From Pseudomonadota bacterium (GTDB lineage Bacteria; Pseudomonadota; Gammaproteobacteria; Burkholderiales; Sulfuriferulaceae): a stretch of DNA of 64,000 bases. The stretch spans positions 117,224-181,223 of the forward strand of contig JAJZUW010000001.1 of the NCBI GenBank assembly GCA_021845925.1, in the 5' to 3' direction. This document shows positions 1 to 64,000 of the stretch, in pieces (position 1 is the stretch's first letter; every line of letters begins with the position of its first letter). Under the pieces are notes generated by a model. It searched no databases. It was given only the letters and a program-made list of their open reading frames with translations, and was not told the DNA's origin. A program made the translations under genes and the position numbers.

Positions 1-1296
1 CAGTCCTTTGAGCTGGGGTATAAGATTGCGCAAACCGTTGAAGTGCTGCTGGGGTGTAACGCCGAATCCGCCTTCCACACGTTCCAACTCAGCCTCCATG
101 TCCTGATCTGGGTAATTATTCTGTACATAAAAAGAGTTGATTCGTTCATCCCACATCGTGGCAACTTGATGATTCAGACGATTTGCCAGCGCGTGCAACA
201 TATCTATATCCGTTCCACCTTCTACGTACAGGACGTAGCCTCTCTCACGGGCTTTTACATAGTGTTCTGCACCAAAATGCTTAAGACTGTTTCGTATGTC
301 TTGTTTACTTGCCAGATCGTCAGATTTGCCATCCAACAAGAGAGTCAGATTGTTCTCCAGCGCTTCATCCAGAATTACCTCGGAATGTGTAACCAGTACG
401 ACCTGAGAACCATTTTCGCTGGCGATGTCGCGCAACAGCACATAGACTTGCTTCTGACGCAGAATTTCCAAGTGGGCGTCTGGCTCATCCACAAGAAGGA
501 CACTTTTTTTGTGTGAATATAAATAGGCAAATATCAATAACATCTGTTGGAAACCTCGACCGGATGACGACACATCCAGCGTCTCTTTCACCCCAGGCTG
601 TCGGTATTGCAATGCTATGCTACCTCGTGCGGTTTCTACGGGTTGCGACAGTGCCACATTAAATAAACGTTGCATCAGAACCGTGATGTGTTGCCAATCA
701 TCTGGGGATGTACGCGCTACCATCAGACACAAATTGCGCAGTACTTGTGCAGTTTGCCCCTGACCTAGCAGTACGTCGATGCGTCCTGGTTGCAGCAGCG
801 GTTCCTCGGTTTCCAAACCCGACATCGGGTAGAGCAATTCGACCTTGAGCGTGGCAGCATGCTGAATCAATTCCATATTGCTAATGATAGATGGGTCTGG
901 TGCACAATAAACCAGTTCATCTCCCTGATTGCGAAAGCGCATGGAAAGCGCGACCACTTTCCCCTTGAATTCTACGCCCACCGTGATCACCAGCGGCACA
1001 TCCTTGGTTCCTGTACGTACCTGTGTGTTGTGCCAGAAAAAGCGTGTGCGTTGTACGGGTACTGCGACAATATTCAACCGGTTCAGGCTAGTGGCTGTAC
1101 GCTCTTTGGCTGATGAGTCCTTGCGGGTGTCATACCACGTACGAACAGACTGTGACCACAGCGCCAACGCCTGAATGGCGCTCGTTTTTCCGCAGTTATT
1201 TGGGCCGATCAGAACGGCTGGGTGAGCCAGTTCGATGCGTTGTTTCTCACCAAAACGTTTGAAGTTTTCGATTTCAAGGTAGTGCAGCAGGCGCAT
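1..1296 (-). CDS. AAA+ ATPase with C-terminal TOPRIM domain (OLD/RloA-like), 3' end outside window
   Basis: The gene runs off the left edge; 432 codons are visible. The start at 1296 is supported by an AGAGGAG box about 8 nt upstream; an in-frame ATG at 1320 has none. Residues 31-39 form a Walker A (GPNNCGKTS), 243-251 an ABC-type signature (SSSGRGFQQ), 266-275 a Walker B (VLLVDEPDAH) and 302-305 the VTHS motif. A TOPRIM-like strand with an acidic residue (YVEGGTD, about 357-363) follows. This SMC/RecF-like ATPase plus TOPRIM layout is that of OLD-family nucleases and of R-linked ATPases of type I restriction loci. The start overlaps the end of an hsdS remnant by 23 nt, so it was translated as part of a type I R-M operon. 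DNA nuclease or defence ATPase is inferred; the exact subfamily cannot be fixed from a partial protein. Confidence 0.85.
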   Translation of the reverse strand, partial: MRLLHYLEIENFKRFGEKQRIELAHPAVLIGPNNCGKTSAIQALALWSQSVRTWYDTRKDSSAKERTATSLNRLNIVAVPVQRTRFFWHNTQVRTGTKDVPLVITVGVEFKGKVVALSMRFRNQGDELVYCAPDPSIISNMELIQHAATLKVELLYPMSGLETEEPLLQPGRIDVLLGQGQTAQVLRNLCLMVARTSPDDWQHITVLMQRLFNVALSQPVETARGSIALQYRQPGVKETLDVSSSGRGFQQMLLIFAYLYSHKKSVLLVDEPDAHLEILRQKQVYVLLRDIASENGSQVVLVTHSEVILDEALENNLTLLLDGKSDDLASKQDIRNSLKHFGAEHYVKARERGYVLYVEGGTDIDMLHALANRLNHQVATMWDERINSFYVQNNYPDQDMEAELERVEGGFGVTPQQHFNGLRNLIPQLKGL

Positions 1297-1429
1297 TAAG
1301 CAACTCCTCTTTGAATTCATACTGCGTAACTCGCCGCACATCGATTTTACCGGTGACAGCAGAGGTAATCAGTGCTTGGCAGTATTCGGAGTGGCGATCA
1401 ATCGTAAACGACCAGCCGCTCCACTTTGC
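1274..1429 (-). pseudogene. hsdS: 3' remnant of type I restriction specificity subunit (hsdS)
   Basis: Reading the minus strand, 51 codons end in TGA at 1276-1274 and contain QALITSAVTGKIDVR, the typical C-terminal end of HsdS, where the last helix precedes a conserved TGxIDVR. An in-frame TAG at 1430-1432 closes the frame upstream and no start or target-recognition domain is present, so only the tail survives. It overlaps the first codons of the AAA+/TOPRIM gene, which shows the two were once co-translated. The break lies next to an IS3-type relic, which may have truncated it. Confidence 0.72.
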
Positions 1430-1453
1430 CTAAACCCTGGATAGGGCACATAG

Positions 1454-1476
1454 TGTCCACTTGCTTTTGGTGGACA
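1454..1476. repeat. Inverted repeat between the hsdS stump and the IS3 relic
   Basis: TGTCCAC and GTGGACA form a 7-bp perfect stem around a 9-nt loop. The position, between the broken hsdS end and the transposase relic, suits a decayed insertion-sequence end. A simple hairpin is the alternative, and no partner end was found. Confidence 0.4.
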
Positions 1477-1481
1477 GTATC

Positions 1482-1673
1482 TGAACCTTCTTGCACCAAC
1501 TGGCGGTGGAACTGATCGACGTTTGCATGGCTGCCGATGCTCGTACAGCAAAGTTTGGGCAGTACACCGGGGTCGGGCCACACCATTGCCTTCTGCAACC
1601 CGTCTTCTACACGTTTCAATGCTTCAATGATCTGACGATCTGTAAATTTCGACAGATTTATGCAGAACACCAT
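1482..1673 (-). pseudogene. Degenerate IS3-family transposase OrfA remnant
   Basis: The first residues read SKFTDRQIIEALKRVEDGL, the conserved N-terminal start of the OrfA helix-turn-helix of IS3-family elements (usually followed by VPxLCRELGIS..TFYKWRAKYGG). After that the protein similarity fades. DNA-level traces of the next motif (LC..., then IGS.A) remain around 1500-1560, which suggests small frame-breaking changes. There is no OrfB and no DDE domain. It lies in the roughly 410-bp gap between valS and the defence ATPase and probably marks the event that broke hsdS. Confidence 0.6.
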
Positions 1674-1710
1674 CTTCGTGATGGAATTTTACTTTTAATT
1701 CCAACGTTTT

Positions 1711-4458
1711 TCAGAGGGAATTGCCCAGCTTTGCCAATTGCTGTTGCAGTTTTTCCAGGGTGTCGCGAAACTGGGCCAGCCGCTGTTTTTCCTGTTCTAC
1801 CACGTTTGCCGGTGCCCGTTCGACAAAGCTTGCATTGTCGAGTTTGCCTTCGCATTTGGCAATTTCGCCAGTCATGCGCGCGATTTCCTTGCCCAGTCGG
1901 GCCTGTTCGGCCGCCAGATCGATTTCGATCTCCAGCATCAGGCGAAAATCGCCCACGATAGCCACCGGCGCGCCGGATTCGGGCAGCGTGTCGCAGAGTG
2001 TGATTGCGCTCAGTCTGGCCAGAGCGGCAATACCAGGCTGCAGGGCTTCCATGCTGGCGGTGGGGCCAGCAATGATCAGCGGTACTTTTTGCGCCGGGGA
2101 CAGTTGCATTTCACTGCGCAGCGCGCGAGTGGTATTGACCATCTGCTTGAGCAGGTTGATCTGTTGTGTGGCCGACTCGCTGATTTTGTCCGCATCAGGC
2201 TGGGGAAAGGGCTGCAGCATGATGCTGACGCCGGTTTTGCCAGCCAGAGGGGCAACGGCTTGCCACAGTTCTTCGGTGATGAACGGAATCAGCGGATGGG
2301 CCAGGCGCAGGGCAGTTTCGAGGACGCGGACCAGCGTGCGGCGGGTGCCGCGTGCGGTTGCCTCGGATGTACCGTTAAGCTGGACTTTTGCCAGTTCCAG
2401 ATACCAGTCGCAATATTCATCCCAGACGAATTCGTAAACTGCCCGTGCAACCATGTCGAACCGGTATTCGGCAAACGCCTGCACGACTTCTGTTTCGGCC
2501 TGTTGCAGACGGCTGATGATCCAGTGATCTGCGACCTGCAGTTCGCATGGCGCGGCATCGTCGGTGCCTGTGTCATGGCCTTCGCAGTTCATCAGGACAA
2601 ACCGGGTGGCATTCCACAGTTTGTTGCAGAAGTTGCGATAACCATCCGCACGCTGCAGGTCAAACTTGATGTCGCGACCGTGGGTGGCGAGGCTGGCAAA
2701 CGTGAAGCGCAGCGCATCGGTGCCAACCGGGGTAAAGCCGTTCGGGTAGTCCGCACGGGTCTGCTTTTCGATAGCGGCAGCCTGTTTGGGGTTCATCATG
2801 CCAGTGGTGCGCTTTTTGACCAGGCTGTCCAGATCGATGCCGTCGATCAGGTCGATCGGATCGATGATGTTGCCCTTGGACTTGGACATCTTGTTGCCAT
2901 GCGCATCGCGCACCAGTCCGGTGACATAGACTTCATGAAAAGGCACTTCGCCGGTGAAGTGCAACGACATCATCACCATGCGGGCAACCCAGAAAAAGAT
3001 GATGTCAAAACCGGTGACCAGCACGTTGCCCGGCAGGAAACGTTCGAGGTGCGGTGTCCTGTCGGGCCAGCCCAGGGTCGAGAATGGCCACAGGGCGGAA
3101 GAAAACCAGGTGTCCAGCACGTCGTTGTCGCGGGTGAGAGGCTTGCCACCGGCCTGGGCCACGGCTTCTTCCTCGTTGTGCGCGACGTAGATCCGGCCTT
3201 CATCGTCGTACCAGGCCGGAATGCGATGGCCCCACCACAGTTGGCGCGAAATGCACCAGTCCTGGATGTTGGTCAGCCATTGGCGGTAAGTATTGCTCCA
3301 GTTGTCAGGCACAAAGCGCAGGCGGCCATTGTCGAGCACTTCCAGACCACGGCGGGCGAAACTGTCCATGGCCACAAACCACTGGTCGGTAAGCAGGGGT
3401 TCAATGATCGCCTGGGTGCGATCACCACGCGGCACCATGAGCTTGTGCGGACGCGTGGCGGCCAGCTGATGCCGGGCTTCCAGTTCGCCGAGCAGTTTCT
3501 GGCGGGCGTCGAATCGATCCATGCCGACGTAGCCGGCCGGGCAGCGATCATTGAGCCGCGCATCCGGGGTGAACACCGACATCGGCTCCAGCTGGTGGCG
3601 CTGACCGACTGCCCAGTCGTTGAAGTCGTGCGCGGGCGTGATTTTGACCACGCCCGTGCCAAAGGCCGGATCGACGTAAGTGTCGGCAATCACCGGAATG
3701 CTTCGCTCAGCTACCGGAATGCGTACGGTTTTGCCAATCAGGTGACGATAGCGCTCGTCATCCGGATGAACGGCAACCGCCATGTCGCCGAACAGTGTTT
3801 CCGGACGGGTGGTGGCCACTTCGACAAAACCGTCTTCTCCGTCCACCCGGTAGAGAATATGCCACAGAAAACCGTCCTCTTCGCTGGAAACCACTTCCAG
3901 GTCGGAAACCGCCGTGCCCAGGACCGGATCCCAGTTGACCAGCCGCCGGCCACGGTAGATCAGCCCCTCACGATACAGACGGACAAACACTTCGGTGACT
4001 GCCCTGGACAGACCTTCGTCCATGGTGAACCGCTCACGCTGCCAGTCGCAAGAGGTGCCCATCCGGCGCATCTGACGGGTGATGGTCGAGCCAGACTGCT
4101 CCTTCCATTGCCAGACACGCTCGACAAAAGCCTCGCGACCCAGGTCGTGGCGCGATTGACCGGCCGCATCAAGCTGGCGTTCAACAACAATCTGGGTGGC
4201 AATGCCAGCGTGGTCGGTGCCGGGCTGCCACAAGGTGTCGTGCCCGCTCATGCGGTGGTAGCGGATCAATGCATCCATCAGGGTGTGCTGGAAGGCATGC
4301 CCCATGTGCAAGGTGCCGGTGACGTTGGGCGGCGGCAGCATGATGCAGTAGGCCGGCAGGGCAGGGTCCATACTGGGGCGGAAATGACCCGCATTTTCCC
4401 ATTGCGCATACCAGTGCGATTCAATGGTGGCGGGTTCAAAACTTTTGGCGAGTTCCAT
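1711..4458 (-). CDS. valS: Valyl-tRNA synthetase
   Basis: Cytoplasmic class I aminoacyl-tRNA synthetase that charges tRNA-Val and edits mischarged threonine. The protein is 915 aa, near the usual length. The HIGH-type motif lies in [13 protein letters not shown] (42-54), the editing-domain motif [10 protein letters not shown] at about 216-225 and KMSKS at about 523-527. The C-terminal roughly 65 residues form the charged coiled-coil tRNA-binding arm typical of ValS. It is the last gene of the minus-strand group pepA-holC-unknown-valS, a common betaproteobacterial order, and has its own likely promoter about 30 nt upstream. Confidence 0.98.
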
Positions 4459-4487
4459 GGTGAGCCAGGGTAAATGAGCAAACCGGA

Positions 4488-4493
4488 ATTATA
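4488..4493 (-). promoter_or_regulatory. Likely -10 box upstream of valS
   Basis: On the minus strand a perfect TATAAT lies about 30 nt before the valS ATG. No good -35 is visible at 16-18 nt, so it may be an activator-dependent or weak promoter. Confidence 0.4.
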
Positions 4494-4520
4494 CCTCAGG
4501 GCACCACGAAAAACCTGCTG

Positions 4521-4550
4521 CGCCGGCCAATTCCTGCGTTGGCTGCGTGA
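4521..4550. repeat. Imperfect hairpin sharing a core with 29602-29634
   Basis: GCCGGCCAA and TTGGCTGC form a stem of about 7 bp around a short loop in the gap between the unknown gene and valS. The left arm and the following (T)CCT match the hairpin near 29.6 kb. It may be a weak terminator for the upstream genes or a small dispersed palindromic repeat. Confidence 0.35.
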
Positions 4551-4583
4551 CACGAAAAACTTGCCATACCCGTCAACGGGCCG

Positions 4584-4955
4584 TCATTCCGGGTGTCGGA
4601 GGGCATCTTCGATACTGGCCCGGATCAGTCCGCGCAGGCGGTCGTGCAATGCGGGCATGGCATCGGCAAGCACTGTGGTGACGGTATTCATGATCTGGCT
4701 GGTGACCAGTTCGTCGAACTCTCTCAGCAGCCGCAGTTCGACATCCTGCATGATGCGTGCCACCAATTCCTGTTCGGCAATGTCGTGTTCCGGCAGGTCA
4801 TCCAGGCGGGCAATCTGGTCGGCGCGGATGGCATCGCCGAGACGGACGACATCAGTCAGAATCGGCGGTTCGGCCGGGCTGACCGTTTGTGCGGCACCCG
4901 AACCCTGGTATTTGCCCATCAGGTGCTGCATCTTGTCGAAAACCGGGTCGCTCAC
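4584..4955 (-). CDS. Conserved hypothetical protein between holC and valS
   Basis: A 123-aa, mostly helical, acidic soluble protein with no signal peptide or membrane segment. Its start overlaps the holC stop by 4 nt (ATGA), so it is translationally coupled to holC and very probably real. I do not recognise a catalytic motif. The central part (LDDLPEHDIAEQELVARIM) and C-terminal half look like amphipathic helices, perhaps for self-association. Proteins of unknown function at this spot occur in related betaproteobacteria, as far as I recall. No function is assigned. Confidence 0.8.
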   Translation of the reverse strand: MSDPVFDKMQHLMGKYQGSGAAQTVSPAEPPILTDVVRLGDAIRADQIARLDDLPEHDIAEQELVARIMQDVELRLLREFDELVTSQIMNTVTTVLADAMPALHDRLRGLIRASIEDALRHPE

Positions 4956-5380
4956 GTCGAACCGCTTGCCATGTCGTGGTTGTGCAATTCATAACCACGG
5001 CTGTGGTAAAACCGCCAGCGGTCACGCGCAATGGAGCGGTCGGCTTCGTCGTGGCTGACGATTTCGATCAGGCGTTCGAAGCGGCTGAAAAATCCCGGCG
5101 ATTGCGCGGCCAGGTTGATCAGAACGTCGCAATGGGGCAGGTCGCCGATGTCTTCGGCCAGCACGATTGCCGTCTGTCTGGCATGCGCCTGGTCCGATCG
5201 TGCATGCGGCATGAATGACACCTGGGGCTCACTCCACCACTGCCGGTCAAGCTGGTCAAGCAGCTGGCTGTCCGGGCTGTAGACCAGAACCTGCTTGCCA
5301 GCACGCCAGGCCTTGTGCGTGACCTGTCGTGCCAGAAGCAGCTTGTCGGCGGCATTGGAATAGAAATCCACACGTGTCAT
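4952..5380 (-). CDS. holC: DNA polymerase III subunit chi
   Basis: A 142-aa accessory subunit of the clamp-loader complex; in the family chi links the psi subunit to SSB on the lagging strand. The start VDFYS, the middle VLVYSPD and the later RDRWRFYHSRGYELHNHD are typical of HolC. The pepA-holC-valS neighbourhood is the classical one in proteobacteria. Its stop overlaps the start of the next gene by 4 nt. Confidence 0.93.
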   Translation of the reverse strand: MTRVDFYSNAADKLLLARQVTHKAWRAGKQVLVYSPDSQLLDQLDRQWWSEPQVSFMPHARSDQAHARQTAIVLAEDIGDLPHCDVLINLAAQSPGFFSRFERLIEIVSHDEADRSIARDRWRFYHSRGYELHNHDMASGST

Positions 5381-5414
5381 GTTGTGCGTGTTTCTGTCAA
5401 CCGGATGGGCGGGC

Positions 5415-6908
5415 TCAGATCTTGCGGCCAGCGCGATTGATCAGAAAGTGCGCCAGCAAAGGCACGGGACGGCCAGTGCTGCCTTTTTCCTTGCCGGATT
5501 TCCATGCGGTTCCTGCGATGTCCAGGTGCGCCCAGCGGTAGTTTTCGGTGAAACGAGACAGGAAACAGGCTGCGGTGATCGTACCGGCAGGACGGCCGCC
5601 AATATTGCCGATGTCTGCGAAATTGCTGTCGAGCTGGCTCTGGTAATCGTCCCAGAGCGGCAGCCGCCAGGCGCGGTCGTGCGCCTGCTGGCCGGCAGCC
5701 AGCAGTTCATCGGCCAGTGGATCGTTATTGGCCAGCAGACCTGTGGCCTGGTGGCCCAGGGCGATCACGCAGGCACCAGTCAGAGTGGCGATGTCGATGA
5801 CCACATCCGGTTTGAACTTGTCGACCCAGGTCAGGGCGTCGCACAGAATCAGGCGGCCTTCGGCGTCGGTGTTGAGGATTTCGATGGTTTGACCGGACAT
5901 GGATGTCACAATGTCGCCTGGTTTGATGGCCTGGCCATCTGGCAGGTTTTCGCAGCTGGGAATGACGCCAACGACGTTGATCGGCAGCTTGAGTGTGGCA
6001 ATGGTGCGCAGGGTGCCAAGCACGCTGGCGGCACCGCTCATGTCATATTTCATTTCGTCCATTTCGGCTGCCGGCTTGAGCGAAATGCCGCCAGCATCGA
6101 AGGTGATGCCCTTGCCGACCAGAACCACCGGGGCGGCGTTTTTCTTGCCGCCCTGATAATGCACGGCAATCAGCTTGGGTGGTTGGGTGCTGCCGCGGGC
6201 AACGGCCAGCAGCGCTCCCATGCCAAGTTTTTCCATGTCCTTGCGTTCCAGCACGTCGCACTTGAGGCCGAATTCCGCGGCGAGTTTCGTGGCTTCATCC
6301 GCCAGATAGGTTGGCGTGCAGACATTGCCGGGCAGGTTGCCCAGATCGCGGGCAAGGTCGGCGCCGTCGGCAATGGCCAGAGCCTGTTTCAGGGCCGTTT
6401 CTGCTGCCGCCTGGTCATCGCTGCCGACGATGAGGTGGATTTTCTTCAGATGCCTGGCCACCGGGTCCTGCTTGCTTTTCAGCTTGCCGGCGACAAACAG
6501 CCGTTGTCTGGCGATCAGCACGGTCTGTTCGATGCCGAACGCCATGTCGCGACCAGCGACCGGCTGGTCGAACAGGTACAGCGCAGCGCTGGCAGCGCCC
6601 GAGGAATACAGCGCGCCAAGGCAGCTGCCCAGAGCGGTCTGCCAGGCTCTGGTGTCCAGTTTTTCCGGCTTGCCCAGGCCGACCAGGAGCACCCGTTCGC
6701 TGGTAATGCCCGGAACGTTGTGCAGCATCAGCGTGCTGCCATTGCTGCCATCCATGTCGCCGGTAGCCAGTATCCGGGTGAGATAGCCGTTGCTCAGGGT
6801 ATCCAAAAGCTGGGCACTGGCGGATAATTGGCGCGATTCAAACACGCCTGTCACAATGCAGGCTGAGCGTTGTTTGCCGGGTTGGGTGTTTTTTATGCTA
6901 AATTCCAC
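5415..6908 (-). CDS. pepA: Leucyl aminopeptidase (PepA, M17)
   Basis: Cytoplasmic two-metal aminopeptidase releasing N-terminal residues; PepA homologues can also bind DNA. The metal- and substrate-binding motifs VGKGITFDAGGISLKP (about 264-280) and NTDAEGR (346-352) are intact. I place the start at the GTG at 6908 (protein VEFSIKNT..., 497 aa) because GAGG lies 6 nt upstream; a TTG nine codons earlier lacks support. A sigma-70-like promoter lies just upstream in the divergent gap with lptF. Confidence 0.96.
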   Translation of the reverse strand: MEFSIKNTQPGKQRSACIVTGVFESRQLSASAQLLDTLSNGYLTRILATGDMDGSNGSTLMLHNVPGITSERVLLVGLGKPEKLDTRAWQTALGSCLGALYSSGAASAALYLFDQPVAGRDMAFGIEQTVLIARQRLFVAGKLKSKQDPVARHLKKIHLIVGSDDQAAAETALKQALAIADGADLARDLGNLPGNVCTPTYLADEATKLAAEFGLKCDVLERKDMEKLGMGALLAVARGSTQPPKLIAVHYQGGKKNAAPVVLVGKGITFDAGGISLKPAAEMDEMKYDMSGAASVLGTLRTIATLKLPINVVGVIPSCENLPDGQAIKPGDIVTSMSGQTIEILNTDAEGRLILCDALTWVDKFKPDVVIDIATLTGACVIALGHQATGLLANNDPLADELLAAGQQAHDRAWRLPLWDDYQSQLDSNFADIGNIGGRPAGTITAACFLSRFTENYRWAHLDIAGTAWKSGKEKGSTGRPVPLLAHFLINRAGRKI

Positions 6909-6940
6909 GGGAAGCCTCGATCGTCCGTTGACCAACCCTC

Positions 6941-6969
6941 ATTATTTGCAGTCTTTGCCCAAAAGTCAA
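6941..6969 (-). promoter_or_regulatory. Promoter for pepA
   Basis: On the minus strand TTGACT (6969-6964), 17 nt, then AATAAT (6946-6941), about 33 nt before the pepA GTG. The gap is shared with the divergent lptF gene. Confidence 0.5.
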
Positions 6970-6973
6970 AATC

Positions 6974-8050
6974 ATGCTTTTCCGACGCGCGTTATGGCGT
7001 GAACTCGTATTCAATTATCTGGCGGTTTTTCTGGTGTTGCTGACCATCACGCTCACCACGCTGTTCATCCGTCTGCTGGGCGATGCCGCGCATGGCGAGC
7101 TGGCTGTGAATGCCGTGCTGGCCTTTCTGGGCTTCGCCCTGTTCAATTTTTTGCCGTTGATCCTGTCGCTGTCCCTGTTCGCCGCCATCATCATGACGTT
7201 GTCTCGCCTGTACCGGGAAAGCGAGATGGTTGTCTGGTCCAGCGCCGGTCTGGGCCTGATGAACTGGGTTGGTCCGGTGATGGCGTTTGCCCTGCCGGTC
7301 GTGCTGAGCATTGCTGTTCTCAACTTTGCGGTGATTCCGTGGGCATTGAGCAAAAAGGATGAATTCCGTCAGCTGCTCGATCAGCGCGATGAACTGGCAG
7401 TGATTTCGCCGGGTATGTTTACCGAATCGAAAAATGCCGACAAGGTTTATTTCGTGGAAGCGCTGACGGCCAACGGTACGCGGGTGAAAAACATTTTCAT
7501 GCGTTCGGTCGATGACAAGGAACAGGGCGTGACATTCGCCGAACAGGGCGAACACCGTCAGCTTCCTGGCGGCCAACGTTACCTGGTGCTCGAAAGTGGG
7601 CACCGTTATGAAGGCGTACCCGGATCGCTGGATTACAAGATTTTCCGGTTTGGCCAGTACTGGATGCGCACCGAACAGCAGACGGTCAGCCTGCATCAGA
7701 ATTTTGGCGCCAATGCGTTGCCCACACTGACGCTGCTGCAACATCCCACCGCGGACAATCAGGCCGAATTTGCCTGGCGGTGCGGATTTCCGATCAGTGC
7801 GACGCTGCTGGCCCTGCTCGCCATGCCGCTCAGTTTTGTCAATCCGCGTGCCGGGCGGTCATTCAGCCTGATACTGGCAATGCTGGTTTTCGTGATTTAC
7901 GTCAACATGCTGGGTGTCGTCGAGGCCTGGATTGCGCAGCAGAAGCTGGGCATGCTGGCCGGCATGGTGCTGGTGCATGGCACCATGGCGCTGATCATGG
8001 CCTTGATGTTCTGGCAGCGCATCAGTATGCGCGGACTGAGGTGGTGGTGA
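6974..8050 (+). CDS. lptF: LPS export ABC transporter permease LptF
   Basis: Inner-membrane permease that, with LptG and the LptB ATPase, extracts LPS and hands it to LptC/LptA. The 358-aa protein has the YjgP/YjgQ layout: membrane segments near 14-36 and 50-75, another near 100-120, a periplasmic beta-jellyroll domain (about 125-255), then three C-terminal membrane segments. The stop overlaps the lptG start (TGATG). The start ATG has only a weak ribosome site. Confidence 0.95.
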   Translation: MLFRRALWRELVFNYLAVFLVLLTITLTTLFIRLLGDAAHGELAVNAVLAFLGFALFNFLPLILSLSLFAAIIMTLSRLYRESEMVVWSSAGLGLMNWVGPVMAFALPVVLSIAVLNFAVIPWALSKKDEFRQLLDQRDELAVISPGMFTESKNADKVYFVEALTANGTRVKNIFMRSVDDKEQGVTFAEQGEHRQLPGGQRYLVLESGHRYEGVPGSLDYKIFRFGQYWMRTEQQTVSLHQNFGANALPTLTLLQHPTADNQAEFAWRCGFPISATLLALLAMPLSFVNPRAGRSFSLILAMLVFVIYVNMLGVVEAWIAQQKLGMLAGMVLVHGTMALIMALMFWQRISMRGLRWW

Positions 8051-9123
8051 TGCTGACCATTGCCCGGTATCTGGCCCGTGAAGTCCTGCAGGCATCGTTT
8101 TTTGTGTTTGCTGCCTTGACCACGTTGTTTGCCCTGTTCGACCTGATCAATGAGCTGGATTCGCTTGGCAAAGGGGCTTACGGTTTTCTGGCGGTCCTGC
8201 TGTATGTGATGCTGAATATTCCGGGCCATCTGTATGACCTGCTGCCAGTCGCAGCGCTGATCGGCAGTCTGCTTGCGCTGTCGAGGCTGGTGGCCAATTC
8301 GGAGCTGACGGTCATGTTTGCATCCGGACTTTCCATGCGTCGAGTCGCGCTCTGGATGGTAGCCATCGGTGTCTTTTTCGGGCTGCTGACCTTTCTGGTC
8401 GGAGAAGTGGTGGCGCCGGCAACCGACCGTTACGCAGAGCAGATGAAACTCAAGGCCACCCACCAGGTTGTTGCGCAGGCGTTCCGTTCCGGGCTCTGGG
8501 TGCGCGATCACCACCAGTTCATCAATGTGCGGGTGGTGACACCGGATGGCGACCTGCGGGATGTGAGCATATACGAATTTGATCCGGCGTTCCGTCTGCA
8601 GCAGGTGTTACGCGCCGGCAGCGGACATTTCATGCGGGATGGCATCTGGCAGCTGCGCGACATCAGCACCACGGTATTCTCGGATGCCGGCGTCAGTCTT
8701 CAGCGCAGGCCGGACCTGGTCTGGCAATCGGTGCTCACGCCGGCGATCATGAATGTGCTGCTGATTGCGCCGGAAAAAATGTCCGCCGAAGACCTGTGGG
8801 CATATGTCGCTCACCTGAATGCCAATCACCAGCCGACCGAGCGTTATGAAATCGCCTTGTGGAGCAAACTGCTGTATCCGCTGGCCGCGCCGGTCATGTT
8901 GTTGCTTGCCCTGCCGTTTGCCTGGCACCGCCCGCGTGCCGGCGGTGTGGGGGTGCGGGTATTCATTGGCATCATGACCGGGCTGGGGTTCCATCTGATC
9001 AATCGGCTGTTTGCTTACATCGGATTGCTCAATGACTGGCAACCGTGGGTCAGTGTTTCTGTGCCCACCCTGCTGTTCCTGTTGCTGGGTATCGGCATGC
9101 TGCTGCGCATGGAACAGCGATGA
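8050..9123 (+). CDS. lptG: LPS export ABC transporter permease LptG
   Basis: Second permease of the LptBFG LPS extractor. The start at 8050 overlaps the lptF stop by one base (TGATG) and gives 357 aa starting MLTIARYLAREVL, a typical LptG start; longer readings in this frame are inside lptF. Membrane segments near 15-37, 60-80 and 100-120 and three at the C terminus flank a periplasmic domain. The pair is translationally coupled, which suits 1:1 assembly. Confidence 0.95.
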   Translation: MLTIARYLAREVLQASFFVFAALTTLFALFDLINELDSLGKGAYGFLAVLLYVMLNIPGHLYDLLPVAALIGSLLALSRLVANSELTVMFASGLSMRRVALWMVAIGVFFGLLTFLVGEVVAPATDRYAEQMKLKATHQVVAQAFRSGLWVRDHHQFINVRVVTPDGDLRDVSIYEFDPAFRLQQVLRAGSGHFMRDGIWQLRDISTTVFSDAGVSLQRRPDLVWQSVLTPAIMNVLLIAPEKMSAEDLWAYVAHLNANHQPTERYEIALWSKLLYPLAAPVMLLLALPFAWHRPRAGGVGVRVFIGIMTGLGFHLINRLFAYIGLLNDWQPWVSVSVPTLLFLLLGIGMLLRMEQR

Positions 9124-9144
9124 ATCACGGCAGTGGCCGGCAGG

Positions 9145-9579
9145 TCATTTTTTGCGGGTGTCGATGAGACGGGTGCCGGCCAGGCGGTCGTGCAGAAACT
9201 GGCGTTCCGGATCGACAAACGCCCAGAGCCAGCTGATGCCGAAGAGGCAGCTGGCGAAAACGAAGCGCAGCAGGGCGCGGCCGATGCCAGGAGGAACGCC
9301 CTGACGGGTGACGACGCGCAGCCGCCAGGTTTTCATGGCCAGTGTCTGGCCTTTCGCCCAACTCCAGCCGAAGTAGATTGCCATCACCAGCAGCAACCAA
9401 AGCTGCAGCCAGAGATGTGCGGGGCGGAATGCCCGCGTCAGCGTGATGAACAGATAATCAGCCACGAAAAGCAATGCCAGCAGCAGCAGGAATTCATACA
9501 GCAGGGCAGCCAGGCGTTTGCCGAGGCCGGCAAGGGGCAGGTCATTCATGGCGGATTCACAGGGATGAAAGACGGTCAT
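9145..9579 (-). CDS. RDD family membrane protein
   Basis: A 144-aa inner-membrane protein with the RDD-family pattern: an Arg in the first membrane segment (LGKRLAALLYEFLLLL), and Asp pairs in the later ones (WAFVDPERQFLHDRLAGTRLID). Three to four hydrophobic segments are visible. RDD proteins are mostly uncharacterised; some take part in ion exchange. It converges with lptG, only 21 bp apart. An alternative start (MNDLPLAG) lies at 9549; neither start has a clear ribosome site. Confidence 0.88.
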   Translation of the reverse strand: MTVFHPCESAMNDLPLAGLGKRLAALLYEFLLLLALLFVADYLFITLTRAFRPAHLWLQLWLLLVMAIYFGWSWAKGQTLAMKTWRLRVVTRQGVPPGIGRALLRFVFASCLFGISWLWAFVDPERQFLHDRLAGTRLIDTRKK

Positions 9580-9672
9580 TATCGCGCATTGCCCGACTGA
9601 CGCAAAGAAGCGGACGCGACAACGCAGACCGGCACAAGTTCATTTTTCTACCATTGTCCGATGGCTGCGAGC

Positions 9673-9702
9673 TTGCCCGGGGTTATCGGCCTCGGGTAAA
9701 AT
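9673..9702 (+). promoter_or_regulatory. Promoter for dusB-fis
   Basis: TTGCCC (9673-9678), 18 nt, TAAAAT (9697-9702). It overlaps an upstream ATG at 9701, which argues that dusB really starts at 9731. Confidence 0.55.
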
Positions 9703-9730
9703 GGCCGACTGTTTTCAGATTCCGTCGACC

Positions 9731-10777
9731 ATGCGCATCGGACCATACCAGTTAAAAAACAACCTTGTGGTTGCGCCGATGGCCGGGGTGACCGACCGGC
9801 CGTTCCGCCAGCTTTGCAAGCGGCTGGGGGCTGGCATGGCCGTGTCCGAAATGGTCACGTCCAATTCGTTGCTGTACGGTTCGGCCAAGACCCGTCGCCG
9901 TGCCAACCACGACGGTGAAGTCGAACCGGTTTCGGTGCAGATTGCCGGCGCCGACCCGGTCATGCTGGCCGAGGCCGCGCGTTACAATGTTGCACATGGC
10001 GCGCAGATCATCGATATCAACATGGGCTGCCCGGCCAAAAAGATCTGCAATGTCATGGCTGGTTCCGCACTGCTGAAAGATGAATTGCTGGTCGGACGCA
10101 TCCTGTCGGCGGTCGTGTCTGCGGTACCGGATACGCCAGTCACCCTGAAAATCCGTACCGGCTGGGATCGCGATCACCGCAATGCATTGAATATCCTGCG
10201 CATTGCTGAAGACAGTGGCATCCAGGCGCTGGCCATGCATGGCCGCACCCGTGCCTGTGGTTATACCGGGCATGCCGAGTATGATACGATAGCCAGCGTG
10301 AAAGCAGTGGCAAGGATACCGATCATTGCCAACGGGGACATCACCACGCCTGAAAAGGCAGCCCATGTGCTGGCCCATACCGGTGCTGATGCCGTGATGA
10401 TCGGTCGGGCTGCGCAGGGGCGTCCGTGGATATTCCGGGAAATGCATCATTACCTGCAGACCGGAGAGCATTTGCCTTCTCCGGGCGTCGATGAAGTCTA
10501 TCGTATCCTGCGTGATCATTTGCTGGAACTCTATTCATTTTACGGCGAGCTGACCGGCATGCGTGTCGCTCGCAAGCATATTTCCTGGTATACGCGTGGT
10601 CTGCGTGATTCCGCCCAGTTCCGGCATGCAATGAACCAGTTGCAGTCGGTGGCGGAGCAGTTGCAGGCTGTGGACGATTTTTTTGACCGTTGCCGGAACA
10701 TCGCGACACACATTGACGATGCGGCGCTGGTCATCAGGCCCGGAGATTCCGGGCTTCAGGGTGAGGCAGATGAATAA
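9731..10777 (+). CDS. dusB: tRNA-dihydrouridine synthase DusB
   Basis: FMN-dependent enzyme reducing uridine to dihydrouridine in the tRNA D-loop. The start MRIGPYQLKNNLVVAPMAGVTD is the canonical DusB N terminus, 348 aa. The catalytic Cys is in NMGCPAKK (97-104, C100); GDITT and GRAAQGRPWIF in the barrel are typical. It is co-transcribed with fis, whose start lies inside its last codons, as in the enteric dusB-fis operon. Confidence 0.96.
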   Translation: MRIGPYQLKNNLVVAPMAGVTDRPFRQLCKRLGAGMAVSEMVTSNSLLYGSAKTRRRANHDGEVEPVSVQIAGADPVMLAEAARYNVAHGAQIIDINMGCPAKKICNVMAGSALLKDELLVGRILSAVVSAVPDTPVTLKIRTGWDRDHRNALNILRIAEDSGIQALAMHGRTRACGYTGHAEYDTIASVKAVARIPIIANGDITTPEKAAHVLAHTGADAVMIGRAAQGRPWIFREMHHYLQTGEHLPSPGVDEVYRILRDHLLELYSFYGELTGMRVARKHISWYTRGLRDSAQFRHAMNQLQSVAEQLQAVDDFFDRCRNIATHIDDAALVIRPGDSGLQGEADE

Positions 10778-11006
10778 AAATGGCGAGGTGGCTGCCTGCA
10801 TTGAGCAGGCGCTGGACAAATTTCTGCAGGATCTCGATGGCGAAATGCCGCGAGGCGTGTATGACATGGTGCTGGGTTGTGTCGAACGCCCGCTGATTGT
10901 CCGCATGCTTCAGTTTGCCGAGGGTAACCAGACCCGTGCGGCCGAATATCTGGGCATCAATCGCAATACGCTGCGCAAAAAAATGGCGCAATACAATATT
11001 CAGTGA
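10770..11006 (+). CDS. fis: Fis family nucleoid-associated regulator
   Basis: A small DNA-binding protein (78 aa) that bends DNA and acts at growth-phase-regulated promoters. It starts at [10 protein letters not shown], overlapping the dusB stop by 8 nt behind a GGGTGAGG box. The C-terminal helix-turn-helix ([19 protein letters not shown]) matches the Fis signature. The N terminus is shorter than enteric Fis, as is usual outside gammaproteobacteria. Confidence 0.95.
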
Positions 11007-11024
11007 CAGCGCCGGCCGGTGCTG
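11007..11024 (+). terminator. Possible terminator after fis
   Basis: A near-perfect palindrome (CAGC, CCGGCCGG, GCTG) directly after the fis stop, followed by TTGTCTTT. The loop is very tight, so this is weak. Confidence 0.33.
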
Positions 11025-11052
11025 TTGTCTTTACTCCATTCAGGACACAATT

Positions 11053-12615
11053 ATGGCATTGATCAAACGCGCGCTTGTCAGCGTATCCGACAAGACGAAT
11101 GTCGTCACGCTGGCAAAGGGATTGCGCCAGCACGGCATCGAAATTCTGTCGACCGGCGGGACAGCTGCCCTGCTGGCAGCCGAAGGCATCGAAGTCACCG
11201 AGGTGGCTGATTACACCGGTTTTCCGGAAATGCTCGATGGTCGGGTCAAGACATTGCATCCCAAGGTGCATGGTGGCATTCTTGCGCGCCGCGACAGCGC
11301 CGCGCACATGGAAGCGATCCGTGTTGCCGGTATTGCCGAAATCGACATGGTGGTGGTCAACCTGTATCCGTTTGCCAGCACTGTGGCCCGACCAGATTGC
11401 ACGTTGGCAGAGGCGATCGAAAACATCGACATTGGTGGTCCGGCCATGGTCAGGTCTGCCGCCAAGAATTTCCAGCATGTCGCGGTACTGACAGACCCGG
11501 CGGATTACGCTGGCATCCTGGACGAGATCGCCCTGCATCACGGATCGTTGAGCACGGCCACCTGTTTTCGGCTGGCCAAAAAAGCGTTTGCACATACCGC
11601 CGCTTATGATGGCGCAATCGCAAACTATCTCACCGCCCGCGAACTCGATGGTAGTGCCGAAGCGTTTCCGGCTGTGCTCAATCTGCAATATGACCGGGCC
11701 GAATCCCTGCGTTACGGCGAAAATCCGCATCAGCAGGCGGCTTTTTATCGCGACCGTCAGCCAGCCGAAGGCAGTCTGGCGTTTTACGCCCAGATGCAGG
11801 GCAAGCCGTTGTCATACAACAACATTGCTGACGCGGATGCTGCCTGGGAATGCGTCAAGACATTCAGCGAGCCTGCCTGCGTGATTGTCAAGCATGCCAA
11901 TCCCTGTGGTGTTGCCGTGGCGGACGATGCCCATTCCGCCTACCGACTGGCATTTTCGACAGATGCAACTTCGGCATTTGGCGGTATCATTGCCTTTAAT
12001 TGCGAGGTCGATGCCAGGGCGGCCGAAGCCGTTGCCAGCCAGTTCATGGAAGTGCTGATTGCGCCGGCATATACCGCTGAAGCACGCGCCATCCTGTCAC
12101 ACAAACCCAATGTGCGCGTCCTGCTGGTGCCTTTGTCGCGACATGCCAACCAGCTTGAATTCAAGCGGGTAGGTGGCGGCTTGCTGGTGCAGACCTCCGA
12201 CAGTTTGAACGTGGGTGTGGATGATCTGCATGTCGTGACCAGGGTCAAGCCGACGGATGCGCAGATGGCCGATCTGCTGTTTGCATGGCGGGTTGCCAAG
12301 TATGTCAAGTCCAACGCGGTGGTGTTTGCTGCGGGCGGACGCACGCTCGGCATTGGAGCCGGGCAGATGAGCCGGGTTGATTCGACACGGATCGCTGTGG
12401 AGAAGGCCAATCAGGCCGGATTGTTTCTCACCGGTTGTGCCGTGGCTTCCGACGCCTTCTTTCCGTTTCGCGACAACCTCGATATCCTGGCGCGTTCCGG
12501 TGCGGCATGCGTGATCCAGCCGGGCGGTAGCATGCGCGATGCGGAAGTGATCGCGGCTGCCGACGAGCATGGTGTGGCCATGGTCTTTACCGGTGTGCGG
12601 CATTTCAGACATTGA
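11053..12615 (+). CDS. purH: Bifunctional AICAR formyltransferase/IMP cyclohydrolase
   Basis: Catalyses the last two steps of IMP synthesis. The start at [15 protein letters not shown] gives 520 aa, standard for PurH. The N-terminal MGS-like cyclohydrolase domain (about 1-200) includes [10 protein letters not shown] and [15 protein letters not shown]; the C-terminal formyltransferase domain includes the KHANPCG motif and the late AGQMSRVDS motif. purD follows 10 bp downstream, so the pair forms a purine operon. Confidence 0.97.
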
Positions 12616-12625
12616 GCGGGGTAGC

Positions 12626-13906
12626 ATGAACATTCTGGTGATCGGATCGGGTGGCCGTGAACACGCCCTTGCGTGGCGACTCGCGCAGTCGCCACGGGCT
12701 GGCAAGGTGTTTGTCGCGCCTGGCAATGCCGGCACGGCACAGGAAAAGGATCTGGTCAGTGTGCCATTGACCAGTATCGATGGTTTGGTGATGTTTGCGC
12801 AGCGTGAGCAGATTGCGCTGACAGTGGTCGGGCCGGAAGCGCCGCTGGCCGCTGGCATTGTGGATGCTTTTCGTGCTGCCGGACTGAAAATTTTCGGGCC
12901 GGTGCAGGCTGCTGCACAACTGGAAGCATCCAAGGATTTCGCCAAGGCATTCATGGTGAGACATGGCATTCCAACGGCAGAATACCGGACATTCACGGAT
13001 GCCGGGGAAGCACATGCCTGGATAGAGCAGACTGGCGTGCCGATCGTCATCAAGGCTGATGGCCTTGCCGCCGGCAAGGGCGTCGTGGTGGCCCAGACCC
13101 TGGACGAAGCCCATGCGGCCGTGGCCATGATGCTGGAAGACAACCGGCTGGGCGGAGCCGGCGCCAGGGTGGTGATCGAAGAGTGCCTGCAGGGCGAAGA
13201 AGCCAGTTTTATCGTGATGAGTGACGGCGAGCATGTCCTGCCGTTGGCCACCAGTCAGGATCACAAGCGTATCGGCGATGGCGATACCGGCGACAATACC
13301 GGTGGAATGGGTGCCTATTCACCAGCGCCAGTGGTGACGCCCGAAATTCATGCCCGGGTATTGCGCGAAGTGATCATGCCGGTGCTGCAGGGGATGAAAC
13401 AGGCCGGCACGCCTTATACCGGCTTTCTGTATGCTGGTCTGATGATCGATTCTGCCGGACGGATCAAGGTGCTTGAGTTCAATTGCCGGATGGGTGATCC
13501 GGAAACGCAGCCGATCATGATGCGGCTGAAATCCGATCTGGTGACACTGATGGAACATGCTGTGAATGGTACGCTGGACCGTGTGGAAGCCGAGTGGGAT
13601 CGCCGGGTTGCGCTCGGGGTTGTGCTGGCTGCTGCCGGTTACCCGCAGGCACCGCGTACCGGCGATGTGATTACCGGATTGCCGGCCGATGCGGATGATG
13701 TGCACGTGTTTCACGCAGGAACACGGCTGGAGCAGGAGCAGGTACTGACCAGTGGCGGACGGGTTCTGTGCGTGACCGCGCTCGGCGACAGCCTCAAGAT
13801 TGCTCAGCGACGGGCGTACGAAGTTGCTGAACAGATTCATTTTGACGGTTGCCAGATGCGGCGCGACATTGGCTGGCGGGCGCTGGAGCGCAAGAGGGCG
13901 GTCTGA
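12626..13906 (+). CDS. purD: Phosphoribosylamine-glycine ligase (GARS)
   Basis: ATP-grasp ligase forming GAR in purine synthesis. The start [19 protein letters not shown] is the canonical PurD N terminus; 426 aa. Visible motifs include [23 protein letters not shown] (ATP-grasp) and the metal-binding [13 protein letters not shown]. It directly follows purH and is followed 2 bp later by tsaC. Confidence 0.97.
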
Positions 13907-13908
13907 AC

Positions 13909-14424
13909 ATGGCGCGTCGTCAAGGGCGTGTTTTCGGGTATCCAACCGAATACTGTTATGGCCTGGGCTGTGATCCGCGTGATCGGCGCGCAGTGCGAAG
14001 GATACTGCAGATCAAGCAGCGTCCGCAGCATAAGGGGGTCATTGTGATCGGCAGCGATGTGCGCCAGTTTCGCGGGCTGGTGGATGCGACGGCTCTGGCT
14101 GCGGCGGCCGCCAGTGACTGGTGGCCGGGGCCCAATACCCTGTTGCTGCCGGTCGGGCCGCGGTGTCCGCCGTGGCTGCGCGGTCGTCACCAGACGTTGG
14201 CGGTCCGTCTGACAGCGCACGCCGATGCGCGCAAGGCATGCCGGTTCAGCCGGTCGGCACTGGTGTCCACTAGTGCGAACAGGGCGGGGCAGCATCCGGT
14301 CCGCCATGCGCGCGAGCTGGCGCGTCGCTTTGGTCGCCGTCTGATCAGGCTGCCAGGCAGAATCGGACGCGCCTCCAGACCCAGCCGTATCATTGACTGG
14401 TCCACTGGACGGGTATTGCGATGA
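13909..14424 (+). CDS. tsaC: L-threonylcarbamoyladenylate synthase, TsaC type
   Basis: Makes threonylcarbamoyl-AMP for the universal t6A37 tRNA modification. The 171-aa protein is the short single-domain TsaC/YrdC form. Signature stretches are YPTEYCYGLGCDPRD near the N terminus, the basic IKQRPQHKGVIVI, WPGPNTLLLP and the later STSANRAG. The start at 13909 follows the purD stop by 2 bp. No long SUA5 extension is present. Confidence 0.92.
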   Translation: MARRQGRVFGYPTEYCYGLGCDPRDRRAVRRILQIKQRPQHKGVIVIGSDVRQFRGLVDATALAAAAASDWWPGPNTLLLPVGPRCPPWLRGRHQTLAVRLTAHADARKACRFSRSALVSTSANRAGQHPVRHARELARRFGRRLIRLPGRIGRASRPSRIIDWSTGRVLR

Positions 14425-14436
14425 TCAACGAGAAAG

Positions 14437-14458
14437 CCGGTGCGATGCTCCGCACCGG
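14437..14458 (+). terminator. Hairpin after tsaC
   Basis: CCGGTGCG and CGCACCGG form a perfect 8-bp stem with a 6-nt loop just after the tsaC stop. There is no U-run, so it may only attenuate or stabilise the mRNA between tsaC and hemF. Confidence 0.35.
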
Positions 14459-14474
14459 TTGACGGAGCAGGGAG

Positions 14475-15386
14475 ATGATGGACACAAGTGCGGTCAGGGC
14501 AGATTTTCTGGCTTTGCAGGAGTTGATTGTCGAACGGATCGAACAGGTGGATGGCGGACGCTTTCTGCGCGACACCTGGCAACGACCGGGCGGTGGCGGC
14601 GGTGTCAGCTGCGTGCTGGAAAACGGTGCGGTCATTGAACGTGGTGGTGTGAATTTTTCGCATGTGTTCGGCGAAGGATTGCCGCCATCGGCCTCGCAGG
14701 CACATCCGGAAGCGGCCGGAAAACCGTTTGAAGCGATGGGAGTCTCGCTGGTTTTTCATCCACGCAACCCTCATGCGCCTACAGTTCACATGAACATTCG
14801 CTGTTTTGTGGCCGGTGCGGGGACTGATCAGCCGGTCTGGTGGTTTGGCGGAGGCATGGATCTCACGCCCAGTTATGGCTATGAAGAAGATGCCATTCAT
14901 TTCCACACTGTTTGCCGCAATGCACTGCAACCCTTCGGCGATGACTGGTATCCCCGTTTCAAACGCTGGTGCGATACCTATTTTTACCTGAAACACCGTG
15001 ACGAGCCACGCGGGATCGGTGGTATTTTCATCGATGATTTCAGCGAACGGGATTTCATCTGGTCGCACCAGATGATACAGAGTGTCGGAGATCATTTCCT
15101 GCCAGCGTATGTGCCCATCCTCGAACGGCGCATGCGCATGCCCTATACTGATCAGCAGCGTGCTTTCCAGGCTTATCGCCGCGGTCGTTACGTGGAGTTC
15201 AACCTGGTTTATGACCGTGGTACCTTGTTCGGTCTGCAATCCCGTGGCCGTACCGAATCGATACTCATGTCCATGCCGCCGGTTGCAAACTGGCGTTACG
15301 ACTGGCATGCCGCGCCAGGCTCTCCGGAGGCCCGCCTGACAGAGTGGTTTCTGACCGGCCGGGACTGGCTTGGGGAGGGTGCCTGA
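14475..15386 (+). CDS. hemF: Oxygen-dependent coproporphyrinogen III oxidase
   Basis: Converts coproporphyrinogen III to protoporphyrinogen IX with O2 in haem synthesis. The 303-aa protein has family motifs [34 protein letters not shown] and [16 protein letters not shown] near the C terminus. Two ATGs stand side by side; AGGGAG abuts the first, so initiation at the second (14478) gives better spacing. hemA follows two genes later. Confidence 0.96.
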
Positions 15387-15391
15387 ACCGC

Positions 15392-18300
15392 ATGACAGCC
15401 AGGCGTATTGTCTATTTTCTGATTGGCGCCAGTCTGATGCTGCTGGCGTTACTGGCCGGGCTGGCTGCCTGGGAAATGGAGACATTTCATTTTGAAGCGC
15501 AATACCTGAGCCGTTTTGCTGCGCGCCTGCACTGGCAGGTCAAGCCGGGCGTCAGTAACAGTATCCGTTTTCCGCGTAATGGACCATTTGACGAACGTCT
15601 GGGGTATACCCGGTTGCCCGATTTCATCGCGCGACTGCGGGCCGCCGGTTTCGTGATTGCCGCTCAGGCGCGGGTGAGTTCTGCCATGCGGCAGATGGAC
15701 GCCTGGGGATTCAACCTGCCTTATCATGAAAAAAACCGCGCCGGCCTGACATTGCTGGATGAAACGGGGCAGGTGTTTTACCGGTATCGCGAACCACGGC
15801 AGGTCTATGCACAGTTTTCCAGCGTGCCGGCCGAGGTGCGCAACAGTCTGGTGTTCATCGAAAACCATGATCTGCTGCGCACCAGACCACGCGAGCAGAA
15901 TCCGGCGGTTGAATGGTTGCGGCTGGCCCAGGCAGTGATCGACAAGGTGGAACAGGCGGTCTGGCCTGGTCACAGCGTGCCCGGTGGCAGCACCCTGGCC
16001 ACCCAGATCGAAAAATATCGCCATTCGCAGAATGGATTGACGTTGACGGTGCGCGACAAATGGCAGCAAATGGCATCGGCTTCGGTGCGGGCCTACCTGG
16101 ACGGGCCGGATACCACCGCTACCCGTCAGCGGCTGGTGCTGGATTACCTGAATACCGTACCGTTGTCTGCCCGTCCGGGTTATGGCGAGGTGCTGGGTTT
16201 GCCAGACGGGATGCTGGCCTGGTATGGCCTGGATTACCGCGAGTTGTCCCGCAGGCTGGCATCCGGCAGTACCGATGCCATCACGGGCCGGTTGTTCAAA
16301 CATGCGCTGTCACTGATGATTGCCCAGCGCAAACCTTCCTATTTTCTGATCAGCGATCGCGCCACCCTTGAATCGATGACCGATTTCTACCTGCGATTGC
16401 TGGCCCGTCGCGGGGTGATCAGCCAGGCGTTGTGCAATGCTGCGCTGGCTGCGCCATTGCAGTTCACCAGCCGCTATGTGCCGCCGCCGCAGGATTTCGT
16501 CATCCAGAAGGCTGCCAATGCACTGCGTGGACAGCTGGCCGGGCTGCTTGGCATGACCCGGCTGTATCAGCTGGACCGGCTGGATCTGACGGCACAAACC
16601 ACACTGAACGCCGAGGCCCAGCTTGCCACCACACGTTTTCTGCTCGGGCTTGGCAATGTTGCAACCACAGAACAGCTCGGCCTGTATGGTCACAACCTGT
16701 TTCGTCCCGGTGCCGACCTGAGTCATGTCATGTACAGTTTCACCTTGTACGAACGTACACCAAAAGGCGCGGAACTGCGCGTCCAGGCCGACAACCTGAA
16801 CCAGCCGTTCGATATCAATCAGGGCGCCAAGCTCGATCTGGGCTCAACCGCCAAACTGCGTACACTGATTACGTATCTGGAAATCGTGACAACCCTGCAT
16901 GACCATTTTGCAGTCATGAGTCCGGCAGAACTGGCAAAGGTGGCGCCATCCGATCCGATATCCGACTGGGCGCTCAGCTGGTGGCGAACCAGTCAGGACA
17001 CATCGCTGGAATCGATGCTGGATGCTGCGATGGAACGCAAGTACGCGGCCAATCCAAAGGAAACCTTCTTTACAGCCGGTGGATTGCACCATTTTGTCAA
17101 TTTCGACAAGGCGGAAGACAGCCAGACCATGGATCTGTGGCAGGCCACGCGTGATTCGGTGAATCTGGTGTATATCCGGCTCATGCGCGACATCAGCCGG
17201 TATTACATTGCCCATTTGCCCGGCATGTCCAGCACACTGATGGATGATGTGCATGACCCGGCCCGACGCCAGTATCTGGAAAAATTTGCCGATCGCGAAG
17301 GCAAGGAATTCCTGTTGCGCTTCTATCGGCAGTATCGCCGCCTGACGCCGCAGCAGATTGATGAATCCCTGATCGGCAGTATCCACCCGACTGCACGCAA
17401 GCTGGCAGCCCTGTACCGCTATCTGGCTCCAGAGGCGTCCGAACCGGCCATGGTGGCGTTTGTGCGCGCCCGTGCGGAAAACCAGGTGGATGAGCGGACA
17501 ATGGCGCGACTGTACGACGAATTCGAGCCGGGCCGCTGGTCATTGACGGATACCGGATACATTTTGCAATTGCATCCTCTGCGGTTGTGGCTGGCTGCCT
17601 GGTTGCGTAACCATCCCGGCACAACGTTTGCGCGTGCCGTGGCGGCCAGCCATGATGAACGGCTCACCGTCTACAGCTGGCTGTATCGCAATCGGCGCAA
17701 GAGTGCACAGGATATCCGCATCCACAGTCTGCTGGAAGTGGAGGCTTTTGAACAGATCCATCAGGACTGGAAACGGCTTGGGTATCCGTTTGACAGTCTG
17801 GTGCCTTCCTATGCCACCGCCCTTGGGGTATCGGCCGACCGGCCGGCTGCGCTGGCGCACCTGATGGGTATTCTGGTCAATGACGGCGTCAGTTTGCCCG
17901 AGATGACGCTCGACAGTCTGGATTTTGCCAAAGACACCCCATACGAAACCGATCTGGTGGCCGGACAGAAACCCGGCGAACGGTTGTTGCCGGCGGTGCT
18001 GACCCGTGTCGTGCGCAAGGCGCTGGAAGGGGTGATTGACTCCGGTACGGCAGTCCGTCTGCATGGCGCTTTCCGTGATTCGAACGGGGTTCCGCTCGCT
18101 GTGGGGGGCAAGACGGGTACCGGCGACCACCGTTTCGATACTTTCGACAATGACGGGAATGTGATAACCTCCAAGCCCGTCAGTCGGTCTGCCACGCTGG
18201 TATTTTTTATTGGCGACCGCTTTTTTGGTACCATGACTGCTGTGGTGGAAGGCGAAATTGCAGGCAATTACCACTTTACCAGTGCAGTGATTGCCCAGAT

Positions 18301-18475
18301 GATGAAAGCCATGGCGCCCTGGCTCCTGACGCCATTTCATTCTGAAGCAGCACCGGATCCGGCCGTGGATGCCGCACCACCGGATGGCGGGTTGATCGGG
18401 GTGGCGCTCAGACCTGCTGATACAATGGAGCTGCCGGAATCCGCTGTTACCAGCCGTCTGACCGGGCTGCACTGA
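15392..18475 (+). CDS. Divergent class A penicillin-binding protein (GT51 plus transpeptidase)
   Basis: A 1027-aa inner-membrane protein with one N-terminal anchor (about 5-27). The glycosyltransferase-51 region is recognisable but divergent: FIENHDLL carries the probable catalytic Glu at about 157, GGSTLATQIEKYRHS at about 198-212 replaces GGSTITQQLxKN, and YLNTVPL follows. The transpeptidase region keeps all three motifs: SxxK in GSTAKLRT, SxN in DSVN and KTG in GGKTGTGDH. A long insertion rich in charged helices separates SxN from KTG. It is likely a peptidoglycan synthase of the ancillary long type seen in betaproteobacteria. The start MTARRIVYFL has no strong ribosome site. It lies between hemF and hemA with no functional link visible. 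Confidence 0.85.
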   Translation: MTARRIVYFLIGASLMLLALLAGLAAWEMETFHFEAQYLSRFAARLHWQVKPGVSNSIRFPRNGPFDERLGYTRLPDFIARLRAAGFVIAAQARVSSAMRQMDAWGFNLPYHEKNRAGLTLLDETGQVFYRYREPRQVYAQFSSVPAEVRNSLVFIENHDLLRTRPREQNPAVEWLRLAQAVIDKVEQAVWPGHSVPGGSTLATQIEKYRHSQNGLTLTVRDKWQQMASASVRAYLDGPDTTATRQRLVLDYLNTVPLSARPGYGEVLGLPDGMLAWYGLDYRELSRRLASGSTDAITGRLFKHALSLMIAQRKPSYFLISDRATLESMTDFYLRLLARRGVISQALCNAALAAPLQFTSRYVPPPQDFVIQKAANALRGQLAGLLGMTRLYQLDRLDLTAQTTLNAEAQLATTRFLLGLGNVATTEQLGLYGHNLFRPGADLSHVMYSFTLYERTPKGAELRVQADNLNQPFDINQGAKLDLGSTAKLRTLITYLEIVTTLHDHFAVMSPAELAKVAPSDPISDWALSWWRTSQDTSLESMLDAAMERKYAANPKETFFTAGGLHHFVNFDKAEDSQTMDLWQATRDSVNLVYIRLMRDISRYYIAHLPGMSSTLMDDVHDPARRQYLEKFADREGKEFLLRFYRQYRRLTPQQIDESLIGSIHPTARKLAALYRYLAPEASEPAMVAFVRARAENQVDERTMARLYDEFEPGRWSLTDTGYILQLHPLRLWLAAWLRNHPGTTFARAVAASHDERLTVYSWLYRNRRKSAQDIRIHSLLEVEAFEQIHQDWKRLGYPFDSLVPSYATALGVSADRPAALAHLMGILVNDGVSLPEMTLDSLDFAKDTPYETDLVAGQKPGERLLPAVLTRVVRKALEGVIDSGTAVRLHGAFRDSNGVPLAVGGKTGTGDHRFDTFDNDGNVITSKPVSRSATLVFFIGDRFFGTMTAVVEGEIAGNYHFTSAVIAQMMKAMAPWLLTPFHSEAAPDPAVDAAPPDGGLIGVALRPADTMELPESAVTSRLTGLH

Positions 18476-18512
18476 TCTGCGGGCCGGGGTACGAATGGCT
18501 GTTGAAGGATAG

Positions 18513-19772
18513 ATGGACATGCAACTGCTGGCCTTTGGCCTGAATCACCAAACGGCGCCGCTCAATATCAGGGAGCGGGTGGCCTTTCACGCGGATCGCC
18601 TGGAATCGGCGCTGCGTGATTTCGTCCATTCAGGCCGGGTAAAGGAAGCAGCCATTCTGTCCACCTGCAATCGCACCGAAGTTTACTGCAATGCGGTAGA
18701 TCACACGGCGGCGCTGGACTGGATGGCAGATTACCACCAGCTGAGCCCGCAAATCCTGCAACCCTATCTGTATGCCATGCCGGCCGCCGAAGCGGCCAGA
18801 CATGCATTCCGCGTTGCGTCCGGGCTGGATTCGATGGTGCTGGGTGAAACCCAGATTCTAGGCCAGATGAGAGACGCCGTGCGGGTGGCCGAAAAGGCAG
18901 GCACGCTGGGCGTGATGCTGCACAAGCTGTTCCAGCAGACGTTTGCCGTGGCCAAGGATGTCCGCACGACGACCGAAATCGGCGCCAGTTCGGTTTCGAT
19001 GGCTGCTGCTGCAGTGCGGTTGGCCGAACGGATTTTTCCGGACATTGCCGACCAGAAGGTTCTGTTTGTCGGTGCTGGTGAAATGATCGAGCTGTGCGCA
19101 GCCCATTTCTGTGCCCGCAAGCCGCGAGAGGTCATGGTGGCAAACCGCACGCTGAGCCGGGCGCACGCATTGGCAGACCGGTATCAGGGTACGGCAATTG
19201 AACTGAACGAACTGCCTGAGTATCTTGGCAATTTTGATATTGTGGTGACCTGCACGGCCAGTCCGCTACCGATTCTGGGCAAGGGCATGGTTGAGCGGGC
19301 GCTCAAGGCCCGGCGACATCGACCGATTTTCATGGTCGACCTGGCGGTGCCGCGCGATATCGAGACCGAAGTCGCCGAACTGGCCGACGTATTCCTGTAC
19401 ACGGTCGATGATCTGGGCGCGGTGGTCCAGCAGGGACGCGACAATCGCCAGGCCCAGGTTGGTCAGGCGGAACAGATCATCGAAGCCAGCCTGCAGGAAT
19501 TCCGTCACTGGCTGGACATGCGCGAGGTCGTGCCGGCAATCCGCAATCTGCGCGATCATGGCGAGCGCGTGCGCCGGCATGAAATGGAACGCGCGATGAA
19601 ACTTCTTGCGCGTGGTGAAGCCCCGGAACAGGTGCTTGAACAGCTGTCGCGCAGTCTGACCAACAAGTTCCTGCACCACCCGACCCAGGCTCTGCACAAT
19701 GCTGGCGATGAAGAACGGCAGGACTTGCTGACCTTTCTGTCGCGTATTTACCCGCTGCACCCGGATTCATGA
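18513..19772 (+). CDS. hemA: Glutamyl-tRNA reductase
   Basis: First enzyme of C5-pathway tetrapyrrole synthesis, reducing Glu-tRNA to glutamate semialdehyde with NADPH. 419 aa. The catalytic Cys is in [10 protein letters not shown] (C52) and the nucleotide fold in VGAGEM (186-191); the C terminus carries the dimerisation helix. Translation may start at the second Met (18519, [14 protein letters not shown]), which fits family starts and lies 9 nt from AAGGA. The stop overlaps prfA (ATGA), giving a hemA-prfA-prmC operon. Confidence 0.96.
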
Positions 19773-20848
19773 AACCATCACTGCTTAACAAACTGTCCCG
19801 CCTGTCCGAACGGCTGGAAGAGATTGATCGTCTGCTTGCGCATGAGGATGTCACCCGGGACATGGACCAGTATCGCCGGTTGACCCGCGAGCATGCCGAT
19901 ATTTCACCGGTGGTGGCCCTTTACCAGGAATATCGCCAGCTGGAACAGGATCTGCTGACAGCCACTGACATGCTGGCTGATCCGGACCTGCGTGAACTGG
20001 CGGAACATGAACTGGCAGAAGGCAAGCTGCGTCAACAGGCACTGGAAAAGTCCCTGCAGACAGCTCTGTTGCCCAGAGATCCGCGCGATGAGCGCAACAT
20101 CTTTCTGGAAATCCGTGCTGGTACCGGTGGCGATGAATCTGCGCTGTTTGCCGGTGATCTGTTGCGCATGTATGTGCGTTATGCCGAACGGCAGCGGTGG
20201 AAGGTGGAAGTCATCTCCGAAAGTGTCAGTGAGCTCGGTGGTTACAAGGAAGTGATTGTCAAGCTGATCGGGCAAGGCGCCTGGTCCCGGCTCAAGTTCG
20301 AATCGGGTGGGCATCGCGTCCAGCGCGTGCCCGAAACCGAAGCACAGGGACGCATCCACACGTCCGCCTGCACGGTAGCCGTGATGCCGGAAGCGGATGA
20401 AGTGGCAGAGGTCAGCCTGAATCCCGCTGACCTGCGCATTGATACATTTCGTGCCAGCGGTGCTGGCGGACAGCACATCAACAAGACCGATTCGGCCGTC
20501 CGCATTACCCACCTGCCCACCGGTATTGTGGTGGAATGCCAGGACGACCGTTCGCAACACAAGAACAAGGCACAGGCCATGTCGGTACTGGCAGCCCGCA
20601 TCATGGACCGGCAATTGCGCGAGCAGCAGGCCAGGGAAGCCGCGACGCGAAAATCCCTGATTGGCAGCGGTGACCGTTCGGAACGTATCCGGACCTACAA
20701 TTTTCCGCAGGGGCGGATGACCGATCACCGGATCAACCTGACACTATACAAACTGGATGCCATCATGGATGGCGATCTGGATGAACTGCTTGCGGCGCTG
20801 GCCAGTGAGCATCAGGCAGACCAGCTGGCTGCACTGGGCGATGCATGA
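19769..20848 (+). CDS. prfA: Peptide chain release factor 1
   Basis: Recognises UAA/UAG and triggers peptide release. 359 aa, standard length. The PxT tripeptide for codon recognition is PET at 188-190, and the GGQ catalytic motif is at 233-235 in [10 protein letters not shown]. Overlaps by 4 nt at both ends with hemA and prmC; the latter methylates this GGQ glutamine. Confidence 0.97.
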
Positions 20849-21720
20849 ACCGGTTCCGGCCTGATGACTGGCTGGCATCGGCCAGTCTCAAGCTCTTGAT
20901 GCCAGGAATGTCCGCAGCTGAAGCGCGCCTGGAAGCCCGGGTACTGCTGGCGGCTGCATTTGGCGTGAATCATGCGTGGTTGCTGGCACACGGGCAGGAA
21001 CTCCACCCTTGCGATGAACGCTGGCAGCAGGCACAGGACTGGCTGGTTCGTCGTGTGCAGGGCGAGCCGGTTGCCTATCTGCTAGGCTGGCGCGAGTTTT
21101 ATGGGTTGCGTCTGGCCGTATCGCCCGCCGTTCTGATTCCGCGACCGGATACTGAAGTGCTGGTGGAAGCGGCTCTGGAGCGGTTGGACCTGCATCAGGA
21201 TGCGGCAGTCCTCGATCTGGGAACCGGAAGCGGCGCCATTGCGCTGGCCATTGCCGCGCACAGACCACGTGCGCAGGTGCTGGGCGTGGACGCCAGTGCT
21301 GCGGCGCTTGCACTGGCACGCCACAATGCCAGCCAGCTTGGTCTCGACCAGGTGGTCTGGCAATGTGGGAGCTGGTGGCAGGCAGCAGGCGGGCGACGCT
21401 TCGACCTGGTTGTCAGCAATCCACCTTATATTGCGGAAGATGATCCGCATCTCGCGCAAGGCGACCTGCGTTTCGAACCCATTCGGGCATTGACGGCGGG
21501 TGTCGATGGCTTGCAGGATCTGGCCGAAATTATCGCAGGCGCGCCAGCCCACTTGTCACCGGCGGGCTGGTTGCTGGTTGAACATGGCTATCGGCAGGCA
21601 GCTTCGGTGCGTGAGCTGATGACTGGTGCGGGTCTGGTGGAAATACATTCCCGGCCAGATCTGGCCGGGAATGAACGCGTTACCTGCGGTCGTTGCCCGA
21701 CAGGGAAATCAGCAGACTGA
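20845..21720 (+). CDS. prmC: Release factor glutamine methyltransferase
   Basis: SAM-dependent N5-methyltransferase that modifies the GGQ glutamine of release factors. 291 aa. The SAM site [12 protein letters not shown] (about 124-135) and the substrate motif NPPY (192-195) are intact. It is coupled to prfA. Its last 41 nt overlap the end of the convergent Bax-inhibitor-1 gene. Confidence 0.96.
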
Positions 21721-22372
21721 GCAGGTTGACAAAGATGTTGTAGATGTCCAGGTAAATGCTCAGGGTTGCCAGGACATAGTTGGTCTCGCCACCGGTAACG
21801 ATCCGGCTGACGTCATACAGCAGGTAGCCGGAAAACAGCAGGATGGCTATCGCGGAAATGACCAGTGAAACCGCCGGTACGTGAAAGAACAGGTTGGCGA
21901 TGGATGCCAGGATCAGCATGACCAGACCGACCATGAGAAACTGGCCGAGGAAGCTGAAATCACGTTTGCTGACCATGGCAATGGTCGACAGGGTGATCAG
22001 GATCGCGCCTGTTCCGCCAGCTGCCATGGCAATCAGCTGACCACCATTGGACATGTGCAGGGCCACCTGCAGGATGGGGCCGAGCATGAAGCCAAGCAGC
22101 CCGGTGGCGACCAGCAGCAGCAGGACACCCATCGAGTTGTTGCGGTTCATGGCAATGCCGGTAAACAGTCCGTACATGACCAACAGCATGCCAATGGTAT
22201 ACAGGATCGGATGCTGCGCCATGAACAACAGGTTGGTCTCCACGCCGATCAGCGCACCGATGGCGGTCGGTACCATGGTCAGGCCCAGCATCATCCAGGT
22301 GTTGCGCATCACCTTTTGCTGTTCCGACGCAGAGATTGCTGTCGACTGGTATAACGGGTAATCTGGTTGCAT
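21680..22372 (-). CDS. Bax inhibitor-1 (YccA/BI-1) family membrane protein
   Basis: A 230-aa inner-membrane protein with seven hydrophobic segments and the BI-1 family ending, where SGYLLYDVSRIVTGGETNYVLATLSIYLDIYN contains the paired Asp residues of the pH-sensing calcium-leak site. The start at 22372 (MQPDYPLYQ) is supported by a GAGGTG box; upstream in-frame Met codons lack one. YccA relatives interact with FtsH and modulate its proteolysis; that role here is inferred. Confidence 0.93.
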   Translation of the reverse strand: MQPDYPLYQSTAISASEQQKVMRNTWMMLGLTMVPTAIGALIGVETNLLFMAQHPILYTIGMLLVMYGLFTGIAMNRNNSMGVLLLLVATGLLGFMLGPILQVALHMSNGGQLIAMAAGGTGAILITLSTIAMVSKRDFSFLGQFLMVGLVMLILASIANLFFHVPAVSLVISAIAILLFSGYLLYDVSRIVTGGETNYVLATLSIYLDIYNIFVNLLSLLISLSGNDRR

Positions 22373-22523
22373 AAAACACCTCATTGAATTGTTGCTCGCA
22401 AGCGGTAGACTATATGAGCACGATGAAAGTTGCAAGAAATCTGAAAGCTTGTGTCATACAGGCAGATGAACTGGTTGCCGGCTGCCTGGCACGCAGGTTG
22501 TCCAGCAACAAAGGGAGACAGGA

Positions 22524-23369
22524 ATGACCGCAACCACTCACGATTTCCAGACATGGATCGACATTCTCGAACAGGACGGCACGTTTGTTCTCAAACGGAC
22601 TTTGCGTGATCTGTCGCGTATCGACCGTGATGCCGATCAGCCGGACGTGGCTGGAGTGGTCAGTATTTTGGAACAGGATCCCCTGATGACCATCATTCTG
22701 CTGCGCTTCCTGCAAAAGAACCGTCGTCATTCCCAGCTGGATGACGTGGTGCAGGTGGACCAGGCTCTGATGATGATAGGCATGCAGACCTTCTTTACCC
22801 GCGTGATGGATGGTTTGCAGACGGCAGAAGACCAGCTGAAACATAATCTGCCTGCCCTTGCTGGCATGTTGCACACGGTTAAACGAGCGACGCGCGCTGC
22901 CAGTTATGCGCGCGACTGGGCGATCCGGCAAAAAGATCTCAGTTTTGAACTGATCCGCATCACCGCGCTGCTGCACAATTTTGCCGAAATCCTGCTCTGG
23001 TTGCATGCACCGGAACAGATGGGCGAAGTGCACCGGTTGCAGGTGCATGACCGGGCGCGCCGGACCCGCGATGTGCAGACCGAGGTGCTGGGGTTCAAAG
23101 TGTCCGATCTGCAGCTTGAACTGGCACGGCGCTGGAATCTGCCGGAATTGCTGGTCCATTTCATGGAGCGCAATTACACCCAGCAGCGGCGTATCCAGAC
23201 GGTTGTACTGGCGGTCAATCTGGCGCGACATTCCGAAAATGGCTGGAACGACGCGGCGTTACCCGACGATTATCGCGAAATTGGCGAGCTGCTGCACATG
23301 AAGCCGGATGACGTCATGGTGCTGGTGCAGGGAGACCAGGTGTCTACCGGTTACGCTGGAACAACGTAA
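22524..23369 (+). CDS. HDOD domain protein
   Basis: A 281-aa soluble protein with one HDOD domain. The middle part carries the typical helical pattern (QALMMIGMQTFFTRVMDGLQ, then AASYARDW, LLHNFAEILLW), and the C-terminal part reads LARRWNLPELLVHFM. HDOD domains are non-catalytic HD-fold relatives used in signalling. No GGDEF, EAL or kinase domain is attached. A GGGAGACAGGA box precedes the ATG. The last 26 nt overlap the convergent rlmD. Confidence 0.9.
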   Translation: MTATTHDFQTWIDILEQDGTFVLKRTLRDLSRIDRDADQPDVAGVVSILEQDPLMTIILLRFLQKNRRHSQLDDVVQVDQALMMIGMQTFFTRVMDGLQTAEDQLKHNLPALAGMLHTVKRATRAASYARDWAIRQKDLSFELIRITALLHNFAEILLWLHAPEQMGEVHRLQVHDRARRTRDVQTEVLGFKVSDLQLELARRWNLPELLVHFMERNYTQQRRIQTVVLAVNLARHSENGWNDAALPDDYREIGELLHMKPDDVMVLVQGDQVSTGYAGTT

Positions 23370-24687
23370 CGGATTCCACGTGTGCTGTTTGCGGAAACAT
23401 GTTGGCGATGCCAGCACATACCAGCCGGTAGCCTTTTTCGTGCACCAGAATGCTGGCATCGCGAGCCAGCGTTGCCGGATTGCATGACACATACACAATT
23501 CGTTCCGGTGCGGATTCGCCAAGCGACTGCACAACGGCCAGCGCACCATCGCGGGGCGGATCAATCAGTATCTTGTCAAAATGGCCCAGTCTGGCCAGTT
23601 GTTCGCTGGTCATTTCAAACAGGTTGGCAACGCCGAAAGCGACATTGCTCATGCCGTTGCGGATGGCGTTTGCTTCGGCGCGTGCCACCAGTTGGGCGCT
23701 GCCTTCGATTCCGGTGACATGGCCCGCAAAACGGGCAATCGGCAATGTAAAGTTGCCCAGACCACAGAACAGGTCGGCGATGCGTTCGCTGGCTTGTGGC
23801 TGGAGCAGTTGCAGGGCGCGCCGGATCAGCAGGGGGTTGATCTCGGTATTGATCTGGGTGAATTCGCTCGGACGAAACGGCATGGTCAGACCGAACTCGG
23901 TTAACTGGTATGCCAGTTCCGGTGCATCGGGCGGATAGAAAGCCGTGATGGTATCCGGCCCCTTTGCCTGCAGCCACCACTGGATATGGTGTTTGTCGGC
24001 AAAGTCGCGTAGCCGCTGGCGGTCGGCTTCACCAACCGGTTGCATGTGGCGCAGGACCAATGCATCTACCTGGGTTGTGGCAACGACTTCAATCTGGGGT
24101 ATCGCTGCGCTGAGTTCCATGCTGGCAATCAGCTGGCGCAGGGGCTTGATCAGCGCCGAAATGCGTGGCGGCAGTGTTTCACAGGATTCCATGTCGGCGA
24201 TGAAGCTGTTGCGGCGTTCATGGAAACCCACCAGCACGCCGCCTTTCTTTTCGACACGCTTCACCGACAGGCGGGCGCGGGTGCGATAGCCCCATGCCGG
24301 TCCGTGGATCGCTGGCAACCAGTAATCCGGCCGCACCTTGCCAATGTGTTGCAGACTGTCTTCCAGCACCCGCTGTTTGGCCGCAACCTGACCAACCGGA
24401 TCGATGTGTTGCAAACTGCAGCCGCCGCATACCCCGAAATGGCGACAGCGTGGTTGCGTGCGCAACGGGCTGGCCCGCAACAGGCGGGTCATTTGTGCCA
24501 TTTCGTAACTGTCTTTCTTGCGCCATGGGCTGTACTGCACCACTTCGCCGGTGATGGCGCCATCAATGAACAGGGTCTTGCCATCGGGACGGTGGGCGAT
24601 GCCGCGTCCCTCGTGGTCAAGCGATTCAATGACAACGGCATCGGCCGGCAAAGACTGGCGTGGCGGATCGTTTGGTATGTCGTCCAT
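23344..24687 (-). CDS. rlmD: 23S rRNA (uracil-1939-C5)-methyltransferase
   Basis: Fe-S cluster methyltransferase for U1939. 447 aa: an N-terminal TRAM domain, a cluster-binding Cys set (C81, C87, C90 in CRHFGVCGGC, with a further Cys near 173), a SAM-binding DLFCGLGNFTLP and the nucleophile motif SCNPATLARD near residue 400. The start MDDIPND lies 17 bp downstream of adk on the same strand. Confidence 0.94.
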   Translation of the reverse strand: MDDIPNDPPRQSLPADAVVIESLDHEGRGIAHRPDGKTLFIDGAITGEVVQYSPWRKKDSYEMAQMTRLLRASPLRTQPRCRHFGVCGGCSLQHIDPVGQVAAKQRVLEDSLQHIGKVRPDYWLPAIHGPAWGYRTRARLSVKRVEKKGGVLVGFHERRNSFIADMESCETLPPRISALIKPLRQLIASMELSAAIPQIEVVATTQVDALVLRHMQPVGEADRQRLRDFADKHHIQWWLQAKGPDTITAFYPPDAPELAYQLTEFGLTMPFRPSEFTQINTEINPLLIRRALQLLQPQASERIADLFCGLGNFTLPIARFAGHVTGIEGSAQLVARAEANAIRNGMSNVAFGVANLFEMTSEQLARLGHFDKILIDPPRDGALAVVQSLGESAPERIVYVSCNPATLARDASILVHEKGYRLVCAGIANMFPQTAHVESVTLFQRNR

Positions 24688-24704
24688 CGTACAGGCCTGT
24701 GTGC

Positions 24705-25388
<684 letters not shown>

Positions 25389-26180
25389 TCAGTGATGATC
25401 GGAAGCGGATGGGTTGTCGTGGGACCGGGTTGCCTGACGTTCCAGGTAGAGACGGCGAACCAGATCAAGATCGGAGGCTGTATCGACGCCTGGCGCTGCC
25501 GCCTGCTGGCTGATGCCGACACTGATGGTGTAGCCATGCCAGAGTGCGCGCAGCTGTTCCAGGGATTCGATGGTCTCGGTCGGCGCCGGAGACAGTCGGG
25601 TGAACTGGCGCAGAAAACCTGCCCGGTAGGCGTAAATGCCCATGTGACGGAAAAACGAGGCGGCCGGCGTTGCCAGCCAGCCATCGCGTGGCCATGGAAT
25701 GGGCGCCCGGCTGAAATACATCGCGTGGCCAGCTGCATTCATGACCACTTTGACGATGTTCGGGTTCAGCAGGTCGTCGTGGCTGTGCAGAGGATGGCAG
25801 AGCGTGGCCATGTCGGACTCGGTATGGCTCGCCAGTTCGTCGGCAACCTGACGGATCAGCGCCGGATCGATGAGTGGTTCGTCACCCTGGACGTTGACCA
25901 CGATGGTGTCATCGGGCAGTCCGAGCAGATCGGCGGCTTCTGCGAGCCGGTCGGTACCGGAAGTGTGACTGTCCCGAGTCAGCAGGCAACGGATATCGTG
26001 GGTAGTGGCCGCCTCGGCAATGCGAGCATCGTCGCAGGCAATCCAGACTTCGCTGGCGCCACTGGCAGCTGCCTGTTCCGCGACGCGGACGACCATTGGT
26101 TTGCCATGGATGTCGGCCAGTGGCTTGGCCGGCAGTCGGGTGGATGCGTGGCGCGCCGGAATGACAATGACAAACGACAT
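25389..26180 (-). CDS. kdsB: CMP-Kdo synthetase
   Basis: Activates Kdo with CTP for LPS inner-core synthesis. 263 aa with the N-terminal nucleotide motif [16 protein letters not shown], then [12 protein letters not shown] and HMGIYAYR. It sits 30 bp upstream of adk and abuts the Trm112-like gene, the usual order in betaproteobacteria. Confidence 0.96.
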
Positions 26181-26360
26181 TCAGACCGATTCCGATTCAG
26201 CGAGTTTGCGGGCTTCGCTTTCCAGCATCACCGGAATGCCGTCGCGGACAGGAAAAGCCAGGCGGTCTGCCTTGCAGACCAGTTCGCTGTCCGCCTTCCG
26301 ATAGACCAGGGGGCCTTTGCAGATCGGGCAGACCAGAATATCCAGCAGTGCATTATCCAT
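26181..26360 (-). CDS. Trm112-family zinc-ribbon protein
   Basis: A 59-aa protein whose start at 26360 ([18 protein letters not shown]) follows a GGAG box by 6 nt. The CPIC pair and later [20 protein letters not shown] define the YcaR/Trm112 fold. Eukaryotic Trm112 activates methyltransferases; the bacterial role is unclear. It overlaps the lpxK end by 8 nt and abuts kdsB, a conserved arrangement. Confidence 0.93.
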
Positions 26361-27444
26361 GACGGACTCCAGTATCTGTGAGCAGGCTGTCGACCAGACA
26401 TTCGTCTGCTTCGGCATCGACTGGCCATGCCCACATGTGTTCAGTGGCGAAATGGGTGCATTTTACTGCATCTTTTTCGGTCATGATGATGTTTCCGGCA
26501 AAATCGAGCTCTTGGGCCTGATACGGATGGTGATCGGGAAACGGATGACGCTCAACGGACAGGCCTGCGGTTTCCATCTGCCGGAAAAAACGTTCTGGAT
26601 TGCCAATGCCGGCCACTGCATGCACGACCTGCCCGCGAAAGTGCGCGCTGTCCGCCTGTCGATCCGGTTGTTTCAGGTTGCGCAGCAATCCCGGGGTCAA
26701 GGTCATTTGCCAGATCGGTGGCTGCAACCCTGTCAGCAGCGCGGACAGCTGCGCTGGCAACCGGCGCAGAATATCCACACGGCTGACCGATTTGGGTTTT
26801 CCCGGCTGCTGTGCAGGCAGGTTGATCACGATGGCATCCGCGCTTGCCAGTCTGGACAATGGCTCGCGCAGCGGGCCGGCCGGCAGCAGCCGGCCGTTGC
26901 CGAATCCGCGTTCTCCGTCAATGACAATGATTTCGCGGTCACGGGCAAGGGCCAGGTGTTGCAGTCCGTCATCGCACAGAATGAGCTGCAGGTCGGGGAC
27001 CTGGGCAAGCATGGCGCGTCCGGCGGCAACCCGGTCACGGCCGCACCAGACCGGAACACCGGTGCTGCGCGCCAGCAGGACGGCCTCGTCACCGGTCAAG
27101 GCAGGGTCGCTGTTCGCGTCAACGGGCCGCGGGCCCGTCTGCTGGCTGCCATAGCCGCGCAGAATGATGCCGGTTCTGATGCCGCGTCTGGTGAGCTGGC
27201 GTGCCAGCCAGATCGTCAGTGGTGTTTTGCCTGTGCCACCGACGCTGATGTTGCCGATGACTATCACCGGCACGGCAAGCCGGTGACTTGGCAGCCAGCC
27301 GGCGCGATAGGCCAGTTTGCGCAACGTGATGACCAGCCGGTAAATCCAGGACAGCGGCAGCAGCCACCATTGCCAGCCGTTGGCCTGTTGCCATTCCTGT
27401 TGCAGCCGGGTGCGGAAATTGCCGTGATTCCGGCAGGTTACCAT
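26353..27444 (-). CDS. lpxK: Tetraacyldisaccharide 4'-kinase
   Basis: Membrane-associated kinase adding the 4'-phosphate to form lipid IVA. 363 aa: an N-terminal amphipathic or membrane helix (about 23-45), a P-loop in [14 protein letters not shown] (62-75), LRGYG and the Walker B-like [10 protein letters not shown]. The start overlaps the upstream gene by 7 nt. Confidence 0.96.
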
Positions 27445-28499
27445 TCAAAAACCTGTTCAAGCAGGGATTGCAACACCGATTCTGCCTGCCGGCGCTCCTG
27501 CCAGAACAGCCGGCGTGCCTGATCGCCGGCCTGCCGGGCGCGGATCGGATTGAGACGCCATTCTTCCCACAGCATTTGCGGGTTGTCGGTTTGCCAGGCC
27601 CAGTTTGCCATCACGGCCGGCAGCTTTGCGGTCGATGCTGCGATGCTGAGCGCGGTGTTGCCGGCCAGCGCTTGCCAGAGTTCGAAGCGTGCCGGGCTGG
27701 AAAAATGGCTGGCCGTGACGGAAGCTGCCACGGCTGGCAGCCACTTGGGTTCGTCCAGCCAGACGATTTCGCCGTCCGCCATGGCATGCCGGTTCCACTG
27801 GCTGATGGGCAGGCATCGGGATTCTGGCTGGGCGCCGCTGACAAACAGGACATCTTCCGGGTAGCGGGCTAGCCAGTGGTGCCAAAGCTCCGGGTGCAGT
27901 TCGGTGTCATGTATCCACCACAGATGCCTCTGGCGTCCCTGGTTGACCAGGGAACGGAAATTGGGATCCACCTGTGCCTGCACCAGCAGGGTCTGCAGGT
28001 CGGCGGTTTGCTGTTCCGCAGCCGTTGTGCCGTTATTTGCTGCGTGCTGGTCGAGATGGATGACGCGCGGCTGGTTTGCCAGCATCTGGCGCAGGTTGGG
28101 GCGCAGGTGGCTGGTTGCGACAATGAAGCCATAGGGCGACAGCCGTTCGAAAGCCCGCCTGAGTGCGGATGGCCGGTCACAGGGTGCATAACCCCACCCG
28201 GTTTTGTCGCACTCGTCGAGCGGTGCAAGCAGTTCGGGAATGTCTTCTTCGAAGGTCAGCACCAGGCGGATGTCCAGGCGCTTTTCCCGCACCGCGCGCA
28301 GCAATTCGACAGCCAGCCGGATGTCGTCGGGCTGGCTGCCGGCCAGGATCCAGACGACCTTTCCCTGCTCACCCATCGGTTTCAGAAAACCGCGTCGTGC
28401 CGCCAGCCGGCCTTGCCGGCCTTGCCGCCGGTCGGCGCGGTCAGCCAGCCAGAGGCCAAGCCAGTGACTGCCGAACGGGTCCCGCCAGGATGTTTTCAT
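27438..28499 (-). CDS. WaaA/GT30-like protein of unknown function
   Basis: A 353-aa soluble protein between exbD and lpxK, coupled to exbD by an ATGA overlap. The N-terminal half follows the pattern of Kdo transferase WaaA: KVVWILAGSQPDDIRLAVEL in the place of the VHAVSVGE strand, a middle APCDRPSALRRAFERLSPYGF and SHLRPNLRQML in the place of ELWPNL. The SVGE catalytic Glu is not conserved (GSQPDD). The C-terminal part has an FVSGAQPE loop that could be a nucleotide-sugar contact. I infer a divergent GT-B protein linked to lipid A/Kdo assembly, possibly non-catalytic; certainty is low. Confidence 0.75.
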   Translation of the reverse strand: MKTSWRDPFGSHWLGLWLADRADRRQGRQGRLAARRGFLKPMGEQGKVVWILAGSQPDDIRLAVELLRAVREKRLDIRLVLTFEEDIPELLAPLDECDKTGWGYAPCDRPSALRRAFERLSPYGFIVATSHLRPNLRQMLANQPRVIHLDQHAANNGTTAAEQQTADLQTLLVQAQVDPNFRSLVNQGRQRHLWWIHDTELHPELWHHWLARYPEDVLFVSGAQPESRCLPISQWNRHAMADGEIVWLDEPKWLPAVAASVTASHFSSPARFELWQALAGNTALSIAASTAKLPAVMANWAWQTDNPQMLWEEWRLNPIRARQAGDQARRLFWQERRQAESVLQSLLEQVFEW

Positions 28500-28912
28500 T
28501 GCGGTTTTTCGGTGGCGAAGGTGATGCGTGTCAGACCCGCTTCGCGTCCGGCTTCCATGATGTTGATCACCGACTGATGGGTGGCCTTGGCATCGGCGTT
28601 GATGATGATGACCGTGTCGGTCGAGCCGCCTGCTGCCTGTTTCAGCTGACTGGCCATGGTGCTGACATTGGAAAATGGCATGCTTTTGTCATCGATGGCA
28701 TAGTTGCCTGCGGCGTCCACAGAAACCGTGATGGAATGCGGCTTTTGTTTGCTGGTGTCGCCGGCGGCCTGTGGCAGGTTGATCTGCAGTTCGGAGAATT
28801 TCGAGTACGTGGTGGTGACCATCAGGAAAATGAGCACGACCAGCAGCACGTCGATCATCGGGATCAGATTGATTTCCGGTTCTTCATTGTCCCGGTTGCG
28901 CTTGAAATTCAT
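28496..28912 (-). CDS. exbD: ExbD/TolR family biopolymer transport protein
   Basis: Partner of ExbB in a proton-driven motor energising outer-membrane transport or envelope tethering. 138 aa from the start MNFKRNRDNEEPEINLIP; one membrane segment holds the conserved proton-path Asp (MIDVLLVV, D21). A periplasmic domain follows. Gene order exbB-exbD-lpxK is typical of betaproteobacteria, where the pair is often annotated this way without a tonB neighbour. Confidence 0.93.
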   Translation of the reverse strand: MNFKRNRDNEEPEINLIPMIDVLLVVLIFLMVTTTYSKFSELQINLPQAAGDTSKQKPHSITVSVDAAGNYAIDDKSMPFSNVSTMASQLKQAAGGSTDTVIIINADAKATHQSVINIMEAGREAGLTRITFATEKPQ

Positions 28913-28922
28913 GCGGTCCCCG

Positions 28923-29528
28923 TCAGTTGCGCTGGCCGTTAAGCATTTCAATCAGCTTGATGGCTTCTTGTTCCATTTCGATGATCAGCGTGTCCACCCG
29001 CATCCGGAACAGGCGGTAGAAAATCAGGCTCGGAATGGCGACAATCAGACCGAAAGCCGTGTTGTACAGGGCGGTCGAAATGCCGTGCGCCAGGACAGCC
29101 GGGTTGCTGCCGGTGGAGGTTTGCGAGCCGAAGATTTCCACCATGCCGATCACGGTGCCAAGCAGTCCGAGCAGTGGTGCAACCGAGGCAATGGTTCCCA
29201 GTGCCGGCAAAAAGCGTTCGAGATCATGCACGGCAGCGCGGCCGGCTTCTTCCACCGCTTCTTTCATGACTTCCCGCGAATTGCGGGCATTGCGCAGCGC
29301 CGCTGAAAAAATGCGGCCCAGCGGCGAGCTTTTGGCCAGCAGATCGAGCATTTCGGCATTGCTACCCTGCTGTTTCCAGGCTTGCAGCGTCTTGTCGAGC
29401 AAGCCCGCCGGGGCAACTTCACTGGTACGCAGCGAAATGAAGCGTTCGATGATGATGGCAACCGACAGGATTGAGGCGACGATAAGCGTCCAGATCGGCC
29501 AGCCAGCCGCTTCGACAATGGATAACAC
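28923..29528 (-). CDS. exbB: MotA/TolQ/ExbB proton channel protein
   Basis: 201-aa inner-membrane protein with three membrane segments (about 10-30, 107-130, 150-172) and the family core FLPALGTIASVAPLLGLLGTVIGM. The GTG start has GGAG 8 nt upstream. A promoter with good spacing precedes it, so it heads the minus-strand operon towards adk. Confidence 0.94.
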   Translation of the reverse strand: MLSIVEAAGWPIWTLIVASILSVAIIIERFISLRTSEVAPAGLLDKTLQAWKQQGSNAEMLDLLAKSSPLGRIFSAALRNARNSREVMKEAVEEAGRAAVHDLERFLPALGTIASVAPLLGLLGTVIGMVEIFGSQTSTGSNPAVLAHGISTALYNTAFGLIVAIPSLIFYRLFRMRVDTLIIEMEQEAIKLIEMLNGQRN

Positions 29529-29558
29529 GCTGCTTGCTCCAGAAATTCAGACTGCGTC

Positions 29559-29587
29559 ACTTTAGCGTGAGATTGTCATTTCGGCAA
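29559..29587 (-). promoter_or_regulatory. Promoter for the exbB-adk operon
   Basis: Minus strand: TTGCCG (29587-29582), 17 nt, TAAAGT (29564-29559), about 31 nt before the exbB GTG. Confidence 0.5.
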
Positions 29588-29601
29588 GGGAAGCAAACCT
29601 C

Positions 29602-29634
29602 GCCGGCCAATCCTGGCGTCTGGCGTTGGCCGGC
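29602..29634. terminator. Strong hairpin between the MBL gene and exbB
   Basis: GCCGGCCAA (29602-29610) pairs perfectly with TTGGCCGGC (29626-29634) around a 15-nt loop. It lies downstream of the MBL gene on the minus strand and upstream of the exbB promoter, so it may end the dapA-bamC-MBL transcript. No long T-run follows. Its left arm matches the hairpin at 4521-4550. Confidence 0.45.
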
Positions 29635-29681
29635 TGTCGGTGTGTTGTCGCGTTTCTGTCAGAAATGATGGTGCTGCGGAA

Positions 29682-30449
29682 TCAGGACAGCGTCAACCAG
29701 TCAAAACCATCCTGCTGGTCGGCGTAAGTCAGCCAGTCGGGATGGCAGCCGAGCACACCGGCCAGGCTGGCAAGCGCCTTGTCCGGTGTGTTGTTTTCCT
29801 GTGACAGGTGGGCGGCCACCAGATGTTGCAGTCGGCTGGTGGCCAGACTGGCAAGCAATTGCGCCGCCTCGTCGTTGGACAAGTGACCGAACTGGCCTGC
29901 AATCCGCTGTTTGAGCGAAGCCGGATACCGGCTGCCAGCCAGCATGTCGCTGTCATGGTTGCATTCCAGCACCAATGCGTCGCAGTGGTTCAGCTGTTCG
30001 GTTATGTGGCGGGTGGGAGCGCCCGTATCTGTCAGCACGCCCAGTTTGTACTGGCCATCACTGAAGCAGAACTGGACTGGCTCACGGGCATCATGCGGCA
30101 CCGGAAACGGTTGTACCAGCAGGTCGCCAACGGCAAAAGCCGTGTGGCTGTCGATCAGCCGGACATCGGGCAGGGTGTCATGCTGCCGGCGCAAATGCGC
30201 CAGCGTACCGTGGGTGGCCCACAACGGAATGGCATGTCGCAGGCAGAAGCGCGCCGCACCGGCAACATGGTCGCCATGCTCGTGGGTCAGCAGGACGGCA
30301 TCGATGCTGTCCGGCTGCAACCCTCGCCTGGAAAGGCGACTTGCGGTGTCACGCAGACCGAAGCCACAATCCAGCATGACACGGGTGTTGCCGGCAGCGA
30401 CAATCAGTGCATTGCCATCGCTGCCGCTGCCCAGACTGGTGAATTTCAC
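29682..30449 (-). CDS. MBL-fold metallo-hydrolase (YycJ/WalJ-like)
   Basis: 255-aa metallo-beta-lactamase-fold protein. The metal motif THEHGDH is at 55-61; further ligands are likely in PVPHDARE, LTDTGAPT and the C-terminal VAAHLSQENNT. The start MKFTSLGSGSDGNALIV matches the YycJ-like group (possible 5'-to-3' exonuclease or hydrolase). Its start overlaps the bamC stop by 4 nt, so it is co-translated with bamC. Confidence 0.92.
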   Translation of the reverse strand: MKFTSLGSGSDGNALIVAAGNTRVMLDCGFGLRDTASRLSRRGLQPDSIDAVLLTHEHGDHVAGAARFCLRHAIPLWATHGTLAHLRRQHDTLPDVRLIDSHTAFAVGDLLVQPFPVPHDAREPVQFCFSDGQYKLGVLTDTGAPTRHITEQLNHCDALVLECNHDSDMLAGSRYPASLKQRIAGQFGHLSNDEAAQLLASLATSRLQHLVAAHLSQENNTPDKALASLAGVLGCHPDWLTYADQQDGFDWLTLS

Positions 30450-31639
30450 TTCATCTGCTGATACAGGTGCTGGATGATCTGCTCGGTGACGGCCGCCGGT
30501 GCGTAATTGCCCTTCGGATCAAGGACGCGGATTTCGGCACGGGTGTCGCTGTTGTTTTCATCCAGTTCGACCTGGTACTGCACCGTGTTGTCGGTCACAT
30601 GTCGCCAGAATGCCAGCTTGTCCAGCCATCCGGTCGACTTCTTGCCTTCCGGTGCCAGGCTCACGAAGTAGACCCCCTTGGTGCGGTCGCGGTCCTGTAC
30701 GGTGAAGTCGGAATGGTCGAGCGCAAGGCCGACACGACGCCAGGCATGATCAAACGGTTCGTCATCGGTCAGGATGGTCGTGCCATCCGCCTTTTTGGCA
30801 ATATGGGCCAGTCCGCTGACGGTTGGCGTGGTGGTTGCGGGTTGCTGGCTGGCAGCCGGAACCTGACCACCCAGCTTTTGCATGATGCCAGTCAGCATTT
30901 CGGCTTCACGATCGGGGCTAGCAGGGGCGATCTGCCAGTGGGTTTCTGTCGAGGCAACCAGGTTGTTGTCGCTCACCTGGGTGGCCACGCGTTCGGTCAC
31001 GAAGACTTCCGTGCGGTCCGGAGTGGCCGGATTGCGTTCGATACGGGTGCGGAACTGTTCTTTCTGGCCGCTCGACCAGAGTCCGGGAACTACTTTGCCC
31101 AGCGTGCGGTGAATCACGTCCTGCGGTAGTTTGCGATCGTCATCCTTCCAGTCGGTTTGCAGAATGCCCCGCTTCTGATCGGTGGTGATCAGCTTGTACC
31201 CCTGGCTTTCCCACCAGCTGACCAGAACCGGCCACACCTTGTCCGCAGGCTGGTTGACCACCAGCCAGCGCTGGCAGCCGTTGTGCTCGAGGCTGATTCC
31301 TTCGGCCGGCAGGGGTTGTACGGTTGACTGTACGGCAGTCGTCTGTTCCGCCGGAGCAGTGCCTTGCACTGCAGCAGCGCTGCCTGTCTGGCCAGCGGCC
31401 TGGCCATTATTGGTCTGGTGGCTGGCCTGGTATTGCGACCAGCTGGCCTCCTTGACAACGTAGTGCTGGCTGGTCTCTGGCGCGCTCAGGTTGGGCGGTA
31501 CTTCGAGCGGATTGACCTGCTTGACGTGATGGTAGTCCACCGGCTCGGAAGAAAACAGGCCGGAAATGGTTGAACAGCCGGTCAGCGTGGTGAGCGTGGC
31601 AGAGCACAGCAAGGCCAGGCGCAGGGAAGACAGTTTCAT
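30446..31639 (-). CDS. bamC: Outer membrane assembly lipoprotein BamC
   Basis: Lipoprotein of the BAM complex that inserts outer-membrane proteins. 397 aa starting MKLSSLRLALL; the lipobox LTGC puts the lipidated Cys at 22. A disordered stretch rich in Gln/Ala/Thr (about 75-115) follows, then two helix-grip domains (about 120-230 and 280-395). It follows dapA by 22 bp, the classical dapA-bamC order. Confidence 0.92.
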   Translation of the reverse strand: MKLSSLRLALLCSATLTTLTGCSTISGLFSSEPVDYHHVKQVNPLEVPPNLSAPETSQHYVVKEASWSQYQASHQTNNGQAAGQTGSAAAVQGTAPAEQTTAVQSTVQPLPAEGISLEHNGCQRWLVVNQPADKVWPVLVSWWESQGYKLITTDQKRGILQTDWKDDDRKLPQDVIHRTLGKVVPGLWSSGQKEQFRTRIERNPATPDRTEVFVTERVATQVSDNNLVASTETHWQIAPASPDREAEMLTGIMQKLGGQVPAASQQPATTTPTVSGLAHIAKKADGTTILTDDEPFDHAWRRVGLALDHSDFTVQDRDRTKGVYFVSLAPEGKKSTGWLDKLAFWRHVTDNTVQYQVELDENNSDTRAEIRVLDPKGNYAPAAVTEQIIQHLYQQMK

Positions 31640-31661
31640 TCTGGAAGATTCCTTGGAAGAT

Positions 31662-32558
31662 TCAGCGGGATTTGTGTTCGGGCAGGGCAATGCCGGCAGC
31701 TTGCAGGGCGGCGCGGACGCGGGAGTGGTTGCTTTCATCCAGCGGAGTCAGCGGCAGACGGATACCGTCGGACATCATGCCCATTTCGGCCAATGCCCAT
31801 TTCACTGGTATCGGATTGGCTTCCACGAACAGATCGGTGTGCAGGGCAAACAGTCGGCGGTTGATCGCGCGGGCCCTGGGCAGGTCGCCAGTCATGGCAG
31901 CCTCGCAAAGTTCGTGCATGGCCTGCGGAGCCACATTGGCAGTGACGGAAATCACGCCATGTCCGCCCAGCAGCATGAACGGCAGAGCGGTTGCATCATC
32001 GCCGGTATACAGGGCGAAATCGGGCGGGGCGCGGTGAATCAGGTCGGTGGCACGCTGCAGGTTGCCGGTCGCGTCTTTCAGTCCGACAATTCCGTCCACC
32101 TCAGCCAGGCGCAGCACCGTGTCGTTGCTGATGTCGCTGACCGTGCGGCCGGGTACGTTGTACAGGATGAGCGGCAGGTCAACAGATTCGGCAATGGCGC
32201 GGAAATGGCGGTACAGGCCTTCCTGTCCAGGTTTGTTGTAATAAGGTGCGACTGAGAGGCTGTAATCGGCGCCATATTCGAAGGCACAGCGGGTGAGTTC
32301 GATTGCTTCGGAGGTCGAGTTTCCGCCAGTGCCGGCAATCACCGGGATGCGGCCGGCCACCCGGTCGACAGTGAAGCGGATCAGTTCGCAATGTTCTTCC
32401 ACATCGACGGTAGGTGATTCGCCGGTCGTGCCAACCACCACCAGAGCATCCGATTGCTGGCCGATATGCCAGTCAATCAGATGGCCGAGGGCTGGATAAT
32501 CGAGGGATCCGTCTGCCGTCATCGGGGTGACGATCGCCACCAGACTGCCTGTGAGCAT
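31662..32558 (-). CDS. dapA: 4-hydroxy-tetrahydrodipicolinate synthase
   Basis: First committed step of lysine and diaminopimelate synthesis. 298 aa; Schiff-base Lys161 in GLKDATGNL, Tyr133 in ILYNVPGRT and the Thr pair in GTTGES (43-48) are all present. It heads the minus-strand unit dapA-bamC-MBL. Confidence 0.97.
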
Positions 32559-32690
32559 GGTTTGTTACCTGTTCTGCTTGGTCGGGCGTCCGCAACAGCC
32601 CTGGGGCTGCCATAAGGGCGCAGGTTCGCGGGAATCCGGCAAAGGGTTCCCAAAACGCCAGTTTACCCGAAATCGGCAGGGCTGGAAAAG

Positions 32691-33860
32691 GTGCGTTTGC
32701 CATGCAGCGGGTTTCCGGAGCCATTGCGGGAACTGTCGCAGATGTGTAGCATCGCCCGGGAGTGTCTGCGACAGGAACGTGTGTTGAACGAAAGGGTATT
32801 GCGCGAGCAGCTGGAAGCCTTGTTGCTGAAGGCGCATGAAAATGAAGCCAAGCTGGCCAGGTTCGGTCGTCTGGAACAGCAGCTGATGGCTGCGCGCACC
32901 CTTGTGCAGCTGTTGTGGGTCATTTTGCAGGAACTGCCCGCCAGTTTTGCGCTGGACAGCGTGCGACTGATTCTGGACGATGGTGACGGCGAATGGGCCC
33001 AGGCGCTCGGTATACAGGCTGCCGCATCGTTTTCGGCGCGCGGCCTGATGTTGTGCGAAGACCTCGACTGGTGTGGCGTGTGTGTTGGACCAGACTGGCG
33101 GCCGGTTTTGTCGGGATGGGATGATGGGCATCATGCGTTTCTGGTGGGCGAACAGGATCCGCTGCCGGGGTCTGTGGCGTTGCTGCCGCTGGCCCGCCAG
33201 GGGCGTCTGGTCGGCATTGTCAGTCTGTTGTCGCACGACCGTCACCGCTTTCAGAACGAAGATGGCACATGGTTTCTGGAACGGCTGGCTTCGTTCATGC
33301 TCATGTGTCTTGAAAATGCGCTGTACTACGAAAAACTCGAACGTTCCAGCTGGCTCGACGGACTCACCCAGGTCAACAACCGGCGCTATTTTGATGTTCG
33401 TCTCCAGGAAGCCGCCAGTCATGCCTTGCGTCACCAGCAGCCGCTGAGTCTGCTGATTTTCGATCTCGACTGGTTCAAGCGGGTTAACGACCAGTGGGGG
33501 CATCAGGCCGGTGACCGCGTATTGCAGCAGGCGGCCCAGCTGATGCGCTCGATGCTGCGCAGCAGCGACAGCTTTGCCCGTTATGGCGGCGAAGAGTTTG
33601 TGGCATTGTTGCCGGATACCGATGTGGATTCGGCTACCGAAATCGCCGGCCGCGTATTGCGGGCAATAGCCGGATTTTCATTTCAGATTGATGCTGAGGA
33701 ACCATTGTCCATGACGGTGTCGATTGGCGTTGCACCGCTGGAGGCCGGTGCCGGCGATCAGCCGGCGGTAGTTGCCGGACGCCTGGTGGCGCATGCCGAT
33801 GCGGCGCTCTATCGCGCCAAGGAGGCAGGTCGCAACGGTGTAGTGGTGCATGCATCATGA
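32691..33860 (+). CDS. DUF484-like/GAF-type sensor fused to a GGDEF diguanylate cyclase
   Basis: 389-aa soluble protein. Residues about 20-80 form a coiled coil with a DUF484-like pattern, 80-210 a GAF-like sensor region, and 215-385 the GGDEF domain with GGEEF at 299-303. An RxxD inhibitory site (RSSD, 290-293) precedes it, so it should make c-di-GMP and be product-inhibited. A GTG start at 32691 is used here; the ATG at 32742 is an alternative. The scpA start overlaps its stop by 4 nt. Confidence 0.92.
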   Translation: MRLPCSGFPEPLRELSQMCSIARECLRQERVLNERVLREQLEALLLKAHENEAKLARFGRLEQQLMAARTLVQLLWVILQELPASFALDSVRLILDDGDGEWAQALGIQAAASFSARGLMLCEDLDWCGVCVGPDWRPVLSGWDDGHHAFLVGEQDPLPGSVALLPLARQGRLVGIVSLLSHDRHRFQNEDGTWFLERLASFMLMCLENALYYEKLERSSWLDGLTQVNNRRYFDVRLQEAASHALRHQQPLSLLIFDLDWFKRVNDQWGHQAGDRVLQQAAQLMRSMLRSSDSFARYGGEEFVALLPDTDVDSATEIAGRVLRAIAGFSFQIDAEEPLSMTVSIGVAPLEAGAGDQPAVVAGRLVAHADAALYRAKEAGRNGVVVHAS

Positions 33861-34681
33861 CGGAACATTCATCCGTTCAGGGCGCTCTGGCGCTAGTCGA
33901 TGGCCAGCCGTTGACTGAGTGCCCGGCCGATCTCTACATTCCGCCGGAAGCGCTGGAAGTTTATCTGGACCGTTTTGAGGGGCCGCTCGATCTGCTGTCC
34001 TGGCTGATCCGCCGTCACCGGATGAATGTGCTGGATATCCCGATGGCCGAACTGACGGCGCAATACATGAAATATGTCGGCTGGATGCAAAGTCGTCGGC
34101 TGGAACTGGCGGCAGACTATCTGGTCATGGCGGTCTGGCTGATTGAAATCAAGTCCCGCATGCTGTTGCCGCGACCTGATGTCGATGCGGCAGATGGAGA
34201 AGAAGACGATCCGCGCGCCCGGCTGGTCAGAAAACTGATCGAATACGAACACATGCGGCTGGCTGCCGAACGGCTGGATGCGCTGCCCTGGCTGGAGCGT
34301 GATCACTGGTCAGCGGCGGCTGTCATGCTGTTGCCGGATGCCAGGCCGCCTCTGGTCAGCGCACTGGATCTCGAATCAGCCTGGCAAGACCTGTTGCAGC
34401 GAACCGGTCTGAAAAAACACCATCGGGCCGCACGCAAGGAACTGTCGGTGCGTGAAGCCATGGGGCGCCTGCTCAATCGCTTGCAGGGCGACCTGTTCAT
34501 CGATCTGGCCGGTCTGGTGGCCGAATGGTCTGGTGACCCCGGTCAGGCTGCATCACGCTGGGTGGTCAATCTGCTGGCGGTGCTGGAGCTGGCGCGCGAA
34601 CAGCAGGTAGAACTTGTGCAGAACGAAGCGTTTGCGCCCATTTATCTGCGCCTGGCAGAAGGAGCCCGCCATGTTGCATGA
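33857..34681 (+). CDS. scpA: Segregation and condensation protein A
   Basis: Kleisin subunit of SMC-ScpAB condensin. 274 aa; the N-terminal signature YLDRFEGPLDLLSWLIRRHRM (SMC neck contact) and the ADYLVMAVWLIEIKSRMLLP helix are typical; the C-terminal winged helix binds the SMC head. Overlaps the GGDEF gene by 4 nt and scpB by 11 nt. Confidence 0.96.
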   Translation: MTEHSSVQGALALVDGQPLTECPADLYIPPEALEVYLDRFEGPLDLLSWLIRRHRMNVLDIPMAELTAQYMKYVGWMQSRRLELAADYLVMAVWLIEIKSRMLLPRPDVDAADGEEDDPRARLVRKLIEYEHMRLAAERLDALPWLERDHWSAAAVMLLPDARPPLVSALDLESAWQDLLQRTGLKKHHRAARKELSVREAMGRLLNRLQGDLFIDLAGLVAEWSGDPGQAASRWVVNLLAVLELAREQQVELVQNEAFAPIYLRLAEGARHVA

Positions 34682-35252
34682 TACCCCGGCCGGATTGCGT
34701 CGCGTGCTGGAGGCATTGCTGCTGTCCAGCTCAACCCCGCTCGATCTGGACCGCATTTCTCTTGCACTGGGCGAAGATCTGGCAACGGACGTATTGCGCC
34801 GTACCCTTGACGAACTGCGCGATGAATGGCGCGATCGTCAGCTTGAACTGGTGCGGGTTGCCGAAGGCTGGCGCTTTCAGACCCGCCCGCAGATGCAGCT
34901 TTATGTCGAACGCCTGCTGGCTGAAAAACCGGCGCGCTATTCGCGTGCAGTGATGGAAATTCTGGCCATCATCGCCTACAAACAGCCTGTGACACGTGGT
35001 GACATCGAGGAGATTCGTGGCGTGGCAGTCAATGCCCAGCATTTGCGCACTCTCGAGCAACGAGGCTGGATCCGGGTGGCCGGTCATCGCAACGTGCCGG
35101 GCCGGCCCGAGCTTTTTGTGACGACACCATCGTTTCTGTCCGATTTGGGCCTGCGTTCGCTGGACGAATTGCCCATGCTGCAGGGTGAAGACGGGCCGGT
35201 GACGCCCAATCCGGCCAATGCGGAGCTGGATCTGGATGCGGATGCCGGCTGA
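34671..35252 (+). CDS. scpB: Segregation and condensation protein B
   Basis: Dimeric winged-helix partner of ScpA. 193 aa starting MLHDTPAGLRRVLEALLL inside the scpA end. The second winged helix contains EILAIIAYKQPVTRGDIEEIRGV and GWIRVAGHRNVPGRPELF, both family hallmarks. In related genomes rluB normally follows; here an accessory segment intervenes. Confidence 0.96.
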   Translation: MLHDTPAGLRRVLEALLLSSSTPLDLDRISLALGEDLATDVLRRTLDELRDEWRDRQLELVRVAEGWRFQTRPQMQLYVERLLAEKPARYSRAVMEILAIIAYKQPVTRGDIEEIRGVAVNAQHLRTLEQRGWIRVAGHRNVPGRPELFVTTPSFLSDLGLRSLDELPMLQGEDGPVTPNPANAELDLDADAG

Positions 35253-35665
35253 CCAAACCTTCGTAAGCGCCAGGCCACCCCACCTTCGTAAGCGCCCGCC
35301 ACCACCCCACCTTCGTAAGTGCCCGCCCAGCCTACCACCTTCGTCATTCTGCGCGGAGCGAAGCGAAGTCGCAGAATCTCACATGGCGTATGAACAAGAA
35401 GTGCAGATTCCGCAACTACGCGCGGAATGACGAAACCCCCAACGCAACTACGCACGGAATGACGATCCCTTCAACAGGTCAGCAAGCGTCCAGCAACCAC
35501 CCCACCTTCGTAAGTGCCCGGCCAGCCCAACACCTTCGTCATTCTGCGCGGAGCGAAGCGAAGTCGCAGAATCTCGCATGGCGTATGAACAAGAAGTGCA
35601 GATTCCGCGACTACGCGCGGAATGACGAAACCCCCAACGCGACTACGGACGCTGATGCCGAATAG
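35253..35665. repeat. Palindromic repeat field downstream of scpB
   Basis: Four copies of CCTTCGTAAG(C/T)GCC occur between 35265 and 35520. A unit of about 150 bp is present twice with a 195-bp period (about 35301-35452 and 35496-35647), differing at only a few bases. Each unit holds two hairpin-forming parts (ATTCTGCG...CGCAGAAT and ATTCCGC...GCGGAAT). This resembles REP/dRS3-like intergenic elements rather than coding DNA. Short ORFs here are translations of the palindromes. Confidence 0.75.
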
Positions 35666-36023
35666 GATGACAGTGGTCATGTGTCCGAAAGCCACCAGCC
35701 CGGTGCCGGCTGTCTGATTTTCGGCGCATCAGCAGAGTTGTCCGAGGATCTCTGATCGGCGGAAAGTGATTAGCGCTTTCCAGGCGCATTCTGTCGCGCG
35801 ACTTTCTACATCGTCTCATCGTTTGATGGTTTGCCGCGATCGGTGACCCGGCGGTTCGGATGGCAGAGGCAATTTTGCCTGAATCGGAGATTTTGCAGGG
35901 ATGACTATGTCACTGAGTCCTTCATGCAGGAATCGGAGTAGACGGCGACCAGCATCAACCCTGATCTGGGGTGCATGACTTGCACCGATCGGTTCAATCA
36001 GAAGGGATATAATGAGGCGCACC
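35666..36023. other. Intergenic stretch without a supported gene
   Basis: About 360 bp between the repeat field and the candidate RNA. It holds the left 15-bp direct repeat (35786-35800). A 75-codon minus-strand ORF (35816-36043) has no recognisable domain and starts inside a hairpin. A TATAAT at 36008-36013 on the plus strand has no good -35. Confidence 0.5.
35786..35800 (+). repeat. Left copy of 15-bp direct repeat
   Basis: GCATTCTGTCGCGCG, identical to 38114-38128. Flanking bases differ on both sides, so this is a discrete repeat. Possible attachment-site or duplication footprint. Confidence 0.5.
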
Positions 36024-36088
36024 ACAAAGAGAAACGCCTCCACGAAGGAGGCGTTGGACCGGAGATCCGATCTCCGGCGGGGTTAACG
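36024..36088 (-). ncRNA. Candidate small RNA with two hairpins and a terminator
   Basis: From a predicted start near 36088 on the minus strand the transcript folds CCGGAGAT/ATCTCCGG (8-bp stem, 36077-36059), then AACGCCTCC/GGAGGCGTT (9-bp stem, 36055-36033) with a TTCG-containing loop, followed by TCTCTTTG, a terminator-like tail. A consensus sigma-70 promoter lies directly upstream. The result would be a stable RNA of about 65 nt, divergent from the NYN gene. It could instead be a leader for a 75-codon ORF downstream. No Rfam family is recognised. Confidence 0.5.
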
Positions 36089-36094
36089 TAGAAA

Positions 36095-36122
36095 ATTATA
36101 CAGGGCGCCTGGTTTCTGTCAA
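36095..36122 (-). promoter_or_regulatory. Consensus sigma-70 promoter for the candidate small RNA
   Basis: Minus strand: TTGACA (36122-36117), 16 nt, TATAAT (36100-36095). Both hexamers are perfect, the best promoter seen in the window, yet it points away from any convincing gene. Confidence 0.65.
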
Positions 36123-36145
36123 GCAGGCGTGGTCGAGGGCAGCTG

Positions 36146-36769
36146 ATGCAACGTGTTGTGGTCTACGTCGATGGTTTTAATCTGTATTTTGGATTGCGCA
36201 GCAAAGGTTGGAAAAAGTATTACTGGCTGGATTTGCTTGCTTTGGCAACGTCGTTGCTAAAAGAAAATCAGCAAGAGCTGATTCAGGTGCATTACTTTAC
36301 GTCGCGGATTTGTGACAATGGCCGCAATTCTGAAGATATACAGCGTCAAACAACGTACCTTGAGGCGTTAGCCACCTTTCCGAAGGTCGTGTCGCACTTC
36401 GGACACTATCTGGAAAAACCAAGGCTGTGCAAGACGTGTGGTGCCAAGTGGAAGGATTACGAAGAAAAAATGACCGATGTGAATATCGCAGTACAAATGT
36501 TGACTGATGCTTTTGAGGATCATTTCGACACAGCTTTGCTGGTATCTGGGGATAGCGATCTGACGACACCGGTCAGCCGGATACTTGCGCGATTTCCTGA
36601 CAAAAAGATCATTGTCGCACTACCACCAAATCGGCGTTCACATCAGTTGACTAAGGCTGCAACTGGTTATTTTGTCATCAACGAAACTGCATTCCGACGT
36701 AGTCAGTTGCCAATGGAAGTGCAGCGTGCTGATGGATACGTATTGCAACGACCCATATATTGGAAATAA
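36146..36769 (+). CDS. NYN domain protein (PIN-like ribonuclease fold)
   Basis: 207 aa, LabA/DUF88-type NYN domain. The acidic catalytic set of PIN-like nucleases is present: D9 in YVDGFNLYF, D111 in KMTDVNIAV, and D136/D138 in SGDSDLTTPV. A CxxC pair (C95, C98, CKTCGAKW) in a loop before KMTD may bind zinc. The start follows GAGGG by 6 nt. The gene is more AT-rich than its flanks. The family acts as metal-dependent RNases and recurs in defence and toxin settings; an RNase role here is inferred. SIR2-like gene lies about 200 bp downstream. Confidence 0.9.
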   Translation: MQRVVVYVDGFNLYFGLRSKGWKKYYWLDLLALATSLLKENQQELIQVHYFTSRICDNGRNSEDIQRQTTYLEALATFPKVVSHFGHYLEKPRLCKTCGAKWKDYEEKMTDVNIAVQMLTDAFEDHFDTALLVSGDSDLTTPVSRILARFPDKKIIVALPPNRRSHQLTKAATGYFVINETAFRRSQLPMEVQRADGYVLQRPIYWK

Positions 36770-36772
36770 AAA

Positions 36773-36907
36773 ATGCCATCAGTCAACCAACATCTCGAGA
36801 CTCAACATGCTTTCTGCAACTTGTGTGGTCGGAATGCGCGCCATAACTTGCTGCAAAGAGGCGAAAACGTGGGGAATGGTGGCTTTGTCGAATCGTTTTC
36901 GCGCTGA
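36773..36907 (+). CDS. Possible 44-aa protein with a CxxC pair
   Basis: Starts 4 nt after the NYN stop: MPSVNQHLETQHAFCNLCGR... The CNLCGR pair resembles half a zinc ribbon. No ribosome site is visible and no family is recognised; it may be chance or the remnant of a longer gene. The remaining 70 bp before the SIR2-like gene show nothing clear. Confidence 0.3.
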   Translation: MPSVNQHLETQHAFCNLCGRNARHNLLQRGENVGNGGFVESFSR

Positions 36908-36980
36908 TAACTGCTTCAATGTAACAGCTGCTAACGAGTTGATTTTTTGGTGTGGCTAGAAAAGCGAGTGACTGCTTGAC

Positions 36981-37994
36981 ATGAGAACAAATTTATTTTT
37001 TCTGGGTGCGGGATTTTCTGCGGACGCGGGTCTGCCTGTATCCAACAGTTTTATGAACTCAATGCGTAACGCTGGGAAGAATTATTTTTTGGAAAAAACT
37101 CCGCCATCGCTTAATGTGCCAATACGTGAGTTTCTTGGTTATCAGGATGGAAAAAAAGAAATTTTTGATTCGGCATTGATAAGTAATATTGAATTCTGGT
37201 TAAGTCTTGTTTCTGCGAAATCCTTGGGTGGTATATCTAATCGGGGATTTACAAAACTCCAGATGCAGGTCGCAATTTCACAAACAATCGAGCATTGTGT
37301 ATCCGGTCTTTCGCCAGAAAATGAAAATTATGTCGATTCGTTCGTGAACAAGTTCGGCAAAAATTCAACTGTCATCACATTTAATTATGATGATCTGGTT
37401 GAGCGCGCTTGTGATCGCAATGATATGCGTTACCGCTATGGATTTAAAATACATGGTTTTGATTCAAAATTTACCGTTTATTTCCACAATAGAAAATTCG
37501 ATCCTGATGAAAACCCATCGAGTTTTCCAATATTCAAGTTGCATGGATCATATAACTGGATTGTGAAAAACAACACGAACAATATTTTTGTTGTAAGCGA
37601 TATGAATGGTTTTTTTAGGGATTCTTGTTTTTGGGAACAAGATTGGACTGGATACGGCTTTGTTATTGAACCACCCACAATCGACAAGATTTATGCTGCT
37701 CCTGTTCTATCTCAGGTGTGGGGCGTGTCTTATGATGCTTTGACCACGGCGGAAAATATCGTTGTCATCGGATATTCGTTTCCAGAAAATGACGGCTATG
37801 TCAAATATTTATTAATGGCCGCGTTGGCTGAAAATGAACAACTCAAAAGTTTCATTGTTGTTGATCCGTATTGTGATGATTTGTATAAATCAAGAATAAA
37901 GTGGTTGATCAATTTGCTCGAAAGAAAAGGCATACAAATCCAATTTTGCAAGAAAACTGCAAGATCCTGGGTTGAGGCTAATTCTGCTCGTTAA
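36981..37994 (+). CDS. SIR2-like domain protein (putative NADase)
   Basis: 337 aa. GAGFSADAGLP (9-19) is the NAD-binding start of SIR2-like proteins; TFNYDDLVERA (133-143) supplies the N/D pair, and KLHGSYNW (186-193) the catalytic-type His. GYSFPENDGYVKYLL (264-278) is typical of the SIR2_2 family. There are no zinc-ribbon Cys pairs of a deacetylase, so NAD hydrolysis, as in several phage-defence effectors, is more likely than deacetylation. It is the most AT-rich gene of the window, which suggests transfer. No HerA, Argonaute or TIR partner is adjacent; the NYN gene is the only candidate partner. Function is inferred. Confidence 0.9.
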   Translation: MRTNLFFLGAGFSADAGLPVSNSFMNSMRNAGKNYFLEKTPPSLNVPIREFLGYQDGKKEIFDSALISNIEFWLSLVSAKSLGGISNRGFTKLQMQVAISQTIEHCVSGLSPENENYVDSFVNKFGKNSTVITFNYDDLVERACDRNDMRYRYGFKIHGFDSKFTVYFHNRKFDPDENPSSFPIFKLHGSYNWIVKNNTNNIFVVSDMNGFFRDSCFWEQDWTGYGFVIEPPTIDKIYAAPVLSQVWGVSYDALTTAENIVVIGYSFPENDGYVKYLLMAALAENEQLKSFIVVDPYCDDLYKSRIKWLINLLERKGIQIQFCKKTARSWVEANSAR

Positions 37995-38113
37995 TGTCAT
38001 TATACATCTCTTATACCAACCAAGTTTTGAGTGTTCGTAATATCTAGTGCCGAATTTCATGTTGAAGGCGGCATCCGGATAATCGGTGGCTGGATCTGTT
38101 TCGACAACAGCCA

Positions 38114-38128
38114 GCATTCTGTCGCGCG
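38114..38128 (+). repeat. Right copy of 15-bp direct repeat
   Basis: GCATTCTGTCGCGCG, identical to 35786-35800. It lies 45 bp before rluB, just upstream of a TATAAT (38134-38139) that may be the rluB -10 box. Confidence 0.5.
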
Positions 38129-38133
38129 TCACG

Positions 38134-38139
38134 CTATAA
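38134..38139 (+). promoter_or_regulatory. Likely -10 box of rluB
   Basis: TATAAT about 34 nt before the rluB ATG. No convincing -35 at the right spacing; the right direct repeat occupies that space. Confidence 0.35.
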
Positions 38140-38172
38140 TGCCATCATCTTCCGTTCTTCCCGACCCTTACT

Positions 38173-39021
38173 ATGCCGGTTTTTCCTTCCCGTCGCCGAT
38201 CCAGGTCCGCCGAGCCAGCCGAGCCGGAAGACGCTGGCGACAGCCAGAAACTGCAGAAAGTGCTGGCGGCAGCCGGTTTTGGCTCGCGCCGTGACATGGA
38301 AGAATGGATTGCAGCCGGAAGGGTGCTGGTGAATGGCGAACCGGCCCAGCTTGGCCAACGTGTCAGTGCGGCCGACCGGATTCTGGCCGACCGGCGTCCG
38401 GTACACTGGCCGTTTGGCGAAGCCGAACTGCCGCGCATCATCATCTACCACAAACCGGAAGGTGAAATTGTCAGCCGCGACGATCCCAAATCACGCAAAT
38501 CGGTGTTTGAAGGATTGCCGCGTGTCCGGAATGGCAAATGGATTGCCATTGGTCGTCTGGATTTCAATACCGAAGGATTGCTGGTGTTTACCACCAGCGG
38601 CGAACTGGCCAACCGACTGATGCATCCGTCATTTGCCGTCGAACGGGAATACGCTGTGCGTGTGATGGGCGAGCTCTCCCGCGAGCAGATGGACCAGTTG
38701 ACTTCAGGTATTGAACTGGATGATGGCCCGGCACATTTCGAGCGCATCGTTGAAGAAGGGGGTGACAATGCCAACCGCTGGTATCGCATTGTGATTCGCG
38801 AAGGGCGCAATCGGGAAGTTCGTCGCATGTTCATGACCATGGGTCTGATGGTCAGCCGGCTGATCCGGATCCGTTTCGGCATGATCAACCTGCCTGCAAG
38901 GGTCAAACGCGGTCAGACCCTCGAACTCGATCCCCACCAGGTTGCAGCTATACTCAAATGGGCCGGATTGCCTGTACCGGAATTTCTGCCCCAGAAACGA
39001 CTGCAACAGAAACGTCACTGA
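38173..39021 (+). CDS. rluB: 23S rRNA pseudouridine synthase RluB
   Basis: RsuA-family enzyme modifying U2605 of 23S rRNA. 282 aa: a basic N-terminal tail, an S4 RNA-binding domain (KLQKVLAAAGFGSRRDMEEWI, about 26-46) and the catalytic domain with GRLDFNTEGLL (nucleophile D130). The usual partner of scpAB in this lineage, now separated by the accessory segment. Confidence 0.93.
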   Translation: MPVFPSRRRSRSAEPAEPEDAGDSQKLQKVLAAAGFGSRRDMEEWIAAGRVLVNGEPAQLGQRVSAADRILADRRPVHWPFGEAELPRIIIYHKPEGEIVSRDDPKSRKSVFEGLPRVRNGKWIAIGRLDFNTEGLLVFTTSGELANRLMHPSFAVEREYAVRVMGELSREQMDQLTSGIELDDGPAHFERIVEEGGDNANRWYRIVIREGRNREVRRMFMTMGLMVSRLIRIRFGMINLPARVKRGQTLELDPHQVAAILKWAGLPVPEFLPQKRLQQKRH

Positions 39022-39040
39022 ACCAGCGCAGGAGGCTGCC

Positions 39041-39451
39041 ATGCTCGAATTCATTTTTTTTGATCGCGCCATCAGTGACCATTTTGTCGCCGAAATGAAC
39101 AAGCGTGGCATGAAGAATGAGCTGCGTGATGACCATTTCGGCTGGGTAGTCAGTGTCGACGAAGAAGGTCTCAGTGACGTACTGGTGTTGGAACTCGAAG
39201 ACATCTATGAAGAGCTCCAGGAACAGGAACGTCACCGCGTCGAAACCAGCGAAGGCGGGCTGGAAAAGCATGTCGCCGGTTTTGGCGTGACCCTGCCCGA
39301 TGGTAGCCATACCACTGTCGCTCTGGCGCCCGACCTGGCCACCCGCCTGCTGGCCCATTTCAGCCTCGATGAAATCCACCACATGTTTTCCAGCGTGGCA
39401 AAGGCGGTCGTGGCTCCGGATGACCGGCCTCTGTGTCAGCGGGAGCTGTGA
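39041..39451 (+). CDS. Hypothetical acidic protein
   Basis: 136 aa; start MLEFIFFDRAIS behind a perfect GGAGG box 5 nt upstream. Acidic, rich in Glu/Asp/His, no signal peptide or membrane segment. The stretch VLVLELEDIYEELQEQERHR is a strong amphipathic helix. Probably co-transcribed with rluB, 19 bp upstream. No family recognised. Confidence 0.8.
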   Translation: MLEFIFFDRAISDHFVAEMNKRGMKNELRDDHFGWVVSVDEEGLSDVLVLELEDIYEELQEQERHRVETSEGGLEKHVAGFGVTLPDGSHTTVALAPDLATRLLAHFSLDEIHHMFSSVAKAVVAPDDRPLCQREL

Positions 39452-39505
39452 AGACATGATTTCATCAGTCCTGGCAATTCCCTTTCGCGACCTGCAAGGA
39501 ACACC

Positions 39506-40168
39506 GTGAATCTCACCGATGCACTGATTCCGTCCGACTGGCACTGGCTCTGGTTTGTGCTTCTGGTCATCGTTGCACGTACGGTCTGGCTGGCGCCCTG
39601 GCAGGTGCTGCGCAAACCTGGCTTGTTCAACCTGATGCTGGGCGCCTGCGTTTTTGTGCTGGCATGGTGGCAGCTGCATGCAGGCATTCGTCCCGGGCAG
39701 AACCTGCATCTGCTCGGCGCCACCCTGCTTACCCTGCTGTTCGGCCCGCGTTTCGGATTGCTCTGTATCCTGCTGGTACTCGGTTTCAACAGCGCCTGGC
39801 TCGGGCATGACTGGCAAGCTTATCCGGTGAATGCCCTTGTCCTCGGTGTCGTTCCCGTCTCAGTCACCTGGTGGATCTACAGCCTGGTCGACCGCCGCTT
39901 GCCCAACAATCTGTTCGTCTACATTTTCGCCAACGGCTTTTTTGCATCTGCCCTGTCTGTTATCGCCACCGGTTTCACAGCCAGCCTGCTGATGGCCCTG
40001 ATGGGCGACTACAGCTGGACCAGCCTGCGTTCCACCTATCTGCCGTATTATCTCCTGATCGGCTGGTCCGAAGCTGTTTCCACCGGCATGCTGATCACCA
40101 TCCTCGTGGTGTACCGGCCGCAATGGGTGGCGACGTTTGATGACCGGTCGTATATCCACAACAAATGA
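39506..40168 (+). CDS. Polytopic inner-membrane protein, energy-coupling-like
   Basis: 220 aa with six or so hydrophobic segments. GTG start with AAGGA 5 nt upstream. The pattern with small residues and Asn in membrane segments (LLGATLLTLLFGPRFGLL, FVYIFANGFFASALSV) recalls CbiM/COG3235-type permeases of ECF metal transporters, but no ATPase or T-component is nearby. Substrate unknown. Confidence 0.75.
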   Translation: MNLTDALIPSDWHWLWFVLLVIVARTVWLAPWQVLRKPGLFNLMLGACVFVLAWWQLHAGIRPGQNLHLLGATLLTLLFGPRFGLLCILLVLGFNSAWLGHDWQAYPVNALVLGVVPVSVTWWIYSLVDRRLPNNLFVYIFANGFFASALSVIATGFTASLLMALMGDYSWTSLRSTYLPYYLLIGWSEAVSTGMLITILVVYRPQWVATFDDRSYIHNK

Positions 40169-40268
40169 ACACGTCGATCGGCTGCGCGGGCGAGCTGTCT
40201 TGTCGCATACCCATCCGTTTCCTCGCCACGCGGGCTAGTGGCTGCTGGATGTCATCCTGGTCGCCGGC

Positions 40269-43200
40269 ATGAGTAAACCGGTGACCGAATTCTGGCGTCC
40301 GGAACGGCTCGAGTTTCCGGACAACCTGCCGGTGTCGGCGCGACGCGAAGAAATCGTCGCTGCCTTGCGTGCGCATCAGGTGGTGATCATCTGCGGTGCC
40401 ACCGGCTCAGGAAAGACCACTCAGTTGCCCAAGTTGTGTCTGGCAGCAGGCCGTGGTCAGACCGGCCGGATCGCCTGTACCCAGCCACGCCGGATTGCTG
40501 CACGCAGTCTGGCCAACCGTATTGCCCAGGAATTGCATACCAAGGTCGGGGAGGGGGTGGGCTACAAGGTGCGTTTTTCGGATCAGGTGCGAGCGGACAG
40601 CGTCATCAAGGTGTTGACCGATGGCATGCTGCTGGCCGAGACCACCGGCAGCCGTGACCTGCGCGAATACGACACGATTATTCTTGACGAAGCCCACGAA
40701 CGCAGCCTGAATATTGATTTTTTGCTCGGTTATCTGCGTCAGCTGATGACGCGTCGCGCCGATCTGAAGTTAGTCATCACTTCCGCTACGATTGATGCGG
40801 ATCGTTTTTCCAGGCATTTCAATCAGGCGCCGGTGATCGAGGTGTCCGGGCGTGGCTGGCCGGTTGAAATCCGCTGGCGACCGGTCGAGGCGCCGGTGTC
40901 CAGGAGCGGACGAAGCGCGGATGCTACGCATGGTAACGACACGTCGGCCGGAACCGGCAGCAAGCCGCAACGCGAAACCGAAGAAGACCGGCTGCGGCAG
41001 GCGATGCTGGATGCCGTGGATGAACTGTCGCGCAACGGAAGTGGTGACATTCTGGTGTTTTTTCCGGGTGAACGCGAAATTCGCGAAGCTGCCGAGGCGT
41101 TGCGCAAGCACCATCCGGCACATACCGAGATCCTGCCACTGTATGCGCGACTGTCTGTCCAGGAGCAGGAACGCATTTTCAGGCCTGGCAATGCCCGGCG
41201 GATCGTGCTGGCGACCAATGTTGCGGAAACCTCGCTGACTGTGCCGGGTATCCGGCATGTGGTGGATACCGGAACTTCGCGTATTCTGCGTTATTCACCC
41301 CGCAACAAGATCGATCAGCTGCTCACCGAACCGGTCTCGCAGGCTTCCGCCAACCAGCGTGCCGGCCGGTGCGGTCGCGAAGCGCCGGGCATCTGTATCC
41401 GCCTTTATTCCGAGATCGAGTATCAGGGACGTCCCGCTTACACCGATCCAGAAATACTGCGTACTTCACTGGCCGGCGTGATCCTGCGCATGTTGTCGCT
41501 GAAACTGGGTGACCCATTGCAATTCCCGTTTCTGGATGCGCCTGCGCCGCGTGCCTGGGCGGATGGATTCCAGTTGCTTGAAGAACTGGGCGCGCTGGAT
41601 GAACGCCGGCAACTGACCGAGACTGGTCGTCAGCTGTCGCGTCTGCCGGTGGAGCCTCGCGTCGGACGTGTATTGCTGGCCGCGCAACGGCATGGTTGCC
41701 TGCGCGAGGCCCTGATCATTGCCAGTGCGTTGTCGGTGCAGGATGTTCGCGAGCGGCCTCAGGCGCAGGCAGGCGCTGCCGATGACCGGCACCGTGCGTT
41801 TGCTGACGAGCGTTCGGATTTTATCGGACTGATACGGTTGTGGGATTTTTACGATGAGGCAGTCAAACACCAGAAATCGCGCCGCCAGCTGACAAACCTG
41901 GCGCAGACGCATTTTCTGAATCCGGCCCGCCTGCGTGAATGGCGGGATGTGCACGGCCAGCTTGCCACCAGTGTTGCCGAACTCGGCTTGCGCGAAAACG
42001 TGGAACCGGCAACCTATGAATCGATCCATCTTGCCCTCCTGGCGGGATTTCCGGGCAACATCGGCGTCAAACAGGATGAAGGCGGTTTTGCCGGTGCGCG
42101 CGGCATCCGTTTCCATCTGCATCCGTCATCGGTGCTGGCCAGAAAGCCACCCAAATGGGTCATGGTGGCCGAACTGGTGGAAACCAGCCGGCTGTTTGGC
42201 CGCATAGCAGCCAGAATCGAACCGGAATGGCTCGAAAAAGTGGCCGCTCACTTGTGCAAAAAACAGTATTTTGACCCGCATTGGGATCGCAAGCCAGCCC
42301 AGGTCAGCGCATTTGAGCAGTTGCAGTTATATGGTCTGATCATTGTTCCCAGACGCAAGATTCATTATGGCGGCATCAACATGGCCGTCAGTCGCGAACT
42401 GTTTATTCGCCATGCGCTGGTGGCGGGGGAATACGATACCCAGGCGGATTTCTTCCGGCACAATCGCGAGCTGATTGATTCGATACTGGAACTGGAACAC
42501 AAATCGCGTCGTCAGGATGTGCTGATTGATGATGATGGCCTGTTTGCCTTTTTCGACAAACGCATTCCAGCCGAAATCGTGAACGGTGCCGGCTTTGAAC
42601 GCTGGCGTCGCGAAGCGGAAAAGGAAACGCCAGAACTGCTTTTTCTCGCGCGCGAAGATGTCATGCGTCATGATGCGCAGGGTATTACCGAAGACTGGTT
42701 TCCCCAGCAGTGGCAGCATGAGGGTTTGAAGTTTGCGCTCACTTACAGGTTTGAGCCTGGTCATGTGATGGATGGCGTGACGGTCACGGTTCCTCTGTCG
42801 CTTCTGAATGCCTTGCCCGCCTGGCGACTCGATTGGCTGGTGCCCGGCATGTTGCGTGAAAAACTGGCCTGGTACCTGAAAGCCCTGCCCAAACAGTTGC
42901 GTCGCGTTTTTGTGCCGGTGCCGGACACGGTGACCGTGCTGATGGGGGAGCTGCGGCCGGTGGAACCGTTGACAGAAGCGCTGGCGCGGGCGCTGTCTGC
43001 CCGTTCGGGCCTGCAAGTGTCGCCGGCTGACTGGCATGAAGCGCCGCCCGCTCATTTATTGATGAACATCCGCGTGGTGGATGATCGCAACCAGGAACTG
43101 GCATCCGGTCGGGATCTGAATGCGTTACGACTGCAACTGGCGCAGGCTGCCCGGCTGGCATTTGCTGGCCAGGACGAGCAGCAGGAACAGACCGGTTTTC

Positions 43201-44066
43201 GCAGTTGGGGCATGGGTGACATTCCGGAGAGCTTGCCGGTCAGACGCGCCGGAGTACAGGTGACCGCGTGGCCCGCACTGGTGGACGAAACCGACAGCGT
43301 TGCGTTGCGCCTGTTCGATACTGAGCAGGCGGCAAGCCAGGCCCATCGTCACGGCGTGGTCCGCTTGTGCCGGCTGGTGCTGGCGCAACAGTTCAGGACG
43401 CTGGAAAAAGACCTGCCCGATTTTACCCGGCTTGCCATGGCGTATCGTCCGTTGGGCAATCCGGAACAGTTGCGTGAAAGTCTGGTGCAGCTGATTGCCA
43501 TGCAGGCTTGCCTGGCAGACGAGGAACCGCCGCGCAGCCAGAAACAGTTCGACCAGCAGATCAGTCGCGCCCGCGTTCGCCTGCGCCCGGTCATGGATGC
43601 CGTTTGCCGTACGGTGGCACAGATTCTGGCGCTGTATCAGACCGTGCAGGCGCAGACCGGGAAATTGACCGGTGTTTCGGGACGCGACATGCAGGAACAG
43701 TTGCGCGGACTGGTGTATCCCGGCTTTCTGGACCAGATTGCCTGGGTACACCTGCAACAGCTGCCACGCTACCTGCAGGCGCTGGAATGGCGCATGCAGA
43801 AATTTCCCGAACGCAAGGCCAATGATGAAAAGCACGTGGCGGCCATTGCCAGACTGGTTGCGCCCTGGCAAGCCAAAGTCAGTGCCATGCGCAAGGCCGG
43901 CCAGACTGACCCGCGTCTGGATGAATTTCGCTGGCAACTGGAGGAACTGCGCGTCTCGCTGTTTGCCCAACAGCTGAAAACGCCGTATCCGGTGTCGGTG
44001 AAGCGGCTGGAAAAACTGTGGGAAGTCATCGTCCAGCCGGGGGCGCGAGCACAGGTGGGCGTCTGA
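40269..44066 (+). CDS. hrpA: ATP-dependent RNA helicase HrpA
   Basis: DEAH-box helicase that rescues stalled ribosomes in E. coli. 1265 aa, near full length for HrpA. Walker A GATGSGKTT (43-51), DEAH (140-143), SAT, and QRAGRCGR in helicase domain 2; then winged helix, ratchet and OB regions and the long HrpA-specific C terminus. A Ser/Gly/Thr-rich insertion (about 205-240) in the middle of the core is lineage-specific. No clear ribosome site. Confidence 0.95.
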   Translation: MSKPVTEFWRPERLEFPDNLPVSARREEIVAALRAHQVVIICGATGSGKTTQLPKLCLAAGRGQTGRIACTQPRRIAARSLANRIAQELHTKVGEGVGYKVRFSDQVRADSVIKVLTDGMLLAETTGSRDLREYDTIILDEAHERSLNIDFLLGYLRQLMTRRADLKLVITSATIDADRFSRHFNQAPVIEVSGRGWPVEIRWRPVEAPVSRSGRSADATHGNDTSAGTGSKPQRETEEDRLRQAMLDAVDELSRNGSGDILVFFPGEREIREAAEALRKHHPAHTEILPLYARLSVQEQERIFRPGNARRIVLATNVAETSLTVPGIRHVVDTGTSRILRYSPRNKIDQLLTEPVSQASANQRAGRCGREAPGICIRLYSEIEYQGRPAYTDPEILRTSLAGVILRMLSLKLGDPLQFPFLDAPAPRAWADGFQLLEELGALDERRQLTETGRQLSRLPVEPRVGRVLLAAQRHGCLREALIIASALSVQDVRERPQAQAGAADDRHRAFADERSDFIGLIRLWDFYDEAVKHQKSRRQLTNLAQTHFLNPARLREWRDVHGQLATSVAELGLRENVEPATYESIHLALLAGFPGNIGVKQDEGGFAGARGIRFHLHPSSVLARKPPKWVMVAELVETSRLFGRIAARIEPEWLEKVAAHLCKKQYFDPHWDRKPAQVSAFEQLQLYGLIIVPRRKIHYGGINMAVSRELFIRHALVAGEYDTQADFFRHNRELIDSILELEHKSRRQDVLIDDDGLFAFFDKRIPAEIVNGAGFERWRREAEKETPELLFLAREDVMRHDAQGITEDWFPQQWQHEGLKFALTYRFEPGHVMDGVTVTVPLSLLNALPAWRLDWLVPGMLREKLAWYLKALPKQLRRVFVPVPDTVTVLMGELRPVEPLTEALARALSARSGLQVSPADWHEAPPAHLLMNIRVVDDRNQELASGRDLNALRLQLAQAARLAFAGQDEQQEQTGFRSWGMGDIPESLPVRRAGVQVTAWPALVDETDSVALRLFDTEQAASQAHRHGVVRLCRLVLAQQFRTLEKDLPDFTRLAMAYRPLGNPEQLRESLVQLIAMQACLADEEPPRSQKQFDQQISRARVRLRPVMDAVCRTVAQILALYQTVQAQTGKLTGVSGRDMQEQLRGLVYPGFLDQIAWVHLQQLPRYLQALEWRMQKFPERKANDEKHVAAIARLVAPWQAKVSAMRKAGQTDPRLDEFRWQLEELRVSLFAQQLKTPYPVSVKRLEKLWEVIVQPGARAQVGV

Positions 44067-44128
44067 ATGGCCGGATGATTTTGTGTTCGGGATGGGACGA
44101 CTGGTTCTGCGGATGGTAAGATTCTGTC

Positions 44129-44980
44129 ATGACCGATACTGATTACGCCCTCAACGTCAACTGGCATCCGAGTGATGTGGCCGGACTGACCTATGTCTAT
44201 CCGGTGGTGTCGCGTCGCGCCGGTGGGGTTTCCGTGGGGATCAATCTCAATACCAATCATGCCTGCAACTGGCGTTGCGCCTATTGTCAGGTGCCAGACT
44301 TGCAGCGAGGCAGTGCGCCGCCAGTGGATGTGGCATTGCTGGAACGCGAGCTGGACCAGTTTCTGGCGTATGTTCTGCATGGCGATTTCATGCAGCGCCA
44401 TGTGCCGGTCGAAGCCAGAGTGCTGAAGGACATTGCCTTTTCGGGCGATGGCGAGCCGACCAGTGCGCGAGAATTTGCCGAAGCGGTGGCAGCAGCGGGG
44501 CGTGTGATGGAGAAACACCAGCTGACCGGGAAAATCCCGCTGGTGGTGATCAGCAATGGCAGTCAGCTGGACAAGGCGCGTGTCCGCCAGGCGCTCACCC
44601 GGCTGGCTGAACTGGGAGGCGAATTGTGGTTCAAGTTTGATCGGGCCACGCCGGAAGGCATGCGACAGATCAATGGCACCCGTACTTCGCCGTTACGCCA
44701 CCTGGAAAATCTCAAAACCGCGCTGACACTCTGTCCGGTGTGGGTACAGACCTGCATGGTGGCCTGGGACGGAGAGCCGCCAGCCGAATCCGAACTGGTG
44801 GCCTGGCTGGACGTTATCTGTCCGCTCGCCGGTCAAGTGAAAGGCGTGTTGCTGTACGGTTTGGCACGACCATCGATGCAGCCGCAGGCAGTACACCTGT
44901 CGGCATTGCCGGCAGACTGGATGGAAGCCTTTGCCAGTCGCATCCGCGCTTGTGGTCTTGCTGTGCGCCTGTCTGTCTGA
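44129..44980 (+). CDS. Radical SAM protein
   Basis: 283 aa with the Cx3CxxC cluster motif CNWRCAYC (C46, C50, C53), preceded by GINLNTNHA. Later motifs FSGDGEPTSAREF and VISNGSQL fit the SAM barrel of small uncharacterised radical SAM enzymes related to wyosine/TYW1-like or activase groups. No second cluster domain. It stands 5 bp upstream of acpS. Substrate unknown. Confidence 0.88.
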   Translation: MTDTDYALNVNWHPSDVAGLTYVYPVVSRRAGGVSVGINLNTNHACNWRCAYCQVPDLQRGSAPPVDVALLERELDQFLAYVLHGDFMQRHVPVEARVLKDIAFSGDGEPTSAREFAEAVAAAGRVMEKHQLTGKIPLVVISNGSQLDKARVRQALTRLAELGGELWFKFDRATPEGMRQINGTRTSPLRHLENLKTALTLCPVWVQTCMVAWDGEPPAESELVAWLDVICPLAGQVKGVLLYGLARPSMQPQAVHLSALPADWMEAFASRIRACGLAVRLSV

Positions 44981-44985
44981 CTGGC

Positions 44986-45366
44986 ATGATTTACGGTATT
45001 GGCACTGACATCGTCCAGCTGTCCCGCATGGAAGCGTTGTGGCTCAGGCATGGCATGCGGTTGGCCCAGCGCGTACTCAGTCAGTCCGAGCTGGCCGGTT
45101 TGCCGGCAGAACAGCCCTGGCGATTCATTGCCAAACGGTTTGCCGTCAAGGAAGCCTTTGCCAAGGCTGCCGGCACCGGTCTGCGCCATCCGGTGACACT
45201 GTCTAACCTGAGTCTGGCGCATGACCATCTGGGACGGCCTGAATTCCAGTGCACAGAGACATTGCAGAACTGGCTGGACGAGCGGGAAATCTCGCGCGTG
45301 CATGTGAGTCTGAGCGACGAACGGGAAATGGTGGTGGCATTTGTGATCATGGAGGTGGCAGGATGA
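44986..45366 (+). CDS. acpS: Holo-[acyl-carrier-protein] synthase
   Basis: Transfers phosphopantetheine from CoA to ACP. 126 aa; motifs GIGTDIVQLSRME (metal-binding Asp) and RFIAKRFAVKEAFAKAAGTG are canonical. Its stop overlaps nagZ (ATGA). Confidence 0.95.
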   Translation: MIYGIGTDIVQLSRMEALWLRHGMRLAQRVLSQSELAGLPAEQPWRFIAKRFAVKEAFAKAAGTGLRHPVTLSNLSLAHDHLGRPEFQCTETLQNWLDEREISRVHVSLSDEREMVVAFVIMEVAG

Positions 45367-46445
45367 GTCTCGGGCCGGTCATGGTGGATGTGGCAGGGCT
45401 GGAACTGACCGATGTCGAGCGGGAACGCCTGCGTCATCCGCTGGTTGGCGGGGTGATACTGTTTGCCCGCAATTACGCCACACCGGCCCAGTTGCATGCA
45501 TTGACCCATGATATCCGCGCACTCCGCCATCCGCACCTGCTGATTGCAACAGACCATGAAGGTGGCCGGGTACAGCGGTTCCGCCAGGGCTTCACCCTGC
45601 TGCCGGCGATGGGCGACATTGGTCGTCTGTGGGATCGCCAGCCGCACAGGGCCCTGCACCTGGCCCAGGACGTCGGTTATGTGATGGCGGCCGAGCTGCG
45701 CGCGCATGGCGTGGATGTCAGTTTTGCCCCGGTGCTCGATATCGATTACGGACGGTCGGCAGTAATCGGCAACCGGGCGTTTCATGCGGATCCCTCAGCA
45801 GTGGGTGATCTGGCCATGTCGCTGATGTCGGGCATGCATGCGGCCGGCATGCAGTCTGTCGCCAAGCATTTTCCGGGGCATGGCTGGGTGGAAGCCGATT
45901 CGCATCTGGCAGAGCCGGTGGATCAACGTCGGTTGCGGGAGCTGGAAGATGCCGATCTGCTGCCGTATCGCCGTCTGTTTGCCGCCGGGTTGGCTGGCGT
46001 GATGCCGGCACATGTCCGTTATGCCAGCATCGATGCGGATGCAGCCGGATTTTCCCGGTTCTGGCTGGGTGAAATGTTGCGTGCGCGGATGGGATTCGAT
46101 GGTGCGGTGTTCAGTGATGACCTGTCGATGGAAGGGGCCGGCGTGGCCGGTGACATCGTGCAACGCAGTCAGGCAGCCCTGGATGCGGGCTGCGACATGT
46201 TGCTGGTATGCAACAATCCGGCAGCTGCCGATCAGGTGCTGGCCGGCCTGAGCTGGAAGCATGATGCAATCAACATTGCCCGTCGGGCGCGTCTGCATGG
46301 CCGGCCGCGTCCGGCTGGCATGACAGCCCTGCTGGAACAGCCGCGCTATTTGCGTGCCCGGCACGCAGTGGCTTCCTTTGGCCATGACAACGGCGATTTC
46401 TGGCGCAACGACGCCGGCAATACCTGTGGTTTGAGCGGAACATGA
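45363..46445 (+). CDS. nagZ: Beta-N-acetylhexosaminidase NagZ
   Basis: Cytoplasmic GH3 enzyme in peptidoglycan recycling. 360 aa. DHEGGRVQRF (64-73), KHFPGHG (168-174) and the nucleophile Asp in FSDDLSMEG (about D252) are intact. The start at 45363 is set by the ATGA overlap with acpS. It also overlaps the next gene by 4 nt. Confidence 0.95.
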   Translation: MSLGPVMVDVAGLELTDVERERLRHPLVGGVILFARNYATPAQLHALTHDIRALRHPHLLIATDHEGGRVQRFRQGFTLLPAMGDIGRLWDRQPHRALHLAQDVGYVMAAELRAHGVDVSFAPVLDIDYGRSAVIGNRAFHADPSAVGDLAMSLMSGMHAAGMQSVAKHFPGHGWVEADSHLAEPVDQRRLRELEDADLLPYRRLFAAGLAGVMPAHVRYASIDADAAGFSRFWLGEMLRARMGFDGAVFSDDLSMEGAGVAGDIVQRSQAALDAGCDMLLVCNNPAAADQVLAGLSWKHDAINIARRARLHGRPRPAGMTALLEQPRYLRARHAVASFGHDNGDFWRNDAGNTCGLSGT

Positions 46446-47071
46446 CCGGTTATGACCCGCATTGTCGCGCATGTCCGCGACTGGCCGGCTTTCTGGAGCG
46501 GGTCAGGACAAAGTACCCGACCTACTGGGCGCGTCCGGTCGCGCCATTTGGCGATCCAGCCGCCTGGCTGCTGATTGTCGGACTGGCCCCCGGCCTGCAT
46601 GGCGCCAATCGTTCCGGCAGGCCATTTACCGGCGATCATGCCGGTATTCTGCTTTATGACACCTTGCACCGGTTCGGATTCGCCAGTGCGGCCACGTCGG
46701 TGGATGTGGCGGATGGGCTGCAGTTGACGGGCTGTCGAATCACCAATGCGGTGAAATGCCTGCCGCCGCAGAACAAGCCGGAACCCGCCGAAGTTCGCCA
46801 GTGCAACCATTTCCTGGCTGCCGAACTGGCCGAATTGCCAGCGGGCGCCAGCCTGCTGGCGCTGGGCACAGTTGCGCATGCGTCCATTCTGCGCGGACTC
46901 GACCTGCCAGCGCGTACAGCTGTTTTTTCGCATGGTGCGTGTCATGTGCTGCCCAACGGTATGCGCCTGTACGACAGCTATCATTGCAGCCGTTACAACA
47001 CGCAGACCCGCCGGCTGACCGATGACATGTTCCGGGCAGTGTTTGCCCGCATCGTGACGGACAGGGTATGA
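46442..47071 (+). CDS. Uracil-DNA glycosylase, family 5 (UDGb) type
   Basis: 209 aa. GLAPGLHGANRSGRPFTGD (47-65) with Ala-Pro-Gly in place of a polar active-site residue, ITNAVKCLPPQNKP and the C-terminal SYHCSRYNTQT are typical of UDGb. Cys 8 and 11 (CRACPRL) with C106 and the Cys of SYHCS probably hold a 4Fe-4S cluster. It removes uracil or hypoxanthine from DNA. Between nagZ and uvrC with ATGA overlaps on both sides, so it is co-translated with a second repair gene. Confidence 0.9.
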   Translation: MTGYDPHCRACPRLAGFLERVRTKYPTYWARPVAPFGDPAAWLLIVGLAPGLHGANRSGRPFTGDHAGILLYDTLHRFGFASAATSVDVADGLQLTGCRITNAVKCLPPQNKPEPAEVRQCNHFLAAELAELPAGASLLALGTVAHASILRGLDLPARTAVFSHGACHVLPNGMRLYDSYHCSRYNTQTRRLTDDMFRAVFARIVTDRV

Positions 47072-48867
47072 GCGGATTCGATGCCGCTTCCTTCCTGGCT
47101 ACGCTGCCAGGCCTGCCGGGTGTGTATCGCATGCTGGATGAGGCAGGACAGGTGTTGTATGTCGGCAAGGCGGCTGATCTGAAAAAGCGGGTGTCCTCGT
47201 ATTTCCAGAAACAGGACCATTCGCCGCGTATCCGCATGATGGTGAGTCGGATAGCCGGCATCGAGATCACAGTGACGGCTTCCGAGGCAGAGGCGCTGTT
47301 GCTGGAAAACAATCTGATCAAGGCGCTGTCGCCGCGTTATAACATTCTGTTCCGTGATGACAAGTCTTATCCATATCTGTTGCTGAGTGGGCACGCATTT
47401 CCGCGCATGGCCTATTTTCGCGGCACGCCGGCGCGCGGCGACCATGCTTTCGGACCTTTCCCGGGGGCGACGGCGGTGCGCGAAAGCATCGATATCCTGC
47501 AAAAAGTGTTCCGGCTGCGCACTTGCGAGGACAGCGTGTTCGAACATCGTTCGCGTCCCTGTCTGCTCTACCAGATCAAACGCTGCAGCGGACCTTGTGT
47601 GGCTGCGATCAGCGCGGAGGATTATCGGCGTGATGTGGCCGAAGCGCGCGATTTTCTCAACGGCCGGACGGATCAGGTACTGCAGACGGTCACGCAACGC
47701 ATGCAGCAGGCTGCTGACGCCATGCATTATGAGCAGGCGGCCATTTTTCGCGACCAGATTCGCAGTCTGTCAGCCGTACGTGAACAGCAGGCGGTGGATA
47801 CTCAGGTCGATGTGGATGTCGATGTCATTGCTGTCGTGCGTGGCGAAGGCATGGTTTGTGTCAATCTGGCGATGGTGCGTGGCGGGCGTCACCTGGGCGA
47901 TCGCAGTTTCTTTCCACGCAACGCGGTGGATGCAACCCTGGCCGAGACCTTGCTGGCATTTATTGGCCAGCATTACGCTGGCGCACCGGCACCGGCTGCC
48001 ATTGTGGTATCGGAACCGGTCGGTATGGACGAAACTGCCAGTTTGCCTGTGCAGCAAACGGGACGCAAGGTGCAGATTGTCCATCGGGTTGGTGGACAAC
48101 GCCGACGCTGGCTGGAGATGGCATTGCGCAACGCGAAGCTGGCCATCGTGCGCGAGGCGGGGCGTCAGGCAACACAGAGTCAGCGTTTGCAGGCCCTGCA
48201 GCAAACCTTGGACATGCCCGATCTGCAACGCATTGAATGTTTCGACATCAGCCACACCATGGGCGAAGCCACCGTGGCTTCCTGTGTGGTGTATGACGAG
48301 GCAGCGATGCAGCCCGGCCAGTACCGCCGGTTCAATATCCGTGAGGCCAGGGCGGGTGACGACTATGCTGCCATGCAGGAAGCGCTGACCCGCCGATACG
48401 GACGTATCCGCGATGGGGAGGGCAAAGCGGCCGATCTGATCCTGATTGATGGCGGACTCGGGCAGTTGCGCGCGGCAGCTGCCGTGCTGGCCGATCTGGG
48501 TATCAGCGGAGTCGCCATGATCGGAGTGGCCAAGGGCGTCGAACGCAAGGCAGGCATGGAACAGCTGGTCACGCTTGACGGGCATTCAGCACGGTTGTCG
48601 CCGGATGACCCGGCCTTGCATCTGATCCAGCAGATTCGCGATGAGGCACACCGGTTTGCCATTACCGGTCATCGCGCCCGACGTGGCAAGGCGCGTACGG
48701 AATCTTCCCTGCAGGACATTCCCGGCATCGGGCCAAAACGCCGGCAAAAACTGCTGGAACGTTTCGGTGGCCTGCGCGAGCTCAAAAATGCCAGTGTCGA
48801 AGACATTGCCCGTGTTGAGGGCATCAGCCGGGAGCTGGCCGAACAGGTCTATCGCAGCTTACGCTAA
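47068..48867 (+). CDS. uvrC: Excinuclease ABC subunit C
   Basis: Makes both incisions in nucleotide excision repair. 599 aa: N-terminal GIY-YIG nuclease (PGVYRMLDEAGQVLYVGKA), Cys-containing linker, UVR motif (about 205-235), RNase H-like C-terminal nuclease (IECFDISHTMGEATVASCVV) and two helix-hairpin-helix motifs (LQDIPGIGPKRRQKLLERF). pgsA, its usual follower, is 1.2 kb away because of the next gene and repeat. Confidence 0.97.
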   Translation: MSGFDAASFLATLPGLPGVYRMLDEAGQVLYVGKAADLKKRVSSYFQKQDHSPRIRMMVSRIAGIEITVTASEAEALLLENNLIKALSPRYNILFRDDKSYPYLLLSGHAFPRMAYFRGTPARGDHAFGPFPGATAVRESIDILQKVFRLRTCEDSVFEHRSRPCLLYQIKRCSGPCVAAISAEDYRRDVAEARDFLNGRTDQVLQTVTQRMQQAADAMHYEQAAIFRDQIRSLSAVREQQAVDTQVDVDVDVIAVVRGEGMVCVNLAMVRGGRHLGDRSFFPRNAVDATLAETLLAFIGQHYAGAPAPAAIVVSEPVGMDETASLPVQQTGRKVQIVHRVGGQRRRWLEMALRNAKLAIVREAGRQATQSQRLQALQQTLDMPDLQRIECFDISHTMGEATVASCVVYDEAAMQPGQYRRFNIREARAGDDYAAMQEALTRRYGRIRDGEGKAADLILIDGGLGQLRAAAAVLADLGISGVAMIGVAKGVERKAGMEQLVTLDGHSARLSPDDPALHLIQQIRDEAHRFAITGHRARRGKARTESSLQDIPGIGPKRRQKLLERFGGLRELKNASVEDIARVEGISRELAEQVYRSLR

Positions 48868-49036
48868 TATGCTAATCTCGCGTCCGCCAGGGCGCCCTTG
48901 TTTTCCTGCGCAATCCCCAGGCAACAACGTCCACAGCATGCCATGCGCCAAGGGTTGTCTGTGGTGTCCGTCAATTATTTCAGGCTTCCTGTGCTGCTGG
49001 CAGTGTCGCTGGCAGGTGGCCGGATTCGGAGATGAC

Positions 49037-49819
49037 ATGAAGCTGGTGCGTGTGGCTGAGGTAGTGCTGCTGGCGGGAATGCTCATGGCCATGCAGTCGG
49101 CGCTGGCCGCGCCGGAAGAAATCCAGGTGTACATGGATGAAATGGATGCTCCCGGGCAATGGGGGCTGGACATGCATGTGAACGATGTGTCGTCCAGTGG
49201 CAGCAATGTCCTCTATCCCGGACAGCTGCCAGCTGCGCATCTGTTCCGCGTCACGCCGGAATGGTCTTACGGGCTGACACCCTATCTGGAACTGGGGGCC
49301 TACTGGCTGACAGCCGACAGTCCGGCCAATGGCGGCTGGCAATGGCTGGGCGAAAAAGCACGCATCAAGTTCATTGCGCCCAAGGCAGCCGGACAGACCT
49401 GGTTCTGGGGCGCCAATCTGGAAGTGGGCAAAACCTCATCCCTGATGGACATCAATCCCTGGAATGGTGAACTCAAGCTGATTCTGGGCGACCGGCCGGG
49501 CAACTGGGAATTTGCCACCAACCTGAATTTTGACCGTGCTCTGGAAGGCCCGGATATTCAGCCCACCATGGTCGAACTGGACGACAGGATCAGTTACCGG
49601 GTCAGCCCGGACTGGCGTATCGGTGCGGAAGCCTACAACCAGCTTGGTTCGGTCAACGTGCCGGCCCCTCTGGCCGATTACAGCGAAATGCTCTACATGG
49701 TTGCCGACACCAGCTGGCATCACTGGGATTTCAATCTGGGCCTGGGCCACGGTCTGACAGCGGTTTCCGATCACTGGGTGGCCAAGATGATTATTGGCGT
49801 TCCGCTGGAAGACTTCTGA
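49037..49819 (+). CDS. Exported hypothetical envelope protein
   Basis: 260 aa with a cleavable signal peptide (basic start, hydrophobic 8-20, ALA-A near 24). The mature part is rich in alternating aromatic and polar strands (WNGELKLILGD, WEFATNLNFDRAL, WHHWDFNLGLGHGL), as in outer-membrane beta-barrels of about 10-12 strands. No known porin family recognised. It is inserted between uvrC and pgsA; 169 bp before it hold no gene. Confidence 0.8.
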   Translation: MKLVRVAEVVLLAGMLMAMQSALAAPEEIQVYMDEMDAPGQWGLDMHVNDVSSSGSNVLYPGQLPAAHLFRVTPEWSYGLTPYLELGAYWLTADSPANGGWQWLGEKARIKFIAPKAAGQTWFWGANLEVGKTSSLMDINPWNGELKLILGDRPGNWEFATNLNFDRALEGPDIQPTMVELDDRISYRVSPDWRIGAEAYNQLGSVNVPAPLADYSEMLYMVADTSWHHWDFNLGLGHGLTAVSDHWVAKMIIGVPLEDF

Positions 49820-49959
49820 CAGGCTGTTGAAAAACGATTGCGCTTGACAATACGGTGTTGAAAAATGGTTCAAAATGTTCATTTACTCTTTGTAAATTTC
49901 GGTTTTTCACCCTTTTCCGCCTAGTCTTGTCTGCGCTCATGGCGTTTTTCAACGGCCTG
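49820..49959. mobile_element. MITE-like element with 17-bp terminal inverted repeats
   Basis: CAGGCTGTTGAAAAACG (49820-49836) and CGTTTTTCAACGGCCTG (49943-49959) are inverted with one mismatch. The 140-bp element abuts the stop codon of the preceding gene, has an AT-rich inside and no ORF. This is the layout of a non-autonomous transposon or a terminator-providing repeat. The remaining 128 bp to pgsA show no gene. Confidence 0.6.
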
Positions 49960-50087
49960 CGAAGCCAGACTGTCTGCAATGAAGCCGCCAGACAGGTTTG
50001 ATAGCGGCAGATGATCGATTCGGCACTGCCAGCCTGTCAGGTGGTGTAGAATCATGGCATGGCAATATCACTTGATGATTTCCGGAC

Positions 50088-50672
50088 ATGCCTCTCAATG
50101 TACCGAATGTTCTGACCTGGTTGCGCATTCTGCTGATTCCGCTGGTGGTGGCGGTGTTTTATCTGCCGGATTCGTGGTGGCTGCATGCCAGAATGAACCA
50201 GGCCGCAGCCCTGATGTTCACGCTGGCTGCCCTGACCGATCTGCTGGACGGCTACCTTGCCCGTCTGTGGCAGCAGACGTCCGATTTCGGCGCGTTTCTG
50301 GATCCGGTGGCCGACAAGCTGATGGTCGCCGCAGCGCTGATCATTCTGGTCCAGCTGAACCGGGTGGACGCCCTTCTGGCCCTGATCATCATTGGTCGTG
50401 AAATTACCATTTCCGCCCTGCGTGAATGGATGGCCAGTATTGGCGCCCGCGGCAAGGTGGCCGTATCGCGACTGGGCAAGATCAAGACCACGTTGCAGAT
50501 GATCGCGATTGTGTTTTTGCTGTGGCACAGACCCCTGTTCGGTTTTGACCTGCAATATCTGGGCACCTGGCTGATCTGGCTGGCGGCTGTGTTGACATTG
50601 TGGTCTATGGTGTATTATCTGCGCTGCGCGATCAGCGAAATCGGACAACGACAACAGGGAAAAACGGGATGA
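50088..50672 (+). CDS. pgsA: CDP-diacylglycerol-glycerol-3-phosphate 3-phosphatidyltransferase
   Basis: Makes phosphatidylglycerol phosphate. 194 aa with six membrane segments and the CDP-alcohol motif DGYLARLWQQTSDFGAFLDPVADK (residues 54-77, with D51 before it). Its stop overlaps kup by 4 nt. Confidence 0.95.
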   Translation: MPLNVPNVLTWLRILLIPLVVAVFYLPDSWWLHARMNQAAALMFTLAALTDLLDGYLARLWQQTSDFGAFLDPVADKLMVAAALIILVQLNRVDALLALIIIGREITISALREWMASIGARGKVAVSRLGKIKTTLQMIAIVFLLWHRPLFGFDLQYLGTWLIWLAAVLTLWSMVYYLRCAISEIGQRQQGKTG

Positions 50673-52561
50673 CACAATCTTCTCCGGTGCCACAGGTCCA
50701 TAAAAATGGACTGATGGCGTTATCGGTAGCAGCCCTTGGCGTGGTGTATGGCGATATTGGTACCAGCCCGCTTTATGCGTTACAGACAGTGTTTACCGGT
50801 GACCATGCCGTGCCGGTAACGCCGGAAAATGTGCTGGGTGTGCTGTCGCTGGTATTCTGGTCCCTGATCCTGGTGGTGGCAGTCAAGTTTGTCATGTTCA
50901 TCATGCGTGCCGACAACCACGGTGAAGGTGGCATCATGGCATTGATGGCCCTGATCCAGCGTTTGCTCAAAAACGAAACCCGTTTCCGCAATGTGCTGGT
51001 TTTGCTCGGGTTGTTCGGCGCCTCGCTGTTTTTCGGGGACGGTATCATCACGCCGGCGATTTCGGTGCTGTCGGCCATGGAAGGGCTCGAAGTCGCCAGT
51101 CCAAGCTTGACCCCTTACGTTATTCCTTTGTCCATTGTCATCCTGGTGGCATTGTTCATGATCCAGCGCAAAGGGACCGCTACCGTTGGTGGGATGTTCG
51201 GACCCATCATGATTTTCTGGTTTGTCACGATTGCTGTTCTGGGCATGCGCGAGATCATCCGGATTCCTCATGTCCTGGTCGCCGTGAACCCGCTGCTGGC
51301 GCTGTCGTTTCTGGCTGAGCATGGCGTGCTGGGTTTTCTGGCGCTTGGCGCTGTGGTGCTGACCGTGACCGGCGCCGAAGCGCTTTACGCTGATATGGGA
51401 CACTTCGGCGCCCGGCCGATCCGTTTTGCCTGGTTTGGTCTGGTATTGCCCTCGTTGCTGATCAATTATTTTGGTCAGGGTGCATTCATGATCCACAATC
51501 CGGCGCAGGCGGCCAATGCGTTTTATGACCTGACGCCCAAATGGGCCCTGTATCCGATGATCGGGCTGTCGACCGTGGCTACGGTGATTGCATCGCAAGC
51601 AGTGATCTCCGGCGTGTATTCCATGACCCAGCAGGCCATTCAGCTGGGTTTTCTGCCGCGGACCAACATTGTGCACACATCGGCGCGGGAAATGGGCCAG
51701 ATTTACGTGCCAACCATGAACTGGCTGATCATGCTGGGCGTGCTGGCGCTGGTGCTGGGCTTCAAGTCTTCGGCCAATCTGGGCTGGGCGTACGGTCTGG
51801 CAGTGACCGGCACCATTACCATCGACACAGTGCTGGTGTTTGTTGTGGCGCGCCGGCTGTGGCACTGGAACCGTGTGCTCATTGTCGCCGGACTGGCATT
51901 TTTTCTGACCATCGACCTGGGATTCCTGGGCGCGAATCTGGTCAAGCTGTTTCAGGGCGGCTGGTTTCCGCTGGCGATTGGTGGCCTGATGTTTACCCTG
52001 ATGGCGACCTGGAAGCGCGGCAAGGAACTGCTGGCCGAACGTTTGCACACGCAATCCATCGAGCTGAAGCCGTTTCTCGACGGGCTTAAGGATCACCCGC
52101 CGCAGCGGGTGAGTGGTACGGCCATTTTTCTGACCACCAATCTGGCCAAGGTTCCCCATGCCATGCTGCATAACCTGCTGCACAACAAGGTTATGCACGA
52201 ACGGGTGATCCTGCTGACCGTGCGAACACGCACCGCACCGTGGGTTGCTGGCGATGAGCGGGTAGAAGTCGAGGATCTTGGCGGACAGTTTTATGCCGTG
52301 ACATTGTATTTTGGTTTCAAGGAAGAGCCGGATGTGCCGTTGGCACTGCAAACGGTTATGCCCGGCGGCAAACCGATCGACATGATGGAGACTTCATTCT
52401 TCCTCAGCCGCGAAACGTTGATCGCCACCAAAATGCCTGGCATGGCCTTGTGGCGCGAACGGCTGTTCGTCAGCATGGCGCGCAATGGCAGCAGTGCGAC
52501 CGCGTTTTTCCACATTCCGACCAACCGGGTGATCGAGCTCGGCACGCAGGTGGAACTGTAA
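50669..52561 (+). CDS. kup: Kup potassium uptake protein
   Basis: Low-affinity proton-coupled K+ importer. 630 aa; about 12 membrane segments (about 15-440) and a C-terminal cytoplasmic domain. [16 protein letters not shown] at the N terminus and [22 protein letters not shown] are family signatures. The start at 50669 overlaps the pgsA stop (ATGA). Confidence 0.96.
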
Positions 52562-53097
52562 TGGCCGTTCGGCCCGTGCTCAGGATGGGAGATCCCCTGC
52601 TGCTGCGCCAGGCTGAACCAGTTCGCGAATTCGATACGCCGGCCTTGCACGAACTGGTGGCGGACATGCGTGATACCATGGCCGCCCTGAATGGCGCCGG
52701 GCTGGCAGCACCGCAGATAGGCGTGAGCCTGCAGGTGGTCATTTTCGGGGTATCTGCCAACCCGCGTTATCCGGATGCAGAACCAGTGCCGGAAACCGTG
52801 CTGGTCAATCCACAGCTGGCCGCGCTGGATGATGCGATGGACGAGGCATGGGAAGGTTGTCTGTCTGTTCCCGGCATGCGTGGTCTTGTGCCGCGTTACA
52901 CCAATCTGGTGTATCAGGGATTCGACATTCATGGCCAACCCATACACCGGACTGTGAGTGGTTTTCATGCCAGGGTGGTTCAACACGAAGTGGATCACCT
53001 GTCCGGTGTGTTGTACCCGATGCGCATACGTGATCTGCGTAAGTTTGGTTTTACTGAAGTGCTGTTCCCCGGGCTCGATCCGGCAGCAGACGATTGA
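52561..53097 (+). CDS. def: Peptide deformylase
   Basis: Removes N-formyl groups from nascent proteins. 178 aa. All three motifs are intact: [10 protein letters not shown] (45-54), EGCLS (metal C100) and QHEVDH (H142, H146). It shares one base with the kup stop. Probably a second, non-fmt-linked deformylase, since no fmt is near. Confidence 0.95.
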
Positions 53098-53133
53098 CAT
53101 TCGGGCAGCGTCCAGCTGCCTTTCGAACCCGAC

Positions 53134-56100
53134 ATGAACGATCCCCGGTTTGTCCATTTGCGTCTGCACTCCGAATATTCCATCACCGATGGCATTGTGA
53201 GAGTGGATGAGGCCGTCGCGTGCGCCGTTCAGGATGGCATGCCCGCGCTGGCCCTGACCGACCTGTCCAATGTGTTCGGTCTGGTCAAGTTTTATCAGGC
53301 CGCTCGCAGCAAGGGTATCAAGCCGGTGGCTGGATGCGATGTGTGGATCGGGCAAGCCGGGCAGGCAGACCGGCTGTCGCGATTGCTGTTGCTGGTTCAG
53401 TCGGCGGACGGGTTTCGCCGGCTGTCGCAATGGTTGACGCGGGCGTTCCGTGAAAACCAGTCGCGTGGCCGCGCGATGATTGATCCGGCCTGGCTGACTG
53501 CCGACCAGACAGACGGTCTGATTGCTTTGTCCGCTGCGCAGGCGGGCGATGTGGGGCAGGCGGTCCTGGCCGGAAACATACCGCTGGCCAGTAGTCTGGC
53601 CAGCCAGTGGGCAGAGCGCTTTCCCGGCCGTTATTATCTTGAGATCCAGCGCACCGGCAGCCCCGAAGCGGAAGACTGTCTGCAAGGCAGCCTTGTGCTG
53701 GCCGACAAACTGGGCTTGCCCGTGGTAGCGACACATCCGGTGCAGTTTCTGGACCGGCAGGATTTCAAGGCGCATGAAGCGCGGGTTTGTATCGCGGAAG
53801 GCTCGCTGCTCGGTGATCGCCGGCGTTCGCGCCAGTTCACTGCTGAGCAGTATTTCAAGACCCAGGCGGAAATGGCCGAACTGTTTGCCGACCTGCCAGT
53901 GGCCTTGGCCAACAGCGTGGCGATTGCCAAACGATGTTCGCTGGTCATGACGCTGGGCAAAAGCCAGCTGCCGCAGTTCCCCACTCCGGCGGGCATGTCG
54001 CTGGATGATTATCTGCGCCAGCGCACCGCCGACGGCCTGCAGGAACGCCTGCTGGTCCGGTTTCCCGATGCCGGTCAGCGTGAACAGCAGACACCGGTGT
54101 ATGAAGAACGCATGCGCTTCGAGCTGGCTACCATCATCCAGATGGGGTTTCCGGGCTATTTTCTTATCGTGGCCGATTTCATCAACTGGGCCAAGCACAA
54201 TGATGTGCCGGTCGGGCCAGGACGCGGATCGGGAGCGGGTTCTCTGGTGGCCTGGGCGTTGGGTATCACCGATCTCGACCCGTTGCCATACGACCTGCTG
54301 TTCGAGCGTTTCCTGAATCCGGAACGGGTGTCCATGCCCGACTTTGACGTGGATTTTTGCCAGGATGGCCGTGAACGCGTCATCAATTACGTCAAGGACA
54401 AGTACGGACATGATGCGGTGTCGCAAATCGCAACCTTTGGCACGCTGGGTTCGCGTTCGGTCATTCGCGACGTTGGTCGCGTACTCGACATGCCCTACAC
54501 CTTGTGCGATCAGTTGTCCAAACTGATCCCGATCGAAGGCGTCAAGCCGGTATCGCTGGCAAAGGCACTGGAGTTGGAGCCGCAACTCAAGGAGCGTTAT
54601 GACAATGAAGAAGACGTTCACGAACTGTTCGAACTGGCAGAACGTCTGGAAGACCTGACGCGAAATGTGGGCATGCACGCTGGCGGCGTGCTGATTGCGC
54701 CTGGCAAGATCAGCGACTTCTGCCCGGTGTATGTGGCCGATGGCTCCGATTCGGTGGTGTCGCAGTTCGACAAGGATGACGTGGAGAAAGTCGGTCTGGT
54801 CAAGTTCGACTTTCTCGGCTTGCGCACCTTGACAATACTGGACTGGGCCATGCGCTATGTGGCTCGTTTGTCGCCGGATGGTCAGGCGCCGTTCCGGCTG
54901 GACAGCATCTCGCTGGATGACCGGGCCAGTTATGAACTGCTCAAGTCTTCGCGCACCACAGCGGTATTCCAGCTCGAATCGCGTGGCATGAAAGATCTGA
55001 TCCGCCGGCTGCAGCCGGACTGTTTCGAGGATGTGGTGGCCCTGGTGGCCCTGTTCCGCCCGGGGCCGCTTGAATCGGGCATGGTGGATGACTTTATCAA
55101 CCGCAAGCACGGGCGGGCGAAGGTGGATTACATGCACCCGAGTCTGGAAGCCACGCTCAAGCCGACCTATGGCGTGATTGTCTACCAGGAACAGGTGATG
55201 CAGATTGCCCAGATCATGGGCGGTTATACCCTGGGTGGTGCAGACCTGCTGCGGCGCGCCATGGGCAAGAAAAAAGCCGAGGAAATGGCTGCTCACCGCG
55301 ACATTTTTGTGGCGGGTGCTGAAAAGCAGGGCATCGACGGTCAGCTGGCTGCCGGTATTTTTGACCTGATGGAAAAATTTGCCGGCTATGGTTTCAACAA
55401 ATCTCACTCGGCAGCGTATGCGCTGGTGGCTTATCAGACTGCCTTTCTCAAGGCGCATCACCCGGCCGCATTCATGGCGGCAACCTTGTCGGCGGATATG
55501 GACGATACCGACAAGGTCAAGCTGTTTCATGATGATGCGTGTGCGATCGGACTCGAGTTTCTGCCGCCGGACATCAACCTGTCTGGTTATCGTTTTGAGC
55601 CGGAAAACCAGCGGCAGATCCGTTATGGTCTCGGTGCGATCAAAGGAACCGGAGATGCGGCCATCTCGGTGATTCTGGCTGCCCGCCAGCAGGATGGTGC
55701 ATTTGCCAGTCTGTTTGATCTGGTCAAACGGGTCGATCGCCGGACAGTCAACCGGCGTGTGCTGGAATCGCTGATCCGTGCCGGAGCATTCGACAGTCTG
55801 GACGACAACCGCGCCGCTATGCTGGCATCGCTTGGACAGGCCATGGAGCTGGCCGAACAGCAGGCGGCCAGCGCCGGACAGGCCAGTCTGTTTGGTGGCG
55901 GCGAAGACCTGACGGACAGTTTCGAGCCGGTTGCTGCCCAGCCCTGGGATGAGCAGCAACGCCTGCTGGAAGAAAAGTCGGCGCTTGGTTTTTACTTCAG
56001 TGGTCATCCGTATGATGTCTGGGCGGCTGAACTGGCGCCACTGGTTCGCCAGACGCTGGACCGCTTGCAGCCGGCACGGGAGCCGGTGCTGCTGGCGGGT

Positions 56101-56574
56101 ATTATCGTCAGCCAGCGCACGCAGATGACCCGGCGCGGTAAAATGGCGTTTGTCATGCTGGACGATGGTCGCGGCATGGTGGAAGTGCCGATTTTCAACG
56201 AACTGTTCGAGCGGCATCGCGACTGGTTGCGCGAAGACCAGTTGCTGCTGGTTGAAGGCAAGGTGGTGCGCGACGATTACAGCGGTGGACTGCGCATCCA
56301 GGTGGATCGCCTGTACGACCTGGCGCGTGCGCGCACCCGCTTTGCCCGCCGGCTGGAACTGCAGGTGCCTGCCACCACGACCATCGGGCAGTTGCAGGAC
56401 CAGTTCCGCGCCTGGTGTGATGCCGATGCCGGCTGTCCGGTGTATCTGTTCTGTCGGCTGCCCGGTGTCGTGGCGGAAATCGAACTGGGCGATGACTGGC
56501 GTCTGGTCCTGCATCCGGAATTGCTGCAGTCCCTGGACAGAACCGGACTGGCCCCGCGGATTGTGTATGCCTGA
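53134..56574 (+). CDS. dnaE: DNA polymerase III subunit alpha
   Basis: Replicative polymerase. 1146 aa: N-terminal PHP domain (HLRLHSEYSITDG), palm with the catalytic Asp pair in PDFDVDF (about 402-408), fingers GMHAGGVLIAP, and C-terminal HhH and OB domains. The PHP metal set is only partly complete, as in most proteobacterial DnaE. The gene is single-copy in this window. Confidence 0.97.
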   Translation: MNDPRFVHLRLHSEYSITDGIVRVDEAVACAVQDGMPALALTDLSNVFGLVKFYQAARSKGIKPVAGCDVWIGQAGQADRLSRLLLLVQSADGFRRLSQWLTRAFRENQSRGRAMIDPAWLTADQTDGLIALSAAQAGDVGQAVLAGNIPLASSLASQWAERFPGRYYLEIQRTGSPEAEDCLQGSLVLADKLGLPVVATHPVQFLDRQDFKAHEARVCIAEGSLLGDRRRSRQFTAEQYFKTQAEMAELFADLPVALANSVAIAKRCSLVMTLGKSQLPQFPTPAGMSLDDYLRQRTADGLQERLLVRFPDAGQREQQTPVYEERMRFELATIIQMGFPGYFLIVADFINWAKHNDVPVGPGRGSGAGSLVAWALGITDLDPLPYDLLFERFLNPERVSMPDFDVDFCQDGRERVINYVKDKYGHDAVSQIATFGTLGSRSVIRDVGRVLDMPYTLCDQLSKLIPIEGVKPVSLAKALELEPQLKERYDNEEDVHELFELAERLEDLTRNVGMHAGGVLIAPGKISDFCPVYVADGSDSVVSQFDKDDVEKVGLVKFDFLGLRTLTILDWAMRYVARLSPDGQAPFRLDSISLDDRASYELLKSSRTTAVFQLESRGMKDLIRRLQPDCFEDVVALVALFRPGPLESGMVDDFINRKHGRAKVDYMHPSLEATLKPTYGVIVYQEQVMQIAQIMGGYTLGGADLLRRAMGKKKAEEMAAHRDIFVAGAEKQGIDGQLAAGIFDLMEKFAGYGFNKSHSAAYALVAYQTAFLKAHHPAAFMAATLSADMDDTDKVKLFHDDACAIGLEFLPPDINLSGYRFEPENQRQIRYGLGAIKGTGDAAISVILAARQQDGAFASLFDLVKRVDRRTVNRRVLESLIRAGAFDSLDDNRAAMLASLGQAMELAEQQAASAGQASLFGGGEDLTDSFEPVAAQPWDEQQRLLEEKSALGFYFSGHPYDVWAAELAPLVRQTLDRLQPAREPVLLAGIIVSQRTQMTRRGKMAFVMLDDGRGMVEVPIFNELFERHRDWLREDQLLLVEGKVVRDDYSGGLRIQVDRLYDLARARTRFARRLELQVPATTTIGQLQDQFRAWCDADAGCPVYLFCRLPGVVAEIELGDDWRLVLHPELLQSLDRTGLAPRIVYA

Positions 56575-56599
56575 AGGCACGCATGATTGAAGCCCATGC

Positions 56600-56625
56600 C
56601 ATGCCGGGTTCCTGAACCCGGCATG
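56600..56625 (+). terminator. Terminator hairpin after dnaE
   Basis: CATGCCGGGTT and AACCCGGCATG form an 11-bp perfect stem with a 4-nt loop, followed by TTTG. It lies 26 nt after dnaE. Confidence 0.6.
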
Positions 56626-56634
56626 TTTGCCAGG

Positions 56635-56664
56635 TTGGACAAAAGCTGCCTTCTGCGCTAGAAT
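56635..56664 (+). promoter_or_regulatory. Promoter for carA
   Basis: TTGGAC (56635-56640), 18 nt, TAGAAT (56659-56664). Transcription would begin near 56671, about 74 nt before the carA start. Confidence 0.6.
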
Positions 56665-56679
56665 GACGAAATTATTGCG

Positions 56680-56717
56680 GAAGCGGGCGCGAGGTGGAAA
56701 CCTGGCCCGCTTCTTTT
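56680..56717 (+). terminator. Leader terminator/attenuator of carA
   Basis: GAAGCGGGC (56680-56688) and GCCCGCTTC (56705-56713) form a 9-bp stem, followed at once by TTTT. It lies between the carA promoter and the carA start, so it would stop most transcripts unless bypassed. Pyrimidine or arginine control of carAB by attenuation is known in other bacteria; that this hairpin does so is inferred. Confidence 0.6.
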
Positions 56718-56744
56718 GTATCAGCTTGATTTCGGGGTGTTTTC

Positions 56745-57890
56745 TTGACTACCAGGTCATCCGCCATTTTGGTGCTCGCCGACGGATCGGTGTTTCGCGG
56801 GCAGTCCATTGGTGCTGTGGGCAGCACGGTTGGGGAGGTGGTGTTCAATACCGCCATCACCGGCTACCAGGAAATTCTCACCGACCCTTCTTACGCCAGA
56901 CAGATCGTCACACTGACTTATCCGCACATCGGCAATACCGGCGTCAATCCGGAAGACGTGGAGTCGGCACGGGTGCATGCCGCCGGTCTGGTGGTGCGCG
57001 ATCTGCCGGCGCTGGCCAGCAATTTCCGTTCGCAGGGCGATTTGTCCTCGTATCTGGTGCGGGAAAATGTCGTGGCGATTGCCGGCATTGATACCCGCCG
57101 GCTGACGCGCCTGCTGCGTGAAGGTGGGGCGCAGGCCGGTTGCATCCTGGCGGGCGATTCGCCGGATGAAGCGGCTGCGCTGCGCATGTCGCGCGAATTC
57201 CCCGGTCTGGCAGGAATGGACCTGGCCAAGGTGGTGTCGGTCGACCAGCCCTATGCGTGGCATGAGGGTGAATGGCAGCTGGGGCACGGCTTTGTCACGC
57301 CGGACAGCCAGCCGTGGCATGTGGTGGCGTTCGACTACGGCATCAAGCGCAATATCCTGCGCATGCTGGCCTCACGGGGGTGCCGGGTGACAGTGCTGCC
57401 GGCCCAGGCCACGGCTGAGCAGGTGCTGGCGCTGAATCCGGATGGTGTCTTCCTGTCCAATGGCCCGGGCGATCCCGAGCCATGCGATTATGCGATCACG
57501 GCAATTGCGCGCCTGCTGGAAACCGGGCTGCCCATGTTCGGCATCTGTCTGGGCCATCAGCTGCTGGCGCTGGCTTCGGGAGCGCGGACCGTGAAAATGA
57601 AATTCGGCCACCATGGCGCCAACCATCCGGTGCGGTCGCTGGATGATGGCAAGGTCATGATTACCAGCCAGAACCACGGTTTTGCGGTGGACGCCGAGAG
57701 TCTGCCCGACTGTTTGCGGCCGACGCATGTGTCGCTGTTTGATGGTTCCCTGCAAGGCATGGAACGGACGGATGTGCCGGCGTTCAGTTTTCAGGGCCAT
57801 CCGGAAGCCAGCCCTGGTCCGCACGACATGAGCGGTTTGTTCGACCGGTTCATGCATTTGATGGAAACCCGCAGGAACCATTCGCGTTAA
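56745..57890 (+). CDS. carA: Carbamoyl-phosphate synthase small subunit
   Basis: Glutaminase subunit feeding ammonia to CarB for arginine and pyrimidine synthesis. 381 aa; N-terminal domain with [12 protein letters not shown]-terminal class I glutamine amidotransferase with nucleophile C268 in FGICLGHQ and the His/Glu pair in [11 protein letters not shown]. The start is TTG (56745), with GGGGTG 6 nt upstream; this weak start may add translational control. Confidence 0.95.
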
Positions 57891-58001
57891 ACGCGATCCA
57901 TTTCCGCGCCAGACCTGATTCCGCATTTGCATGACGGATTTGGTCAGCGCAAAAACCAGCCGCCGGCGTAGCGTGGCGGCGCAAGAATTGGTGTTGCAAG
58001 C
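57891..58001. other. carA-carB spacer with a small hairpin
   Basis: 111 bp without a gene. GCCGCC (57959-57964) and GGCGGC (57975-57980) can pair just before carB. No promoter stands out; spacers between carA and carB are common in Neisseriales relatives. Confidence 0.4.
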
Positions 58002-61000
58002 ATGCCCAAGCGTACAGATATTCGAAGCATCCTCATTATTGGCGCCGGCCCGATTGTGATCGGCCAGGCCTGCGAGTTCGATTATTCCGGAGCCCAGGCC
58101 TGCACTGCGCTGCGTGAAGAAGGCTACCGCATCGTTCTGGTGAATTCCAATCCCGCCACCATCATGACCGATCCGGAAATGGCCGATGTGACCTACATCG
58201 AGCCGATCAACTGGAAGGTGCTGGAAAAAATCATCGAGCGCGAACGTCCGGATGCCCTGCTGCCGACCATGGGCGGGCAGACTGCGCTGAACTGCGCACT
58301 GGATCTGGCGCGCAATGGCGTGCTGGAGCGTTTTGGCGTCGAACTGATCGGCGCTTCGCGCGATGCCATCGACAAGGCCGAAGACCGCGAAAAATTCAAG
58401 CAGGCCATGACCCGTATCGGGCTGTCTTCGCCGCGTTCCTCGATTGCCCACAGTCTGGAAGAAGCCCTGCAGGTACAGGCCGTGACCGGATTTCCCACCA
58501 TCATCCGGCCATCGTTCACCATGGGTGGCACCGGCGGCGGGATTGCCTATAACCGGGAAGAATTTGTCGAAATCTGCGAACGCGGCCTGGAAGCATCGCC
58601 CACCCATGAACTGCTGATCGAAGAATCGCTGATCGGCTGGAAAGAATATGAAATGGAGGTGGTGCGCGACCGGCATGACAACTGTATCATCGTCTGTTCG
58701 ATCGAAAACCTCGACCCGATGGGCGTGCATACTGGTGATTCGATCACTGTGGCGCCTGCCCAGACCCTGACCGATCGCGAATATCAGCTCATGCGCAATG
58801 CATCGATTGCCGTGTTGCGCGAAATCGGCGTGGAAACCGGCGGCTCGAATGTCCAGTTCGGCATCAATCCAGTGGATGGCCGCATGGTGGTGATCGAGAT
58901 GAACCCGCGTGTTTCGCGTTCATCGGCGCTGGCATCCAAGGCGACCGGATTCCCGATTGCCAAGGTTGCGGCCAAGCTGGCGGTTGGTTATACGCTGGAT
59001 GAGCTGAAAAACGACATCACTGGCGGTCTGACGCCAGCGTCGTTTGAGCCATCGATCGATTACGTCGTCACCAAGATTCCACGCTTTGCCTTTGAAAAAT
59101 TCCCCCAGGCCAATGACCGGTTGACAACGCAGATGAAGTCGGTTGGCGAGGTCATGGCAATTGGCCGCACGTTCTGTGAATCGTTGCAAAAGGCTTTGCG
59201 CGGGCTGGAAACCGGTGTTGACGGACTGGACTCGCTGACCGCCGAGCGCAGCGTGATCGAAGCCGAAATCGGCAATCCGGGGCCGGAACGTCTCTGGTAC
59301 GTGGCGGATGCTTTCCGCATCGGCATGGATCTGGAAGAGGTGTTTGATTTCACACGCATCGACCGCTGGTTTCTGGTGCAGATCCAGGCCCTGGTGGCCG
59401 ACGAGCAGGCGCTTGCCGGCAAAACCTTGCCGGCCCTGGGCGCCGATGGCTTGCGTGCTCTCAAACAGAAGGGTTTTTCCGATCGCCGCCTGGCCAGGCT
59501 GATGGGCATCAGCCAGCACGATGTGCGGTCCTATCGTTGGACGCGTGGAATCCATCCGGTATACAAACGTGTGGATACCTGTGCTGCCGAGTTTGCATCG
59601 CACACGGCATACATGTATTCCACCTACGAGGAAGAGTGTGAAGCCCGTCCGACCAGCCGGCGCAAAATCATGGTGCTGGGCGGCGGGCCGAACCGGATCG
59701 GACAGGGAATCGAGTTCGATTACTGCTGCGTGCATGCCGCTCTGGCCATGCGCGAAGACGGTTACGAGACCATCATGGTCAACTGCAATCCCGAGACTGT
59801 TTCGACGGATTACGATATTTCCGACCGGCTGTACTTTGAACCACTGACGCTGGAAGATGTGCTGGAAATCGTGCGCATCGAGCAGCCTGCCGGCGTGATT
59901 GTGCAGTATGGCGGGCAAACACCGCTGAAACTGGCGCGTGATCTCGAGGCAGCTGGAACACCGATCATCGGCACCACGCCTGACATGATCGATTGCGCCG
60001 AAGACCGTGAGCGTTTCCAGAAAATGCTGCATGGACTCGGTTTGTTGCAACCGCCAAACCGCACTGCGCGTTCGCCGGAAGAAGCCATTGCCCTGGCCGC
60101 AGAAATCGGCTATCCGCTGGTGGTTCGGCCATCCTACGTACTGGGTGGTCGGGCGATGGAAATCGTGCGTGCCGAGGAAGACCTCCAGCGTTACATGCGC
60201 GAAGCAGTCAAGGTGTCCAACGATTCACCGGTACTGCTGGACCGTTTTCTGAACGATGCCATCGAGGTGGATGTGGATGCGGTGTCCGATGGCGAAACCG
60301 TGGTCATCGGCGGCATCATGGAACATATCGAACAGGCGGGTGTGCACTCCGGCGATTCGGCCTGTTCGTTGCCACCTTACAGCCTTGCCGTCAGCCTGCA
60401 GGATGAGATCCGGCGTCAGACGGTGGCGATGGCCAAGGCTCTCAATGTGGTTGGCCTGATGAATGTCCAGTTTGCCCTGCAGGGCGAGACGGTTTATGTG
60501 CTGGAAGTCAATCCGCGCGCTTCGCGAACGGTGCCGTTTGTTTCCAAAGCCACCGGAGTGCCGCTCGCCAAGGTGGCAGCCCGATGCATGGCGGGACGAA
60601 AACTGGTGGAACAAGGTGTAACCCGCGAAGTCATTCCACCGTATTATTCCGTCAAGGAAGCGGTGTTCCCTTTTGCCAAATTCCAGGGCGTGGATACCCT
60701 GCTGGGCCCGGAAATGAAATCCACCGGCGAAGTGATGGGGGTTGGCAAAACCTTCGCCGAAGCCTTTGTCAAATCGCAGCTGGCTGCTGGCGTCAAATTG
60801 CCGGTTGGTGGCCAGGCTTTCATCAGCGTGCGCAATGCTGACAAGCAGCGCATCGTGGAAATCGGCCGCGAACTGCAGGCGCTGGGTTTCGTGCTGGTGG
60901 CCACGCGCGGCACGGCCACGGCCATGCAGGCTGGCGGTTTGCCGGTAACGGTCGTCAACAAGGTGACGGAAGGACGACCGCATATCGTCGACATGATCAA

Positions 61001-61223
61001 GAACAACGAAATCAGCCTGATCGTCAATGTGGTGGATGACAAGCGTGCCGTGCGTGATTCGGTGGCCATCCGTCGCGTTGCGCTGGCCCAGAGGGTGACT
61101 TATTACACCACTCTGGCCGGTGCGCGCGCTGCCTGTATTGGTATGCGTGAAACCAGCGGGCTGGAAGTATATGACCTTCAGAAATTGCACGCACAGATTG
61201 ATGCGCAGGAAAGTGTGAAATGA
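58002..61223 (+). CDS. carB: Carbamoyl-phosphate synthase large subunit
   Basis: 1073 aa with the internal duplication of CarB: two ATP-grasp halves ([15 protein letters not shown] and [13 protein letters not shown]), two [18 protein letters not shown] / [17 protein letters not shown] starts, and a C-terminal MGS-like allosteric domain (about 935-1073). Its stop overlaps greA by 4 nt. Confidence 0.97.
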
Positions 61224-61705
61224 ACAGCATGACCAAAATTCCCCTGACCACCCGTGGCGCGCAACTGCTGCGCGAAGAGCTGCACCGCCTGAAGACGGTG
61301 GAACGTCCGGCAGTGATCACTGCCATCGCGGAGGCCAGAGCCCAGGGCGACCTGTCCGAAAATGCGGAATACGATGCAGCCAAGGAAAAACAGGGCTTCA
61401 TCGAAGGCCGGATCGCCGAACTGGAAGCCAAGCTGTCATCGGCCCAGATCATTGATCCGTCCAGTATCGAAGCGGAAGGCCGCATCGTGTTTGGCGCAAC
61501 GGTCGAGCTGGAAGACTCGGCCAGCGGCGAGGTGGTCAATTACCAGATCGTGGGTGATGACGAAGCCGACATCAAGCAGAACCGGATTTCAATCAGTTCA
61601 CCCATTGCACGCGCCCTGATCGGCAAGTATGCCGGTGATTCGGTGGATGTGCAGGCACCTGGTGGCATCCGTCAGTATGAAGTGCTGGATGTCCAGTACC
61701 TCTGA
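61220..61705 (+). CDS. greA: Transcription elongation factor GreA
   Basis: Enters the RNA polymerase secondary channel and stimulates cleavage of backtracked RNA. 161 aa; N-terminal coiled coil with the tip acidic pair ([16 protein letters not shown]) and a C-terminal FKBP-like domain. The ATG at 61220 overlaps carB; MTKIPLT at 61229 is an alternative start closer to family starts. Confidence 0.96.
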
Positions 61706-62157
61706 TGGCCGGCTTGCCTGAATATCTGTCCCGCGTGTTGCTGACCCTCTGGCTGGGTGGCCTCTGGGTTATCGGTTACGTGGTGGCGCCGGTGCTGTTC
61801 TGGAAATTGCCGGACAAACAGCTGGCCGGCAATCTGGCCGGTGTGCTGTTCGGCATCATGTCATGGATCGGCATGGCTAGCGGGTTTTATCTGCTCATTT
61901 TCCGGGTGGTTCGTCATGGTGCCCGCGCACTGAAACAGTGGTTCTTCTGGATTGTGCTGGTCATGCTGCTGATGGTGCTGGGCGGCTATTTCGGCATTCA
62001 GCCGGTGATCCAGCACCTGAAGGAAGCAGCACTGCCGCGGGAAGTCATGCAAAGCGCATTTGCCAGCCGGTTTGAACGCTGGCATGGCATTGCCAGTGTG
62101 ATCTATCTGATTGAAAGTCTTCTTGGCCTCGCTCTGCTGCGGGGCCGGGAAGCGTGA
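61705..62157 (+). CDS. DUF4149 membrane protein
   Basis: 150 aa, four membrane segments, the last at the C terminus. RFERWHGIASVIYLIESLLGL is the typical end of DUF4149. The start shares one base with the greA stop (TGATG). Its position between greA and rlmE-ftsH is conserved; function unknown. Confidence 0.9.
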   Translation: MAGLPEYLSRVLLTLWLGGLWVIGYVVAPVLFWKLPDKQLAGNLAGVLFGIMSWIGMASGFYLLIFRVVRHGARALKQWFFWIVLVMLLMVLGGYFGIQPVIQHLKEAALPREVMQSAFASRFERWHGIASVIYLIESLLGLALLRGREA

Positions 62158-62203
62158 TCCACGGGCTGGCATGCACAGCGACAATCTGTCCGGAGGGTGA
62201 TCA

Positions 62204-62830
62204 TTGAAACCATCGCGGACCAGCAAGAACTGGATGCGGGAGCATGTCAACGATCCCTGGGTCAAGCTGGCGAAAGCGCAAGGCTATCGCTCGCGTGCCG
62301 CTTTCAAACTGGAAGAAATCAGCCGGCGTGACCATCTGATCCGCCCAGGCGCGCTGGTCATCGATCTGGGATCGACGCCAGGCGGTTGGTCGCAGTTTGC
62401 CCGGCGCGAGGGCGCCGACGTGGTAGCGCTGGACATCCTTGACATGGATCCTATTGCCGGCGTGACCTTCATTCAGGGTGACTTTACCGAAGAGGCCGTG
62501 CTGCGCGAGCTGGAAAATGTGCTGGGAAATCGCAAACCGGATCTTGTGATTTCGGACATGGCCCCCAATATCAGTGGTGTGACCGTGACGGATCAGGCGC
62601 GCAGCATTTATTTGTGTGAACTTGCACTCGACTTTGCTGTCAACTGGCTGAAGCCGGGTGGACAGTTCCTGGTCAAGGTGTTTCAGGGCCAGGGCTATCC
62701 GGAATACCTTGCCCTGATGCGGGATTCGTTTGAAACCGTGGCGACACGCAAACCGAAAGCATCCCGCGATCGCAGCAGTGAAGTGTATCTGTTGGGCAAA
62801 AATCCGCGAAAAAAGTTAACAAGCGGATAG
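62204..62830 (+). CDS. rlmE: 23S rRNA (uridine-2552-2'-O)-methyltransferase
   Basis: FtsJ family. 208 aa; SAM site [11 protein letters not shown] and the K-D-K-E set: K39 or so in [10 protein letters not shown] in [10 protein letters not shown] in FLVKVFQG, E in [11 protein letters not shown] start with GGAGGG 7 nt upstream. It precedes ftsH, whose promoter lies inside its last codons. Confidence 0.94.
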
Positions 62831-62844
62831 ATCAGGTTTAGAAT
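62816..62844 (+). promoter_or_regulatory. Promoter for ftsH
   Basis: TTAACA (62816-62821), 17 nt, TAGAAT (62839-62844). It starts inside the rlmE end and would give an ftsH leader of about 50 nt with a small hairpin (GGTAC...GTACC). Confidence 0.6.
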
Positions 62845-62900
62845 CGCAAGACAGGGTACGGCTTTGCCTGTACCGCAACGCCCGAATTGGAGCAGCACCC

Positions 62901-64000
62901 ATGAATAACATGTTCAAGAATATCGCGATCTGGCTGGTGGTGGCACTGGTACTGATGACCGTGTTCAACCAGTTCAACACGCACCAGACCAGCCAGGCGC
63001 AAATCGATTATTCCCAGTTTCTCGATCAGGTGAAACAGGGCCAGATCTCCAAGGTGGTTATTGAAAACCATGTCATCAAGGGTGTCAAGACCGATGGCCG
63101 GCATTTCAGTACCTATGCGCCTGCCGATCCATGGATGGTGTCCGATCTGCTGAAGGCAGGGGTGGCGATCCAGGCCAAGCCGGAAGAAGAACCCTCTTTC
63201 CTGATGAACATCTTCATCTCCTGGTTTCCGATGCTGTTGCTGATCGGCGTATGGGTGTTCTTTATGCGCCAGATGCAGGGTGGTGGCAAGGGCGGGGCGT
63301 TTTCCTTCGGCAAGAGCAAGGCGCGCATGCTGGATGAAACCGCGAACCAGATCACATTTGCGGATGTGGCCGGTTGCGACGAAGCCAAGGAAGAAGTGGC
63401 CGAACTGGTTGATTTTCTGCGTGAACCAGCCAAATTCCAGAAACTGGGTGGCCGTGTTCCGCGAGGCGTGCTGATGGCCGGTAGCCCCGGTACTGGTAAA
63501 ACCCTGCTGGCCAAGGCAATTGCCGGCGAAGCCAAAGTGCCGTTTTTCAGCATTTCCGGCTCTGATTTCGTGGAAATGTTTGTCGGTGTGGGTGCGGCAC
63601 GCGTCCGCGACATGTTTGATCAGGCCAAGAAACATGCGCCCTGCATCATCTTTATCGATGAAATCGATGCTGTCGGCCGTCAGCGTGGCGCCGGCATGGG
63701 CGGCGGCAATGACGAACGCGAGCAGACCCTGAACCAGCTGCTGGTTGAAATGGATGGTTTCGAAGGATCATCCGGTGTCATCGTGATTGCAGCCACCAAC
63801 CGGCCAGATGTGCTCGACCCTGCATTGCTGCGGCCTGGCCGTTTTGACCGTCAGGTCGTGGTGCCATTGCCGGACATTCGTGGCCGCGAACAGATCCTGC
63901 TGGTTCACATGCGCAAGATTCCGTCCGCACCTGATGTGAGGGCCGATATTCTGGCCCGTGGCACGCCAGGTTTCTCTGGCGCCGATCTGGCCAATCTGGT
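62901..64000 (+). CDS. ftsH: ATP-dependent zinc metalloprotease FtsH, 3' end outside window
   Basis: Membrane-anchored AAA+ protease. The first 366 codons are visible: membrane segment 1 (about 6-22), periplasmic domain, membrane segment 2 (about 98-118), then the AAA domain with Walker A GSPGTGKT (about 194-201), Walker [13 protein letters not shown] and the second region of homology ([21 protein letters not shown]). The peptidase HExxH lies beyond the window. GGAG 8 nt before the ATG. Confidence 0.96.

Follow-up and report, generated by a model that had tools for sequence, protein, structure and literature searches.

A small structured RNA and an NYN-domain nuclease gene are encoded divergently in the window (the whole 64,000-nucleotide stretch of DNA that was analysed), and comparative data indicate that this RNA represents a new family tied to HEC-09-like NYN nucleases. 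The short terminated unit next to a putative RNase gene, described in the first-pass annotation, is thus real on these data and part of a larger finding than first stated. Sequence comparison supports the existence of a structured RNA with a promoter of its own, the association of this RNA with NYN genes, its free orientation and copy number, and the presence of viral copies without NYN. In the reading that we favour, with a probability of roughly 0.6, the RNA would neutralise the NYN RNase much as in type III toxin-antitoxin systems, and phages would borrow the RNA as a mimic.

In the window, consensus promoter hexamers on the minus strand are followed within about 65 nt by two strong hairpins (Table 1), as the first-pass annotation had claimed, and both the sequence and the fold statistics confirmed this. 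An exact TTGACA-N15-18-TATAAT arrangement occurred once in the whole 64-kb window and in 0 of 100 dinucleotide shuffles, and TTGACA also preceded the RNA in L033, L002, L253 and other loci in which the spacer DNA differed. The minimum free energy of the folded 73 nt was -31.1 kcal/mol, compared with -20.2 ± 3.3 kcal/mol for shuffled sequences (z = -3.3), none of 200 being as stable. The pyrimidine-rich tail and the terminated character of the unit held in part: a terminator-like hairpin followed by the tail was present, but a C and a G interrupt the U-tract after hairpin 2, so that termination is plausible rather than certain. That no convincing gene follows was also upheld, no minus-strand ORF of at least 80 aa being present between 35,456 and 36,024. 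A simple consensus scan over 5 kb returned 4 promoter-like sites against 4.1 expected and 5 terminator-like sites against 5.5 expected; such a scan would not convince by itself, and the case for the RNA rests on comparative data. The covariance model R1, which includes the window RNA as one of its 35 training rows, matched it at 36,085-36,021 with 72.8 bits (E 1.3e-20), and BLAST returned a single match in its own genome. The search of Rfam 15, another check proposed in the first-pass annotation, gave no match at gathering thresholds across the window and none at E ≤ 10 for 35,900-36,200. Four relatives (L046, L066, L055 and L063) gave 8 Rfam matches, all sub-threshold, and just one touched the RNA, namely SscA in L055 on the opposite strand (26 bits against a gathering threshold of 60, E 2.4). 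The loop AU-NGC-AU raised the idea of an anticodon-loop mimic, which was rejected since the loops of other copies of the RNA differ.

Table 1. Coordinates of the RNA gene and adjoining features in the window
Feature	Position	Strand	Basis or remark
-35 hexamer TTGACA of RNA promoter	36117..36122	-	Sequence
-10 hexamer TATAAT of RNA promoter	36095..36100	-	Sequence; 16-nt spacer to -35
Predicted ~65-nt small RNA	~36088-~36024	-	Both ends inferred, 5' end from distance to -10
Hairpin 1	36059..36077	-	8 bp, 3-nt loop (GAU-CGG-AUC type)
Hairpin 2	36033..36055	-	9-bp terminator-like stem, then TCTCTTTGTG
NYN-domain nuclease gene, 207 aa	36146..36769	+	Divergent from RNA; nuclease by fold
Possible decayed hmaA 3' remnant (Hma operon helicase)	35906..35983	+	Doubtful, weak alone

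Homologues of the NYN gene were scanned with one genome per species, and the best 80 of at least 551 NYN loci were kept. Alignment A3 (MAFFT, not structure-fitted) contained 35 RNAs from 30 of these 80 loci, the window and L033. In A3, 94.8% of cells pair in the stated structure, and two-sided change was found in 12 of 17 pairs, comprising 7 of 8 in hairpin 1 and 5 of 9 in hairpin 2. Two-sided cells numbered 86, whereas shuffles gave 20.4 ± 6.3 and controls with slid pairing partners no more than 16. A structure-fitted set of all 89 R1 matches, weak partial ones included, gave 228 two-sided cells against 54.7 ± 11.2. The covariation in related genomes, which the first-pass annotation had named as a check, was therefore strong in both sets. 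At E ≤ 2e-5, R1 recovered the RNA in 66 of the best 80 NYN loci and in 36 of the 50 outside training. Among the 14 loci missed by R1, the upstream DNA was shorter than 150 nt in 3; of the others, the hairpin detector flagged 9 and left 2 unflagged. Across 95 sources (966 kb), all R1 matches at the same threshold adjoined an NYN gene, except those in L002 and L032. Furthermore, a sigma-70-like promoter (-35/-10 agreement of at least 9/12 at the right distance) was located directly upstream in 39 of 52 hand-picked R1-positive loci, compared with 6.7% of mononucleotide shuffles. The NYN-RNA loci belong to Pseudomonadota, Chloroflexota, Planctomycetota, Actinomycetota, Bacteroidota, Acidobacteriota and other phyla. 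On this comparative evidence the pairing of RNA and NYN is close to certain, and the occurrence of the RNA beside homologous NYN genes in many phyla supports the original suggestion that a short RNA works with the adjacent RNase gene. No RNA partner of HEC-09 was found in the freely accessible literature searched, and an RNA-enzyme pair spanning many bacterial phyla is apparently undescribed.

The putative RNase gene next door proved to be a plus-strand ORF for an NYN-domain protein, a probable RNase by fold. The protein matched Pfam NYN (E 9.6e-14), the only Pfam match at E ≤ 0.001 and with no Abi_2 match, and its residues 1-207 aligned with positions 1-203 of the 203-position PADLOC profile PDLC04163 HEC-09 (E 4.9e-93). 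Its structure was predicted with a pLDDT of 97, and the closest solved folds were VPA0982 at Z 17.5 and, at Z 16.2 and 15.8, NYN domains of MARF1, followed by T5 5'-exonuclease (Z 8.4). D9, N12, E107, D136 and D138 were among the residues invariant across 46 aligned relatives. The structural model suggests RNase activity for the window protein, the NYN domain of MARF1 being an RNase. In L045 (1501-2970), and also in L037, NYN was in frame with a second domain in fusions of 489 and 494 aa; this domain presumably resembles D-Ala-D-Ala ligase. In Pseudomonas, the sole paper found to name HEC-09 reports that it correlated with phage susceptibility (PMC12447246), which speaks against the favoured reading.

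The RNA is not confined to one position relative to the NYN gene. R1 gave 74 matches in 66 loci, of which 64 were upstream and divergent, 4 upstream and co-directional (including those in L063, L069 and L072) and 6 downstream (L056 and L075 among them), and the median distance to the NYN start was 55 nt for the 68 upstream matches. L056 contained four tandem RNA units, each preceded by TTGACA, and two units each were present in L054, L057, L064, L075 and L108; three copies in L046 and two in L051 were recognised by eye. Copies that overlap go unreported by R1, so its copy counts are low. In L046, L051 and L064 the tandem copies of a single locus varied in stem and loop. On a tree of the NYN proteins, covering 177 of 190 loci, RNA orientation as labelled by the hairpin detector was clustered yet changed along the tree; in L081 and L093 this label conflicted with R1, and R1 was trusted. 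Since the structure is kept while place and direction change, the RNA probably acts in trans.

Copies of the RNA were also found in viruses. Pattern scans of viral contigs combined with R1 identified at least 19 viral loci with the RNA at 44 bits or more; after one viral pattern scan, R1 was run on 77 new loci and L469. Three pairs of viral loci were alike (L298/L323, L426/L469 and L306/L327). Weak viral R1 matches in L317, L263, L309, L260, L262, L333, L303, L412, L414 and L435 were excluded as copies, as were L490 (36.6 bits) and L488 (35.2 bits), yet the latter two were among the 21 viral records in which NYN was sought. No NYN gene was detected by tblastn in 241 viral loci or by the NYN profile in any of 21 complete viral records carrying the RNA (several of which are fragments); in all 4 positive controls this query did detect NYN. 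Neighbouring genes were tested in 11 viral RNA loci, and a functional PHROG match lay nearby in 6 of them: an endolysin next to the RNA in L327 and at a distance of about 1.2 kb in L306, terminase subunits flanking it in L489, a tail fibre and a helicase in L431, a virion protein in L323 and a transcription regulator in L493. The tested neighbours in the other five (L492, L469, L491, L430 and L392) gave no PHROG match. Twenty viral copies, a set that included L412, L490 and L488, covaried in a structure-fitted alignment (42 two-sided cells against 10.3 ± 2.8), and all 20 aligned to model positions 1-65, spanning both hairpins and the linker. The named isolate Dolichospermum phage Dfl-JY45 carried a 59.4-bit copy between two annotated genes and was not one of the 2 phage records with an NYN match. 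In the genome G098, a prophage region contained the RNA and HEC-09 was located elsewhere. BLAST of the window RNA against phages returned no more than matches of 19 bases, all in 24 records of Klebsiella phages, and the RNAs of L306 and L496 returned nothing. A 25-base BLAST match in Delftia phage PhiW-14 was rejected, as R1 gave no match there at E ≤ 0.1. Among the roles first proposed for the RNA, an antitoxin or a decoy fits the solitary phage copies better than a regulator.

The presence of RNA copies in phages that lack the enzyme suggests that the RNA restrains an anti-phage enzyme. The module would consist of a promoter-driven, terminated RNA of ~65 nt and an NYN-fold RNase (HEC-09), and the RNA would bind the nuclease and hold it in an inactive state. 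Upon disturbance of transcription or RNA turnover by a phage, the protein would outlast the short RNA; the freed RNase would then cleave RNA and infection would be stopped, and phages could counter with RNA copies acting as mimics. For this scheme we infer transcription of the RNA, RNA-protein binding, inhibition, toxicity, release upon infection and a function of the phage copies. An inhibitor role fits best because the RNA is short and terminated, the tandem units suggest dosage, its placement is free and the phage copies are full-length. The broader proposal, that these are phylum-spanning, undescribed RNA-guarded NYN immune modules combining a fast-evolving, trans-acting two-hairpin RNA with phage-borne RNA mimics that disarm them, stands at about even odds. 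The chief rival is that the NYN effector needs the RNA as a cofactor or sensor, the two forming a complex, active or primed, by which infection is recognised, with phage copies as dominant decoys. Tight linkage and conservation of structure would suit any RNA-protein complex, the differences in stem and loop among tandem copies within L046, L051 and L064 are compatible with this role, and solitary phage repeats (Racr) also act as decoys against a cofactor RNA (PMC10651486). However, the viral copies cover the whole model (20 of 20) and not merely a binding part, and four full tandem units with TTGACA before each look like dosage. A cofactor role is thus conceivable but rather unlikely.

More distant NYN genes were included in a count of two-hairpin elements within 200 nt upstream, which were detected in 135 of 182 NYN loci (near and distant), compared with 31 of 546 in dinucleotide shuffles and 17 of 172 in stretches downstream of NYN; 47 of the 182 loci had none. 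By group, the element was present in 66 of 76 genome loci, 49 of 76 viral NYN loci and 20 of the remaining 30. The count covered 182 of 190 NYN loci, with L113, L126, L078, L090, L097, L157, L169 and L198 omitted for short or ambiguous upstream DNA. At E ≤ 0.002, R1 matched 3 of 80 viral NYN loci. Alignment A7, built from 21 hand-picked distant loci, covaried as well (72 two-sided cells against 20.8 ± 4.0), and with its model R2, 31 of 93 loci (12 used in training) gave one match each at E ≤ 1e-4, all adjoining NYN and one of them, with 26 bits, on a 3.5-kb E. coli plasmid; a further match in L149 (E 1.8e-4) also adjoined NYN. Because R1 and R2 match few distant loci, it is the layout that suggests one RNA family across near and distant NYN genes. 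At least two tandem two-hairpin units were seen by eye upstream of NYN in the distant loci L144, L147, L162 and L179. L495, L496, L497 and L499 are small plasmids (3.5-4.3 kb) from E. coli or Klebsiella, each with an NYN gene among its 3 to 5 annotated genes; upstream hairpins were recognised in them by eye, R2 confirmed L496 alone, and for the remaining three the hairpin detector gave no element.

The element of many distant NYN loci runs in the direction of the gene, its terminator-like hairpin ending just before the start codon. This layout and the short median distance of 55 nt would suit an RNA that controls NYN in cis, acting on the mRNA leader as an antisense in divergent loci and forming a terminator-attenuator leader in co-directional ones. 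No single mechanism suits both orientations, though, and R1 finds the RNA in both and downstream of NYN; moreover, the free phage copies hold the structure while their stem sequences vary, which antisense pairing would forbid. Control in cis is therefore unlikely as a general mechanism in view of the varied orientations, and we regard it as improbable.

Solitary copies also occur in bacteria. A search of 399 genomes of the order gave 9 strong RNA matches, 3 of which adjoined NYN; weaker R1 matches (~20-32 bits) were taken as a group, not individually, to be ordinary terminators. The six strong copies without adjoining NYN were found in L002, the G098 prophage region, L249, L250, L252 and L251. 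In L002 the NYN gene is deleted after its first codons and the RNA is kept, and in the Hma locus L249 (3425-6164) a retron (St85-like RT and PtuA-like ATPase) stands in NYN's place with the RNA kept at the hmaA end. The solitary RNA of L250 (5958-6114) is 17 nt 3' of a tRNA-Ala(cgc) gene, that of L252 (6088-6282) 59 nt 3' of a tRNA-Thr(cgt) gene, and that of L251 lies near genes that, by eye, resemble toxin-antitoxin genes. The antitoxin reading does not by itself account for L249, L250, L252 and L251. An element that works as DNA or merely punctuates transcription, be it a terminator, a member of a repeat family or a cargo-swapping recombination site in Hma operons, would explain its retention in L249 and L002, but the directional promoter conservation, the compensatory change in both stems, the single copy in its own genome and the NYN-linked copies across many phyla make this idea very improbable.

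The NYN gene and its RNA are located between scpB and rluB. This gap measures ~2.9 kb in the window, compared with 64-449 nt in 15 of 15 same-genus loci holding both genes (the contig ended first in two further loci), and GC content was 0.38-0.48 at 36,000-37,999 (NYN and the next gene) against 0.56-0.61 outside. The short gaps and the drop in GC indicate that the ~2.9-kb stretch is an insertion without counterpart in these same-genus relatives. BLAST with the RNA gave a best match of only E 0.036 in 17 same-genus genomes. In the search of 399 genomes the best same-genus R1 match reached 21.9 bits (E 0.003). One same-genus genome (G006) had a distant NYN relative elsewhere, with 41% identity. 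A SIR2-like gene adjoins NYN at 36,981-37,994 on the plus strand (Pfam SIR2_2, E 2e-9; PADLOC Aga_SIR2, E 9e-24). Between scpB and the island, two near-identical copies of ~110 nt, from CCTTCGTCATTCTGCGCGGAGCG to GGAATGACGAAACCCCCAACG, were noticed by eye at ~35,339-35,640.

We take the HEC-09 name to imply a location inside the Hma operon, and a preprint reportedly treats systems embedded in Hma. The relative G098 has the order HmaA helicase, RNA on the opposite strand, NYN and HmaB. The possible hmaA remnant of the window matched the C terminus of L249 HmaA at 46% over 26 residues (E 0.23, one internal stop); it lies at the expected place and strand, just before the RNA, and HmaA of L033 gave no match there. 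The search for hmaB in the window returned no match below E 1. The Hma operon itself comprises a helicase, a methylase and an ATPase (PMC8565338).

The HEC-09 protein entry gains an RNA partner, which alters how the system should be cloned and tested, as NYN without the RNA could be toxic or dead. With the R1 covariance model the module can be recognised in many phyla, and phages expected to be resistant can be predicted. Should the antitoxin reading be true, a nuclease fold would be added to the RNA-neutralised toxins, and RNA mimicry by phages would be more general than PhiTE. The broader proposal of RNA-guarded immune modules, if true, would also provide a further natural RNA-for-RNA counter-defence beside pseudo-ToxI and Racr, and perhaps a common one.

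Like the type III toxin-antitoxin systems ToxIN, CptIN and TenpIN, the module pairs a gene for an RNase-like protein with an adjacent gene for a small, structured, terminated RNA, which is present as tandem units in some loci. Unlike their ~36-nt pseudoknot repeats, the RNA here forms two nested hairpins in ~65 nt, and it is mostly divergent with its own promoter. RNA repeats co-transcribed upstream of the toxin with a terminator between them, the type III layout, were not seen in the window, which has a single divergent unit; some relatives alone have the co-directional layout. With regard to ToxN, CptN and TenpN, the best sequence and fold matches of the window protein were NYN proteins, and the ToxN fold is assumed to differ from its NYN/PIN-like fold. 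As the layout differs and direct inhibition is inferred, the module is not classed as type III. The closest catalogue entry is PADLOC HEC-09 with the Hma operon: the window NYN is HEC-09, and HEC-09 of L033 lies between HmaA and HmaB. HEC-09 is, however, catalogued as a protein profile, and of hmaA no more than a doubtful remnant is left in the window. The abiF RNA motif is in Rfam, whereas the window RNA has no Rfam match, and an Abi_2/AbiF protein there contrasts with NYN here. Both cases join a defence-linked protein to an associated RNA, and the AbiF ncRNA RCd22, which neutralises its toxin in cis and in trans (PMC12373285), is a precedent for a non-classical RNA-neutralised defence protein. 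RNA anti-CRISPRs (Racr) resemble the viral copies in that phages bear solitary copies of a host defence RNA (PMC10651486), although no CRISPR protein or repeat is known to take part here. Phage PhiTE, in turn, escapes ToxIN by expanding or capturing ToxI-like repeats (pseudo-ToxI; PMC3475682); the solitary phage copies found here recall this case, which sets a precedent for the proposed mimicry.
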